From a bacterium TMED88 (GTDB taxonomy: Bacteria; Myxococcota_A; UBA9160; UBA4427): 50,964 nt of DNA. Positions 1 to 50,964 of this stretch are shown piece after piece. Position numbers and translations under genes: made by a program. Position 1 is the first letter of the stretch; the number at the start of each line of letters is the position of its first letter. The stretch is from NCBI GenBank assembly GCA_002171515.1, contig NHEP01000076.1, positions 1-50,964 of the forward strand, in the 5' to 3' direction. The notes below the pieces were generated by a model, which did no database searches, had not been told where the DNA came from, and was given only the letters and a program-made list of their open reading frames with translations.

Positions 1-1074
1 TCCAGCGTTCCAGTGCCCCATATGCCCCATGAGCCCCATGAGCCGCAAGTGCCCCGAGTGCCCCGTGTGCCCCATGTGTGCCAAGTGCCGCATGCGCCCC
101 AAGTGCCCCATGTGCCCCAAGTGCCCCACCAAGCAGGGCCCCTGTTAATGAAAGTGCTCTGCTCCGCGGTGGAAGCGAGCTCTACCCATGTCGAAACCAA
201 CACCCGCGCCCGAGCTCTCTACCGCGATGCAAAGGGCGAAATCTTAGGGGCCGCACTTGAAAGCTTTGGCGAAGAGCGGCGGGTTCGAGCTCGAGGCGGA
301 GTCATTCTCACCACCGGCGGCTTTGTCCTTAATGATGAAATGCTCACCCGCCACGCCCCGCTGGCCCATCGCTGCAGCCTTCGTGTGGCCGCCACCGGCG
401 ACGACGGCAGTGGCATTCGACTGGGCATTGCAGCGGGGGGCGACACTCTCCATATGGACGCCCTCTCGGTGTCACTCCCCATTACTCAGCCCTGGGGCCT
501 GAAGCGTGGGATCTTGGTCAATCGCCATGGCCAGCGCTTCATCAACGAAGACACCTATTACGGACGCCTCGGGGAATCGGCCCTCCTTCAACACGGCGGC
601 CAGGCTTGGCTGATCGTCGACCATGAGATTTTCGAGCAACCAGAATACATGGAACAGATCGCTGCGGCCGGTGAGACGATCGCGGAGATTGAACAAGAAT
701 TAAGCCTACCCGAGGGCAGCCTTCAATCCACCGTCACAGTCTACAATCGTCACGCCCAAGAAGGAGAAGACCCGATTTTCAAGAAGTCCTCCGACTACAT
801 CAAGCCCATCGCTCGACCGCCTTTTGGCGCCATCGACTGCACAACAGAGGAGGCACTCTACGCGGTCTTTACTCTGGGCGGACTCCGCACCGACCCGACT
901 GGACACGTTCTTGATCCGGAGGGACAACCCATCCCCGGGCTTTACGCTGCCGGGCGCTCAACATCGGGGCTTTCGGTGGGCGGGTACAGCAGCGGCTTGT
1001 CCCTGGGCGACGGTACATTTTTCGGTCGCCGTGCAGGACGCGCCGCTGCCGCACGCAGCACCTCAAAGAGCTGA
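1..1074 (+). CDS. FAD-dependent dehydrogenase, C-terminal part (steroid-dehydrogenase / fumarate-reductase type), partial at left edge
   Basis: The frame is open to base 1, so the gene is either cut by the window or begins in the repeat (GTG at 13). From about base 145 the protein matches the second half of FAD_binding_2 family enzymes: LLMKVL and NTRAR in the FAD-domain linker, the VILTTGGFVLNDEML strand, a substrate domain, and a C-terminal flavin-contacting stretch GLYAAGRST...GGYSSGLSLGDGTFFGRRAG. These enzymes use FAD to oxidise or reduce ring or chain C-C bonds, as 3-ketosteroid dehydrogenases do. The N-terminal GxGxxG dinucleotide fold is not in the window. A Val-Pro-His/Gln repeat occupies the sequence just before the linker helix, where ordinary members have a short variable loop. 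The gene ends 1 nt before the convergent OmpA gene. The substrate cannot be told from sequence. Confidence 0.8.
   Translation, partial: SSVPVPHMPHEPHEPQVPRVPRVPHVCQVPHAPQVPHVPQVPHQAGPLLMKVLCSAVEASSTHVETNTRARALYRDAKGEILGAALESFGEERRVRARGGVILTTGGFVLNDEMLTRHAPLAHRCSLRVAATGDDGSGIRLGIAAGGDTLHMDALSVSLPITQPWGLKRGILVNRHGQRFINEDTYYGRLGESALLQHGGQAWLIVDHEIFEQPEYMEQIAAAGETIAEIEQELSLPEGSLQSTVTVYNRHAQEGEDPIFKKSSDYIKPIARPPFGAIDCTTEEALYAVFTLGGLRTDPTGHVLDPEGQPIPGLYAAGRSTSGLSVGGYSSGLSLGDGTFFGRRAGRAAAARSTSKS
13..129. repeat. 9-bp tandem repeat, 13 in-frame copies
   Basis: Thirteen consecutive 9-bp units of the form GTGCCCCAT or GTGCCCCAA run without a gap, with single-base variants such as GAGCCCCAT and GTGCCCCGA. 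Each unit is three codons, so the array encodes a Val-Pro-His / Val-Pro-Gln peptide repeat in the reading frame of the flavoprotein that follows. A unit length divisible by three means copy-number change would not break the frame. The copies differ from one another, so the array is not a fresh expansion. Confidence 0.9.
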
Positions 1075-1075
1075 C

Positions 1076-1735
1076 TTACTCTGTCGCCGGACGCAGAACA
1101 ATCTCTGTCCGCCGATTTTCCGCCCTTCCCTCTGCTGTATCGTTCGAGGCAATCGGATCAAAAGGACCTCGTGACACGGCCCGCATGGTGGCCGGATCGA
1201 CACCGTTGTCCGCCAGCAATCGAACGACTTCCGCCGCACGAGCCCCGGCAAGCTCCCAGTTGGTGGGATAGAGCTTGCGCAGCTCCGGCCCGACGGGAAC
1301 GTTATCCGTGTTCCCCTCCACTGAAATGATCGCCCCCTCATCCTTGATCTGGGCAGCGACCCGAGCGATGAGATCTTGCCCCTTCTCGCCCAAATTCGTC
1401 CCGCCCGAACCAAAAAGAAGCTCCTGGGAAACGTTGAGACGGATTCCGTCTCGGATTTGCATGACTTCGACTTGGCCCGCAGCGACTTCCGTCTGAAGCT
1501 CACCCACTAGCTCGGAATAGGTGTCTGCCATCGCGGCGTTCTCTGCGACGGCCACGGCCAGTCCGAGGCTGAGATCGTCTTTCTCGGACTGAAGCGTCGT
1601 TACCTGGTCGGCAAGCTGGTCTCGGTCCTTCTCAAGCTTGGTGTATTTCCCCTTGGAAACACATCCGGCCGCACCCACTGCCACCGAAATACAGAAAACC
1701 ACAAGCCAGACAGCTCGTTGTTGGACTTGCCTCAT
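1076..1735 (-). CDS. OmpA-family lipoprotein, peptidoglycan-associated
   Basis: The 219-residue protein starts at an ATG preceded by GGGAGG six bases upstream. A hydrophobic leader ends at Cys25 in the context VGAAGC, a plausible though imperfect lipobox, which suggests an outer-membrane-anchored lipoprotein. Residues about 30-75 are charged and heptad-like (KLEKDRDQLADQVTTLQSEKDDL), a predicted coiled coil. The C-terminal half is an OmpA/MotB domain: LFGSGGTNLGEKG, then VEGNTDNVPVG, then NWELAGARAAEVVRLL, then SRGPFDP and NRRTEIVL. These are the segments that bind diaminopimelate in peptidoglycan. It probably tethers the outer membrane to the wall. The gene is downstream of and co-oriented with the symporter fusion, with a 167-nt gap holding no clear gene, so it may have its own promoter. 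Confidence 0.88.
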   Translation of the reverse strand: MRQVQQRAVWLVVFCISVAVGAAGCVSKGKYTKLEKDRDQLADQVTTLQSEKDDLSLGLAVAVAENAAMADTYSELVGELQTEVAAGQVEVMQIRDGIRLNVSQELLFGSGGTNLGEKGQDLIARVAAQIKDEGAIISVEGNTDNVPVGPELRKLYPTNWELAGARAAEVVRLLADNGVDPATMRAVSRGPFDPIASNDTAEGRAENRRTEIVLRPATE

Positions 1736-1902
1736 GATGCACCTCCCTATTCATCCGAAAAGAATCCGCCAGAACACGTGCTCCGACGCGCCTGCAGCTC
1801 ACACATTTTCACAACCGAAAGCCTACGAGAGATTTCACCACTTGACGAACCGAGCAACCGAGAGGAAATGCGGCCTTTTCCCGACATCAAGGCGAGTTGG
1901 CC

Positions 1903-4110
1903 TCAGCGAGCGCGGACCGTAGGGCCCGGGGAGAACCCTAAAACGTCATGCCAGACAGACCACCTCCGGGTGTCGGAGTAAACGGCTTTCCCGAGGACCC
2001 AGTGGTCGAATAAGGTCTCGATCGAGCCATCACGCTTCTTTAATTCGATCCAGGCCGAGAGCACCTCAACCATGTGTTCATCGCCTCGCCGGACGGCGTA
2101 GGCCAGAGGCACTTTCAAAATATCCGGTCGAGGAACAGCAACCGTAAACTCTGGGTAGACCAGGCTATAGGCCGAACCCGATTCAGCGGTATAAAGAAGC
2201 GCTGCAAACTTGCCAGGCTCAGCCCGAAAAAAATCACGGACGTTCGGCAAAACCGTTATCTCCGCTTCGGGCAGGTACCGCTTGAGCTTGTCCACGTAGT
2301 ACGGAAGATCAGGTACAGCAATCTGCGGAGACTTGAGTTCAGTCACATCGTCTCGACTGCCGAACTCTTGACGCAAGTGGTCTTTCACGACAAAGGCGAT
2401 GGTTTCATCAACATAGGGCCGCGAAAATGACATCTTGGCCAACATCGATGTCGTCAACGGAATTCCCGACATGATCACATCGACTCGGCCCGCTTCGAGC
2501 GCGGGGGCATATTCATCTCTCGAGAGGCGGTAGAGTTCAATTTCAACCCCTAATTCGCTGGCCAACATACGGGCCATCTCGATATCAAATCCCACCAACT
2601 CGCCCTCGGCATTGCGAAATGCCCACGGAAGCCGGCCCTTCGAGAATCCCACTCGAATAATCCCTCGATTGAGAATTCGGGCAACGGCATCTTGAGATAA
2701 ATCTTCCGGCGCCATCTCATCCGGCAAGCTGTCAAACACGTCGGCTTCCGGATACTCGAAGCGAGCCCTCATCGAGACCAGTTGCTCGTAACCCTCGTAC
2801 TGGTGCTCGCCGACATCGAATAAGAAGTTCACCCCAAGCATCAGACCGACTGTCAACACGCACGTCACCAACAAATATCGAAGGATTTGAAACGGAGCCC
2901 AGACCAGCGCTCCGCTCATCGCCGACGTCGTGATCAAGGCTACCGCCACCAAGTGCATCGCGGCCAACATCGCACCAAAGCGGCCTCCCACAACGTTGTC
3001 CGCCACCAAGAACATTTGAAAGGTGTCCGATGGGATCTGAAAAAGATCCAAGAGGAAAGGAATGGCGGATACGGTTGCCCCAAAATAACTTGCCAAACCC
3101 GCGATTCCGAGTGTCGGATATTGGGAGTAAGGCAGTGAATAACCTGAAACCCACCCTGCAAAAATGATGAAGTTGATGGACAGGAGCTTGCCCACGCTGG
3201 GAAAGGTAAAGGCAACAGGAATCACCACATCGACAAAATGCTCGTCTCGTTCCGGGTCATCGCTCTTCTCTTGCATTAGAACCTTCGAGCGCTCGACCAA
3301 GACCGAGAGCACGACGAAGACCGAACCCGTCGCAAAGGCTGTAATGAGGGCGCCTCTCATGGTTCGCATGACGTCTAACCAACGGTAAGGCGTCAAGCAG
3401 GCAATGAGAGCAGGGAGAGTCCATGTCGCCATGAGAAGAGCGCACACCACATACGCAGCCATATACACCTGCAGGCTTCGCGCCTGATCGAGCGATAAGG
3501 TCGCCGCCGCCCGAGCGGCAATTCCGAAAATACCGATCGGCGCAAGACGCACGACGAAAGTCGTAATCGACGAAAGTGCATTCTTAAACGTCTGCAATCC
3601 CGCCATCAACCCGGCTTTCTCCGCCTGGCCGATCAGCGCCACTCCGACGGCGCCGCTAAAAACGACGACCGCGGGAACAACGGTGTTCGCGAGAGAGCTA
3701 AAAGGATTCGCGGGAATAAATAGAGAGAGGAAGTCAAATCCGCTGCTCGAAGCCACCAGATTGGAGCTAAAAAAAGATGCACTCTCCCAATTCGGATAGG
3801 CAAGCGAAGAGATGAAGATTGTGCCGAAGGCGAGCGACCACAGAATCAACAACGCGCCCCCCGCCCTCCAGGCCAACCGGGCAGCGCCTTCGGGTCGCAA
3901 CGCACCCAGACCCACCATCAGAGAAACCGCCAAGTACGGCAAAACGGTCATCTGCAGCAGAAGGACGAATGCATCCCCCAGCACGCCAAGGGGCTCCACC
4001 CATGCACCAAAGAAAAGCCCGACAATGAGGCCTAAAATGAGACCGATCAGGATCTGGCTTGAGAGACTCAAAGCCGCCTTCTCCAGTGTGGCTTCACAGG
4101 TTCGCTTCAA
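1903..4110 (-). CDS. Divergent dicarboxylate-symporter (SDF) membrane domain fused to a family-3 solute-binding domain
   Basis: The 735-residue protein probably starts at TTG 4110, with GAGG five bases upstream. Residues about 15-400 follow the SDF (GltP/DctA) fold: LIGLILGLIVGLFFG, the MTVLPYLAVSL segment, and RLAPIGIFGIAARAA. Residues about 405-432 add one more hydrophobic segment. Residues about 483-710 form a type 3 periplasmic binding domain (IIRVGFSKGRLPWAFRN, GFDIEMARMLASELG, DVIMSGIPLTTSMLAKMSFS), as in amino-acid receptors. The extra membrane span would place that domain outside the membrane. The sequence motifs that bind substrate and cation in true SDF transporters look lost: the serine-rich HP1 loop reads AFATGSVFVVLSV, the NMDGT stretch reads FTFPSVGK, and the NVxGD helix reads MLAAMHL. 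It could be a transporter with its own receptor, or a sensor. The DUF1214 gene is divergent from it, about 93 bp away. Confidence 0.82.
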   Translation of the reverse strand: MKRTCEATLEKAALSLSSQILIGLILGLIVGLFFGAWVEPLGVLGDAFVLLLQMTVLPYLAVSLMVGLGALRPEGAARLAWRAGGALLILWSLAFGTIFISSLAYPNWESASFFSSNLVASSSGFDFLSLFIPANPFSSLANTVVPAVVVFSGAVGVALIGQAEKAGLMAGLQTFKNALSSITTFVVRLAPIGIFGIAARAAATLSLDQARSLQVYMAAYVVCALLMATWTLPALIACLTPYRWLDVMRTMRGALITAFATGSVFVVLSVLVERSKVLMQEKSDDPERDEHFVDVVIPVAFTFPSVGKLLSINFIIFAGWVSGYSLPYSQYPTLGIAGLASYFGATVSAIPFLLDLFQIPSDTFQMFLVADNVVGGRFGAMLAAMHLVAVALITTSAMSGALVWAPFQILRYLLVTCVLTVGLMLGVNFLFDVGEHQYEGYEQLVSMRARFEYPEADVFDSLPDEMAPEDLSQDAVARILNRGIIRVGFSKGRLPWAFRNAEGELVGFDIEMARMLASELGVEIELYRLSRDEYAPALEAGRVDVIMSGIPLTTSMLAKMSFSRPYVDETIAFVVKDHLRQEFGSRDDVTELKSPQIAVPDLPYYVDKLKRYLPEAEITVLPNVRDFFRAEPGKFAALLYTAESGSAYSLVYPEFTVAVPRPDILKVPLAYAVRRGDEHMVEVLSAWIELKKRDGSIETLFDHWVLGKAVYSDTRRWSVWHDVLGFSPGPTVRAR

Positions 4111-4203
4111 TCCGACCTCACGATAGACACCCTATTCCGCATCCGCCATGGCGGCCTCGGTCTAGTGTATGGTTTGCCCTCTACGGAAGGAGTCGGGATC
4201 CTC

Positions 4204-5322
4204 ATGAGCACAGAATCTTCTCAGAGCCGTATCGCTTTTCACGAACTCCTCGGACTATTAGAGGAAGTAGACCAGCGTTTTTTGAGCCCCGAATGGGGCA
4301 TCAACGGCGCCGCCGATGTGGCGACGGGCATGAGAGCGGTTCTGCATCTGCTGCAGGGAGGTCTCTTCACTCACTTCGAGGAAGATTCGACTCACCCACA
4401 CTTTCGACGGATCGTCTCGCCGACCCGAAAGTTCACAGGGGACAATGCCGACGCGATCTACTACGACACGCCGATCGACCCCGACCTCGCCTACCGCGTG
4501 CGGGGCGGCATGGCCGGCGCTGTCTACATGTCGTTAACCGTCGAGGCGGGCACTGCCGAGGGCGCCATGGGAACCCATACCGCCGGCGTTCTCAACGACG
4601 AGAACGTCGACCTTACAGAGGATGGATCATTTGAAATCACGCTCGGCGGTCCGACGAAATCCCGAAACTGGTTGGCGCTTCCCAAGGATGCCACCCGCAT
4701 TACAACTCGACATTATTTCGAAAACACGACGTCCGCCGCAGCCGACCAAAGCATTCAGGTTCCCCTTTCAATCGAACCCATTGAGGCAATGCCTCCGCCC
4801 CCGTGCCCTGACGATGCTTCAGTGGCCGCTGGGATTCGAAGAATCATGAATTTTGTTCGCAGCCGAACGCTGGAAATGCCGCCACCGGGGCAAGGCGAGC
4901 AGCCTCCCTTCGTGTCCGCTACCCCGAATGAATTCCCTCAGCCGATCAAACCGGGTGATTTTGGCCTGGCTGCAGCGGATGCCGCGTACTCGATGGCTCC
5001 GTACGTCATCGGGCCCGACCAGGCCCTCGTGCTGACGGGCCGCTGGCCCGAATGCCGGTGTGCCAATGTGTCTCTCTGGAACCGTCACATGCAGACCTAC
5101 GACTTCAGCAATCGTTCCGTCTCCCTGAACCGTCGCCAGACTCAGCTGGAGGATGACGGGCAATTTCGAATTATCCTCGCCCATCAAGATCCCGGCGTTC
5201 CCAATTGGCTGGATACCGAGCGGCGCCCATTCGGACTGGTCTTCTGGAGATTTATGCTTCCCGAAGGTTCCGTCGAGCCGATTTCCAGTCAGGTCATCCC
5301 CTTCGAGGAATGCCGGGGGTGA
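4204..5322 (+). CDS. DUF1214-domain protein
   Basis: I chose ATG 4204 (372 residues) because AAGGAG lies eleven bases upstream; an in-frame ATG at 4165 has no such site. The C-terminal third matches DUF1214: SMAPYVIGPDQALVLTGRWP, then CANVSLWNRHMQTYDFSNR, then FRIILAHQDPGVPNWLDT, ending in a WRFMLPEG strand. DUF1214 proteins are beta-rich; their biochemical role is not settled. The N-terminal part has a helical start followed by a strand-rich region with RVRGGMAGAVYMSLTVE. No signal peptide or membrane span is visible, so it is probably cytoplasmic. The stop codon overlaps the likely GTG start of tupA (GTGA), so the two are translationally coupled. That pairing with an oxyanion transporter is unusual and gives no clear functional hint. 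Confidence 0.78.
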   Translation: MSTESSQSRIAFHELLGLLEEVDQRFLSPEWGINGAADVATGMRAVLHLLQGGLFTHFEEDSTHPHFRRIVSPTRKFTGDNADAIYYDTPIDPDLAYRVRGGMAGAVYMSLTVEAGTAEGAMGTHTAGVLNDENVDLTEDGSFEITLGGPTKSRNWLALPKDATRITTRHYFENTTSAAADQSIQVPLSIEPIEAMPPPPCPDDASVAAGIRRIMNFVRSRTLEMPPPGQGEQPPFVSATPNEFPQPIKPGDFGLAAADAAYSMAPYVIGPDQALVLTGRWPECRCANVSLWNRHMQTYDFSNRSVSLNRRQTQLEDDGQFRIILAHQDPGVPNWLDTERRPFGLVFWRFMLPEGSVEPISSQVIPFEECRG

Positions 5323-6161
5323 GACGCATCCAGAAATACTGGCTCAGTCTCGGCATGCTCCTCGCCTACGGGGCAGGTTGTTTGGCGATCCCAGGTGCCC
5401 GCGCCGAGACGCTACTCCTCGCGACCACGACGAGTGTTCAAGACTCGGGACTCCTCGACGCGCTGTTACCCCCCTTCACGGAAAACACTGGGATTCGTGT
5501 CCAAACTGTGGCGGTCGGAACGGGAGCCGCACTGCGCATGGGCGCCGAGGGAAATGCGGACGCGCTGCTCACTCATGCCCCTCAAGCTGAAAAAAATCTC
5601 ATCGCTTCGGGCGCAGCGGATCAGCGCGTCGAAATCATGGAGAACTACTTCGTTTTGGCATCGCCTCCTCAGGACCCGGCACAGCTCCACGCGCTGACCG
5701 ATGTCGAGGAAATGCTGCGGCGGATCGTCTCCGAAGAATCCGCATTCGTGAGCCGAGCGGATGATTCAGGAACTCACAAAAAAGAGATTGCTCTATTTGC
5801 GGCAGCGGGGATCGACCCGGCCATCACTTGGCCCCGCCTAACAAGAACGGGTTCAGGAATGGGGCTCTCCTTACAGATCGCAGGCCAAAAACAGGCCTAT
5901 ATCCTTTCCGATCTTGGAACTTTCTTGGCCTTTCAAGCGCGAACTGGACTGGTTCCTCTCACTGGGCCTGAAGCGTCTCTGCGCAATGTCTATTCGGTTC
6001 TCCGCGTGAACCCTGAGCGCTTTCCGAGGGCACATGCCGCCCAAGCCACTGCTCTCATCGCGTATCTTCAAGAGCCGGAAACGCGCAAAAAAATAGCCGA
6101 CTTCGGAGTCGATCAATTCGGCCGCCCTCTCTTCAGGCCGCTTGAGATGCCCTCGGATTGA
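5319..6161 (+). CDS. tupA: Tungstate-type ABC transporter, periplasmic binding protein
   Basis: GTG 5319 is preferred as start: it overlaps the upstream stop as GTGA and has GAGGA nine bases upstream. The alternative ATG 5310 sits directly on that site. The 280-residue product has a signal peptide of about 29 residues ending GARA before ETLLLATTTSVQDSG. The mature start LATTTSVQDSGLLD and the following VQTVAVGTGAALRMG and DALLTHAPQAEK are the oxyanion-pocket signatures of the TupA/WtpA-like family, as are SRADDSGTHKKE and TGSGMGLSLQIA. It should bind tungstate (or possibly molybdate) in the periplasm and deliver it to TupB. The gene is followed directly by tupB with no intergenic base. Tungstate is the usual TupA ligand; the exact specificity here is inferred. 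Confidence 0.88.
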   Translation: MRRIQKYWLSLGMLLAYGAGCLAIPGARAETLLLATTTSVQDSGLLDALLPPFTENTGIRVQTVAVGTGAALRMGAEGNADALLTHAPQAEKNLIASGAADQRVEIMENYFVLASPPQDPAQLHALTDVEEMLRRIVSEESAFVSRADDSGTHKKEIALFAAAGIDPAITWPRLTRTGSGMGLSLQIAGQKQAYILSDLGTFLAFQARTGLVPLTGPEASLRNVYSVLRVNPERFPRAHAAQATALIAYLQEPETRKKIADFGVDQFGRPLFRPLEMPSD

Positions 6162-6824
6162 ATGAACGTGGCGGAAATCAGTTCCTCCGAGCTAGTTGAA
6201 ATCACCCTCCGCACATTAGGTGTGTGCGCGAGCGCGCTCCTCATCGCACTCACGCTCGGGGTCCCGATTGGGATTGCCCTCGGTCGCAGACATTTCACTG
6301 GGCGCCGAGTCCTCCTCGGGCTCGTGAACTCGGGAATGGGGGCCCCGCCCGTCGTGGTCGGCCTGATCGTCGCTCAACTCTTTTTCAGAAATGGTCCCCT
6401 CGGTCACCTCGAGCTGTGGTACTCGGTTGAAGCCATGGTGGCCGCACAGGTGATCATTGCCCTCCCTCTCGTGGTCGCTCTCGTGGTCGCGGCCGTGGCC
6501 GCCCTCGACCCGGACTGGGAACTTCAAGTGGAAACCCTCGGAATCCCAACGCTCTGGCGTCGCTGGTTACTCCTCCGCGAAATCCGCCTCGGGCTTCTCG
6601 CCGCTGTCATCGCCGCACTCGGAGGCATTCTCTCTGAGGTCGGGGCCGTCATGCAGACGGGGGGCAACCTCGAGGGTGAAACCCGAGTGCTCACGACAGC
6701 CATTCTGATGCACACCCGAATGGGAATGTTTGAATCGGCCTACGGGCTGGCCGCAATGCTCGTGGGACTGATGTTGGTCTTGGCGGGCCTCCTGACCTGG
6801 GTCCAATACGGGGACAGGGCATGA
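6162..6824 (+). CDS. tupB: Tungstate-type ABC transporter, permease
   Basis: The 220-residue integral membrane protein has about five to six hydrophobic spans, starting LRTLGVCASALLIALTLGVPIG. The cytoplasmic ABC-coupling loop is clear: DWELQVETLGIPTLWRRW followed by EIRLGLLAAVIAALGGILSEVGAVMQTGGN. The EVGAVMQTGGN stretch is typical of TupB/ModB-like permeases. It would form the homodimeric channel through which TupA-delivered oxyanion enters the cytoplasm. ATG 6162 follows the tupA stop directly with only a weak ribosome site, so reinitiation is likely. Its stop overlaps the tupC start by four bases (ATGA), which supports a strict operon. Confidence 0.88.
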   Translation: MNVAEISSSELVEITLRTLGVCASALLIALTLGVPIGIALGRRHFTGRRVLLGLVNSGMGAPPVVVGLIVAQLFFRNGPLGHLELWYSVEAMVAAQVIIALPLVVALVVAAVAALDPDWELQVETLGIPTLWRRWLLLREIRLGLLAAVIAALGGILSEVGAVMQTGGNLEGETRVLTTAILMHTRMGMFESAYGLAAMLVGLMLVLAGLLTWVQYGDRA

Positions 6825-7873
6825 AGCCCGCCCTCCGCGCCGCAAATCTTCGCCTTCAGCGCCGCGACCACAAAGGCGACTTCCAACTCGCTGTCCCTGA
6901 ACTTCTCCTGGAACCCGGTGAAAGGCTGGCAATTTTGGGGAGCAACGGTGCAGGCAAGAGCACCCTTCTCAGAATTTTAGCTGGGCTTGAAACACCCACT
7001 CAAGGGCACGTCGACCTGTCCACGGGCGGCTCGGTCACGATGGTATTTCAACGCCCAATCGCTTTCGCAGGCAGTGTCGCCCACAATGTTCGGGTGGCCT
7101 TACGGACCCGGGGCCTGCCCCACGAACAGGTCGAAAAGCGCGTTACGGAGTCTCTCGGACACTTCGGCATTGCGGCTCTCGCAGATCGCCGAGCCACTCG
7201 ACTTTCGGGCGGGGAGTTGCGTCGATTGGCCCTTGCCCGAGCCTTTGCCCTCGAGCCCTCGGTGCTTCTTCTCGACGAGCCATTCGACGATCTTGATTTC
7301 GAAGCCCAGGAAGCCCTTTCCGAAGACTTGATCCAGATTGTGGCCCGGACGGGCGTTGCCGTCGCCTTTGTGACCCATGATATCCGACGAGCCGCCTTGC
7401 TGTGTGACCAGATCGCGATTCTCGAAGCTGGGCGTCTAGTCCAGCTCGCGGCGCGCGATCGCGTCCTGAATCAGCCCGCCTCTCCCTCGATCGCCCGGCG
7501 AGTCGGGATGAGTAACCTTCTCGCCGCTCGAATGGCCCCTGGCGGTTGGGTAGAAGCCGGCCCCGGCCTCCGCCTCCCCTCTCGACACGATCATGTGGTC
7601 GGCACCCCGGTTTGGGTCGGCCTTCGCCCGGAGCACCTCAAACTTGAAACAGGCCCTCAGCAAGATAGCGGCATCGGCTCCGCCCGAATTTGCTCGATGA
7701 TCTCCGACGGTGTCCTGTGCACAGTCGAGCTCGAATGCGGCGGTCAGCGGCTGCGAACTCATCTCGTGGCCGGGCGGGGACTCGCCCGCGAAATCAAAAT
7801 GGGCGATATCTTGACACTTTCGGTGCGGCCCGAGGATGTTCATATTCTTCCCCGGGAGCGCGGCAAGGACTGA
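6821..7873 (+). CDS. tupC: Tungstate-type ABC transporter, ATP-binding protein with TOBE domain
   Basis: The 350-residue protein is a complete ABC ATPase: Walker A at residues 40-48 (GSNGAGKST), Q-loop Gln77, signature LSGGE at 128-132, Walker B LLLDEP at 149-154, and a switch histidine in FVTHDIRRA. After about residue 240 comes a TOBE-like beta domain (VWVGLRPEHLKLE through LSVRPEDVHIL), as in oxyanion and sugar importers, where it often regulates activity by binding ligand. It should energise TupB from the cytoplasmic face. The start overlaps the tupB stop by four bases. The next gene begins 104 nt downstream and belongs to a different function, so tupC is probably the last gene of this operon. 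Confidence 0.9.
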   Translation: MKPALRAANLRLQRRDHKGDFQLAVPELLLEPGERLAILGSNGAGKSTLLRILAGLETPTQGHVDLSTGGSVTMVFQRPIAFAGSVAHNVRVALRTRGLPHEQVEKRVTESLGHFGIAALADRRATRLSGGELRRLALARAFALEPSVLLLDEPFDDLDFEAQEALSEDLIQIVARTGVAVAFVTHDIRRAALLCDQIAILEAGRLVQLAARDRVLNQPASPSIARRVGMSNLLAARMAPGGWVEAGPGLRLPSRHDHVVGTPVWVGLRPEHLKLETGPQQDSGIGSARICSMISDGVLCTVELECGGQRLRTHLVAGRGLAREIKMGDILTLSVRPEDVHILPRERGKD

Positions 7874-7977
7874 CCCGCCTCGGCACCATTCGAGTCCGAG
7901 TCCGGCAATTACACTTATGGCGGAAACGGCCTGCACACAGGAGTTGTGATTTTTGGGTTTCGGCCGATAAGTCCTCT

Positions 7978-9843
7978 ATGGGCCACGCTGATTCATCTCT
8001 TATTACCCGTTCAACCTCCCGCCAAACTGACGCGGAAATCCGACCGCCGCTGGATCTGCCGGAGCTGTTGGAACTCGTCATGGGCCAAGGCGGCCTCGAT
8101 GAGAGCCAGTGCGGGGAAATTGAAGCCCGGACCCTGACTCTCCGCAGCCAGGTCCTCAAGGAAAAAACAGGCTCGGTTCGGTCCCAGGCCGCCGCACGCT
8201 ATACGGTCTCGCCTGCAGAAATCATCGCAGCCGCCCGCCTCGCCTCTCCGAAAAATCGCCACAAAATCGTCGACGAGGACAACCTCGCCCGAATGATCTC
8301 AGCGGAAAGTCGTTTTTCCTACCGAAAGATCGACCCGCTCAAACTCGACAATGACCTCATCGCCCAAACTTTCTCCCGGGCCTACGCGTTGCGACACGTG
8401 GTGGTCCCCGTCGGACGAGCAGAAGACGCCATCGAGCTCGCAATTACTGACCCCTTTGACAGTGAACTCAGAGAATCGATCCAATCAAGCCTCGGGCAGC
8501 CGGTCGCCTTCGTGGTGTCAAGCAAAAAAGATATTCTCGGCGTCATTGAACGGGTACATGGCTTCCGGTCGAAGGTTAACAAAGCTTCTGAAGAACTCGG
8601 CGGAGAATCCACCACCGCACTGGTTGAGCTCGTCGAGCTAAGAAGCCATGACCAGCTGGCCGCATCCAGCGAAGAGCACGTCATCGCCGCCGTCGACTAC
8701 CTTTTAGGCTACGCCTTTGATCAACGCGCTTCGGACATTCACCTCGAACCCAAGGCGGATGAAGCATCGATTCGCTTCCGAATCGACGGAATTCTTCACG
8801 AAATCGAAAAACTTCCCCTCTCGGTTCACGGCGCCATCGTTTCTCGAATAAAAGTTCTCGCCCGCATGGACATTGCCGAACGGCGACGCCCGCAAGATGG
8901 CCGGATCAAGACTCAGCGGGCCAATCGCGAAGTCGAACTTCGGGTCTCGAGTCTCTCCACAGCCTTCGGGGAAAAAGTTGTCATTCGAGTCTTTGACCCG
9001 AACGTCCTTATGGCCGAGCTTCATGATTTAGGTTTCTCTGCCCATGAGCGCGAACGGTTCGAAGGTTGGATCACTTCGCCTTCGGGCTTGGTCTTGGTGA
9101 CAGGCCCAACGGGTTCAGGCAAAACCACCACCCTCTATTCGACTCTTCGTTATCTCGCCAGCCCAGAAACCAACATCACAACCGTTGAAGACCCGATCGA
9201 ACTCGTCGACCCTCGATTCAGCCAAGTCCAAGTCCAACGGCAGGTGGATGTGACGTTTGCCGAATCCCTGCGCTCGATTCTACGACAGGATCCAGACATC
9301 ATTATGGTCGGCGAGATCCGGGATGCGGAGACTGCTCGCATGGCCGTCCAAGCAGCACTGACTGGCCATCTTGTGTTCTCGACCGTACACACCCGGGATG
9401 CCGCTGGAGCGATTACTCGCCTTGTCGAGCTGGGCGTGGAACCGTTTTTACTTTCAAGTGTTTTACGTGGGGTCGTCGCCCAGCGACTGGTGCGCAAAAT
9501 CTGCTCGGCCTGCGCGGTGGACGGCCGCCTTCAGCCTGACCAAGTGGCGGCTCTGGGCCTAAAGGTCCCCGTCGAGCGGCGCGAGCAGCTGCCGGTCCGC
9601 TTTGGTCAAGGGTGCCCCGAGTGCCGGCAAACAGGCCTTTACGGCCGCCTTGGAATCTTCGAGATGCTCGATGTCGGGCGCCGAGTTCAGGGACTCATTC
9701 GAGAAGGTCGAGACGCCAACGAAATCGGTGAAGCCGCCCGCATCGAGGGAATGCAGACACTCCGCGAGTCGGCCATTCGTCGACTCGCGGAGGGCGACAC
9801 CACCTTCGAAGAGGTGCTTCGCATCACTACGGATCGAACATGA
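7978..9843 (+). CDS. Type IV pilus / type II secretion assembly ATPase (PilB/GspE family)
   Basis: ATG 7978 is the first sensible start in frame and gives 621 residues; the ribosome site is weak. The N-terminal region carries a GspE/MshE N-domain (YRKIDPLKLDNDLIAQ, VVVPVGRAEDAIELAITDPFD). The ATPase core has Walker A GPTGSGKT at residues 376-383, an Asp box and Walker B around 438 (DPDIIMVGEIRD), and the His box (TGHLVFSTVHT). A zinc-binding pair CSAC (509-512) and CPEC (546-549) is intact, as in extension ATPases. It would power pilin addition at the inner membrane. No platform protein (PilC), retraction ATPase (PilT) or major pilin is in the window. The stop overlaps the AAA ATPase start by four bases. 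PilB is more likely than GspE because of the minor pilins and PilY1 downstream. Confidence 0.9.
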   Translation: MGHADSSLITRSTSRQTDAEIRPPLDLPELLELVMGQGGLDESQCGEIEARTLTLRSQVLKEKTGSVRSQAAARYTVSPAEIIAAARLASPKNRHKIVDEDNLARMISAESRFSYRKIDPLKLDNDLIAQTFSRAYALRHVVVPVGRAEDAIELAITDPFDSELRESIQSSLGQPVAFVVSSKKDILGVIERVHGFRSKVNKASEELGGESTTALVELVELRSHDQLAASSEEHVIAAVDYLLGYAFDQRASDIHLEPKADEASIRFRIDGILHEIEKLPLSVHGAIVSRIKVLARMDIAERRRPQDGRIKTQRANREVELRVSSLSTAFGEKVVIRVFDPNVLMAELHDLGFSAHERERFEGWITSPSGLVLVTGPTGSGKTTTLYSTLRYLASPETNITTVEDPIELVDPRFSQVQVQRQVDVTFAESLRSILRQDPDIIMVGEIRDAETARMAVQAALTGHLVFSTVHTRDAAGAITRLVELGVEPFLLSSVLRGVVAQRLVRKICSACAVDGRLQPDQVAALGLKVPVERREQLPVRFGQGCPECRQTGLYGRLGIFEMLDVGRRVQGLIREGRDANEIGEAARIEGMQTLRESAIRRLAEGDTTFEEVLRITTDRT

Positions 9844-11324
9844 AAAACGGACCGGGAAACGAACTCGAGCAACTGATCTCGGCAGGCTGGCGTTTGATCG
9901 CCCTGGAAACCTTTGAAGAAGATCGAGGGCTTCGCCTTCTGGACCGGGTCGGCGAGGCCACACAGCGCGAGCCCATCGTCTGGAGCCTGGCTTCCGGAAG
10001 GAGCGGCGCGGAGGACACGGCGGGGAGCCTCGAGGCAGGCCTCCGATCCCTCGCCCAACACGAAAAACCAGCCCTCTTCGTGCTTCTCGACGTCCAGCCG
10101 CTGATCGATCACCCAGTTTGCGTTCGGTTGATTCGCGACTGGCTTCCAACACTGACCCGGCGGCGTCAGACCATTGTCATGCTCGGCCCTCTACTTGAGC
10201 CGCCCAAAGAACTGGAACGAGAAACCGGCCGAGTGGCTTTGCCCTTACCCAAGCAGAGCGAACTCGACGGGCTCTTTCGCCGGGTGCTGGCCGATGATCC
10301 CGAGGCGGTTTTTACAGAAGACGACTTTGAAGCATGCACCCGTGCCGCTCTGGGCTTGACCGCTGGCGAAGCCGTCCGAGTTCTGCGACGAAGCCGTGCC
10401 GCCAGCTCGGGTCTTTCGCCTGAGACCGCCCACGCCATTGCGGGCGCCAAACGGGAAGCCCTTCGCCGAACTCCGGCTTTACAATTCTACGAACCAGGTG
10501 AGGGCCTCGACGGCATCGGAGGCCTCGACGACCTCAAAGCCTGGCTCCGCGAACGACGTCGCGCCTTCAGCACGGAAGCCCGCCAGTTCGGCCTGCCGCA
10601 ACCCCGAGGCCTCTTACTTCTTGGCGTCCAGGGCTGCGGAAAGTCTCTGGCCGCCAAAAGCGTGTCCGTCGAGTGGCAATTCCCCTTACTCAGACTTGAT
10701 CTGGCAGCAGTCTTTTCCAACGCCCAACACAGCCCTGAGGAGACGATCAGACAGGCAACCGCTATCGCCGAGTCCATCGCACCGGCAGTGCTTTGGATCG
10801 ACGAAATCGAAAAAGGATTTTCAGCCAGCCAATCAGATCCCAGCGCAAACCGTGTACTGGGCTCCTTCTTGACCTGGATGGCGGAGAAAACAGCCTCGGT
10901 CTTTGTTGTGGCCACGGCCAACGACGTTTCTCATCTCCCCCCGGAACTGCTTCGTCGAGGACGATTCGACGAGCTGTTTTTTGTCGATCTCCCCAACCTC
11001 GACGAGCGCATGTCGATTATTTCGATTCACCTTGAGCGGTATGGGCGGGACCCCCAGCAATTTCTTATCGAATCACTGGCCGAGGAATCAGAGCGTCTCT
11101 CCGGTGCAGAACTCGAACAGGCGGTTCAGGCGGGCCTCTATACAGCCTTCTCGGAGCAGCGTGAGCTGGAGCCCAAAGACCTCCTCAATGCCATTCACGA
11201 GACCGTCCCGCTCTATGAGACCTACGAAGACCGCATCAAGGAGCTCCGGGACTGGGCCCGCCAGCGGGCGCGGCCGGCCGCCAGCGACCTCAAAATGGTG
11301 GACCTCTTCCGCACCAGAGCATGA
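9840..11324 (+). CDS. Ycf46-like AAA ATPase
   Basis: The 494-residue protein has an N-terminal domain without ATPase motifs ([29 protein letters not shown]) and a C-terminal AAA domain. Visible motifs are Walker A GVQGCGKS at residues 262-269, Walker B LWIDEIEK with Asp321/Glu322, sensor I VATAND, and an arginine-finger region [16 protein letters not shown]. The overall form matches the Ycf46 group found in cyanobacteria, plastids and scattered proteobacteria, related to the FtsH AAA module but without a protease or membrane span. The cellular role of that group is poorly defined. Here the start overlaps the pilus ATPase stop (ATGA), and pseudopilin genes follow about 200 nt later, so a link to pilus assembly is suggested by position only. 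A GGCAGCC/GGCTGCC hairpin lies 30 nt after the stop. Confidence 0.82.
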
Positions 11325-11353
11325 CGACTTCCGGCAGCTGGCTGTGCCGAGCA

Positions 11354-11375
11354 GGCAGCCATGCCGCAGGCTGCC
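11354..11375. other. Inverted repeat between AAA ATPase and minor pilin genes
   Basis: GGCAGCC at 11354-11360 pairs with GGCTGCC at 11369-11375 around an 8-nt loop. No T-run follows, so it is not a convincing intrinsic terminator. It lies in a 206-nt noncoding gap that otherwise shows no gene, no clear sigma-54 site and no riboswitch core I recognise. It could moderate read-through into the pilin genes. Confidence 0.3.
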
Positions 11376-11530
11376 GAGCGCCTTCCGCCCCGGGGGCCGG
11401 CAGGCGCCCCTTTAAGCAACGACATCGCGCCGGATTCCGCTGATTCGTCGATCTCTGTGACCTGGCTCTCTGATGCCGAAACTCAAGAATTTCGGTCGGT
11501 TGGCCGATTTCTGGAGACGAGGTCTTTCCC

Positions 11531-12223
11531 ATGTCGCGGAACATCACGATGTCACGATCCAAATCTCAGACCGGCTATTCGATTGCCGAGGTGGTCGTCG
11601 TCGCGGCCATCGTAGGCGCCCTGATGGCGCTCGCGGTGCCGTCTACCCGCCGATATCTCGACGATCAAACCGCAACCGACGTGGCCCGATCCCTGGCCCA
11701 TGCCCTTCAGCTGGCCCGAACCGAGGCGCTCCGAACGGGACGCAATCATGTGGTCTTCTTCTCCGTCGGGGGCGCGGGGGACGCCGCAGGCAATCCCCTT
11801 CTCGACTCCAATGGCCAAGCCGCAGCACTCGTCATTCTCGATGATGGTGTCACCGGAAGCGCGGGCCAAAACTGCCAAATCGATGCCGGAGAAACGACAC
11901 GCAGCATGACGGCTCAGACAAACACTCAATGGGGACAATCTTTCGCCGGATCTCTCAAGGCCCCGGGAGACCTGAGCCCCATGCCGCTTGCAACAGGATC
12001 AAGCTTCGCCAGGCCGAACGGGACAGCCGCCACATGGGTTCTCTTCCGACCGGACGGAATTCCGGTCGCCACCGATGCGGCCTGCAACCCCGGTGTCGTC
12101 GGAACCGGAAACGGCGCGGTCTACTTCACCAACGGAGATCGTGATTATGCCATCACCCTGTCTGCCCTCGGCGCAGCCCACGTTCACACCTGGAACCGGG
12201 CCACCGGCGAATGGAAAAGCTAA
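11531..12223 (+). CDS. FimT/GspH-type pseudopilin
   Basis: ATG 11531 has GAGG eight bases upstream and gives 230 residues; an in-frame ATG at 11549 is possible. A short basic leader ends in Gly before YSIAEVVVVAAIVGALMALA, a prepilin-peptidase site with Glu at +5 and a hydrophobic helix. The following SLAHALQLARTEALRTGRNHVVFF is the hallmark of the FimT/GspH family. The C-terminal part is a beta domain with two cysteines (CQID, CNPG) that could form a disulfide. It would be processed by PilD and sit at the pilus tip as a minor pilin. It opens a run of five genes in the standard fimT-pilV-pilW-pilX-pilY1 order. PilV starts 13 nt downstream behind AAGGAAG. Confidence 0.87.
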   Translation: MSRNITMSRSKSQTGYSIAEVVVVAAIVGALMALAVPSTRRYLDDQTATDVARSLAHALQLARTEALRTGRNHVVFFSVGGAGDAAGNPLLDSNGQAAALVILDDGVTGSAGQNCQIDAGETTRSMTAQTNTQWGQSFAGSLKAPGDLSPMPLATGSSFARPNGTAATWVLFRPDGIPVATDAACNPGVVGTGNGAVYFTNGDRDYAITLSALGAAHVHTWNRATGEWKS

Positions 12224-12236
12224 GGAAGCCATCGCC

Positions 12237-12662
12237 ATGCCCAAGACCAGCCTCAACAAAAAGGCACACGGAGGAATGACACTCCTCGAGACCCTCGTCG
12301 CGATGATGATCCTCGGCGGTGGTCTCCTCACAATGGCCAGCGTACAACTGGAATCAATTCGGGGTGCACAGCGCGGCCGTCACTTGAGCGCCGCCACCAA
12401 CCTTGCAAACTCGCAAATCGAGCAACTTCAGCGCGCTCCGTGGACCGACATTGGCGATACCAGCTGGACCGCCCCTGTCGCCGCCAATCAAATCGTACAG
12501 CGTAATGACCTCGATCAGTCGTATTCGGTCTCGTGGCGCGTCTCTACCCTGACCCCAAGCTTGACTAAGAACCTCGACGTCCGTGTCAATTGGACAGAGC
12601 CCACGGGCCGAGCCAGAAGCGTCACGGTTTCGTCAATCCGCCACAACCACGAGGCCCTCTAA
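12237..12662 (+). CDS. pilV: Type IV pilus minor pilin PilV-like
   Basis: The ATG at 12237 is preceded by AAGGAAG, giving 141 residues. The leader ends KKAHGG before MTLLETLVAMMILGGGLL, a prepilin cleavage site with Glu at +5 and an N-terminal hydrophobic helix. The stretch LLTMASVQLESIRGAQRGRH followed by ATNLANSQIEQLQ is typical of PilV/GspI-like pseudopilins. It would join FimT, PilW and PilX in the minor pilin complex that primes pilus assembly and carries PilY1 outward. The stop (TAATG) overlaps the pilW start by one base, showing tight coupling. Confidence 0.87.
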   Translation: MPKTSLNKKAHGGMTLLETLVAMMILGGGLLTMASVQLESIRGAQRGRHLSAATNLANSQIEQLQRAPWTDIGDTSWTAPVAANQIVQRNDLDQSYSVSWRVSTLTPSLTKNLDVRVNWTEPTGRARSVTVSSIRHNHEAL

Positions 12663-13654
12663 TGTCTCGACGCCACGACTCCGCCTTTACGCTTGTGGAA
12701 CTCATGGTGACAACGGCCATCCTGGGCGTGATCCTCGTGTATGTGTTTGGCACGATGGTGACCACTCAGAAGAAAGCCGTTGCGCTGACGGACACCGTCG
12801 ACACCCAGCAGGCTGCACGGCAAATCGCAGACCTCATCGAGCGTGACATTCGCCACACCGCCATGATGATCGACGACGCCGCAGCGATCTGTGGCATTGA
12901 TCAAACGGACGCGCCCGACAGCCTGTACGTGACCGACTGGGAGGTCGTGACCTTGGGTGAAGACCTTGATGCTTCGCTTTCGGCCACCGTGACGGGCGCC
13001 ACAGACCTCCCCAGCTCGGCCAGCTACTTCGTCGTTGACCGGCTGATGCTCGAGGTCGATTCGCCGAGCGGCAGCTTTGATACGAACGGAGACGGCACCA
13101 TGGACAGCGACTTCTCGACTGCAGGGCAAGTCATTTTCGCGGATGCAAACAATCCCGAAAGAGGAACCGCATGCGGGTCCATCACAGGCGTATTGCCCCC
13201 CAACCAACTGCGGTTCGATCTCGAGGCGGGCGGTCTGTCAGCCTTAGGAACCGGCTCCCAAACCCCTCGCATTATCGCGGTGCCCGCGATCCGTTACCAA
13301 ATCGACTCTGGACAAACCCTGTCGCGTGGGGCGTACCCCCTCGCGGAAAACATCGAAGATATCCAATTCGCTTGGTTCATCGATGACAACGAGGACAACG
13401 CTGTCGACTCCGGCGAATACCGAGGGGATGGGGCAGGAAGCCTCTACACCGCCCAGAACCTTGATGCCTCGCGGCTTCGTGAAATTCGGCTCAACGTCGT
13501 GCTCCGAACCGAAGACGACGAGCCGGGCACCTCGACGGGAAATCCCATTGCAACGGAGAACCGCTCAATCACATCTGCCCAAGATGGTTTTCGCCGCCGG
13601 GTTTACACCAGCGTCGTTCGCCTCCGAAACTTGGGCCGGAGGGTCGACCTATGA
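12662..13654 (+). CDS. pilW: Type IV pilus minor pilin PilW-like
   Basis: The 330-residue protein begins with MSRRHDSAFTLVELM, so the predicted prepilin cleavage is after Ala rather than the usual Gly, still with Phe+1 and Glu+5. The long beta-rich body (AARQIADLIERDIRHTAMM near the start, IEDIQFAWFIDDNEDN and LREIRLNVVLRTEDD later) matches PilW-family minor pilins. An Asp/Gly-rich loop, DTNGDGTMDSDF, resembles a calcium-binding site. It overlaps pilV by one base and pilX by four. It should be part of the pilus-tip complex. Confidence 0.87.
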   Translation: MSRRHDSAFTLVELMVTTAILGVILVYVFGTMVTTQKKAVALTDTVDTQQAARQIADLIERDIRHTAMMIDDAAAICGIDQTDAPDSLYVTDWEVVTLGEDLDASLSATVTGATDLPSSASYFVVDRLMLEVDSPSGSFDTNGDGTMDSDFSTAGQVIFADANNPERGTACGSITGVLPPNQLRFDLEAGGLSALGTGSQTPRIIAVPAIRYQIDSGQTLSRGAYPLAENIEDIQFAWFIDDNEDNAVDSGEYRGDGAGSLYTAQNLDASRLREIRLNVVLRTEDDEPGTSTGNPIATENRSITSAQDGFRRRVYTSVVRLRNLGRRVDL

Positions 13655-14118
13655 CTGAGCGAAGCCAGCGACGTCAATCGGGCGCCGCTCTGCTCGTCAC
13701 CATGATGGTGATGTTGGCTTTGGCCCTCATGGGCGTCACCACTCTGAACTCTGTGCGGGGAGATCAGCAGATTGCTGGTTTCCAAGCCCGAAGTCGTGTC
13801 GCTTTCCATGCGGCAGAAGCTGGACTGGCGGCCGCCACAGCAGCGCTCGACGGAGTCAATGCCCCCATCATTCCGACAGGATCGCTCGGAGATGGCGTGA
13901 CCTACCCCAACGGTCAACCCGCTTACGCTCCGGACGCCTCGATGGCCAATCCCGTTGAAGATCTTGGTGCGACCGGGGCCCAGGGGATGAATCTTCGAAT
14001 CGGAGGCGGCGGCCCTCGATACCAAGTTCAGTACTGGAAGATGAATGTCCAAGGAACCGCACCCGGCGGCTCTCTGAGTCGTATTGAGGCCGCCACCGGC
14101 GTCCTCCGGGGCAACTGA
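13651..14118 (+). CDS. pilX: Type IV pilus minor pilin PilX-like
   Basis: The 155-residue product has the PilX N-terminal pattern: a basic, Gln-rich leader then SGAALLVTMMVMLALALMGV, lacking the standard Glu+5 of pilins, followed by QIAGFQARSRVAFHAAEAGL. The AFHAAEAGL motif is diagnostic of the PilX N domain. The remainder is short and Gly-rich. It starts inside the pilW stop (ATGA) and lies 30 nt before pilY1. In well studied systems PilX links PilY1 to the minor pilin complex. Confidence 0.87.
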   Translation: MTERSQRRQSGAALLVTMMVMLALALMGVTTLNSVRGDQQIAGFQARSRVAFHAAEAGLAAATAALDGVNAPIIPTGSLGDGVTYPNGQPAYAPDASMANPVEDLGATGAQGMNLRIGGGGPRYQVQYWKMNVQGTAPGGSLSRIEAATGVLRGN

Positions 14119-14148
14119 GCCTTTTTCCCCTGACAGAGTGAGTTCATC

Positions 14149-17100
14149 ATGACCCATTTCATTGGTCTCGCCCAATCCCGCTGCCTTCAAGCATTTGGCA
14201 TCGCCACCCTCATGGTCATGGTGACGCCTGGAGGCGCCCTCAGAGCTGATGTCGACTCCGATCTCTTCCTCTTCACAACATCTGTGCCCCCGAATGTCGC
14301 CATTGTCCTAGACAATTCGGGATCAATGAACGAAATCGTCTGGCACCCTGCCTACGACCCGACGGCTGACCCAAGCTGCAACGAGTGGGCCGATTGGTAC
14401 CAGTACGGTTACAGCTCGACCGTGACGTTTAATCGCTGCGGCAATACGCGGACTCTATACCACGACCCCGAATCGTATGGGTCGACACGCATTTCGGGCC
14501 GCTACCTCAACTGGCTTTTCAGCGACGAATCAGATCTGTACGTCTCCGAACTCAACGATTCCGCCAATGGTTTTCGTCTGTGTTCTCTTGAAGTGCCGGC
14601 CACTTTCGGCAAATACCACCGAAATCGCATGACCGCAGCCAAACAAGTCGTTCTCGAAACCATTTGCCTGATTGCGGCCACCAAGGATGTTCGATTCGGA
14701 CTGGGCCTCTTCAGAGAAGGACGAAACTCCAACTGGAACGATCCCAATGGTGGATATATGTCTGTGGGCATCGACGACTTGAGCGGAGGTCAGCAGGAAG
14801 ACATCGATGACGCGGTCGCCCTAGCAGAGGCCGAAACCTGGACGCCGCTCGGAGAAACTCTTTTTCAAATCTACACCTACTTCATGGGCCGCTCCTCGGG
14901 GCAGCAACCCGCCCCAGCTCAGTCGGGGAGCTTTCCCAACTACTCCTACTCCACGTCGGCCAGTTCCGGCGGCGGCCCGTATAGCTCTTCGGGCCCGCCC
15001 ACGGTGCCCGACTGCCCGGTCGAGTTCAGCTGCCAGAAGAACTTCGTCATCATCATTACCGATGGCGAGCCCACCCGCGATGATTTCGACACCGATCCCG
15101 CTTCAACTTCAGCAGGTTTCTCGAACTTCGAAAACCTAATCGGAGACTTCAACTCAGACGGCGAGACAGAAACGGGGGGCAGCTACGAGTCCGCCCTATA
15201 CCTGGATGACATTGCGAAATTCATGCACGAACAAGACTTCCGGCCAGACCTGACAGGAGACCAGCTGATCGATGTCTACACCATTGGATTCACGACCAAT
15301 GGTCCCGCCAATGCCCTCCTCGAAAAAACTGCGGAGCAGGGAAATGGGCTTTTCTTCACTTCGAATAACGCAGAGGAACTGACGGTCGCCATTGTCGCTT
15401 CGATCACCGACATCATCGAGAAGTCTCAATCCTTCACTGCGGCCACGGTGCCTTCAACCCGCACGGCTTCCGGCGGTGACTTTTACACGAGCTTTTTCCT
15501 TCCCTCGGCCAAAAGCCCCTTCTGGGAAGGCCACCTCCGCGCCTTTGGGATCGATGCGGCGGGCAACCTCTTCGATCAAAATGGAGTCTGTCCGCTCGTG
15601 GACCCAACGCCAGGCGAGTGCAACAGCGGGCCCTTTGCGGCGGGCAACCTGCCCTACTGGGATGCCGGTGAGGAAATCCCCCTCCCCGCTGAACGGCATC
15701 TCTTCACGACTCGCTTGAGTGGCTCAAGCCCAACGCGCATCGCTTTTGAAACCGCGACTCTCAATGCGGCCGACCTCGACCTCTTCCCCTTCACATCGCC
15801 TCCAAACTCAGCACCGAACCCGATCTACCCCGGGAGCGATGCGCTCAATGCCGACGGACTCGCCGAGGAAGTCGTCAGCTACGCTCGCGGCTGCGACTTC
15901 AGCACGGGCGTCTCGGGGCCCAACGTCGCAGCCGACAAAAGCTGCGTGGCCCGGGACTGGCGTCTCGGTGACATATTTCATTCAGCACCGGCCGTCGTAG
16001 GCCAGCCCCGAGCGGCCATGGGGGAAGCCTCCTACTCGAATTTCGCCAGCAACTTCGCATCACGCCAGAGGGTAATCTACTTCGGCGCGAACGACGGATT
16101 CCTCCACGGGATTGACGCCGGCATTTGGGACGCAGCGGCTACACCGCCGGCCTATACCCAGGGAACCGGCGAAGAGATTTTCGGCTTCATGCCTTGGGAG
16201 TCGCGAAAGAAAATCAAGAATCTTCCGATCGATGACGCGTCGGACCGCCACTACTACGTCGACGGTTCCCCCGAGTCTGCTGATGTTTGGCTCTACCCCA
16301 ATGCCACCACCGGCAGCAAGGCCCTCAACGGATCCGAGTGGCGGACGTACCTGATCACGGGTCTTCGGGGGGGCGGGAGGAGCTTTCTTGCACTCGACGT
16401 CACAGACCCGACTGATCCTAATTTCCCACAGCATGCTTGGGACTTTCCCTCTGAAAGTGATCCCGACGATCCAGCCGTTGCCACCTCGACCTTGCCGTAC
16501 ATGGGAGAATCATGGTCGCAGCCCGTCATCACTCGGATTCGGGTTCAGATCGGAGCGGATGACAATTCCGGCGAAGGCTACGAACGCTGGGTGATGATCG
16601 TTGGCGGCGGATATTCGGCTGCAAGCGATCCTAACGAGCAGGCCGATTACGATCCACTGGCCACCGCCGGCCGATCGATCGCAATCGTCGATATCAAAAC
16701 AGGACTGCCCCTCGCCATGAAACGCTTCAGTGCGAGTGCGGCTGCAGGCGACCCCGAACGAGACATGATGTACGCCATTCCTTCGACGCCCACAGTCCTC
16801 GATCTCGACTTCGATGGTTTCGCCGATGTCATCTTAGTCGGAGATCTCGGCGGACAGGTCTGGAAATGGGTCATCAAGCCCGTGGGGGACGATCGTGTTC
16901 ATGACAGCTCGGCCCCGGGCGACTACTCCCAGCCCAACTGGTCATTTGAGAAGTTTTTTGAAGCGCCGATCACAAACTCCGGGGGGCTCAACTACTACAA
17001 AAGTATCTACTTTCCGCTGGCTGCCGCCTACCAAGGCAGGAGTCTCTGGTATGCCTTTGCGACCGGGGAGCGCAGCAACATCCAATTCCCCGGATTTAGT

Positions 17101-17610
17101 GGCGCAGACGAGAACAATCGAATGTATGCGATGCGCGACATCGACCCTCTCGAGACCTCAGGAGTCGCCACTCCAACGCTCACCGAATCCAACTTGACGG
17201 ATCGATCAACGATTCAAGGCTGTACCAACGTGCTCGACTCAGGGTACTTCTTCTCCCTCGTGGACGGCGAAAAGATCGTGACCAATGTGGAAATTTTTGC
17301 GGACTTGGTCCTCGCGGGCTCCTTCACGCCAGCCACCGGCGGTGACCCGTGCACGTCCAAGGGAAGCGGTGTCCTTTACGTCTTCGAGCTTTCATGCGGT
17401 GGCGGCTACTTCTCCGAGCCCGGGGGCAGCCCCACTCGAGCGCTTGCCATTGGCGAAGGAATGCCCACAGACCCCCAGATCTCCGTTGGAGCCGACGGAA
17501 AAGACAACATTGTTTTTGTCGAAAAAAGTGGCGCCGATCTAGAAAGCATCCAGGCACCCGATGTTCCGTCTGGGGCCAAAACGCTTCTCTATTGGCGGGA
17601 AATGGACTAA
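14149..17610 (+). CDS. pilY1: PilY1-like pilus tip adhesin/assembly protein
   Basis: The 1153-residue exported protein has a leader to about residue 33. A von Willebrand A-type domain starts at about residue 48 with an intact MIDAS (AIVLDNSGSM, Asp55, Ser57, Ser59) and a later IITDGEPTRDDF strand. After about residue 620 it changes to the PilY1 C-terminal beta-propeller: YFGANDGFLHGIDAG, FGFMPWESRKKI, and the metal-loop DLDFDGFADVILVGD at 885-899, the site that binds calcium in Pseudomonas PilY1. Many Asp/Gly/Ser-rich loops fit calcium dependence. It is expected at the pilus tip, governing extension/retraction and surface adhesion or sensing. It follows pilX by 30 nt and precedes a small exported protein by 11 nt. 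Confidence 0.93.
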   Translation: MTHFIGLAQSRCLQAFGIATLMVMVTPGGALRADVDSDLFLFTTSVPPNVAIVLDNSGSMNEIVWHPAYDPTADPSCNEWADWYQYGYSSTVTFNRCGNTRTLYHDPESYGSTRISGRYLNWLFSDESDLYVSELNDSANGFRLCSLEVPATFGKYHRNRMTAAKQVVLETICLIAATKDVRFGLGLFREGRNSNWNDPNGGYMSVGIDDLSGGQQEDIDDAVALAEAETWTPLGETLFQIYTYFMGRSSGQQPAPAQSGSFPNYSYSTSASSGGGPYSSSGPPTVPDCPVEFSCQKNFVIIITDGEPTRDDFDTDPASTSAGFSNFENLIGDFNSDGETETGGSYESALYLDDIAKFMHEQDFRPDLTGDQLIDVYTIGFTTNGPANALLEKTAEQGNGLFFTSNNAEELTVAIVASITDIIEKSQSFTAATVPSTRTASGGDFYTSFFLPSAKSPFWEGHLRAFGIDAAGNLFDQNGVCPLVDPTPGECNSGPFAAGNLPYWDAGEEIPLPAERHLFTTRLSGSSPTRIAFETATLNAADLDLFPFTSPPNSAPNPIYPGSDALNADGLAEEVVSYARGCDFSTGVSGPNVAADKSCVARDWRLGDIFHSAPAVVGQPRAAMGEASYSNFASNFASRQRVIYFGANDGFLHGIDAGIWDAAATPPAYTQGTGEEIFGFMPWESRKKIKNLPIDDASDRHYYVDGSPESADVWLYPNATTGSKALNGSEWRTYLITGLRGGGRSFLALDVTDPTDPNFPQHAWDFPSESDPDDPAVATSTLPYMGESWSQPVITRIRVQIGADDNSGEGYERWVMIVGGGYSAASDPNEQADYDPLATAGRSIAIVDIKTGLPLAMKRFSASAAAGDPERDMMYAIPSTPTVLDLDFDGFADVILVGDLGGQVWKWVIKPVGDDRVHDSSAPGDYSQPNWSFEKFFEAPITNSGGLNYYKSIYFPLAAAYQGRSLWYAFATGERSNIQFPGFSGADENNRMYAMRDIDPLETSGVATPTLTESNLTDRSTIQGCTNVLDSGYFFSLVDGEKIVTNVEIFADLVLAGSFTPATGGDPCTSKGSGVLYVFELSCGGGYFSEPGGSPTRALAIGEGMPTDPQISVGADGKDNIVFVEKSGADLESIQAPDVPSGAKTLLYWREMD

Positions 17611-17621
17611 GGAGAGCAAGC

Positions 17622-17978
17622 ATGATTCAATCAATCCGTACCCACCTTGCCGTGACGTTCGTTTCAGGAGCCCTCCTCCTGACGTCCGCAGCAGTCGCCA
17701 GCGAATCGACCATTGGCCAGGGCATCATCATGCAACGAGACGTCAAGGCCAAGACACTTCAAATTGATGGGCGAACCTTCAAAGTCTCCTCTTCGACGAT
17801 TTTTACCGACGTGGACGGGTCGCCTCTCGAGTACGAGAACTTTTTCATTTTCAATGTCTACGACGGAGTCTATCGGCTGAGCGACGCAACCCGTGCTCAA
17901 TACCAAGCCAGTCGGCCGAACCCCAAAGGCCCATGGGAACTCAACTCAGTCAACCTGATCGAGACAATTCCCGATTAA
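17622..17978 (+). CDS. Small exported protein downstream of PilY1 (PilY2-like position)
   Basis: ATG 17622 has AAGGAGAG just upstream and yields 118 residues. A signal peptide (LAVTFVSGALLLTSAAVAS) precedes a compact beta-rich domain: GQGIIMQRDVKAKTLQIDG, then TFKVSSSTIFTDVDG. The 'QRDVKAKTLQIDGRTFKVS' strand pattern resembles small OB-like or DUF5666-like periplasmic domains. In Pseudomonas a protein of similar size, PilY2, is encoded right after PilY1; I call this one PilY2-like by position and size only. It ends 12 nt before the convergent yjbQ, so it closes the pilus operon. Confidence 0.75.
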   Translation: MIQSIRTHLAVTFVSGALLLTSAAVASESTIGQGIIMQRDVKAKTLQIDGRTFKVSSSTIFTDVDGSPLEYENFFIFNVYDGVYRLSDATRAQYQASRPNPKGPWELNSVNLIETIPD

Positions 17979-17990
17979 TCGCACCGAGCA

Positions 17991-18407
17991 TCACGACTCC
18001 GCAAGATGCAGAACAATCGAGCGCTGGCGCGGCGTCCGACGATGCTCCCACAGGAAGATGCCCTGCCAAGTCCCCAGCGCCAGCCGACCATTCAAAATGG
18101 GGATCGAGAGAGAAGTCGCCGTGAGAGCCGACCTCACATGCGCCGGCATATCGTCGGACCCTTCGGCGGTATGGGTAAAGAGCGGGTCTCCATCCTTGAC
18201 CAACCGCGCGATCCAGTTTTCGAGGTCGCGGACCGCAGCGGGGTCTGCATTTTCCTGGATGATCAAACTCGCCGACGTATGCTGCACAAAGAGCGTGCAG
18301 AGTCCGGTCTCCAAGCGCGCCAAGTCAACCCAGGCCAGAAGCTCGTCCGTCACCTCATAGAAGCCCCGTCCGGCTGTGGGGATCTTCAGACGGCCCACCG
18401 ATCCCAT
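17991..18407 (-). CDS. yjbQ: YjbQ/UPF0047 family protein
   Basis: The 138-residue protein contains the three conserved blocks of the UPF0047 family: TLFVQHTSASLIIQENADP, then HTAEGSDDMPAHVRSAL, then LGTWQGIFLWEHR. The His, Glu and Asp residues in these blocks form a surface pocket in solved members. E. coli YjbQ has a weak thiamin-phosphate-synthase-like activity, but the physiological role is not established. The protein is cytoplasmic with no signal peptide. It lies 7 nt downstream of a small gene on the same strand, so the two are probably co-transcribed. Confidence 0.9.
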   Translation of the reverse strand: MGSVGRLKIPTAGRGFYEVTDELLAWVDLARLETGLCTLFVQHTSASLIIQENADPAAVRDLENWIARLVKDGDPLFTHTAEGSDDMPAHVRSALTATSLSIPILNGRLALGTWQGIFLWEHRRTPRQRSIVLHLAES

Positions 18408-18414
18408 CCGAACG

Positions 18415-18693
18415 TCAGGCCCGTCGCTGGCCTACACCGTCCGCGTGCGATGGAGCCCCGGCAACGGACTGCGCCGGCGCCATCCGAATCGGCTCGAGGT
18501 GCTGAATGAGAAAAGGCCGAGCAACCCCATTCTCTCCATCCACGGCCACCATATAGCCGAGGGGGAGAGAAGCCTGATCCCCAGACGCCGTGGGCGCTTC
18601 CACGATGGTCCCCCGGCATCCCGAATATTCTCCGTTCGGCTGACACACCCGAACGCGATCGCCGTCCCGAAAACCCTTTGCTGTCGAATTCAA
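18415..18693 (-). CDS. Small SH3/KOW-like protein upstream of yjbQ
   Basis: I chose TTG 18693 because GGAG lies seven bases upstream; the frame further upstream translates into unlikely Arg/Trp-rich sequence. The resulting 92-residue product contains a coherent block, FRDGDRVRVCQPN, then CRGTIVEAPTA, then LPLGYMVAVDGENGVARPFL, then QHLEPI. This reads as a small beta-barrel of SH3 or KOW type: 'GDRVRV...G..GTIVE....Y.V.VDG......L..LEPI'. The last 25 residues are low-complexity. I do not recognise a named family. Such barrels often bind RNA or protein partners. It ends 7 nt before the yjbQ start. Confidence 0.6.
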   Translation of the reverse strand: MNSTAKGFRDGDRVRVCQPNGEYSGCRGTIVEAPTASGDQASLPLGYMVAVDGENGVARPFLIQHLEPIRMAPAQSVAGAPSHADGVGQRRA

Positions 18694-18849
18694 ATGCGTT
18701 CTCCGGCCTCTTACAGTGCGAGACCCTCTCCGAACCGTACAAAAAATGGAAAACCGAAACCAACCGACCCATGAAGCCGACCGGCCACAGCCCAAAGCGG
18801 TCCGCGGGTCGGGCCCGACAGAATGCCTTTCGAAATTCGCTCGACTCTC

Positions 18850-19632
18850 TCAGTGAACTCGAGAGGTTGAACGCCGGCGTCCCGCCCTGAGGACCATCAG
18901 CCCCACGCCGAGGAGCAGCGCAGTGGAGGGCTCTGGAACGACTTCAAATCGACTCGTGAAGGCCACCGAGGCTCCCGGCGTCACAGAGAAAGAGAGGCGC
19001 GACCCAATGGAGGTCGAGACACCTCCAGGAACGGGCTTCGTCAGTCCGGGGAGGCCAAAGGATTGAGCCCCCGTGGTATCGCTTCCAAACGAAGCAAGCG
19101 AGACACTGCTATCAAAATCCAACAGAGTCTCGAAGACGCTGCCATCGACCAGAGCGGAGTACATCGAGGGCGGCGTTCCGCTCGCGGGCGTAATATGGCC
19201 CAAGGTACCCCCTGCGCTCCCCGTGGTCACAACGCCAATCACTGTGGCTCCGCCGGTGGCCACAGGGAGACTGGGCACGACAGAGACCGAGTAGGTCAGG
19301 ACCAACTCTTGAACGCTCCCCGTGTTGTTCGTAAAAGAATAGACTCCGTCCACAAACGGATCGGCATTCGTCGTGAAGTTCCACGTCATGTCGATCTCTT
19401 CTCCGCCATCCATCGCGAAAGAGCGACTGCCGATAAACTCCCAGGTGTTATTGGTGAGCTGCGTTCCGACCATATCCTGATCGGACCACACACTTCGGGT
19501 TTGCCCGGCCGGCCCGTATTCCAACGTCATGCTGGTGGAGGCTGCCGCTTGGCTGGTCCACAGCATCAGAGGGAGGAGCGCTAAGCACCCCAAGGTTGCG
19601 AAAGAAGAAAGCCAAGTCCGAGTTCGATACAT
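18850..19632 (-). CDS. PEP-CTERM sorted extracellular protein
   Basis: ATG 19632 is preferred over 19662: GGGGA lies seven bases upstream and it gives a clean signal peptide (WLSSFATLGCLALLPLMLW...QAAA). The 260-residue product is Ser/Thr/Gly-rich and beta-rich, with few charged residues. It ends in VVPEPSTALLLGVGLMVL followed by RAGRRR: a VPEP motif, a membrane helix and a basic tail. That is the PEP-CTERM signal recognised by exosortase (EpsH/XrtA), which cleaves and routes proteins to the envelope or exopolysaccharide. No exosortase or polysaccharide genes are in the window, so they must lie elsewhere. The body domain is not one I recognise. The leader of about 200 nt upstream contains a hairpin and an AT-rich dyad. 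Confidence 0.9.
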   Translation of the reverse strand: MYRTRTWLSSFATLGCLALLPLMLWTSQAAASTSMTLEYGPAGQTRSVWSDQDMVGTQLTNNTWEFIGSRSFAMDGGEEIDMTWNFTTNADPFVDGVYSFTNNTGSVQELVLTYSVSVVPSLPVATGGATVIGVVTTGSAGGTLGHITPASGTPPSMYSALVDGSVFETLLDFDSSVSLASFGSDTTGAQSFGLPGLTKPVPGGVSTSIGSRLSFSVTPGASVAFTSRFEVVPEPSTALLLGVGLMVLRAGRRRSTSRVH

Positions 19633-19768
19633 GGTGTCGTCCCCGGCGCGGAACGCCTTCATTCGGCCCGGTCAATCACCGAACTAAACGAACAGCGCAT
19701 CACGCCTCACGTAAAAGCAGAATCAGTCTTATCATGATGATTTGCAGCGCTCCTGTAAAGCCCTAAAA

Positions 19769-19786
19769 CGGGGCTTCTCCGCCCCG
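19769..19786 (-). promoter_or_regulatory. GC hairpin with short T-run in the leader of the PEP-CTERM gene
   Basis: Read on the minus strand, CGGGGC, a GGAGAA loop and GCCCCG form a 6-bp hairpin followed by TTTT. It lies about 140 nt before the PEP-CTERM start. It could act as a leader attenuator or as a weak terminator for read-through from upstream. The T-run is too short to be sure. Confidence 0.3.
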
Positions 19787-19823
19787 CGGAAACCCCCAAC
19801 CGCAGCCCAATAGACCAAAATAG

Positions 19824-19856
19824 GTAAATAATGTCCTGATTTCGGAATAATTTTAC
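19824..19856. promoter_or_regulatory. AT-rich dyad in the divergent promoter region
   Basis: GTAAATAAT at 19824-19832 is mirrored by AATTTTAC at 19849-19856, an imperfect GTAAA...TTTAC inverted repeat in the most AT-rich stretch of the neighbourhood. It lies between the PEP-CTERM gene (minus) and the dioxygenase gene (plus), where promoters of both must be. It may be an operator; no regulator can be named. Confidence 0.3.
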
Positions 19857-19968
19857 TCTACCTGATCGGTCGATGGCGCCGTTTCCGGGTTCAAAACCAC
19901 CCGCCCAGCCGCCCATCTCGTCGACCCGCAAAGCGGTACAGTGTCGAAGTTCGATTCCGGGAGGCCTC

Positions 19969-20769
19969 ATGTCCACGATTCCCAGCCTGAAAGCGGGCTC
20001 CGATCCGGCCCAAATGGCTAAGGCCCTCGACCAAGCCGGTTGCCTCGTCGTCACAAATGTCTGTGAGCGCGAGGTCCGCGACGGGGTGGAGCAAGAAATG
20101 CGAAGCCATCTGGATTCGCTCCCCGACGAGTGGATTGAGACCGACGATCCCGATGCCTTTTACCCGGGGAAAACCCGAAGAGCCATCGCGATCGTCGAGC
20201 GCGCCCAGGCGGCGTGGCCCCTGATCACTCACCCGATCTCGACAGCCCTTTGCATGCATCACCTCGGCCCACACTGCGAGCAATATCAACTCCATGTGAC
20301 GGGGGCACTCGAAGTGGCCCCTGGCGCACGAGAACAAGTGCTCCATCGGGAAGAGGATACGTTTCCCTTCTTCCCTCTCCCCCGGCCCAATCTGATCCTC
20401 GCGAGCATGTGGGCCGTTACTCAATTCACGGCCCAGAACGGTGGAACTCGGCTCGTACCCGGGAGCCACCGCTGGGACGCGAAGCGCAAAGCGACTCCGG
20501 ATGAAGTCGTGGCCGCCGAGATGCCCGCTGGGTCGGTGCTGTATTGGCTCGGCGGGACGCTCCATGGGGCCGGCGCCAATACCTCTGCTGAACGCCGATT
20601 TGGACTGATTCTGACCTACTCCGTGGGCTGGGTCCGCCAAGAAGAAAATCAGTCTCTCTCGGTCACACCGCAGACCGTCGCCAAGTTGCCCTCTGAAATC
20701 AAAGCGCTCGTCGGTCGCGAACCCGAAGGCGGACTCGGTCTCTTTGACCCAAGGGTCATTCCAACCTGA
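19969..20769 (+). CDS. Phytanoyl-CoA dioxygenase (PhyH) family protein
   Basis: ATG 19969 follows GGGAGG and yields 266 residues. The protein has the PhyH double-stranded beta-helix pattern: LDQAGCLVVTNVCE near the start, EQVLHREEDTFPF, then NGGTRLVPGSHRW, AEMPAGSVLYWLGGTLHGAG, and RFGLILTYSVGWVRQEENQ. In this family the Fe(II) ligands are His-x-Asp...His; here the likely set is His in LHREED and His in TLHGAG, with Glu in place of the usual Asp in the first motif. The Arg in ERRFGLILTY would bind 2-oxoglutarate. It probably hydroxylates a small hydrophobic substrate; the substrate is unknown. It converges with the helicase gene 52 nt downstream. Confidence 0.85.
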   Translation: MSTIPSLKAGSDPAQMAKALDQAGCLVVTNVCEREVRDGVEQEMRSHLDSLPDEWIETDDPDAFYPGKTRRAIAIVERAQAAWPLITHPISTALCMHHLGPHCEQYQLHVTGALEVAPGAREQVLHREEDTFPFFPLPRPNLILASMWAVTQFTAQNGGTRLVPGSHRWDAKRKATPDEVVAAEMPAGSVLYWLGGTLHGAGANTSAERRFGLILTYSVGWVRQEENQSLSVTPQTVAKLPSEIKALVGREPEGGLGLFDPRVIPT

Positions 20770-20821
20770 AACCCCATCGTCCTCTTAGCCCCCACCCCAA
20801 TCGCAGGCTCGGAAAGGCGGG

Positions 20822-22903
20822 TCACCGAACCCAGTAGTCAGCAACCAAGTCCGAGGGTGTCGCCACACTGGTCAGCCAGAGCTGATGGATCGCGCGAGTA
20901 GCGCCCACGTGAAGAAGCCGCCGAGCAGCCGGGGTATCAGGAAAATGAGCCGCATCGACATCCACGAGAATAACGTAGTCAAACTCCAAACCCTTGACCT
21001 GGTTGATCTCGGTCACTTCCACGCCCGATGAAAAACTAAAATCTTGATCGACAACTCGCCGAATTCGCGGTAATTCGCAGCGCTCCAGACCCCCGAAATA
21101 AGTTTCACTGATCGAGGGCGCTGGGGTCAAGACCGCAACGGAGGCCTCGGGCTCCTGCCGCGCCAGATCCCGAAGCGCATCGGCCAAGAAGGCCACACAG
21201 GCACCGCGATCCGTAAAGCGGAAGAGTTCCACCGGCGGACCTTCCCGGGGCGTTTCCGGCGACTCTTCGTCTTCAACCAGTGAGCCGAGTACGGCCCGAG
21301 AGAAGTCGACAATGGGCCGCGTCGATCGATAGCTGATCCGGAGCGTATCAACCTCGGCACCCGCGATCCCCAGATGATGAAAAAACTCGCTCCAAGAGGT
21401 GAAGCCCGTGTTCTGAACCACGTGCTGCTGGGTGTCGCCCGCCAAGGTGATACTGGCCTCCCGCCCCATGCATCCCAACAGCACCTGAATCTCAGTCGGT
21501 GAAAAATCTTGGACCTCATCGACGACCAAGTGACGTAAACGAATGGGTCGCTTGCCGCCCGCTCGCAGATCCCCCACGCGCAACTGCCAAGCCCGGAGCA
21601 AAAGTGCGTCGTCCTCAGGATCCAATTCCGCCGGCGCTTCTTCATCGCCACCCAGCCATGCAAAAAGGACCTCGAGTTCCCGACGATGCCAGTCCGCAAA
21701 TCGCTTTAATTCGTCACGGGTGAAAGCACCGGGGGCGATCTCAGCAGTCATCTCTTCAAGAAGCTCCGCATCGCGCACCACCGCCGCCCAATCTTCGAAA
21801 GCGACCCGCCCTTTCCGGTCCCCGGGAACCTCTTTCGCACGTCGTTCAAGCGCTGCCTGACAGACCGGATGAAGCTTCACTCGCTGAATCAGAGCGGGTG
21901 TATCCTCTCGTTGTCGCGCCGGGAGGCTTGGAAAATGGCGCCCTCTCTGCTGCAAAGCCCATTCTCGATAGGTGACGATCTGGACCCGATCAAGTCCAAG
22001 GGAAGGGAGCACGTGTCCGACAAAGCGCTGAAGGGCTCGTGAGAAAACCACAACCGCGGTCTCTGGTCCATCAATCGCGGGGTCCGAGTAAGCGAGGTAC
22101 GCGACGCGGTGGAGCGCGACGGTGGTTTTCCCTGAACCCGCTACACCTCGAATCACCAGAAAGCCGGGACCGGAATGGGTGATCAACTCGAATTGACTGG
22201 GATCGATCAGCGCGGTGATTTCCGGGAGTCGCTTATCAGCCCGAAGGCCCTGCCCCCCATCCGCCGAGCCCATTCGACGCTCGTCTCCGTCACCCAGATC
22301 AAAAGCCCGAAGTGCCCGCCCTTCCCCCCCGGAAAGGCGCGGCGCACTGGCAGCGAGCTGGCGCCAGCCACCCTCGAGTTCAAGGGCAAAATCGCCTTCA
22401 GGCGCTTGAACCCGCTCGAGCAAGCCCGCCCGGATCCGGACCATTCTGCGAGCCAAGACTTCGCCCACCCTCTCCCGGCCCGCGATTTCCTCATCGTACT
22501 CTTCGCCCTGCCGGTACCCGTAGAAAATCTTGGAAATGGGGGCGTCTCGCCAATCCACGATCCTGAGTCCGCCGCGAACGCAGGTGGCTCGACCGAGGCA
22601 GAGATCCCGCTCCTTGCCGTCTTCCCCCAGCCGAAGGTGAGCAAAGTACGGGCACGACGGGTCGACCCGGGCCGCATTCTGACCACTGCGGAGTTGATTC
22701 AGAACCGCTGATTGATTGTGATACTGCTCACTCAGAGCCGAAATATCTTTGGCTTCGTCGCCGGACAAGATGACCGTTCGTAGTCGCTCCAGCTCACGAA
22801 CGATGGGCTCTTCCGAGGCGCTCCGGCTTTCAGGCAGTTCGCTCAAGAGCGCCACCACCTGCTCAAGCAGGTCTAATTCTTCGGAAACGACACGGTGGGC
22901 CAC
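20822..22903 (-). CDS. HelD-like superfamily 1 helicase / RNA polymerase-associated ATPase
   Basis: GTG 22903 has AAGGAG five bases upstream; 693 residues. The N-terminal part has the HelD pattern of a helical arm and a LRIVDWRDAPISKIFYGYR block (112-131) before the ATPase. Walker A is GVAGSGKTT (253-261), followed by VALHRVAYL; the Walker B-type DEVQD is at 462-466. Later helicase motifs include LAGDTQQHV, ISYRSTRPIVDFS, VTEINQVKGLEFDYVILVDVDA and LHVGATRAIHQLWL. HelD proteins of Gram-positive bacteria free stalled RNA polymerase; related proteins in other phyla are annotated as UvrD-like helicases, so the role here is inferred. It lies 161 nt downstream of the channel/rod operon on the same strand, a gap large enough for an independent promoter. 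Confidence 0.85.
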   Translation of the reverse strand: MAHRVVSEELDLLEQVVALLSELPESRSASEEPIVRELERLRTVILSGDEAKDISALSEQYHNQSAVLNQLRSGQNAARVDPSCPYFAHLRLGEDGKERDLCLGRATCVRGGLRIVDWRDAPISKIFYGYRQGEEYDEEIAGRERVGEVLARRMVRIRAGLLERVQAPEGDFALELEGGWRQLAASAPRLSGGEGRALRAFDLGDGDERRMGSADGGQGLRADKRLPEITALIDPSQFELITHSGPGFLVIRGVAGSGKTTVALHRVAYLAYSDPAIDGPETAVVVFSRALQRFVGHVLPSLGLDRVQIVTYREWALQQRGRHFPSLPARQREDTPALIQRVKLHPVCQAALERRAKEVPGDRKGRVAFEDWAAVVRDAELLEEMTAEIAPGAFTRDELKRFADWHRRELEVLFAWLGGDEEAPAELDPEDDALLLRAWQLRVGDLRAGGKRPIRLRHLVVDEVQDFSPTEIQVLLGCMGREASITLAGDTQQHVVQNTGFTSWSEFFHHLGIAGAEVDTLRISYRSTRPIVDFSRAVLGSLVEDEESPETPREGPPVELFRFTDRGACVAFLADALRDLARQEPEASVAVLTPAPSISETYFGGLERCELPRIRRVVDQDFSFSSGVEVTEINQVKGLEFDYVILVDVDAAHFPDTPAARRLLHVGATRAIHQLWLTSVATPSDLVADYWVR

Positions 22904-23064
22904 GGTGACTCCTTGACGGCGCCGAGAATCAATCTGGGCAGCTCCTCTTTATAAGCGAGAAACCCCAGCTTTGACATCCCTTTTTGGGAACTCTCCGCAA
23001 AGATCTGCCAGAGGCTTTCCTCTCCCGTGCCCGAAAACACACCCATCTTTTTCAAAACTCTGTT

Positions 23065-24078
23065 TCAGTCGAGCAGAATTCTCCGTTTGGACCGCCCGAC
23101 CAAATTGATCCCCACCTCCTCCGACTCATCGATGGCCAGCCAACTCACATCCCAGCCCAACTGTTCCGCTAAATAACGCGCCTCTAGGTAGGCCTCAAAA
23201 CTGTCGCTCCACGCGTAAAAACGGAGAAATCGACCGTCCCGGCCCAAGTCCGACAAGCCCTCGATAAAAGCCGAGTTAGGCTTCGAGAGCTCCAGAGCCG
23301 TTTCGCCGTAGCCCACATCCTCCCACTTGATGTCGGCAAAAAAAGCTCGGTCATCTTCGCGGAAAGCCCAGGAATAATTACCACTTCCCATCGTTTTCTT
23401 ACTAAACCAGTTGAGCAACCACGGGCGATCCTCGTAGGTGAATCCCCCGCCGGTTCCCAGCGCATTCTCGATGCCCAAACGCAGCATCGCCCGCATCCCG
23501 GAAAGGTCGAGCAAGGCACAGCGTCCGTAACGACACAGGACCGCCGACTCCTTGGCCCCCACCGGAGGGGTCCTGGGATTGGGCAGACGAGCCACTTTGG
23601 GTCGTGTTTCTTCCGGCACCGAGCCCATCAGGGCCTCGAGTCCCTGCACACGCTTTTGACGATTGGAAACCTCCGATGACAAACGGTCCCGCTCTCCCTG
23701 ATGCCGTAGGGTCTGCTGGGCGATCCGCTCTGGAACCACGTTCTCAATATCGAGGCGACCCGCCAGTTCTTCCAGTCGCTCCACATGAGGAAACAACTCT
23801 TCAACAAGAACACCCGAACGGGCCGCAGTCGTCGGATAGGCCTGCAGCTGCCCCCGGGCGGCCACAATCGCCGCCTCGATCTCCTCTGCCTCCTGAGCGC
23901 CTTGGGCCAGGGTCTCTGCGCTCACTGGTTCCGACGCGCGCCTCTCGCCAGTGATCCGCTCCACCGCGTCGCTTATGGAGAGCTGCGTCACGGCCACAAG
24001 GACCACCAAGATCCCCACGACATTCGACATTGTATCCAGCAACGAATCGAGGTTTTGGTCGGGCGAACGTGCAGCCAT
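23065..24078 (-). CDS. Single-pass ExbD/MotB-like rod protein B (retains membrane Asp)
   Basis: The 337-residue protein starts at an ATG that overlaps the previous stop by one base (TGATG). Residues 10-33 form one membrane span, LDSLLDTMSNVVGILVVLVA, with Asp15 placed as in ExbD (compare PMLDVVFIML of the ExbD in this window). Residues about 50-160 are helical and coiled-coil-like (QEAEEIEAAIVAARGQ, LSSEVSNRQKRVQGLEAL). A C-terminal domain from about 175 to the end has no named family I can give; it includes CRYGRCALLDL, DDRAFFADIKWEDVGYGE and RYLAEQLGWDVSWLAIDE. It should be an inner-membrane protein with a periplasmic part, driven by the MotA/TolQ-type channel encoded two genes upstream. 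It lacks an OmpA-type wall-binding domain, unlike MotB or ZorB. Confidence 0.75.
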   Translation of the reverse strand: MAARSPDQNLDSLLDTMSNVVGILVVLVAVTQLSISDAVERITGERRASEPVSAETLAQGAQEAEEIEAAIVAARGQLQAYPTTAARSGVLVEELFPHVERLEELAGRLDIENVVPERIAQQTLRHQGERDRLSSEVSNRQKRVQGLEALMGSVPEETRPKVARLPNPRTPPVGAKESAVLCRYGRCALLDLSGMRAMLRLGIENALGTGGGFTYEDRPWLLNWFSKKTMGSGNYSWAFREDDRAFFADIKWEDVGYGETALELSKPNSAFIEGLSDLGRDGRFLRFYAWSDSFEAYLEARYLAEQLGWDVSWLAIDESEEVGINLVGRSKRRILLD

Positions 24079-24881
24079 CAGAAAGGAGACGCTTTCGACA
24101 TTCGACTCAAATCGAGGGGACCACTTCCGGGCAGCGGCAGTTCAGCCAAACGAACGTTGTACCGCGTCGCGAGGGCCCGGGCTTTCTGGCACGTCTCGAC
24201 GCCCACGGGTCGAATCAAAAAGATAACCAGAGACCCCGGAATCGCACGGATATATCGGAAGACCCGCGGCAACATATTACCCTGCTGAATATCCTCCGCA
24301 GGAATCCTTCGACTTTGTCCATCCGCAGCGTCGTAATACTCGACGTAGTCCGCCCCACACTCGACCAAAAACGGTTGCCATTCTCGACCCACCCCGCTGG
24401 GTTCGATGATGATCGGAGCCGCTTCTCGGGTCTTCTTCTTCTTTTCGTATGCCTTTTCGCCCCGCTCGATCTGACTCGCCAAACCCGCACGGAGCGTCCG
24501 AAGCCGCTTGACCTCGGTCTCGAGCTGAACGGCCGCCTCCACTTGATTGATCAAGCCCGTGAGTTCTTCGAATGAAACCTCAGGGGCCAAGCCCAGCGCC
24601 GTCAACCGAAGCCCCAGTGCTTCGTTTTCTTCGGCTTTTTCTCTCTTGTCTCGGAGCTGCGCCTCCAACTCCTCAAGCTGCGCCTCTCCAGCAAGGATGA
24701 TTTCGCGTAAACGATCCATCTCTTCAACCATCGCAACCCACTCAAGGGACGGCCCACCCAGCCGACCGATCGCAATGGCGGCAAGCAATAGTGTGAGGGT
24801 GCCAATCACACAGGCCAACACACTGAGGAAAGGAAAGAGTGAAACGACCAAGTGCGTCTTCGCCCGGCGGCGCCGCGCCAT
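24078..24881 (-). CDS. Single-pass ExbD/MotB-like rod protein A (membrane Asp replaced by Ser)
   Basis: The 267-residue protein begins with a basic stretch MARRRRAK and one membrane span, VVSLFPFLSVLACVIGTLTL. Lined up with ExbD (LTPMLDVVF), Ser20 occupies the position of the proton-carrying Asp. Residues 50-155 form a charged coiled coil (EEMDRLREIILAGEAQLEEL, LRDKREKAEENEALGLR). The C-terminal domain contains PFLVECGADYVEYYDA and RAIPGSLVIFLIRPVGVET. It starts 3 nt after the channel gene stop and overlaps rod B by one base, so the three are made together. I know similar paired proteins from cultured and uncultured bacteria only as unnamed products next to MotA/TolQ channels. Confidence 0.75.
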   Translation of the reverse strand: MARRRRAKTHLVVSLFPFLSVLACVIGTLTLLLAAIAIGRLGGPSLEWVAMVEEMDRLREIILAGEAQLEELEAQLRDKREKAEENEALGLRLTALGLAPEVSFEELTGLINQVEAAVQLETEVKRLRTLRAGLASQIERGEKAYEKKKKTREAAPIIIEPSGVGREWQPFLVECGADYVEYYDAADGQSRRIPAEDIQQGNMLPRVFRYIRAIPGSLVIFLIRPVGVETCQKARALATRYNVRLAELPLPGSGPLDLSRMSKASPF

Positions 24882-24884
24882 GCG

Positions 24885-25952
24885 TCAGCCCGCTCCGTCA
24901 GAACGCCGGTCGATGGCGGCCAGCAGGCGGTCCGCCAGTCGATCGGCCACGCGCTCGACAAGAGCTTCCTGACCCTCCTGATCAACGGTGCCCTTTGACG
25001 ATTCAGCCAATCGGCCCACAAGCGTTTTTTGCACGACGTCATCCACCCTGACCAGCAGATCTTCCTCTGCCTTCTCCAAGGAGCTTGTCGGAAACATGAT
25101 AAAAATACTCATCACCAAAGCGAGAAGCGTTGTGTCAAAGGCCACCCCCAAGCCCGATGTCACTGAACCGATTGAATCCTTCATCACATCGAGATCTGCC
25201 GCCGCCGAGACCGACTCAGAAAAGCCACCGACCGCTTGCCCGATCCCAATCACGGTCCCAATAAAACCCAAAATCGGAATGGCCCAGATAAAAACCCGCA
25301 GCATCGTAAAACTCGACTCAACGAGAGCTTCCTCGCGATCGGCCTGCATCCGCAGGTGCTCAATCGTCTCGCCAACATCTCCCCGCAGCTGAAAGTGGTC
25401 GAGCCCCTCCCTCAGGCGTTCGACCAAAACACTCTGAACAAGGTCCTGCGGCAGAGTCCCGAGGTGGTCACTGAACCTCTTGGCATTGGGCACCGTGATC
25501 TGCTGGGCGATCGAAGTCGGCAGAAAGTCGATATCAAGAGACCGGGCCTGCAAACGGAGCGCTCGATACTTCCACCCCAGAACAACCGCCGACCAAATCG
25601 AGAGAAAGCTAATCACATACGGCACCCATCCCCGGGCCCCGAAGAGCGCTCCAAAAGTAGTCTCGGCCAACGGCCCCACCACCACGGCATAAAAAACAAC
25701 GGTCAGCAGCGCAGCCAGCAGACCGGTCCGACCCAGCGGGGCATCGACGCGTCGCCCAGCCCCACCGCTCACCGGCGCGACACCAGCCATTGGCATCGGT
25801 GCGTCCAAAACCTTCTGAGCCACGGGCTCCCCATCCTCGGCCGGGCGCAAGAAAGACTGCCCGCATGACGTGCAATCAACCACCTCACCCGGCTGGACTT
25901 TCAGACCCTCCAGCCTCGCCAGACAGATCGGACAGGAAATCGCTTCACTCAC
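24885..25952 (-). CDS. MotA/TolQ/ExbB-type proton channel with N-terminal zinc ribbon
   Basis: GTG 25952 is chosen as start: GAGGAG lies eight bases upstream, and it places a zinc-ribbon at the very N-terminus (CPIC at 7-10, CTSC at 27-30). The 355-residue product then has about four membrane spans: LLAALLTVVFYAVVVG, VISFLSIWSAVVLGW, the ExbB-signature helix FIWAIPILGFIGTVIGIGQA, and VTSGLGVAFDTTLLALVMSI. The last two match the TolQ/ExbB/MotA channel helices, including the Thr residues lining the proton path. A cytoplasmic loop lies between spans 2 and 3. It would form a pentamer around the rod proteins encoded downstream. The zinc ribbon is an unusual addition and could sense metal or bind a cytoplasmic partner. 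A PEGA-domain gene diverges 150 bp away. Confidence 0.85.
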   Translation of the reverse strand: MSEAISCPICLARLEGLKVQPGEVVDCTSCGQSFLRPAEDGEPVAQKVLDAPMPMAGVAPVSGGAGRRVDAPLGRTGLLAALLTVVFYAVVVGPLAETTFGALFGARGWVPYVISFLSIWSAVVLGWKYRALRLQARSLDIDFLPTSIAQQITVPNAKRFSDHLGTLPQDLVQSVLVERLREGLDHFQLRGDVGETIEHLRMQADREEALVESSFTMLRVFIWAIPILGFIGTVIGIGQAVGGFSESVSAAADLDVMKDSIGSVTSGLGVAFDTTLLALVMSIFIMFPTSSLEKAEEDLLVRVDDVVQKTLVGRLAESSKGTVDQEGQEALVERVADRLADRLLAAIDRRSDGAG

Positions 25953-26102
25953 CTCGAACACTCCTCGGCGAAACCCTTGCGCGTGCAGCCCCCTCGACCA
26001 GCGGCCCCACCCCGAGACCGGCATCGACCCGAGAGAGTAGGCCCTCCATGACTTCCGAGCATGCGGGGCCGCTGAAGGGCCCATGCCTGCTAGCCTCCCG
26101 GA

Positions 26103-27374
26103 ATGAGTGATGAAAACGGTGGCCCGGAGCCGAACGCCGCCTGCCTTTGGCTTGGCTTAAGCAACACGGCCTCCTCAGGCGAGTGCCTCGCCGCGTACTG
26201 GCGCTTAAGAAATCACCTCGAAGACCGGGCTCGCGAAGCTTCAACCTCTGAAGATCGCGTCCGGGCGAACGGACAGCTTCACAGACTCCACCGGGATTTT
26301 GTTGCGTTGGACCGGATCCAAGGCCCGCTTCGGCCGAATCCACCGAGCCCAGCCCCAGCCGTAGTTCGGTCCGGCGGAGCGGCTGGCTGGATCGTGGCGA
26401 CAGTCCTCGGGTCCCTTCTGATCGCGCTCGTTTGGATCGGATTGAGCGAGGACCGCGACCCACTCCCGGCCAGCCCGGGCGCTTTGGCTCAACTCACCCT
26501 CCAGGCTGATCCGGTCCAAGCCGAGCTCTGGGTGCGCACCAGCAAGGATGAGCGCGTGATTCTAACCGGGCCCGCCGATGGAACGCCCCAAAGCCTGCCC
26601 GCGGGCGGCTACTCAGTTGAAGTGATTCACCCAGATTGTCCCGACAGCTGGTCGGAAGACATTCGGCTCGAAGTCGGCGAGACGCGCCGCTATGCACCCA
26701 GGATCTGTCAAGGCGAGGGCCGGATTCAGGTCCGCTCCAATGTCAAGCAGGACCGCCTGATCGTAGACGGTCGAGACCTCGGCCTAACGGGAGAGACCCT
26801 CCATACGCTCCGGACCGGTGCGCATCATGTCCGGGTAGAGAAGTTGGGACACGTCGCCTGGGAGGGGGATGTCGTGCTCAAACCCGACCAGCAAATCGAA
26901 CTCTTTGCAGAACTTGCCAAAGCGCCTGCCCCCTCCCCTCCGCATTCTCCAACCCAATCCGCCAAGGCGGCCTCGGCGCCGCCCCCCACAGCGAAAAATC
27001 AGCCGGCGGGGGGCACCGCACCTCGCGCAGCGGGACGACTCAACGCACCCCGGCCCAGCACACCGGCGCCCCTTCGAACAGGAAAGGGAGGCTCGAAGTC
27101 TTGGCACGACGCAATCGTTGAAGACCTCGTCGGGCAGTACGACCAAAATGGATCGGGGACGCTCGACACCACTCAGGAAGTACAGGCTATCCCTTGCGCG
27201 AAATGGGTCGAGATCGAAAAGTCATATGAAACCGGAGGCCTCGCTGTCGAAATGACCCATCTGTACGGGTTCGACGGTTCGGACGCGCCAGCCAACACCC
27301 TTGGGATCGCCCCCACCGTTCGCTCATACGCCTATGACCGAATGAAAGGTTGCGGCCTGCGCGCGAGAAAGTAA
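26103..27374 (+). CDS. PEGA-domain membrane protein with EF-hand-like motif, divergent from the channel operon
   Basis: The 423-residue protein has an N-terminal helical region (LWLGLSNTASSGECLAAYWR to about 70) with a J-domain-like look but no HPD motif. One membrane span lies at about 94-114. Outside it come PEGA-like beta repeats, with ILTGPADGTPQSLPAGGYSV and LIVDGRDLGLTGETLHTLRT, then a Pro/Ala-rich linker (275-330). The C-terminal domain has an EF-hand-like loop DQNGSGTLDTTQE at 347-359 followed by VQAIPCAKW. PEGA domains are extracytoplasmic surface or scaffold modules. The gene shares a 150-bp intergenic region with the channel operon; an imperfect dyad (GCAT...GGG / CCCATGC) spans 26059-26086. 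The ribosome site is weak. A role as partner of the channel/rod complex is inference from position. Confidence 0.65.
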   Translation: MSDENGGPEPNAACLWLGLSNTASSGECLAAYWRLRNHLEDRAREASTSEDRVRANGQLHRLHRDFVALDRIQGPLRPNPPSPAPAVVRSGGAAGWIVATVLGSLLIALVWIGLSEDRDPLPASPGALAQLTLQADPVQAELWVRTSKDERVILTGPADGTPQSLPAGGYSVEVIHPDCPDSWSEDIRLEVGETRRYAPRICQGEGRIQVRSNVKQDRLIVDGRDLGLTGETLHTLRTGAHHVRVEKLGHVAWEGDVVLKPDQQIELFAELAKAPAPSPPHSPTQSAKAASAPPPTAKNQPAGGTAPRAAGRLNAPRPSTPAPLRTGKGGSKSWHDAIVEDLVGQYDQNGSGTLDTTQEVQAIPCAKWVEIEKSYETGGLAVEMTHLYGFDGSDAPANTLGIAPTVRSYAYDRMKGCGLRARK

Positions 27375-27382
27375 ATCGCGCC

Positions 27383-28792
27383 CTAAGCCACTGAGCGGAT
27401 CCAGCGCCCCGAACGAAAACGTAGAGTCAGCATCGCGGCCTTCACCGCGTAGTCCAAAATCAGCGCCCCAAACACCCAGCCCACATCAAGCCCCCACCAT
27501 ACAGCGCAGGCCGCAACGGTTCCCCGAACGCCGACCAGGCCGATCAAAGTGGTGATAAAGGGGAAGTGGGTATCCCCGGCTCCTCGAAGCGCCCCGCCCA
27601 GGGTGAATTCAATGGCCATGAGGGGCTGAACAGCGCCCAAGATATAAATAAACAGCACCGTTAACTGAATCACCTCGGGATCCTCAATCATGAAAGAGGC
27701 AATCGGCCGGGCAAAGAAAACAATGACCCCACCCAGCAGCATCATCGAGGCCGAGGCCCATGCGACCGCGCGCCACCCGCTGGCCTTCGCCCAATCGGGC
27801 CTACCCGCTCCCAAGGATTGGCCCACATGAGTGGAGGCAGCAATCGTGAATCCGGAACCCACCACGAAAGAAAATGAGAGAATTTGAACTCCGATTCCAT
27901 AGGCGGCATAGGGTGCTGTGCCGTACATCGCGACCAGCCACAAGAAGATGATGAAGCCCAGCTGCATCGCCCCCTGCTCGAGGCCCGCCGGGTATCCAAT
28001 TTTCAGAATCGAACGCACTCGGTGCCATCGCAGGCTTCCGGCACCGCGCCGGTACCGAACGCGAAGCCTGCCAGAGAGCCAAAGGCCGGCCACCACGAGC
28101 CCGCCCGCTAAAAAAGCAAGACCGTTGGCCAGCGCGGCCCCCACGATACCCATTTCGGGAAATCCAAAACGGCCATACACGAGCGCGTAGACCAAAAAAA
28201 TATTAAGGATGTTCATCAATAAGCCAATCCACAATGGTGTCATCGTGTCGCCCGCAGCTCGAATGCCGGCGCCGACCGCCATGTTGAAGGCAACCGCCAC
28301 ATTGAAGAGGCTGAGGACCCGAATAAATTGCACCGCCCCCGTCGTCGCCTCGACATCCAAGTCAAAAACCCCAGCGAGGGCCGGCGCAAAAATAAAAGTG
28401 GGGAGCGTCACGAACATCGCCAGCAAGACGCAGATCACGATGGAGGCCTGGGTCACACGATCGGCCTCAAGCCGGTCGCCTGCGCCCCAAGCTCGTGCAA
28501 CCCGCGCCGTAGTGCCGGCTGTGACCGCGATCAGAACGGCCTGAACGATCCAGAAAAGCCGATTGCCCGTGGTCACCGCTGCGACGGCGGATGGGCCCAT
28601 TGACCCGACGATCTTGATATCGACAAATCCGACCAGTGAAAAGCCGAGATTGCCCAGTACGGCAGGCCACGCCAACCCCAGAATACCCGGCGTCTGGTCG
28701 AAGACCGCTCCGGCCTCATCCTCGGCGTGAGCCCAATTCGTCTCAGCCGTTCCGACTTCACTGCGCTCAAGTTCAAAGGGATCGGAAGACAT
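27383..28792 (-). CDS. MATE family multidrug/metabolite exporter
   Basis: ATG 28792 has GAGG eight bases upstream and gives 469 residues; a longer form from 28822 has no site. The protein has about twelve membrane spans and the paired MATE halves: ILGLAWPAVLGNLGFSLVGF and the related second-half region GYPAGLEQGAMQLGFIIFL. It also has VTTGNRLFWIVQAVLIAVTA and THVGQSLGAGRPDWAKA, a motif typical of the DinF/NorM-like group. It would export cationic or organic compounds in exchange for Na+ or H+. It converges with the PEGA gene 8 nt away and is not obviously in an operon with its neighbours. Confidence 0.9.
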   Translation of the reverse strand: MSSDPFELERSEVGTAETNWAHAEDEAGAVFDQTPGILGLAWPAVLGNLGFSLVGFVDIKIVGSMGPSAVAAVTTGNRLFWIVQAVLIAVTAGTTARVARAWGAGDRLEADRVTQASIVICVLLAMFVTLPTFIFAPALAGVFDLDVEATTGAVQFIRVLSLFNVAVAFNMAVGAGIRAAGDTMTPLWIGLLMNILNIFLVYALVYGRFGFPEMGIVGAALANGLAFLAGGLVVAGLWLSGRLRVRYRRGAGSLRWHRVRSILKIGYPAGLEQGAMQLGFIIFLWLVAMYGTAPYAAYGIGVQILSFSFVVGSGFTIAASTHVGQSLGAGRPDWAKASGWRAVAWASASMMLLGGVIVFFARPIASFMIEDPEVIQLTVLFIYILGAVQPLMAIEFTLGGALRGAGDTHFPFITTLIGLVGVRGTVAACAVWWGLDVGWVFGALILDYAVKAAMLTLRFRSGRWIRSVA

Positions 28793-28954
28793 GGGTCGCG
28801 CCTCGTGACACACCGAAGCCAACTCAAAACGGATTCCCCGACTGGAGACCCGCTGCGCCTGGGGCTCAGCGATTCACCCAAGATAGCGGGGCTGAGACCC
28901 ATAAACAGAAGGAACATCGGCGCCCGGATTCCGAGGCGAAGGCGGGCAAGGCGG

Positions 28955-29590
28955 TCAATTCATGCCGACGAGCATCGAATCCAATTGGGCCCCTGAGAGG
29001 GAGCCTCGTTCAAGCAACTCTCCGGCGACCCATTCGACACCGGCCCAACTGGTCGACAAGAGGCGCACGGCTTCATCCCAGTAAGCCGAAACAAAACCAT
29101 GTCCAGCTTGCGACGAGAGATCCGGCATGCCCAACATACGCGCCAAAGTCTGATGTTTCTCAAGGTCTTTGTGAAAACGACTCAAACGTTCGCCGTTTAA
29201 AAGATCAGACGACCCAATCGCCGAGCCATCCAGTCCGTCGAGCAAGCACTCAGCAACGGCCCCGGAATAGGAGAGCACGCCGTGAGCATCGAGAATCGCT
29301 TCACTCGATACGGGCGCGGCATGACCACGGCGGGGCTTCCCCGGGACCGGCCGACAGCTGAGGGGAATGGGAAGTCGCGAATAAGTCCCGATCGCCGGGG
29401 CCCCCTGCGGCGAAGCGCCCAAGGCAACCTCGCGAACCACCTCGGCGCCATAGAGGACAAAACAGACCAGTGCGTGGCCGGCTTGATGGTGCGCAACCTC
29501 CGCCAAACGAGACGGCACAGGTTCCGAGGTCAAATACCGTTCTGCCCCCGCGGGAGAATCGATCGGTTGCTCTTGGGTTGAACTCAGCAT
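28955..29590 (-). CDS. Stand-alone M41 (FtsH peptidase)-like protein with HQAGH in place of HEAGH
   Basis: The 211-residue protein starts at an ATG behind AAGGAG. It resembles only the peptidase half of FtsH: VAHHQAGHALVCFVLYGAEV near residue 33, then a beta segment around PAIGTYSRLPIP, GVLSYSGAVAECLLDGLDG, and a terminal LSGAQLDSML. In active M41 enzymes the zinc motif is HEAGH; here the codon is CAA, so the catalytic Glu is Gln. The rest of the motif and the GGxxAE-like segment are conserved in form, which argues for retained fold without proteolysis. No AAA domain or membrane span is present. It lies divergent from the TonB2 operon across 313 nt. It could be a regulator or scaffold; this is not proven. 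Confidence 0.6.
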   Translation of the reverse strand: MLSSTQEQPIDSPAGAERYLTSEPVPSRLAEVAHHQAGHALVCFVLYGAEVVREVALGASPQGAPAIGTYSRLPIPLSCRPVPGKPRRGHAAPVSSEAILDAHGVLSYSGAVAECLLDGLDGSAIGSSDLLNGERLSRFHKDLEKHQTLARMLGMPDLSSQAGHGFVSAYWDEAVRLLSTSWAGVEWVAGELLERGSLSGAQLDSMLVGMN

Positions 29591-29903
29591 TCGCTTTCTC
29601 CTTGGTCAGGCGCATCCCGGTGATCACCTCCGGGCAACACCCTATCTTTCGGCAGCAATTCGCCGGAAGTTGACCCCTGATTTCCTCGGAACCAAAGTGT
29701 TCTGTTCAGCCAAAACAAGATGCACTCTCAGCGGAAATCGGATAATAAAGGGTCTGGGGAAAGCCTTCGTCCAATCACCTCGCCGTGTCCTGATGAGCGA
29801 GGTGGTTTCGGCCGTTGATCGACAGCGATCACAAATCGGCCGGGCTCGGGCCTCCGCCATCTTTGCTTGTGACCTCTTGCTCCACAGACCGAAAGGGAGT
29901 GAC
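29591..29903. promoter_or_regulatory. Divergent intergenic region with palindrome
   Basis: This 313-nt gap separates the minus-strand M41-like gene from the plus-strand TonB2 operon. It contains a perfect 10-bp palindrome, GGTGATCACC, at 29619-29628, 30 nt from the M41-like start and a candidate operator for it. No convincing Fur box is visible, although TonB systems are often iron-regulated. A frame open from 29670 continues into the DUF3450 gene, but its upstream part looks noncoding and lacks a ribosome site. Confidence 0.35.
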
Positions 29904-30701
29904 GTGCGAATCAGAAATCGGGTCCGCGGGCGGCTTTGGCGCCTCCGCTCCACCCTGCCCCTGCTCGGGGCCACAGTCGGATTGACTGGCCTCGCGTGGG
30001 CGGCTGACATCGAGACCGCGTTGGCGCTTGAAGAGAAAGCCAACTCAGAGTCGGTGCAATCTCAGAAGCGCATCAACCGAATCGATGACCAGACCGAGTC
30101 GATGGCCATGGAATATCGGGCCGTGATTGATCACATCCAATCTCTGCGGGTCTACAACGCGCAGCTCGAGAAGGTCGTTGGAACTCAACTCGAAGAGCTC
30201 GCCTCGCTGGAAGAACAAATCGGCAACGTCACGGAAATCGGCCGAGAAGTCATGCCGCTCATGATGCGGATGGTCGACACCTTGGATCAATTCGTCGAAG
30301 CCGACGTACCCATGCTCCTTGAGGAGAGACGTAAACGAGTCAATGATCTTCGTGAACTCTTGGTCCGTGCGGACGTCGAAAACTCCGAGAAGTACCGACG
30401 CATCATGGAGGCCTATCAGATTGAGAACGACTACGGCCGAACCATCGAGGTCTACCAAGACACGATTGACGTGGACGGAGAAGAACGCACCCTCGATTTC
30501 CTTCGCATCGGCCGAGTCGCCCTGATGTATCAAACTCCCGATGGCAGTGAGGTCGGAACCTGGGATCAAGAACAAGGGCGGTGGGTCGCCCTTCCCGATG
30601 GTTATCGCGACTCAATTCGTAAAGGAATTCGAATCGCCCGCAAGCAAGCTGCCCCCGACATGATTCGAGTGCCGGTCAGCGCTCCGAAGGAGTCGAACTG
30701 A
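29904..30701 (+). CDS. DUF3450 periplasmic protein of a TonB2-type operon
   Basis: GTG 29904 has AAGGGAG just upstream and yields 265 residues with a signal peptide (LLGATVGLTGLAWA before ADIETALALEE); longer frames to 29793 lose this. The mature protein is a long coiled coil (KRINRIDDQTESMAMEYRAV, LEKVVGTQLEELASLEEQIG) followed by a beta region with LDFLRIGRVALMYQTPDG and WVALPDGYRDSIRKGIRIA. These are features of DUF3450, a family found at the head of TtpC/ExbB/ExbD/TonB operons in Vibrio and Shewanella. It is periplasmic and is thought to join the energy-transduction complex; its exact job is not known. It overlaps the next gene by one base. Confidence 0.88.
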   Translation: MRIRNRVRGRLWRLRSTLPLLGATVGLTGLAWAADIETALALEEKANSESVQSQKRINRIDDQTESMAMEYRAVIDHIQSLRVYNAQLEKVVGTQLEELASLEEQIGNVTEIGREVMPLMMRMVDTLDQFVEADVPMLLEERRKRVNDLRELLVRADVENSEKYRRIMEAYQIENDYGRTIEVYQDTIDVDGEERTLDFLRIGRVALMYQTPDGSEVGTWDQEQGRWVALPDGYRDSIRKGIRIARKQAAPDMIRVPVSAPKESN

Positions 30702-32101
30702 TGAAACGCCTACTCAGCGCGGCCCTCTTTCTCATCGCGACCCTCTCGCTGCTTGCGGACACGACACCCGCACGGGCCCAAAACAGTGCTCCTGCGGAGA
30801 ACCCAACGATCGACCAACTCCTCGAACGCGTGCGCACCGGTTGGCGCGAAGAACGGCGCAATAATGAAAAACGCGAAGCCGATTTCCGCGCGGCGCGAGC
30901 TGATCAGAAAGAAACACTGCGCGCCGCCCAAGACACTCTGGCCGCAGAAGAAGCTCGAAGCGAACAGCTCGAGAAAAATTATGAAGAAAACGAACTGGCC
31001 TTAGCGGAGAGAGAAGAGCTGCTGGCTCAGCGCCTCGGAACCCTCGGCGAACTCTTCGGCGTGGTTCGCCAAGTGGCGGGGGACACCCGCAGTCAGGTCG
31101 AGAATTCAGTCATCAGTGCGGAGTTCCCCGGGCGCATCCCGTTCCTCGAAGAACTCGGACAGAGCAAAGCCCTTCCCTCCGTCGAAAAGCTCGAAGGCTT
31201 GTGGGCCACTCTTCTCCAGGAAATGGTCGAGTCGAGCAAGGTCTCACGATTTGATGCACAAGTGGACGCGGTCAGCGGCGAAGAAAGTACCCGAGAAGTC
31301 GTCCGGATCGGCGCCTTCAATGCCGTCGCCGACGGCGAATATCTCCGCTGGAAAGAGGACGTTCAGAAGCTCGGCGAAATTGGCCGTCAACCTGCACCGA
31401 AGTTCGTCAACACTGTCTCGGACCTTGAGCAGGCCCGCGGCGGCTTGGTCAAATTCGCGGTGGACCCGGCGCGGGGACAGATCCTTTCAATGCTGGTCTC
31501 AACCCCCACGCTCCGAGAGCGGATCGACTATGGCGGGACTGTGGGTTACGCAATCATCCTGCTCGGTTCGGCAACGCTGATTTTCGGCCTCTTTCGCCTC
31601 ATCTACGTGGGCGTCGTGAGCCGCAAAGTCGCGGCCCAGAAAAAGAACCCGGAGCCAAACGCTGGCAATCCACTTGGCCGAGTGCTTCAGGTCTACGCCG
31701 ATAACCGACAGATGGATACGGAGACCCTTGAGCTGAAGCTTGAGGAGCAAGTCCTCAAAGAAACAGCCAAGATCGAGAGCTTCTTGTGGCTCATCAAGGT
31801 TGTCTCGGCGGTCGCCCCGCTCATGGGCCTACTGGGTACGGTCACGGGCATGATCAACACATTCCAAATCATCACCCTGTTCGGCACCGGCGATCCGAAG
31901 ATGATGGCCAGTGGTATCTCCGAAGCCCTCGTCACGACGATGCTCGGCCTCCTGGCTGCCATTCCGTTACTGCTCTTACATAGCCTCTTGGCTAACTTGG
32001 CTCGCGGCGTCACGTCCGTTCTGGAAGAGCAGACAACCGGGCTGATTGCCGTCCAGTCTGAATCCGAGGGACTGGGCCGCCCAGGAGTGGACCGAGCCTG
32101 A
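30701..32101 (+). CDS. ttpC: TtpC-like MotA/TolQ/ExbB protein with long periplasmic domain
   Basis: The 466-residue protein has a signal-like N-terminus (MKRLLSAALFLIATLSLLAD), a long periplasmic coiled coil (30-130: DFRAARADQKETLRAAQDTL) and a domain with FPGRIPFLEELGQSKALPSV. From about residue 275 it has three membrane spans, with a signature ExbB region FLWLIKVVSAVAPLMGLLGT followed by VTGMINTFQIITLFGTGDPK and SGISEALVTTMLGLLAAIPL. That is the TtpC layout, a third channel-like subunit needed in TonB2 systems besides ExbB and ExbD. It starts on the last base of the DUF3450 stop. ExbB follows 40 nt later. Confidence 0.9.
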   Translation: MKRLLSAALFLIATLSLLADTTPARAQNSAPAENPTIDQLLERVRTGWREERRNNEKREADFRAARADQKETLRAAQDTLAAEEARSEQLEKNYEENELALAEREELLAQRLGTLGELFGVVRQVAGDTRSQVENSVISAEFPGRIPFLEELGQSKALPSVEKLEGLWATLLQEMVESSKVSRFDAQVDAVSGEESTREVVRIGAFNAVADGEYLRWKEDVQKLGEIGRQPAPKFVNTVSDLEQARGGLVKFAVDPARGQILSMLVSTPTLRERIDYGGTVGYAIILLGSATLIFGLFRLIYVGVVSRKVAAQKKNPEPNAGNPLGRVLQVYADNRQMDTETLELKLEEQVLKETAKIESFLWLIKVVSAVAPLMGLLGTVTGMINTFQIITLFGTGDPKMMASGISEALVTTMLGLLAAIPLLLLHSLLANLARGVTSVLEEQTTGLIAVQSESEGLGRPGVDRA

Positions 32102-32141
32102 TGAGCGGGCAAGAGTTATCCATCACAGGAGGAGTCGGAGG

Positions 32142-32657
32142 ATGACCCTCTGGTTCGAGGCGGTCGGAGACTTCATGAATCGAGGCGGAGACGTCCTCCT
32201 CCTCATATTCATTGTCACCCTGGCCATGTGGACACTGATCATTGAGCGTCAGTGGTATTTCCGAATCGTGTTTCCGCGAGAAGCCTCGTCCGTCCTCAAA
32301 AAGTGGCATGCCCGCGACGACCAAACTTCATGGCGAGCCCACCAGATCCGGGACCTATGGATTTCAGAAACCTCGATTAACTTGAATCGATCCATTTCGA
32401 TGATCAACACTCTGGTGGCCCTGTGCCCTTTGCTGGGCTTATTGGGGACAGTCACTGGAATGATCGAAGTTTTCGACGTCATGGCTGCGGCGGGCAACAG
32501 CAATGCCCGGGCTATGGCGACCGGCGTGTCCAAAGCCACCATCCCCACCATGGCGGGAATGGTGGTCGCCATCTCGGGACTGTATTTCTCAGTCCAGATT
32601 CAACGTTTCGCCAAGACGGAAAGCGAGCGCCTCGGCGACCGCATGACCCACGACTAA
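32142..32657 (+). CDS. exbB: ExbB-type proton channel subunit
   Basis: ATG 32142 follows AGGAGGAGTCGGAGG, a strong ribosome site, giving 171 residues. The N-terminal span (DVLLLIFIVTLAMWTLIIE) is followed by a short cytoplasmic loop and the two channel helices: NTLVALCPLLGLLGTVTGMI and GVSKATIPTMAGMVVAISGL. Conserved Thr residues and the PLLGLLGTVTGM signature show a functional proton channel. It would make the pentamer that surrounds an ExbD dimer and drives TonB. It lies between ttpC and exbD in one operon. Confidence 0.92.
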   Translation: MTLWFEAVGDFMNRGGDVLLLIFIVTLAMWTLIIERQWYFRIVFPREASSVLKKWHARDDQTSWRAHQIRDLWISETSINLNRSISMINTLVALCPLLGLLGTVTGMIEVFDVMAAAGNSNARAMATGVSKATIPTMAGMVVAISGLYFSVQIQRFAKTESERLGDRMTHD

Positions 32658-32696
32658 GCGGGACCCTGTCTCCCAACAAGGAAGGCCATCTCTGCC

Positions 32697-33104
32697 ATGC
32701 GAAGGAAACGCAACAAAGAGGAAGATGAGGCGGAAGTCAATCTGACGCCCATGCTCGACGTGGTCTTCATCATGCTCATCTTCTTCATCGTCACGGCCTC
32801 TTTCGTGAAGGAGTCCGGAATCGACATCAACCGACCCGATGCAGCCACCGCGACCGTCAAAGAGCGAGGCAATATCCTTGTGGCCATCACGGAGGGCAAT
32901 CAGGTCTGGATCGATCGGCGACAAGTTGACATTCGTTCGGTTCGAGCCAACATCGAGCGACTGCACGCTGAAAATCCGCAGGGGGCCGTGGTGATTCAGG
33001 CGGACAAAAACTCCAAGAACGGATTGCTTGTCCAAGTCATGGATGCCGCACGACAAGCGGGTGTCTTTAATGTTTCCATCGCGGCCAATGAGGTTTCCGA
33101 CTAA
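32697..33104 (+). CDS. exbD: ExbD-type subunit
   Basis: The 135-residue protein has a charged cytoplasmic N-terminus, one membrane span with the proton-carrying Asp21 in NLTPMLDVVFIMLIFFIV, and a periplasmic domain ending GLLVQVMDAARQAGVFNVSI. This is a canonical ExbD. The start follows AAGGAAGG. It would sit in the pore of the ExbB pentamer. It gives a useful in-window reference for the two unusual rod proteins at 23065-24881, whose spans align with it. Confidence 0.93.
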   Translation: MRRKRNKEEDEAEVNLTPMLDVVFIMLIFFIVTASFVKESGIDINRPDAATATVKERGNILVAITEGNQVWIDRRQVDIRSVRANIERLHAENPQGAVVIQADKNSKNGLLVQVMDAARQAGVFNVSIAANEVSD

Positions 33105-33110
33105 GCCATC

Positions 33111-33731
33111 ATGCAATGGGTTCGGATCGGGGTCGCGGCGCTTGTCGCCATCGGAATTACCTTCGGGCTTTTCTTCTTTATGCAATTCCTCATCTCCATG
33201 AGTGAGGAACGCGGGGCTGAGTCCAGCAAGGGCCCAGTCATCGAGTTTGTCCGCCTCAAGCGCGATTCTGAACTTCAAACCCGCAAGCGCGAAATGCCGA
33301 AAAAAGAAAAGCCGCCCGAGCCACCTCCGCCCCCGGATTTACAGATGTCGCAAAGCGACGCGCCCTCGGCGGACACTTTGGCCATCGCGGCCCCGGCGAT
33401 TGACGTCAACCCGGACCTCACAGGAGGGCTCAACATCGGGTCGGGGTCCGGTGATTCTGACAGCGTTCCGATTGTCCGTGTTCCACCTCAGTACCCGATG
33501 AGAGCCGCGGAACGGGGCATCGAGGGCTGGGTTCTGCTTGAGTTCACGATCACGGCCAGTGGAACCGTTCGCGACCCTGTTGTGCTCGATGCAAATCCGC
33601 CTCGCATTTTCGATCGCGCTGCCAAGCGGGCCATCAAGAAGTGGAAATACCGCCCTCGGATTGTGGACGGCGTAGCGATCGAGCGTGTCGAACGAAATAA
33701 ACTGACTTTCAAGCTGGACCAAAGCACGTAA
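33111..33731 (+). CDS. tonB: TonB-type energy transducer
   Basis: The 206-residue protein has one N-terminal span (GVAALVAIGITFGLFFFMQF), a short Lys/Pro-rich spacer (KPPEPPPPPD) and a C-terminal TonB domain from about 120: VRVPPQYPMRAAERGIEGWV, LEFTITASGTVRDPVVLDA, and RAAKRAIKKWKYRPRI. The spacer is much shorter than in E. coli TonB, as is usual for the TonB2 type. The DUF3450/TtpC proteins are presumed to make up for this. It starts 6 nt after exbD. No TonB-dependent receptor is encoded in the window, so the transported substrate is unknown. Confidence 0.92.
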   Translation: MQWVRIGVAALVAIGITFGLFFFMQFLISMSEERGAESSKGPVIEFVRLKRDSELQTRKREMPKKEKPPEPPPPPDLQMSQSDAPSADTLAIAAPAIDVNPDLTGGLNIGSGSGDSDSVPIVRVPPQYPMRAAERGIEGWVLLEFTITASGTVRDPVVLDANPPRIFDRAAKRAIKKWKYRPRIVDGVAIERVERNKLTFKLDQST

Positions 33732-33784
33732 TCCCGCTGATTTCATCGACAATCAATCTCACTTTGACCGAAAGGAGGACCCCG

Positions 33785-35041
33785 ATGCGACAACCTTTGC
33801 GTTTCAATCGAATCGCTTCGCTCCTTCTCGCCGTGGCACTCGCTTCACTACTGAGCGCTGGAGCCCTTGCTGCCGAAAAGAAAAAGAGCAGCAAGAAAAA
33901 TTTTATTCCCAGCGAAAGTGTCGGGAAGCGACTCCTAAGAGTCTCCGAGTTCGCCGAGGAAGAGCAGTTCGCTGAAGCCGAATCGTACTTAGAACCCTTG
34001 ACGCAAAAAAAACGACTTAAGAAGTATGATCGGGCTCTTGTTTTTCAGACTTATGGCCTGATGCTCGCGGCTCAAGAGAAATACAAACCCGCAACGGAAG
34101 CCCTCGAGACCTCGCTTGCCGTTGATTATCTCCCTGACTCATCCATGCAGGCGCTCCGTTACAACCTGGCGCAGCTCCATATGGCCAGCGAGAATTTTCC
34201 CCGCTCCATCGAGTTGCTCAACATTTGGATGGACAACGAAGAAGACCCCAACGCCCAATCCGAATTCCTTCTTTCGGCGGCGTACGCCCAAACCGACGCA
34301 TGGGACAAAGCCCTGCCCCATGCGCGAAAGGCCGTAAGCAAGTCCACCAAACCCGTGGAGCAACGGCTCGGGCTTTTGCTCGCTGTGGAATTTCAAAACG
34401 GAAATCTCCTTGAGTCGCTGGATACCCTCAAGCTTTTAGCCACCCATTTCCCAAAGAAACGGTATTTGGTTCAACTGGCTGCCGCCTACTCGGGCCTGGA
34501 GCAAGAAGACAACGCTTTGGCCACCCTTGAGATCGCCGACCTCGAAGGCTGGCTTGATCGAGAGACCGAAATCATCCAGCTCACGCAACGGTATCTCTAC
34601 GCCGAACTCCCGTGGCAAGCGGCCCAAGCGCTCCAACGAGGCATAGACCGAGAAATCGTTGAAGCCAACGCCGACAACCTCGAGCTTCTTGCGAATGCAT
34701 TACTGAGTGCCCGCGAGTACGATGCTGCCTTAGCGCCCCTCACCCGAGCAGCCGAGCTATCTGAAAACGGCAACCTGTTTGTGAGACTGGGTCAGGTGCA
34801 CCTGCAGGTCGAAAACTGGCCCCAAGCAAGAAAGGCCCTTTCCGCAGCCATTGAGAAGGGAGACCTCAAGCAGCCCGGGAATGCCAGCCTGCTTCTCGGC
34901 ATTACAAACTTCAACGAGAAACGCTTGAAGTCCGCACGATCGGCCTTTCGAGCCGCTCTTCAGGAGGAAGAGACCGAGCGCAGTGCTCGCCAATGGCTCC
35001 AGCATGTGGATCGGGCAGAGCGCGAAAGAGCTCAGCTCTAG
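33785..35041 (+). CDS. TPR-repeat periplasmic protein of the TonB2-type operon
   Basis: ATG 33785 follows AAAGGAGG and gives 418 residues with a signal peptide (LLLAVALASLLSAGALAAEK). The mature protein consists of tetratricopeptide-like helical repeats from about 60 to 410: VFQTYGLMLAAQEKYKPATE, ELLANALLSAREYDAALAPL, LGQVHLQVENWPQARKALSA, LLLGITNFNEKRLKSARSAF. A TPR protein closes TonB2 operons in Vibrio and relatives, where it takes part in the transport complex. It follows tonB by 53 nt. It is likely to act as a periplasmic scaffold; partners here are not visible. Confidence 0.88.
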   Translation: MRQPLRFNRIASLLLAVALASLLSAGALAAEKKKSSKKNFIPSESVGKRLLRVSEFAEEEQFAEAESYLEPLTQKKRLKKYDRALVFQTYGLMLAAQEKYKPATEALETSLAVDYLPDSSMQALRYNLAQLHMASENFPRSIELLNIWMDNEEDPNAQSEFLLSAAYAQTDAWDKALPHARKAVSKSTKPVEQRLGLLLAVEFQNGNLLESLDTLKLLATHFPKKRYLVQLAAAYSGLEQEDNALATLEIADLEGWLDRETEIIQLTQRYLYAELPWQAAQALQRGIDREIVEANADNLELLANALLSAREYDAALAPLTRAAELSENGNLFVRLGQVHLQVENWPQARKALSAAIEKGDLKQPGNASLLLGITNFNEKRLKSARSAFRAALQEEETERSARQWLQHVDRAERERAQL

Positions 35042-35069
35042 CTGGAGGGGAGCTTCTGGGGATCCCACC

Positions 35070-36014
35070 ATGACGGCCGCCCCGTTTCAAAAAGGATTGA
35101 GCGATCTCGGTCACGGCAGTTGGGCATATCTGCAGCCCGACGGATCCTGGGGCTACAGCAACGCGGGCCTGATCACCGATTCCGGCGAGTCCCTCTTAGT
35201 CGATACCCTTTTCGACCTCCCACTGACCCAAGCCATGCTCACAGCCATGGCCGACGCGACACCCGCAGCCCGGAACATCGACGTATTGGTCAACACTCAT
35301 GCAAATGGCGACCACTGCTACGGCAACCAACTCGTCCAGGGTGCTCGAATTATCGCTTCTCAAGCGAGCGCCGAGGAAATGGATGCCGTACCCCCTGCCA
35401 TGATGGCCGAAATGATTCGCCGAGCCGACGAACTCGGCGTGGCGGGTCAATACTTCCGAAAAAGCTTCGGTGCCTTCGAATTCGAAGGCATCACACCCAC
35501 CCCGCCCACCGAAACCTTCGAGCGACAATGCCGGGTCAAAGTAGGAGACAAATCGGTCGAACTGATTGAGGTCGGGCCCGCCCACACCCGCGGAGACATT
35601 CTCGTTCATGTCCCTGAGGATGATGTTGTTTTTACAGGAGACATCCTCTTTATCGATGGAACGCCCATCCTCTGGGAGGGGCCGATTTCTAATTGGATCG
35701 ACGCCTGCGATCGCATCCTCGCCATGAAGCCAAGAGTCATTGTCCCAGGTCATGGCCCCCTGACGGATCTGAATGGAGTGCGGGGCGTTCGCGACTATCT
35801 AGGATTCATCCGCGACGAGGCTCGCGAGCGATTCGACGCTGGCCTGTCCGCCAGCGAGGCAGCCCAAGACATTGCCCTGGGGCGCTATTCATCTTGGCTC
35901 GACTCCGAGCGAATCGTCATCAACGTTCAAACGCTCTACTCAGAGTTCGATCCCAAAACCCCACAAGCCAATCTCGTGGAACTCTTCGGCCTCATGGGCG
36001 AGATCGCCACTTAA
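35070..36014 (+). CDS. MBL-fold metallohydrolase
   Basis: ATG 35070 gives 314 residues; a GGGGA-containing region lies upstream. The zinc motif reads NTHANGDHCYGNQ at 75-87: His77, Asp81, His82 are present, but the middle His of HxHxDH is Asn79. This N-variant is common in one MBL subgroup. Further metal residues are in VGPAHTRGDILVHVPEDD, FTGDILFIDG and PGHGPLTD. The substrate of this group is mostly unknown (quinoprotein-relay and lactonase-like members occur). No signal peptide is visible. It starts 28 nt after the TPR gene on the same strand and may be transcribed with the TonB2 operon, though a functional link is not evident. Confidence 0.85.
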   Translation: MTAAPFQKGLSDLGHGSWAYLQPDGSWGYSNAGLITDSGESLLVDTLFDLPLTQAMLTAMADATPAARNIDVLVNTHANGDHCYGNQLVQGARIIASQASAEEMDAVPPAMMAEMIRRADELGVAGQYFRKSFGAFEFEGITPTPPTETFERQCRVKVGDKSVELIEVGPAHTRGDILVHVPEDDVVFTGDILFIDGTPILWEGPISNWIDACDRILAMKPRVIVPGHGPLTDLNGVRGVRDYLGFIRDEARERFDAGLSASEAAQDIALGRYSSWLDSERIVINVQTLYSEFDPKTPQANLVELFGLMGEIAT

Positions 36015-36080
36015 ACGAGAGGCACCCTCGGTAGCCCTGGTGGGGTTCAACCCTTCATCAGGACGCAAGGGGCGCTGGGA

Positions 36081-39000
36081 TCAATCGGGTGCTCCGGCGG
36101 CCACAGAACGGAGAGTCTCGATTCGTTCGGTCTGAAGAACGCGCTCGCACGTCACGTCGATACCCGGTCGCCATAATCCGCTGGCGGGCAAGTCGATCCC
36201 GGCCGTCTCCATCGCGCGATCCGCAGCCCGTCGTGCCTGGACGACCGCGTTCCCCAAGCCTGGAAGAATTCGATTCAAGGGCATCAGCGCGCGATCGACC
36301 AGCCCTTGAGCCGCTCCGGCGGCGGTCACCAGAGGCGCAGGGTTGATGCTGGGGTCGGTCAGACTGCCCTGAACGCGGACCGAAGTGGCCACGCTGCCGG
36401 GAATCGGGTCCTTAAACACCGGCGTCAACATGACCTGTATCTCCTCTCTCGCCATATCGATGTCCCCCGCCCCGAGCACCTGCTTGTCCTCTGTGTCGAA
36501 AAGCACGGTTTCCAGAGCCACAAGGCCGTTGCGCGCCGAGGCATCCACAATCAAACATTCAACCGGTTCGAATTCTCCTGCTTTGACCCGTCGAGCCGTC
36601 TCCGTCCCGAGATCCAGCTGTAACGCATGGCTGTATCGACGCGAGAGCCCTCCCGCGCGCCCGTAGAAGAAAAGATCTCCACCCAGATTCGCCCCCAATT
36701 CTCTGGCGGTCACGCCGCGCGAGGCGATATCGGCCACGACTTGAGCCGTTCCATCTGCGAAGGGTTTCTCGACAAACTGCGCCAAAACACGATCGATCCG
36801 GATTCCGTCCGCCTTGAGATGAAGATCAACCTCGGCCGGGACATTTCGGGCGTCGACCCGAAGGTTGGCATTCAACAGCCCACCTTCATACGTGAGACCC
36901 AGATCACGCACATTCAGGACACCTTCCCGAAGTCGACCCCAAAGTCTGAAATCAGTCACCTCAAGCCCCTCACGGCCGACCAATTCGTCAATTTCGAGAA
37001 CCAGATCTCCATCGACTTCGAGCAAGTCCTCAAACGGAATTACCTGATCGACCCACCCTGAACCCTCGGTCGATTCAGTCGCAGGGTCATTTGGGCTGAG
37101 ACCGAGATCCCGCAGATGAAACCGATCGCCCAGAAAGTTGGCCGTCACGTGGGACCTCTCTTGCTGGGGCTCCACGCGAAAAACACCGCCCAAGCGGCTT
37201 TCGCCCAACAGGAGGCGAAGATCGTGGCCATTGAGGGCTTCGCCATCCGCATGCACCTCAGCACTGAACTCGAAGGGCCCCACAGCGGGCAGCGATCGCC
37301 CAAGCATATCCCCCACAACCGCTAGGCTTTCCGCGCTCACGGCCGCAAAAAGCTCAGCCCCCACCACTGTATCCCGCATCGGCATATCGCCACTCAGCCC
37401 CAACGAGAGGCGTCCCGGTGTTCCGGCAACAGCTTGCATGTTGTGAAAAACGATTTGGTCCGCATCCCCAACCATTTGCCCGGTAAGCCTCAGGCGTTCC
37501 AACCCCAGCAAGGGAACATTGGCTCTCTGCATCAGGGGGCCCAGGTCATCACTCCCTGCTTCGACCTCGAATCCAATGCCACGAGGCTCGGGCACCAGAG
37601 ACCGAATCCCACCGGTGGCGCGGAACCAGTCGACGTCGTCATGCCCTGCCTTCACTTCGACCGAATCAAGCGTCCAATCCTTGTCTCGCCCTTTCAGATG
37701 GCCCCTCACCTCGGCGGGACCAATCGCCATCACGAGCTGCTGAAGCCGGAGGTCAGGACGCCCCAGGCGCACGATGGGTTCGCCCGGTCGCAGCGAGGCC
37801 ACGACCTCCTCGATCACCTGAGCGACCTCTCCCGCACGGGGCGCATCCACTTCTAGCCAAAGATCGCCCGCCCATTTTTTCCGGACTCGTCGGACATCCC
37901 CGTCGATCTTCAGCGCGTATCCATCTATGTGCTTCGCTTCGACACTCACACCCTCGAAGGCGATCGACGGCCATTGGCCGCGCAGCCAACCGGTCCCCGA
38001 TGCAGAGCCCGCCTGAGGGTGAGGAATTCTCAACCGACCCGTCACACCTGCGAGATCAGATGTTTTCATTGTCAGGGCGAGGTCGATTTGTTTGACTTTC
38101 ACGAGATCGCCGATGCGACCGCGGCCTTCCAAAGACCCGGTCCCCGGACCGGCAATCCGGACAAAGGCATCCTCGAAACGAACCGCCCCGTCGCCCCCCA
38201 AGAGCCGGCCGGTAAAGTCAAAAGCGCCAATCCCCTTGAGCCTCAGCTTCGGATCCATTGAAACCAGATCCCTGAGTTGGCCAAAATCGTCCAGGTGGCC
38301 AGAAAGCTGAAGATCGACGCGCGCACGCCTGCGGGGATCGTCTACACCGCCAGAGGCCACCAAGGAAAGTGGACCCAAAGTCGCCATCGCCTGCAGGTCG
38401 ATGTGCGACCAATCTCCGAGCAAGACCCGCGGTTTCAGGTCCTCCGTCACGACAGACGCCTCGAATGTGAACGGGTCATCCTGAATGTGACCATACGCAC
38501 TCAGGAGGAGCCGTTGGCCACCTTGACGAGCATCGAGATCCAACCATTCAATGCCCATCTCAAATGACCAATCGGACATAGCCGTCTCGTACGTCACCCG
38601 GGCATCCTCGACGAGGACGTCTTCAAGAATCACGGCATTCAAGCCTGCCGGGCCCGAGGGCGATGCGCGCTCCCGCCGGATCTGCCAATTCCCGACGCCC
38701 TCCTGATCGCGTCTCAATTCCAAAAGCAGGCCCGAAGCCCTCACCTGTCGGATGACAACGCGCCGTTCGCTCAGCGACCGCGGCAGATCCGCCTCGAAGG
38801 CCACGGCATCGAGGCGACCCAGAGGCGTTGTGGTCTCACCCGCCGGATAAATAGTGACTTGAGACACCACGACTTCCGGGCGCCATCCCCACTCAAAACG
38901 GAGAGGAGCCTCAATGCGAACATCCAGCCCCAAAGCGCCCGCCAGGGCTCGCTCCAATTCGTCGCGACCGCCGTCAAAATCGACCAAACGGACGACGACG

Positions 39001-39119
39001 AACGAAGCCAGAGCGAGAACAAGCGAAGCCAAAAGAAGCACCAGAAACGTCCGGCGCACCACTTTCTGCAAGGACGGCGCCCCCCTTAGCCACTGCCTCC
39101 CCTGCAGCGCCGACCCCAT
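36081..39119 (-). CDS. AsmA-like envelope protein
   Basis: I chose ATG 39119 (1012 residues) with GAGG nine bases upstream; an upstream start adds nine residues. It has one N-terminal membrane span (TFLVLLLASLVLALASFVVV) and then a very long periplasmic body of repeated beta strands. The N-terminal AsmA pattern is clear: LERALAGALGLDVRIEAPLR and LGRLDAVAFEADLPRSL. The C-terminal AsmA domain includes GVTARELGANLGGDLFFYGR, LVALETVLFDTEDKQVLGAG, DIDMAREEIQVMLTPVFKDP, then VQGSLTDPSINPAPL. Related proteins (AsmA, TamB, YhdP) form a bridge moving phospholipid to the outer membrane. It is divergent from the hydrolase gene with a 183-bp gap. Confidence 0.88.
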   Translation of the reverse strand: MGSALQGRQWLRGAPSLQKVVRRTFLVLLLASLVLALASFVVVRLVDFDGGRDELERALAGALGLDVRIEAPLRFEWGWRPEVVVSQVTIYPAGETTTPLGRLDAVAFEADLPRSLSERRVVIRQVRASGLLLELRRDQEGVGNWQIRRERASPSGPAGLNAVILEDVLVEDARVTYETAMSDWSFEMGIEWLDLDARQGGQRLLLSAYGHIQDDPFTFEASVVTEDLKPRVLLGDWSHIDLQAMATLGPLSLVASGGVDDPRRRARVDLQLSGHLDDFGQLRDLVSMDPKLRLKGIGAFDFTGRLLGGDGAVRFEDAFVRIAGPGTGSLEGRGRIGDLVKVKQIDLALTMKTSDLAGVTGRLRIPHPQAGSASGTGWLRGQWPSIAFEGVSVEAKHIDGYALKIDGDVRRVRKKWAGDLWLEVDAPRAGEVAQVIEEVVASLRPGEPIVRLGRPDLRLQQLVMAIGPAEVRGHLKGRDKDWTLDSVEVKAGHDDVDWFRATGGIRSLVPEPRGIGFEVEAGSDDLGPLMQRANVPLLGLERLRLTGQMVGDADQIVFHNMQAVAGTPGRLSLGLSGDMPMRDTVVGAELFAAVSAESLAVVGDMLGRSLPAVGPFEFSAEVHADGEALNGHDLRLLLGESRLGGVFRVEPQQERSHVTANFLGDRFHLRDLGLSPNDPATESTEGSGWVDQVIPFEDLLEVDGDLVLEIDELVGREGLEVTDFRLWGRLREGVLNVRDLGLTYEGGLLNANLRVDARNVPAEVDLHLKADGIRIDRVLAQFVEKPFADGTAQVVADIASRGVTARELGANLGGDLFFYGRAGGLSRRYSHALQLDLGTETARRVKAGEFEPVECLIVDASARNGLVALETVLFDTEDKQVLGAGDIDMAREEIQVMLTPVFKDPIPGSVATSVRVQGSLTDPSINPAPLVTAAGAAQGLVDRALMPLNRILPGLGNAVVQARRAADRAMETAGIDLPASGLWRPGIDVTCERVLQTERIETLRSVAAGAPD

Positions 39120-39302
39120 TGTGACATACCTCCGCGGGGGCCCCACATTTGGGCTCGACCCAGCGGGGGACCCAGTATCGAACCGCCTTTTACCCGAGGG
39201 GCCGCCGATTACCTGGTCTCACAAGCCCGCTAAGGTCCACCCCACACGTTTGCCACGGCCCTTGAATGCACGCGGGTCATCGAGTCCAAGGAGGCACCGT
39301 CC

Positions 39303-40586
39303 ATGCTTCTCGTCAGCCAAACCTATTGGGACGGAGCGCCATTCAACTTCAAGAGACCTCCGGAAAATGTTCGGGTCGAGCCCCTTCTGCTCCGATCACA
39401 GGACCGCCGGGAGTTCACCGCGCTCTGGTGGACGCCTGAGGGGCAGCCGGCGCCGCGAATCGCCGTCATCGCGATGCACCCCCGAGTTGATTTTTCCCGG
39501 CACTACAGTTTTCCCCGGCTGCTGGAAGCGGGAATTGGCTGTCTCGGTGCGAACACTCGAAATCCGAACAACGACACGGACACGGTCCATGAATCGATCC
39601 TGCTCGATGTGGCGGCCTGCATCCATCGCCTCAGAGAAATCGGCGTCCAGAAAGTCGTTTTGCTGGGAAACTCCGGAGGGGGATCATTGTTTGCCTTCTA
39701 TCAGGCCCAAGCCCGGCGCCCAGCCACCCAAAGAGTCCGCCAAACCCCCGCCGGCGCAGCCACTCGACTTGAACAATCTTCGCTCAGTCCGGCGGACGGA
39801 ATGATCTACGTCTCCGCCCACAAGGGTGAAGGTCGCGTGATGAACGAATGTATCGACCCGGCTGTCGTCGATGAACGGGATCCGCTGATCAGCGAGCCCT
39901 CTCTCGACATGTACGACCCAGCCAACGGCTTTCGTCCCGCACCGGAATGGTCTCAGTACTCACCCGAGTTTGTCATGCGCTATAGGGCAGCGCAGATTGA
40001 TCGAGTGAAGAGACTCGATTGCCTCGCCCGAGATGCCGTGAGCCAGACCGTCTCGGCAGAAAATCTTCACGCCGACCCTGACTTTGAAAAAAGAAGCGCC
40101 CGTGAGCAGCGATCCATTCTTCTTCGAGAAGCATTTGAGCCCGTGATGGTCATCTACCGAACGATGGCGAACCTCCACTATGTTGATCGCAGACTTGACC
40201 CGTCGCCCCGGGAATATGGCTCGCTACTCAGCGATCGCCCCGACCTCATGAACATGGCCTTGATGGGCTTCGCGCGTCTCTGTACTCCCCGCGCGTGGCT
40301 CTCCACGTGGTCTGGACTCACCTCTCGAGCCGATATGACCCAGACCCTGCCTGAAATCATGGAACCGACCCTGCTCGTGCACGCAGGCCGGGACCGGGAA
40401 ATCTACCCGGAAACCGATGCCCAGCCGCTCTACCAGGCCGTTGCGGCTCCAGACCGCACATTTCTGGATTTCGAGAACGCACGCCACTACTTCGAACCGG
40501 ACCTTGGATCCCAGACCGCCCCAGCAGTCGAGGCCCTCATGGACGCCCTCGTGCCGTGGATCCAGGAGCGCTTTGGCACCGGCTAA
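39303..40586 (+). CDS. Alpha/beta hydrolase
   Basis: The 427-residue protein starts at ATG 39303 behind GGAGG. Near residue 50 a core strand (RIAVIAMHPRVDFSRHYSFP) is followed by LGANTRNPNNDTDTVHE and a nucleophile elbow LGNSGGGSLF with Ser124. A later strand LLVHAGRDREIYPETDAQPL supplies the acid, and HYFEPDLG the catalytic His. A long lid of about 180 residues lies between the elbow and the acid strand, which sets it apart from typical short hydrolases. No signal peptide. It may act on esters or thioesters; context gives no substrate. It is followed by a 446-nt noncoding gap with a minus-strand terminator. Confidence 0.8.
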   Translation: MLLVSQTYWDGAPFNFKRPPENVRVEPLLLRSQDRREFTALWWTPEGQPAPRIAVIAMHPRVDFSRHYSFPRLLEAGIGCLGANTRNPNNDTDTVHESILLDVAACIHRLREIGVQKVVLLGNSGGGSLFAFYQAQARRPATQRVRQTPAGAATRLEQSSLSPADGMIYVSAHKGEGRVMNECIDPAVVDERDPLISEPSLDMYDPANGFRPAPEWSQYSPEFVMRYRAAQIDRVKRLDCLARDAVSQTVSAENLHADPDFEKRSAREQRSILLREAFEPVMVIYRTMANLHYVDRRLDPSPREYGSLLSDRPDLMNMALMGFARLCTPRAWLSTWSGLTSRADMTQTLPEIMEPTLLVHAGRDREIYPETDAQPLYQAVAAPDRTFLDFENARHYFEPDLGSQTAPAVEALMDALVPWIQERFGTG

Positions 40587-41032
40587 TTGCACCCTGGGTT
40601 GATTTCTTCTGCTCGCAGCAGAGCAGAGGGGCAGAAAACACCCGTTGATTGAAAAAAAAGCGCCCGGGGGAGTGATGGGATCTCCGCCCGGGCGCTGAGC
40701 CGTTCTTTCTGCCATGGCGCTCAACGTGGCGCTCGACAGCGAGGATGCAGTCCCTATTCCATTGGGGGGAACGAGGGTCTTCTCACCGCGTGCTTGCGCG
40801 AGTGCGCTCGTCACGAAGGCGCTGGGACCGAACGGCAGGTCCAGTTCGAATGTGCCCCGAAGCCGAGCCCTTTGCAAGCAAAAAAACGGAACCGCACTCG
40901 CCCCCGGCCAATCCCTTTCCTCCTGAGAAAAAAGCTGGGAAGGCCGAGGCCGATCCCGCAGGGGACCTGGTATTCTGGATACCGCTGGCCCACTCAACGG
41001 ACTCGCTGCGCAAAAAGAAGTAGCGTCGCGAC
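40587..41032. other. Noncoding gap of 446 nt, possible minus-strand small RNA locus
   Basis: No convincing gene lies here on either strand. On the minus strand there is a strong intrinsic terminator (40652-40696) with no coding gene behind it. Frames on that strand run through the terminator or are short and lack protein-like features. A palindrome GGTATTCTGGATACC at 40969-40983 could be an operator near the methyltransferase start. A transcript from about 40980 down to 40650 would be about 300 nt and could be a noncoding RNA. I recognise no 6S, SRP, RNase P or tmRNA core. Confidence 0.4.
40652..40696 (-). terminator. Strong intrinsic terminator on the minus strand
   Basis: AGCGCCCGGG (40659-40668) pairs perfectly over 10 bp with CCCGGGCGCT (40687-40696). 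Read on the minus strand the 3' arm runs directly into eight T residues (A-run 40652-40659 on the plus strand). The loop is 18 nt and can extend the stem by two more pairs around a bulge. On the plus strand there is no T-run after the stem, so it serves minus-strand transcription. No gene ends here on that strand. Confidence 0.85.
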
Positions 41033-41890
41033 GTGAAAATTCAGACGCTCGTCAACCGTCCAGCCATGATTCCATTCGCACCGGGCAGAGGACTCCCCTG
41101 GAACGACCCTGCATTCAGCCGCCGCGTGCTCGATGTCCACCTTTCCCAGGATCATGATCGTGCCAGCCGTCGTTCCGACATCATTGATCGACAGGTGGCC
41201 TGGCTTCATGAGACGCTGCTCGACGGAAGACCGGGCAAAGTCCTCGATCTCGCTTGCGGTCCAGGTTTTTACACACAGCGTCTGGCCCAAAGAGGCCATC
41301 AATGTACTGGCCTCGACTTTTCCCCCGCGGCCATTCAATATGCGCGACACCAGGCGAGCCAAGAGAGTGGAAGGAGCCACTACCGAGAGGTGGATGTACG
41401 GGCTGCCGAATTCGGATCTGGTTTCGACCTTATCCTGATGCTCTTTGGCGAATTCAATACGTTCGCACCCGGCGAGGCCATCGAGCTGCTCAAGCGAATC
41501 CAAGGCGCCCTGGCCCCATCCGGCCAACTTCTGGTCGAGCTCCAATTCGCAGAAGATATCCGTGCCTGCGGCGAAAGTTCGCCAGATTGGTCGGTGGAAT
41601 CCGACGGTCCGTTTGCCGAAGGTCCCTACCTCCTGCTCCACGAGAGCCAGTGGCACACCGAACAACGAGTCACGACCGAACGATTCTGGGTCCTCCCAGA
41701 TCGAAGCGAAGCCCAGATTTACACGCTCGATACCCAAGCCTATTCCGACGAGGCGCTTGAAAAACTCTTCGTACAGGTCGGCCTCTCGATTACGGGACGC
41801 TACGAGTCAATGACCTCGACTGCGGAGAGCGAAGTTGACCTGTTTGCGGTCACCGGAGCCTCGATCTCTTCTTTGGCCAAAACGTCTTAG
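41033..41890 (+). CDS. Class I SAM-dependent methyltransferase
   Basis: The longest sensible form starts at GTG 41033 (285 residues); ATG 41066 is a possible alternative. The SAM motif I is VLDLACGPGFYTQRLAQRGH at about residues 70-89, motif II-like GLDFSPAAIQYAR, followed by YREVDVRAAEFGSGFDLILM and ELLKRIQGALAPSGQLLVEL. The lead-in with WNDPAFSRRVLDVHLSQDHD is typical of one family of uncharacterised methyltransferases. A C-terminal beta portion (TERFWVLPDRSEAQIYTLDT, YSDEALEKLFVQVGL) completes the fold. The substrate is unknown. The MFS gene starts 9 nt after its stop, so they may be co-transcribed. Confidence 0.87.
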   Translation: MKIQTLVNRPAMIPFAPGRGLPWNDPAFSRRVLDVHLSQDHDRASRRSDIIDRQVAWLHETLLDGRPGKVLDLACGPGFYTQRLAQRGHQCTGLDFSPAAIQYARHQASQESGRSHYREVDVRAAEFGSGFDLILMLFGEFNTFAPGEAIELLKRIQGALAPSGQLLVELQFAEDIRACGESSPDWSVESDGPFAEGPYLLLHESQWHTEQRVTTERFWVLPDRSEAQIYTLDTQAYSDEALEKLFVQVGLSITGRYESMTSTAESEVDLFAVTGASISSLAKTS

Positions 41891-41899
41891 AATAGTCCG

Positions 41900-43252
41900 A
41901 TGCGACCCACGAAAACCGTCACTCCCAATGCCGCAGGTTATTCCAGAGTATATCTGCGCTACGCCTTAGGCCTCCTCACAACGGTCTACGTCGTCAATTT
42001 TGTTGATCGTCAGGTTTTATCGATCCTGATGCAATCCATCAAACGAGACCTGGGGCTGTCAGACCTTCAGCTCGGCCTGTTGTCTGGTACGGCTTTCGGC
42101 ATCTTTTACGCCACCCTCGGCGTACCGATCGCGCGGCTCGCTGACCGTGTTTCTCGAAAGGCCGTGATGGCCACGAGCCTAACAATCTGGAGTGCGATGA
42201 CGGCACTCTGCGGTTCGGCTTCGAGCTTCCTTTCTCTGCTCTTTTACCGAATCGGCGTCGGTGTAGGTGAAGCAGGCGGCAGCCCGCCTGCCCATTCCAT
42301 GATTTCAGACCTCTTCCCTGCCTCCCAGCGCGGCACCGCCATGGGAATTTTTTCACTCGGTGTCCCCGTCGGCATTATGGTCGGATTCCTCGCCGGTGGA
42401 TTCATGAATGAGATCCTCGGATGGCGAACCGCTTTCTTGCTGGTCGGCGCCCCGGGCATCCTCTTGGCAGGCATCGTGGGGCTGACACTTCGCGAACCAC
42501 CGCGGGGCCTCAACGAGGCTCACGCGCCCACCGTCGAATCAACTCCACCGCCCACAGCCCAAGAGGTGCTTCGTTTTCTCTGGAGCAGCCCCTCGTTCCG
42601 CCACAATGCCTGGGGTTCAGCGCTCTATGCTTTCGTCGGATATTCGACAACAACCTGGGCCCCTCCTTTTCTCGAACGCTCCCACCACATGACGACCAGC
42701 CAAGTGGGAACGGCCCTCGCCCTCCTCATCGGCATCGGAGGCGGCCTTGGAATCTACCTTGGAGGCGCCGTCACGGACCGCCTCGGGCTTCGGGACCCGC
42801 GACTTCGGATGCGGGTTCCCGCTTACGCCATGTGGCTTTCAGTTCCCTTTGGCTTTGTGATCTACACGACGGATCAAACAGCTCTCGCCCTTGCGTTCTT
42901 CGTCATCCCGACGTTTCTCGGCCTAATGTATCAGGCGCCTTCGATTGCTCTGGTGCAGTCTCTCGCTACCCCAAAGATGAGGGCCACGGCCTCCGCGATC
43001 CTCTTGTTCATCATCAACATTGTGGGCCTCGCCATTGGCCCACCGGCCACGGGCTTTCTCAGTGACCTGCTCACACCCGCCTATGGGGACGACGCCCTTC
43101 GTTACGCCATGTTGTTGACGTCACTCGTTCTCGTCGCAGCGGGCTACCAATTCTGGCGGGCTTCCCAAACGGTCAAAGAGGACTTGCGCGTCGCCGAGGA
43201 AGCCAGCGAACGGGAAGCCGCCGGACTTCCCCTTCAGACTCAAACCTCTTAG
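41900..43252 (+). CDS. MFS transporter (spinster-like group)
   Basis: The 450-residue protein has twelve predicted spans. The first, YALGLLTTVYVVNFVDRQVL, carries the Asp-Arg pair usual in this MFS group, and the loop GTAFGIFYATLGVPIARLAD then VSRKAVMATSLTIWS is the MFS motif A region. GVGEAGGSPPAHSMISDLFP is the spinster/hexuronate-like motif. The centre is a charged linker (LREPPRGLNEAHAPTVESTP) before span 7. It probably moves an organic anion or lipid-like compound with a proton. It begins 9 nt after the methyltransferase stop. Confidence 0.9.
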   Translation: MRPTKTVTPNAAGYSRVYLRYALGLLTTVYVVNFVDRQVLSILMQSIKRDLGLSDLQLGLLSGTAFGIFYATLGVPIARLADRVSRKAVMATSLTIWSAMTALCGSASSFLSLLFYRIGVGVGEAGGSPPAHSMISDLFPASQRGTAMGIFSLGVPVGIMVGFLAGGFMNEILGWRTAFLLVGAPGILLAGIVGLTLREPPRGLNEAHAPTVESTPPPTAQEVLRFLWSSPSFRHNAWGSALYAFVGYSTTTWAPPFLERSHHMTTSQVGTALALLIGIGGGLGIYLGGAVTDRLGLRDPRLRMRVPAYAMWLSVPFGFVIYTTDQTALALAFFVIPTFLGLMYQAPSIALVQSLATPKMRATASAILLFIINIVGLAIGPPATGFLSDLLTPAYGDDALRYAMLLTSLVLVAAGYQFWRASQTVKEDLRVAEEASEREAAGLPLQTQTS

Positions 43253-43273
43253 CTCGCCCTGCCCTCGAGCAGC

Positions 43274-45247
43274 TCAGCCTAAGAACGAACTCGCGGACGC
43301 CGAAACCCAGACCGCGAAGCACGCGCCCAGGCCGCCGCGAAGCACAGCCCGGACACGCTTCGACTCGGCCCACTCTTCAGCGGCCGCCCAGCCACGCGCG
43401 AAGGCCACAGCCAGCACGGGCGTAACCGACAAACCGTATGCTGCCCTCGACTGGCCAAAGAAAGGCAGCGCCAGCGTGGCGAAGAAAATCGCGAAGAGCA
43501 TCGCGGCGGCATACACCAACGGCAAAGCCCACCCCATGGCCCTCGGGTCAGACCGCTTCACAAAGACATCACGGGCCCAAATCGCTGCACCCAGCAGAAT
43601 CAGCGCCAGAATAGGCAAGGCCGCCCAATAACCGACCGCCATCCATTCCAGGTCCCACGGAACGAGTATGTCCGGAATCCCCGGCGCGCCCGAAAGCAGG
43701 CCATCCCCCCAGAGCGTCGAGTAGAGACCGTCCCAAAAAGAGGAGAAGCTGGAATAGAACGGCTCCGAAAGCGATTCACCGAACGAGAGGTAGTAATCGA
43801 GGCTATGGAATCCGGGGGGCGACCACCAAGTCCGCTTTGGACCCGGCAAGTCCCAATTCGGAACGAGAAAGCGGCCAAAGATCATCCAATTCCGAATGTA
43901 GTACCACCCGGCGATCAACAGCGCGGGACTGAGAAAGCCAACAAGCTCACGCGCACGGTCTCGAGGCCTCCGCCGACCTCCGCCGAACACTCGGAGCGCC
44001 ACACACCCCAAAATGACAACGAAGGCCACCCATGCTGTGTACTTCGTCAAGAGCGCCAGGCCGAGCCAGACCGAAGTCCAAGCCAAGCCACGCGGGTCGA
44101 GTCTTTTTTCACCGAGCACCCGAGCAGCCTGAATAACGGCCCCCGCCACCCAGAAAGCCAACCATCCCTCATTGGAAACGGTGGCCGCCAGAACGAGGTT
44201 CACAGGAAGAAGTGCGGCGAACACAATGGCGAGCCCTTTCAGGACAGGCCGCTGGGGATACATCCAGCCCGCGAGACGCCCCGACCAAAACACGAGGCCT
44301 AACCCTGCCATCACAGCAGGAAAACGAATCGCCCAGAGGACGCCGCCTGTATCCAGGGACACCCATATCGACCGCAAAGCAGCGACCGCCGAATGATACA
44401 GAGGCGGGTGATAGGCCGACCAACCGTCGGTCGCGATCGGAAGCCGACCCGAAGCCAGCCAACCCACAACCTCTAAGTGACCTCGAGCATCGAAACCCGC
44501 GAGCAGGGGAATTTCGATGCTGCGGGCCCAAAATAGCCCCCAGAAAAAGATGACCGAACACCAAAGGGCCGCGAGCGCCCCAGACCCGAAACTCAATCCA
44601 AGCGCAGCGCTCCATAAACCAAGAAAAGCTCCCAGAGCGGCCACTCCGACGAGCGGCCAGGCATACCTTTTAACCCCATCCAGCGGAGAGGGAAGCCAGT
44701 CATTCGCAGGGTGTCGACGCATATCCTGAGCCAGAACAGCGGGTGCCCAAGGCCCCGCGCCGACTTGGGCTTGAAAATCCTCCGGGCGGCTGCCTACAGA
44801 TTGCGCCTCTCCGCCCAAGTCCATCGAAATCAGAGCAGGCCCTTGGCGATTTCTCACTTCAATCACCAGTTGATTCCGGCCGGGTTTGAGAGCCGAGGCC
44901 AAATCGCGCTTCTGGAAGACAGACCATCTCCGGTCCGGGTCGGTGTCGAAGATCACCGGCACCCCATTCAGCCGAACTTGAAATCGACCAAACACGCGCA
45001 GCCGCAGGGGCCACTCATCCGGGAGCCCCTCTTCCATCACCCAAGCGGTTTTGAAGCGAATCCTTCGCGCTCGTTCAGACCCCCACTGCCGATTCATGGC
45101 CGAGAAGGGCCTCTCCGCCATCACCCAAGGCGCCGCGGCATCGGAAATCAAAATGCGACCGCCCCCAAACCCGAGCAGGCGGCCAACCGCCAACCCGGAG
45201 CCGAGACAAATCGCGAGAGCAAGAGCGATCCATGCGGATCGAGGCAT
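43274..45247 (-). CDS. Multi-pass glycosyltransferase-like membrane protein (GT39/PMT type)
   Basis: ATG 45247 gives 657 residues; TTG 45277 in frame is possible but adds an odd prefix. Residues 1-25 form a signal-anchor span. Residues 40-150 form a soluble beta domain (WPLRLRVFGRFQVRLNGVPV, VIEVRNRQGPALISMDLGG) like a carbohydrate-binding jelly roll. From about 195 there are ten or more spans with the first loop LLAGFDARGHLEVVGWLASG and WSAYHPPLYHSAVAALRSIW; the acidic D in the first loop and the YHPPLYH motif are typical of dolichol/undecaprenyl-phosphate sugar transferases. It likely adds a sugar to lipid or protein on the outer face of the inner membrane. The acceptor is unknown. Confidence 0.8.
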   Translation of the reverse strand: MPRSAWIALALAICLGSGLAVGRLLGFGGGRILISDAAAPWVMAERPFSAMNRQWGSERARRIRFKTAWVMEEGLPDEWPLRLRVFGRFQVRLNGVPVIFDTDPDRRWSVFQKRDLASALKPGRNQLVIEVRNRQGPALISMDLGGEAQSVGSRPEDFQAQVGAGPWAPAVLAQDMRRHPANDWLPSPLDGVKRYAWPLVGVAALGAFLGLWSAALGLSFGSGALAALWCSVIFFWGLFWARSIEIPLLAGFDARGHLEVVGWLASGRLPIATDGWSAYHPPLYHSAVAALRSIWVSLDTGGVLWAIRFPAVMAGLGLVFWSGRLAGWMYPQRPVLKGLAIVFAALLPVNLVLAATVSNEGWLAFWVAGAVIQAARVLGEKRLDPRGLAWTSVWLGLALLTKYTAWVAFVVILGCVALRVFGGGRRRPRDRARELVGFLSPALLIAGWYYIRNWMIFGRFLVPNWDLPGPKRTWWSPPGFHSLDYYLSFGESLSEPFYSSFSSFWDGLYSTLWGDGLLSGAPGIPDILVPWDLEWMAVGYWAALPILALILLGAAIWARDVFVKRSDPRAMGWALPLVYAAAMLFAIFFATLALPFFGQSRAAYGLSVTPVLAVAFARGWAAAEEWAESKRVRAVLRGGLGACFAVWVSASASSFLG

Positions 45248-45345
45248 CAGGGCAGTATAGGGCCCGACACGTTTCAAGCCCCCCCTCGGCTAAAGGACCA
45301 AGAGAAATAGAGGGCCCCGGACGGGCGCAGGGGCGATGCGCGACC

Positions 45346-46068
45346 CTAACCTTGCGCGTCCAGCTCCGCATCGATGCGTTGCTTAAAATCGGCAAACGGC
45401 TTCGCACCCGAGACAAATTTCCCATTGATGAAGAACCCGGGTGTTCCGGTCACGCCGAGCTGCGACGCCTCCGCCATGTCGGCATCAACTCGTTTTTTGA
45501 TGTCCGGGGAAACCATGTCGACCTTAAATTGTTCGACGTCCAAGTCGATCTGCCCGGCATACTCGACGAACTTCTCCTCGGTCAACTGCCGAGGGTTTGC
45601 GAAAATGAGGTCATGCATCTCCCAAAACTTGCCTTGCTCTTTTGCCGCCTCGGATGCCGCGTGCGCGAGCGGGGCCTGGGGGTGAATACGCAGGGGCAAA
45701 TGCTTAAAGACGATGCGCACATCATCCCCATAAGTCTCCTGGACCTGCTCCAGTGTCGGCGTGACTCGCGCGCAAAAGGGACATTGAAAATCCGAGAATT
45801 CGATCAACGTCACGGCTGCATCCTCGGGCCCAATCGAAGGTGAGCCCGCGGTATTCACTTTGTGGACTTTGTTCGGATCAATGCCTCTCCGACGCGGCGC
45901 CTCCCGCTTGGCCGGCGCAGCCGCCACTTCCAAACCGGCAACCGCTTTCCCGAGCTGGGCGAGCTGAACACTGGCTGCGTCCAGCGACTGCACCATTAAA
46001 TAAGAGCCACCCAGCACACTGAGACCGAGAATTGCCGCTGCGAGAACAATCGCACTGCCGTTGCTCAC
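45346..46068 (-). CDS. Membrane-anchored DsbA-like thiol oxidoreductase
   Basis: GTG 46068 has AAGGAGG nine bases upstream; 240 residues. One N-terminal span (SAIVLAAAILGLSVLGGSYL) anchors a periplasmic linker, followed by a DsbA/thioredoxin_4 domain: LIEFSDFQCPFCARVTPTLE, active site Cys96-Pro-Phe-Cys99, VFKHLPLRIHPQAPLAH, cis-proline loop LGVTGTPGFFINGKFVSGA. It would oxidise or isomerise disulfides in exported proteins. This subgroup (CPFC with a HPQA-type helix) is common in delta-proteobacteria. It lies about 100 nt upstream of, and on the same strand as, the glycosyltransferase-like gene. Confidence 0.9.
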   Translation of the reverse strand: MSNGSAIVLAAAILGLSVLGGSYLMVQSLDAASVQLAQLGKAVAGLEVAAAPAKREAPRRRGIDPNKVHKVNTAGSPSIGPEDAAVTLIEFSDFQCPFCARVTPTLEQVQETYGDDVRIVFKHLPLRIHPQAPLAHAASEAAKEQGKFWEMHDLIFANPRQLTEEKFVEYAGQIDLDVEQFKVDMVSPDIKKRVDADMAEASQLGVTGTPGFFINGKFVSGAKPFADFKQRIDAELDAQG

Positions 46069-46240
46069 CGGAAAACGCCTCCTTAATTGGACCCACTCAA
46101 AAGCTGATCACGCTGTAAAGCGATTCAAGCCCTAGACGGTAGCACCGCACCAGACGACCAGCCCACGCTCCGCATCCAGAGAAATCCTAAAACCGACTCG
46201 GGGTGTTGAATCTGTACCCTGCCAATTCCGCCGGATCGAT

Positions 46241-46489
46241 TCAGACCTCCTCGTCCTCGTTGATGGCCTTCAAACAGATTGGATGGGGCGCCCACTCCGG
46301 ACCACCTTCCCAGCCTGGCAATTTAGCCGCCTCACGCAGCCAAGAGTCGGCCAGCGATTGCTCGACAACCACGTGATTTCCATCGAAGGCCTCGACCAAG
46401 GCATCCCATAAGTCTTGGCCTCCCGAGGCCCACCACTCGGGGCTCGGATTCTCAAAATCCACAGCCAGCCGAATCATCCCTTCATTCAC
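46241..46489 (-). CDS. Small acidic hypothetical protein
   Basis: The 82-residue product starts at ATG 46489 with GGAGG eleven bases upstream. It is acidic and has a compact, protein-like composition: RLAVDFENPSPEWWASGGQD, LVEAFDGNHVVVEQSLADSW, ending APHPICLKAINEDEEV. No membrane span, signal or known domain is visible. It sits alone between the ATL gene and the DsbA-like gene, all on the same strand, with 49 nt and 172 nt gaps. I accept it as a gene because of its ribosome site and coherent sequence; the function is unknown. Confidence 0.6.
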   Translation of the reverse strand: MNEGMIRLAVDFENPSPEWWASGGQDLWDALVEAFDGNHVVVEQSLADSWLREAAKLPGWEGGPEWAPHPICLKAINEDEEV

Positions 46490-46538
46490 GACTCATCCTC
46501 CGACGGAGAAGCCTAGCCGGTTAAGCGCCGAGTGCGAC

Positions 46539-46883
46539 TCATACCTCGTTCACAAGAGCGTCCGACCAACCGTAAATCGTCAAATCGACGCGGCCTTTTT
46601 GATCAAACACCACACCCTCTGCAATCAGCATGGAGCGCTGCAAGGATGCCCAGTCCGCCTCGCCCCGAGGACTGACCTCCCCCTTTGCATTGATGACCCG
46701 TTGCCAAGGAACGTCGCGATCGGCCTCAGCAAGTGCATGAAGCGCGTAACCGACCTGGCGCGCGCCGCGAGGTACTCCCGCCAGCCGAGCCACCGCTCCG
46801 TAGGTGACGACTCGACCTCGTGGCACGCGGCGCACAACGGAATAGATTCGCGCATACGCCTCGCCTCCGCGCGACGCCTTCAT
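46539..46883 (-). CDS. Alkyltransferase-like (ATL) protein, MGMT family without catalytic Cys
   Basis: The 114-residue protein matches the DNA-binding half of O6-methylguanine methyltransferase: IYSVVRRVPRGRVVTYGAVA, RLAGVPRGARQVGYALHAL and VPWQRVINAKGEVSPRGE. The PCHRV active site of true methyltransferases reads PWQRV, so the acceptor Cys is Trp; this is the ATL signature. ATL proteins bind and flip O6-alkylguanine and hand it to nucleotide excision repair. The start overlaps the upstream peptidase stop by four bases (TCATGA), which couples the two genes. Confidence 0.9.
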   Translation of the reverse strand: MKASRGGEAYARIYSVVRRVPRGRVVTYGAVARLAGVPRGARQVGYALHALAEADRDVPWQRVINAKGEVSPRGEADWASLQRSMLIAEGVVFDQKGRVDLTIYGWSDALVNEV

Positions 46884-49009
46884 GAAGCGATCGGTCCTCC
46901 GGGCAACTCGTCCAGAAGACCACTGTGTCGCAGCAGAGCCTCGGGTTGAGGCGAGCGCCCCCTAAAGTCGACAAAGACATCCATCGGAGCTCGCGAACCC
47001 CCTTGAGCCAGAACCGACTCTCGAAAACGAAGACCGAGCGCCTTGACTTCTTTCTCATTTTCGAGCCCTGCTTCCTCGAAGGCGCCAAATGCATCCGCGG
47101 ACAGAACCTCAGCCCACTTATAGCTGTAGTAGCCCGCCGCATACCCACCAGCGAAAATATGACCAAACCCGCAGAGAAAACGATCTTCCGGAAGTGGTGC
47201 CAAGACGGAAGTTCTTTCAGCAATTTCGGACCGAACATCAAAAGGCGTTCGCCCCTTCCCCGGTAAATACTCACCGTGGAGAAATAAGTCGGTCAACGCG
47301 AACTCCAACTGCCTCAACATCGCGCTCGCGGACCGGAAGGTCTGCGCTCGGCGGATTTTCTCAAACAGGTCATCAGGAAATTGCTCGCCGGTGACGACGT
47401 GGCCCGAGATTTCACTCAATGTGCGGCGATCAATGCACCAGTTTTCCATAAACTGACTGGGTAACTCGACGGCGTCCCATTCGATATTGCGAATCCCGGA
47501 GGCCAGCCCTTCATCGACCCGGGTCAGCATATGCTGCAAGCCGTGACCAAACTCGTGAAACAACGTTTCGATTTCGGAAAAGCTCATCAGGGCAGGCTGC
47601 CCTTGGACGGGCGGCGTTTGATTGCAAACTAGATATGCGACAGGGCGTCGAGCCTCTTCCCCCACCGGCGACAGCCGACGACTGCGCCCAACGCATTCAT
47701 CCATCCACGCACCGCCCCGCTTCTCACCCGGACGGGAATACGCATCCAAGTAAAAGAAAGCAATGGCGCGGCCGATGTGGTCACGCACTCGGAAGAAGCG
47801 GACATCCGGATGCCAAACCGCCGCCTCGCCGTCAGCGGGCTCGATCTCGACGTCAAATAGTCGCTTCGCGAGGCCAAACAAGCCTTCCAATACGCGATCA
47901 AATGGGAAGTAGGGCCTGAGATCCTCCTCGCTGTAGTCAAATCGTGCCTCACGAACCCGCTCGGCGTAGTAGGCCACATCCCACGGCCGGAACGTCTCGG
48001 GTTGAAGTTGGTCGCGCGCATGAGCAAAGCGTTGGATTTCCTCCAGATCATCCTGGGCCGCCGAAAAGGAGGCCAAGCGCAATTTTTCCAACAATGCTTT
48101 GACCGCATCGCTGTCCGGCGCCATTTTACTCGCGAGACTCAGCTCGGCGTAGTTCGCGTAACCCAAAAGTTCCGCCATCTCACGACGCAGAATCAGAATC
48201 CGATCAATAAGGGGTGCGTTATCGATTGCGCCCGCACTCGCTTTGGAAACGTGGGCGCGGTAGAGCTCTTCGCGCACCGATCGATCGGGCCCATGCTCGA
48301 GGTATGGAACCAAAGAGGGGGCATCCAAAGTGAGACGCCACGGGCCATGGGCCGAAGATGCGTCAGGCTCACCTGAGGATCGCGCCGATTGGGCTGTGAT
48401 TTCGCGCAGAGTCTCGGGCGTTCCCTCCATTTGCGCAGGGTCGCTCACAACCCGTGCGAATGTGCGGGTCGCCTCGAGCACATTTTGACTGAATTGAGTC
48501 GCTAGCTGTGCCAGTTCTTGAGCAAGCGTCTGAAATCGCGCCTGCTCTGCACCCTCCAGAGCAACCCCTGCGTGGGTCGCTTCACGGATCAGGCCCTCCA
48601 CAACGCGCTTCTCCACTGGGGTCAGTGCTTCAAAGTCCGGCCCTTCGCGCAAAGCGACCAGACCTCGATAGAGCTCCTGGCTCTGACCCAGCCGCAATCC
48701 AAAAGCGACCACTTCCGACTGCACGGCATCGTGAGCTTCGCGGAGTGCATCGCTGTTTTGGACGCCCATCAGGTGCCCGACGATGCCCCAACTCAAAGCC
48801 AGCCGGTCGTGAATCGCTTCAAGGGGACCGATGATTGGCTCGTATCCTCGAGGCACTGAGGCCTCTAAGGCTTCAAGCTCAGTCCCTAACTCCTCCAGGA
48901 GCTGCCGGACGGCCGGTTCAACGTCCTCAGGGCCAATCTCGCCAAATCTCGGCAGACCGGACTGGTCCAAAAGCGGATACTCCTCGGCACTCAACGTCTG
49001 GCTCTCCAA
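46880..49009 (-). CDS. prlC: M3 family zinc oligopeptidase (oligopeptidase A-like)
   Basis: TTG 49009 has AGGAGG five bases upstream; 709 residues. The M3 zinc site is FHEFGHGLQHML, with His485, Glu486 and His489, followed by SGIRNIEWDAVELPSQFMEN, where the third ligand Glu lies. The N-terminal helical part (GYEPIIGPLEAIHDRLALSW; LREAHDAVQSEVVAFGLRLG) and C-terminal GHIFAGGYAAGYYSYKWAEV, DAFGAFEEAGLENEKEVKAL are typical of oligopeptidase A. It hydrolyses peptides in the cytoplasm, including signal-peptide fragments. The call to oligopeptidase A rather than another M3 is by overall form. It ends in a four-base overlap with the ATL gene. Confidence 0.9.
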   Translation of the reverse strand: MESQTLSAEEYPLLDQSGLPRFGEIGPEDVEPAVRQLLEELGTELEALEASVPRGYEPIIGPLEAIHDRLALSWGIVGHLMGVQNSDALREAHDAVQSEVVAFGLRLGQSQELYRGLVALREGPDFEALTPVEKRVVEGLIREATHAGVALEGAEQARFQTLAQELAQLATQFSQNVLEATRTFARVVSDPAQMEGTPETLREITAQSARSSGEPDASSAHGPWRLTLDAPSLVPYLEHGPDRSVREELYRAHVSKASAGAIDNAPLIDRILILRREMAELLGYANYAELSLASKMAPDSDAVKALLEKLRLASFSAAQDDLEEIQRFAHARDQLQPETFRPWDVAYYAERVREARFDYSEEDLRPYFPFDRVLEGLFGLAKRLFDVEIEPADGEAAVWHPDVRFFRVRDHIGRAIAFFYLDAYSRPGEKRGGAWMDECVGRSRRLSPVGEEARRPVAYLVCNQTPPVQGQPALMSFSEIETLFHEFGHGLQHMLTRVDEGLASGIRNIEWDAVELPSQFMENWCIDRRTLSEISGHVVTGEQFPDDLFEKIRRAQTFRSASAMLRQLEFALTDLFLHGEYLPGKGRTPFDVRSEIAERTSVLAPLPEDRFLCGFGHIFAGGYAAGYYSYKWAEVLSADAFGAFEEAGLENEKEVKALGLRFRESVLAQGGSRAPMDVFVDFRGRSPQPEALLRHSGLLDELPGGPIAS

Positions 49010-49031
49010 GTTCGCCTCCTCTCCTCACAGT

Positions 49032-50507
49032 TCAATCCGCTGGAACAACCACGCGCTTCGTCGCCACCCGGTCTGCTTTTCCGCTGAACAGCGAGAGCAA
49101 AACGACGACACATCCGTTCAGGAACAAACCAATCACGCCCACGTGAACCCCACCCCATTGGCTCGTCCCAGCCAGCGTGGCCGTCATGGCGAAGCCTGTT
49201 CCAACCAAGAGACCCACAAGCGTCGCCCCGGCAGACTGGCGCCGCCAATGAAGCGCCAACAGAAAGGCAGGCACACACTGGATCAGGATCTCCATTTTGA
49301 GCTCAATCAATCGCCACAGCGTGATGTCTCGCTGAAGAGCGATCGGAATAATGAAGACCAAGACCAAAGCGGCGAGCATTTTCCCCAATCGGGTATCGCG
49401 TGCATCAGTGCCCGTCTTTCCCAGGAAATCACGCGCCAGGACCGACCCCAAGGACAACAGGCAGGAATCCGCAGTGGACATAATGGCCGAGAGAGCGCCA
49501 ATAAAGACCAGTACGGCCGCGAGTCGACTCCCCGCACCCTCCTCCGACCATTCGATCAGCAGAGCCGGCATCACACCATCAGAAGCCACGCCGCTTGCAA
49601 GTTCTAAGCGCGGGATCGCCGCCACGCCGATCAAGGTGACGACTAATGTCGTGGCCAGAGGCATGAAGGTCATCCACGCCATCGAGCGAGTCAGAACACG
49701 GCCACTCTGAGCCGCGTACACACGCTGAATGGCTTGCGGATAAATCACACTGGCCAAGCCCAACAAGGCGATGGTACTGAACCAGTTCGCAACACCCTCA
49801 GCGTCCGGCAGCGCAACCGCTGCGGGTCGAGTCGCTGCGACCGACTCGGTCACCGCCGTCAAACCACCCGCGCTACTCATCAGCCAAGCCAGCAGCGTCA
49901 TCAGCCCTACCAGCATGAGAATACCTTGAGCGGCATCGGTCCAGGCTACGGCACGCATTCCTCCACGCGTCTCATAGAACAAGATCATCCCGGCCAGCCC
50001 GATTACGCCCCAGCTGTAGGGAATCATGTCGCCCGTCACGAGGCTGGCTACCTCCCCCATCGCTTTTAATTGGGCCAACAAGAAATTCGCCAAGGCCACG
50101 ATCATCAGAACCGAGACCATGCGCGTGAGCCCGCCTCCCATTCGATCGTGGCGAAATCGGTCCCGCACCCAGTCTCCCGGAGTGACGTAGCCTCTCTGCA
50201 CAGCGGCCGGCCTCAGCTTCGGAACCAGAATATGGAACACCACTACGATCGCCATCATGAAGCCAGTTGACATGATGAAATGAAAACCGCTGCGGTAGGC
50301 TTTGCCCGGATACCCCAGCAGTGAATTGCCCGAATAGGCGGTGGCGTATAGGGTCAAGAAGAGCACGAAGACACCGAGTTCCCGCCCACCGAGAAAATGA
50401 TCACTCGGAGAGCCGTCGCGTCGCATCCGGCTTGCTACCTCGCTGACGCCGAGAAGCAAGGCCAAATACACAACGAGTGCAACCACGCCCATTTCGGAGA
50501 AGCTCAC
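49032..50507 (-). CDS. Sodium:solute symporter family transporter
   Basis: GTG 50507 overlaps the preceding small gene stop (TTGTGA) and has GAGGAG five bases upstream; 491 residues. It has about thirteen spans of the SSS fold: FLGGRELGVFVLFLTLYATA near the start, YSGNSLLGYPGKAYRSGFHF, and MIPYSWGVIGLAGMILFYET then GGMRAVAWTDAAQGILM, the SSS signature region, and a later TADSCLLSLGSVLARDFLGK with conserved Ser/Thr at the sodium site. The substrate class cannot be told; organic acid or amino acid is likely. A small membrane protein gene precedes it in a pair typical of SSS carriers. Confidence 0.9.
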   Translation of the reverse strand: MSFSEMGVVALVVYLALLLGVSEVASRMRRDGSPSDHFLGGRELGVFVLFLTLYATAYSGNSLLGYPGKAYRSGFHFIMSTGFMMAIVVVFHILVPKLRPAAVQRGYVTPGDWVRDRFRHDRMGGGLTRMVSVLMIVALANFLLAQLKAMGEVASLVTGDMIPYSWGVIGLAGMILFYETRGGMRAVAWTDAAQGILMLVGLMTLLAWLMSSAGGLTAVTESVAATRPAAVALPDAEGVANWFSTIALLGLASVIYPQAIQRVYAAQSGRVLTRSMAWMTFMPLATTLVVTLIGVAAIPRLELASGVASDGVMPALLIEWSEEGAGSRLAAVLVFIGALSAIMSTADSCLLSLGSVLARDFLGKTGTDARDTRLGKMLAALVLVFIIPIALQRDITLWRLIELKMEILIQCVPAFLLALHWRRQSAGATLVGLLVGTGFAMTATLAGTSQWGGVHVGVIGLFLNGCVVVLLSLFSGKADRVATKRVVVPAD

Positions 50508-50812
50508 AAAGACTCCTCATCCGGAGGGCCGTCCGCGGGATCGGATAACGTCAAGGGGAGTGCGTCCCCATCGTCGATATCAGTCAGCCGCCACGCCAGT
50601 GAATTGAACACGGCGACCAGCGCGTAGCAAACCACAGCCACCGTGACCCAATCGGGGAGCCCCCAGAGAATATTCAAGGCGTCTGACGGGCTCCGGTACC
50701 AGGGAACCGACAACAAATAGAGAAAACCGATTGCAACCAGAAGCAGTCGCCGCCTCCGTCTACGGGTAGCCTGGCGATCTTGATCCACGTTTTCTTCGGG
50801 CATGCGACTCAC
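50504..50812 (-). CDS. Small membrane partner of the sodium:solute symporter (DUF3311-like)
   Basis: The 102-residue protein starts at GTG 50812 or ATG 50803. It has a very basic N-terminus (ATRRRRRRL) followed by two predicted spans: LLLVAIGFLYLLSVPWYRSP and LPDWVTVAVVCYALVAVFNS. The tail is acidic. The size, two-span form and position directly ahead of an SSS gene fit DUF3311-type accessory proteins. Such partners are needed by some SSS carriers for stability. It overlaps the symporter start by four bases, so both are made together. The 150 nt to the window end show no gene. Confidence 0.72.
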   Translation of the reverse strand: MSRMPEENVDQDRQATRRRRRRLLLVAIGFLYLLSVPWYRSPSDALNILWGLPDWVTVAVVCYALVAVFNSLAWRLTDIDDGDALPLTLSDPADGPPDEESL

Positions 50813-50964
50813 ACCTTAGATGTAGCACCCGCAATCGGACTGCGGGGCCGAATCGATATCCGATCAAGCCGCAGGCTGTATGCAATCCGGAGCATCATGC
50901 CGGGGATGGTTAACTTGGGTGCCGACGGCGAAGGATTCGAGGGTGCCTGGGGCCGCGGGAACGA

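Follow-up and report, generated by a model that had tools for sequence, protein, structure and literature searches.

How might a probable ion-driven channel work with two different rods when only one of them carries an acid in the membrane? The question is raised by three genes in a 50,964-nucleotide stretch of bacterial DNA (the window), which encode a channel subunit and two non-identical single-helix proteins, rod A and rod B. All three lie on the minus strand (channel 25952-24885, rod A 24881-24078, rod B 24078-23065), with 3 bases between channel and rod A and with the ATG of rod B overlapping the TGA of rod A (TGATG); the linkage and coordinates given in a first-pass annotation were borne out. 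Conservation was assessed in a scan of one-per-species genomes, in which the best 80 of at least 120 relatives found with a rod B profile are referred to as the named loci. The features that the argument needs are as follows.

24885..25952, minus strand: channel subunit, 355 aa from GTG at 25952, with a MotA/TolQ/ExbB domain
25863..25934, minus strand: zinc-ribbon motif of the channel (C7, C10, C27, C30), with conserved cysteines
25134..25136, minus strand: channel D273 in the conserved motif AFDTT, beside a conserved Thr pair
24078..24881, minus strand: rod A, 267 aa, with an acid-free membrane helix, a helical linker and a predicted TolR-like domain
24822..24824, minus strand: rod A S20, at the Asp position of ExbD/TolR by profile alignment and in the named loci
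23065..24078, minus strand: rod B, 337 aa, with a membrane helix, a helical linker and a predicted TolR-like domain with an insertion
24034..24036, minus strand: rod B D15, putative proton site, present in 80/80 named loci
24046..24048, minus strand: rod B D11, another almost invariant acid, a helical turn from D15, present in 79/80 named loci

The channel could also begin at a longer ATG start at 26084, and scanned from there it matches PF01618 with 44.3 bits (cut-off 22.9). Four membrane helices were recognized by eye, and the conserved motifs are GFIGT (T233) and AFDTT (271-275). The latter is invariant in 75/75 aligned type 1 channels, the window's branch, while the place of its Asp varies between D, N, E, V and I among the other cassettes. 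Among solved chains the best sequence match is 8vvn (E 0.0042), a protein with a MotA/TolQ/ExbB domain that we take to be ZorA. The proposed zinc ribbon was also found, as Cys 7, 10, 27 and 30 form a ribbon motif that is conserved in every ungapped alignment row (70, 70, 72 and 72 rows). This motif occurs in 62/67 and 14/15 type 1 channels, but in 0/24 channels of the FxFQD type and 0/16 of type 2, which are described below.

Rod A starts with a membrane helix that contains no acid (SLFPFLSVLACVIG), followed by a long helical linker and a TolR-like periplasmic domain predicted at about residues 158-251. The membrane helix of rod B (LDSLLDTMSNVVGIL) likewise leads into a helical linker and a periplasmic domain (about 155-317) that is predicted to be TolR-like and contains an insertion. 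Profile-profile comparison shows rods A and B to be paralogous (hhalign, E 1.8e-15, 98.5%), and the alignment pairs B-D15 with A-S20 and B-G22 with A-G27. The original alignment by eye is thereby upheld, together with its numbering (ExbD D21, rod B D15, rod A S20). TolR gave the best alignment for the periplasmic domains of both rods, for which a TolR/ExbD-like fold is predicted. Neither window rod scores above cut-off in any Pfam family, and PF02472 (ExbD/TolR) is not among the matches listed for either at E <= 10; it is also absent among the 25 of 105 families listed for 34 rod A relatives and the 25 of 53 listed for 31 rod B relatives. The window's own ExbD at 32697 matches PF02472 at 116 bits. 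As had been claimed, the rods lack an OmpA wall-binding domain (no OmpA-model match listed at E <= 10), and no match to the MotB plug was found in either. Searches of PDB sequences with the rod profiles returned mostly coiled coils (best 60 of 134 and best 60 of 268), and the one MotB chain among these matches, 6ykr, scored at noise level (E 0.92). The rod pattern is not a matter of chance, since 268 relatives of rod A and 122 of rod B were found at E <= 1e-3 among the candidates scored.

The asymmetry of the acids is well conserved around the window. Rod A could be examined at position 20 in 72 named loci, of which 67 have Ser (67/69 readable), two have Asp (L043 and L080) and three are truncated. 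D15 of rod B is invariant, and the single exception at D11 is a Gly in L041. Of the relatives listed for rod A of the window, 118 of 120 have Ser and the other two lack the N-terminus; the corresponding figure for D11 and D15 together is 117 of 120 listed rod B relatives, with the remaining three again devoid of the N-terminus. All 120 listed relatives of the L080 rod A (313 found) carry Asp, which indicates that this residue characterizes a whole lineage and is not a sequencing slip. The idea that only one rod keeps the membrane Asp is thus correct for the window's branch, where that rod is rod B, but does not extend to all homologues.

The named loci are recorded mostly as Myxococcota/Deltaproteobacteria, Planctomycetota and Verrucomicrobiota, with a few labelled differently, and 67/80 have channel, rod A and rod B in this order on the same strand. 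Five of the 80 have both rods without a detectable channel; three of these (L022, L065 and L067) are cut at a contig start, while in L046 and L085 the DNA upstream is present but contains no channel. Rod B stands alone in the remaining eight, with L076 located at a contig start and L019 near one. Seven of these eight genomes have rod A elsewhere (it was not found for L076), and the distant rod A adjoins a channel gene in the genomes of L028, L030, L031, L032, L035 and L039. For the 13 incomplete loci, 10 genomes were searched for the missing parts: all 10 contain rod B and a channel that matches strongly (E < 1e-100), and 9/10 contain rod A. A search of 292 Planctomycetota genomes for rod A and for rod B, with up to 8 and up to 6 candidates scored in each, gave matches below 1e-30 in the same 20 for both rods, at separate places in 7. 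A set of 97 relatives contains 28 with rod B below 1e-40, of which 27 also have rod A; the exception, G076, lies at a contig end, as does a short rod B piece in G056. Rod A matches below 1e-40 occur in 15/208 Myxococcota genomes, 14 of them from the window's own family, and in 6/213 genomes of the phylum of L019. Channel, rod A and rod B are a conserved unit. The first-pass annotation had asked whether the rods always co-occur and had held that single-rod loci would count against their pairing; such loci do exist (8/80), but the exceptions are few and seven of the eight are accounted for by a rod A elsewhere in the genome.

Two rods that travel together need not share a ring. The channel could combine with a B-B homodimer as an ordinary 5:2 motor, and separately with an A-A homodimer as an inactive or regulatory stator. 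The rods are identical in solved 5:2 motors, and either homodimer would be acidic in the cassettes with Asp on both rods (23/59 read; see below). The pairing of AglQ and AglS, the two rods of a gliding motor, is given as unknown in the available part of one account (PMC9389320). We nevertheless regard this arrangement as unlikely: the membrane face of rod A (L15, F16, P17, F18, I26, G27 and L29) is kept in 78/78 sequences though 76/78 are acid-free, both rods are kept even where their genes are split, and their linkers are equal and covary. Counted from the Gly of the membrane helix up to the point where the periplasmic domain begins, the linkers of 70 loci span 135-156 residues in rod A and 126-157 in rod B (medians 146 and 145.5). 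The raw Spearman correlation is 0.71, compared with control values of 0.71 and 0.61 for the channel tail against the A and B linkers. Phylogenetic contrasts (66 loci, 65 contrasts; 4/70 loci omitted) gave r 0.50 on a channel tree and 0.54 on a joint tree for A against B. The respective controls were 0.38 and 0.41 for the A linker against the channel tail, 0.25 and 0.29 for the B linker against the channel tail, -0.33 and -0.32 for the A domain against the A linker, -0.30 and -0.29 for the A domain against the B linker, and -0.14 and -0.11 for the B domain against the A linker (near zero against the B linker). The A/B linker pair therefore shows the strongest correlation, as would be expected if both rods have to reach an equal height, though the controls are not nil.

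Additional three-gene cassettes were reached through weaker matches, and 59 of them could be read among 72 loci with a channel. Given as rod A/rod B, these are Asp/Asp (23), Ala/Asp (16), Ser/Asp (15), Cys/Asp (3), Thr/Asp (1) and Asp/Gly (1), and none of the 59 lacks Asp at the compared site on both rods. They are no test of D11, because the rod B reading pattern itself required an acid at that place (with one exception written in for L180). The two-rod pattern left 13 of the 72 unread (L131, L136, L140, L153, L160, L171, L172, L173, L176, L181, L188, L191 and L193). By eye, both rods of L140 carry Asp, L173 combines an Asn-bearing rod A with an Asp-bearing rod B, and L181 has a rod A with Asp and no rod B that could be seen. 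L191 and L193 encode a channel and two rods with SF[ILM]DC[IL]CCGFGA helices and Asp on both, and seem to form a separate Asp/Asp family; L192 has no channel. The Asp/Gly case, L168 (G673:C181), shows the reverse asymmetry in one draft genome, with Asp in rod A (FFQD) and Gly at the Asp position of rod B (LDLLLGP). Rod A of the Asp/Asp type mostly has the motif FxFQD. The suggestion that the Asp/Ser pattern is general consequently fails; L043, L080 with its listed relatives, L180 and the Asp/Asp cassettes all have the membrane Asp in rod A that was named in advance as evidence against it, and a strict rule is ruled out. We argue that these homologues refine the two-rod idea but do not remove it: together with the rod A genes found elsewhere in single-rod genomes, they place rod A at a rod position that was formerly acidic.

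The order of events was approached with a maximum-likelihood tree of 94 channel sequences, rooted on three ExbB/TtpC-like sequences of the window's own genome and excluding L158 as a fragment. The 25 loci with Asp in rod A (23 Asp/Asp, L168 as Asp/Gly and L181 with rod B unread) form a basal grade with backbone ultrafast bootstrap values of 62-98. Every acid-free rod A of this tree falls into one weakly supported clade (53), inside which L080, L043 and L180 are nested. The simplest reading of this topology would be that rod A lost its acid once and regained it three times; several independent losses would be the alternative. With Asp-bearing loci at the base, the two-rod stator probably preceded the loss of acid from one rod.

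The type 2 cassettes of Planctomycetota bear on a further explanation. Their rods A have the membrane motif FPFLA, or more broadly FPFL[AT], and lie in stop-to-stop ORFs that are 557-1125 aa long (L153, which is at a contig end, has 502), the long-rod loci being L121-L126, L134, L135, L137, L149-L151 and L154-L158. Such length would suit a rod A that sits outside the pore and relays the force of a B-B motor, like TolA or TonB beside TolQR or ExbBD, and acid-free single-pass partners beside the channel are the rule for TonB and TolA. This placement appears improbable to us, as rod A is paralogous to rod B and has a predicted TolR-like domain, and its relatives in the Asp/Asp type have Asp exactly at the pore position (FxFQD).

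Equally improbable is a transfer of the rod A acid to the channel, which would leave two kinds of acid site and a motor that is not truly one-sited. The candidate is the Asp of AFDTT, which, besides being invariant in type 1, is present in all but two acid-free cassettes with the channel motif read, and V or I was read at this place in four channels, all of which pair with an Asp-bearing rod A. The two exceptions, L147 and L148, combine AFNTT with a Ser-bearing rod A and an Asp-bearing rod B, and most channels of Asp/Asp cassettes have Glu (AFETT, 15) or Asp (3) here, so that an acid swap is not a rule and a strict one is ruled out. L147 and L148 have fewer acids at the three compared sites than the other cassettes with the channel motif read.

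A motor with one rod of each kind per ring is the reading that we favor. The asymmetry is evident in the sequences; the mechanism that we infer from it is conditional. The cassette is probably a heteromeric Tol/Ton-like motor of 5:1:1 stoichiometry with one protonatable rod, and on balance we think it likely that it is an ion-driven envelope motor of the MotA/TolQ/ExbB kind, with one rod A and one rod B per ring and the membrane Asp on rod B only. The channel would be a pentamer enclosing one A helix and one B helix, a pairing with which the overlap of the rod B start and the rod A stop is consistent. Ions would reach B-D15 and the ring would turn against the rods. The single rod proton site D15, perhaps with D11, would take the place of two alternating sites, so that repeats would come every 72 degrees, not every 36, and a full turn would use about 5 protons where two sites would use 10. 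B-D11, one helical turn N-terminal of D15, may hand the proton on, and rod A could provide a neutral bearing face in which S20 replaces the acid. Another candidate site is the Asp that the channel has in AFDTT, but L147 and L148 have Asn there. The rod pair would extend by its mostly helical linker of about 140 residues into the periplasm, where the TolR-like domains would act. A stricter version is more tentative, with the chances slightly against it: an obligately heteromeric 5:1:1 single-site stator derived from a two-acid motor, which moves one proton per 72 degrees with D11 and D15 stacked on one rod. If so, the D/D, S/D, A/D, T/D, C/D and (in one case) D/G cassettes would be living states of one machine.

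Comparison with known systems places the cassette in the broad MotA/TolQ/ExbB class by its PF01618 channel, and a mid-membrane Asp is present in rod B but not in rod A. The two rods are identical in TolQ-TolR and ExbB-ExbD. These systems share with the cassette the PF01618 channel, single-helix rods, the predicted TolR/ExbD-like fold and the Asp position (in rod B), whereas longer rods, the zinc ribbon and a second rod paralogue set the cassette apart. MotAB similarly has a MotA_ExbB channel and an Asp-bearing rod, but here there are two different rods and neither matches the MotB plug or OmpA. ZorA models are the best channel matches in NCBIfam and PADLOC, all of them weak. A role as a defense system was considered and rejected, because the channel scores 24.3 bits against a ZorA cut-off of 100 and the rod B profile has no match in the plasmid or phage collections. 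The cassette further differs from ZorAB in that the rods have no OmpA domain and the 28 relatives with rod B have a single strong rod B match per genome.

The nearest precedent, as far as the available parts of the sources describe it, is AglRQS, the gliding motor of Myxococcus xanthus, in which one MotA/TolQ-type channel is co-encoded with two non-identical TolR-like rods (PMC3169522; AglR with AglQ and AglS is also treated in PMC9120999). The initial generalization that the known complexes all have two identical rods overlooked this system. AglRQS resembles the cassette in having one channel and two different rods. It differs in that AglQ and AglS are both given as PF02472 (PMC3169522) with a conserved Asp predicted in both, hetero- versus homodimers being described as not yet known (PMC9389320), while rod A here has S20 and neither rod is recognized by the PF02472 model. 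No report of the three-gene cassette or of an acid-free second rod was found in the literature searched, with subscription papers largely outside reach. The two-site model, as outlined in the same account, has one proton move the ring by 36 degrees through a swap of the protonated site (PMC9389320); a conserved one-acid motor would separate the parts of this cycle that need two sites from the rest. Whether two different rods share a channel, a question raised there for AglQ and AglS (PMC9389320), becomes testable here because two copies of rod A would bring no rod acid at all, and the D/D and S/D relatives can be set against each other directly.

The neighboring genes were also considered as a source of functional clues, but a function assigned on this basis was rejected. 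Two of them recur in Myxococcota-like type 1 loci, one HelD-like and the other divergent. The former (20822-22903, downstream of rod B) encodes a HelD-like UvrD-family ATPase (HelD_BACSU 153.9 bits, cut-off 419; PDB 6wvk, E 1.9e-38), and members of its family follow rod B in 12 loci (L009, L011-L018, L050, L054 and L064), at a distance of 1.9 kb in L017. L015 is recorded as Spirochaeta and the others as Myxococcota, Myxococcales or Deltaproteobacteria. Upstream of the channel, the divergent gene at 26103-27374 contains a PEGA domain (40 bits) and has similar divergent genes in L011, L012, L017, L050 and L054, among others; an apparent 29-locus cluster of this gene was not counted, because the clustering of neighbors by blast was polluted by antisense ORFs. 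The window also has a second, ordinary Ton-type cluster at 29670-35041, which encodes DUF3450, a large MotA_ExbB protein, ExbB and ExbD and ends, by eye, with TonB-like and repeat-protein genes. This is presumably a TtpC/TonB2-type system.
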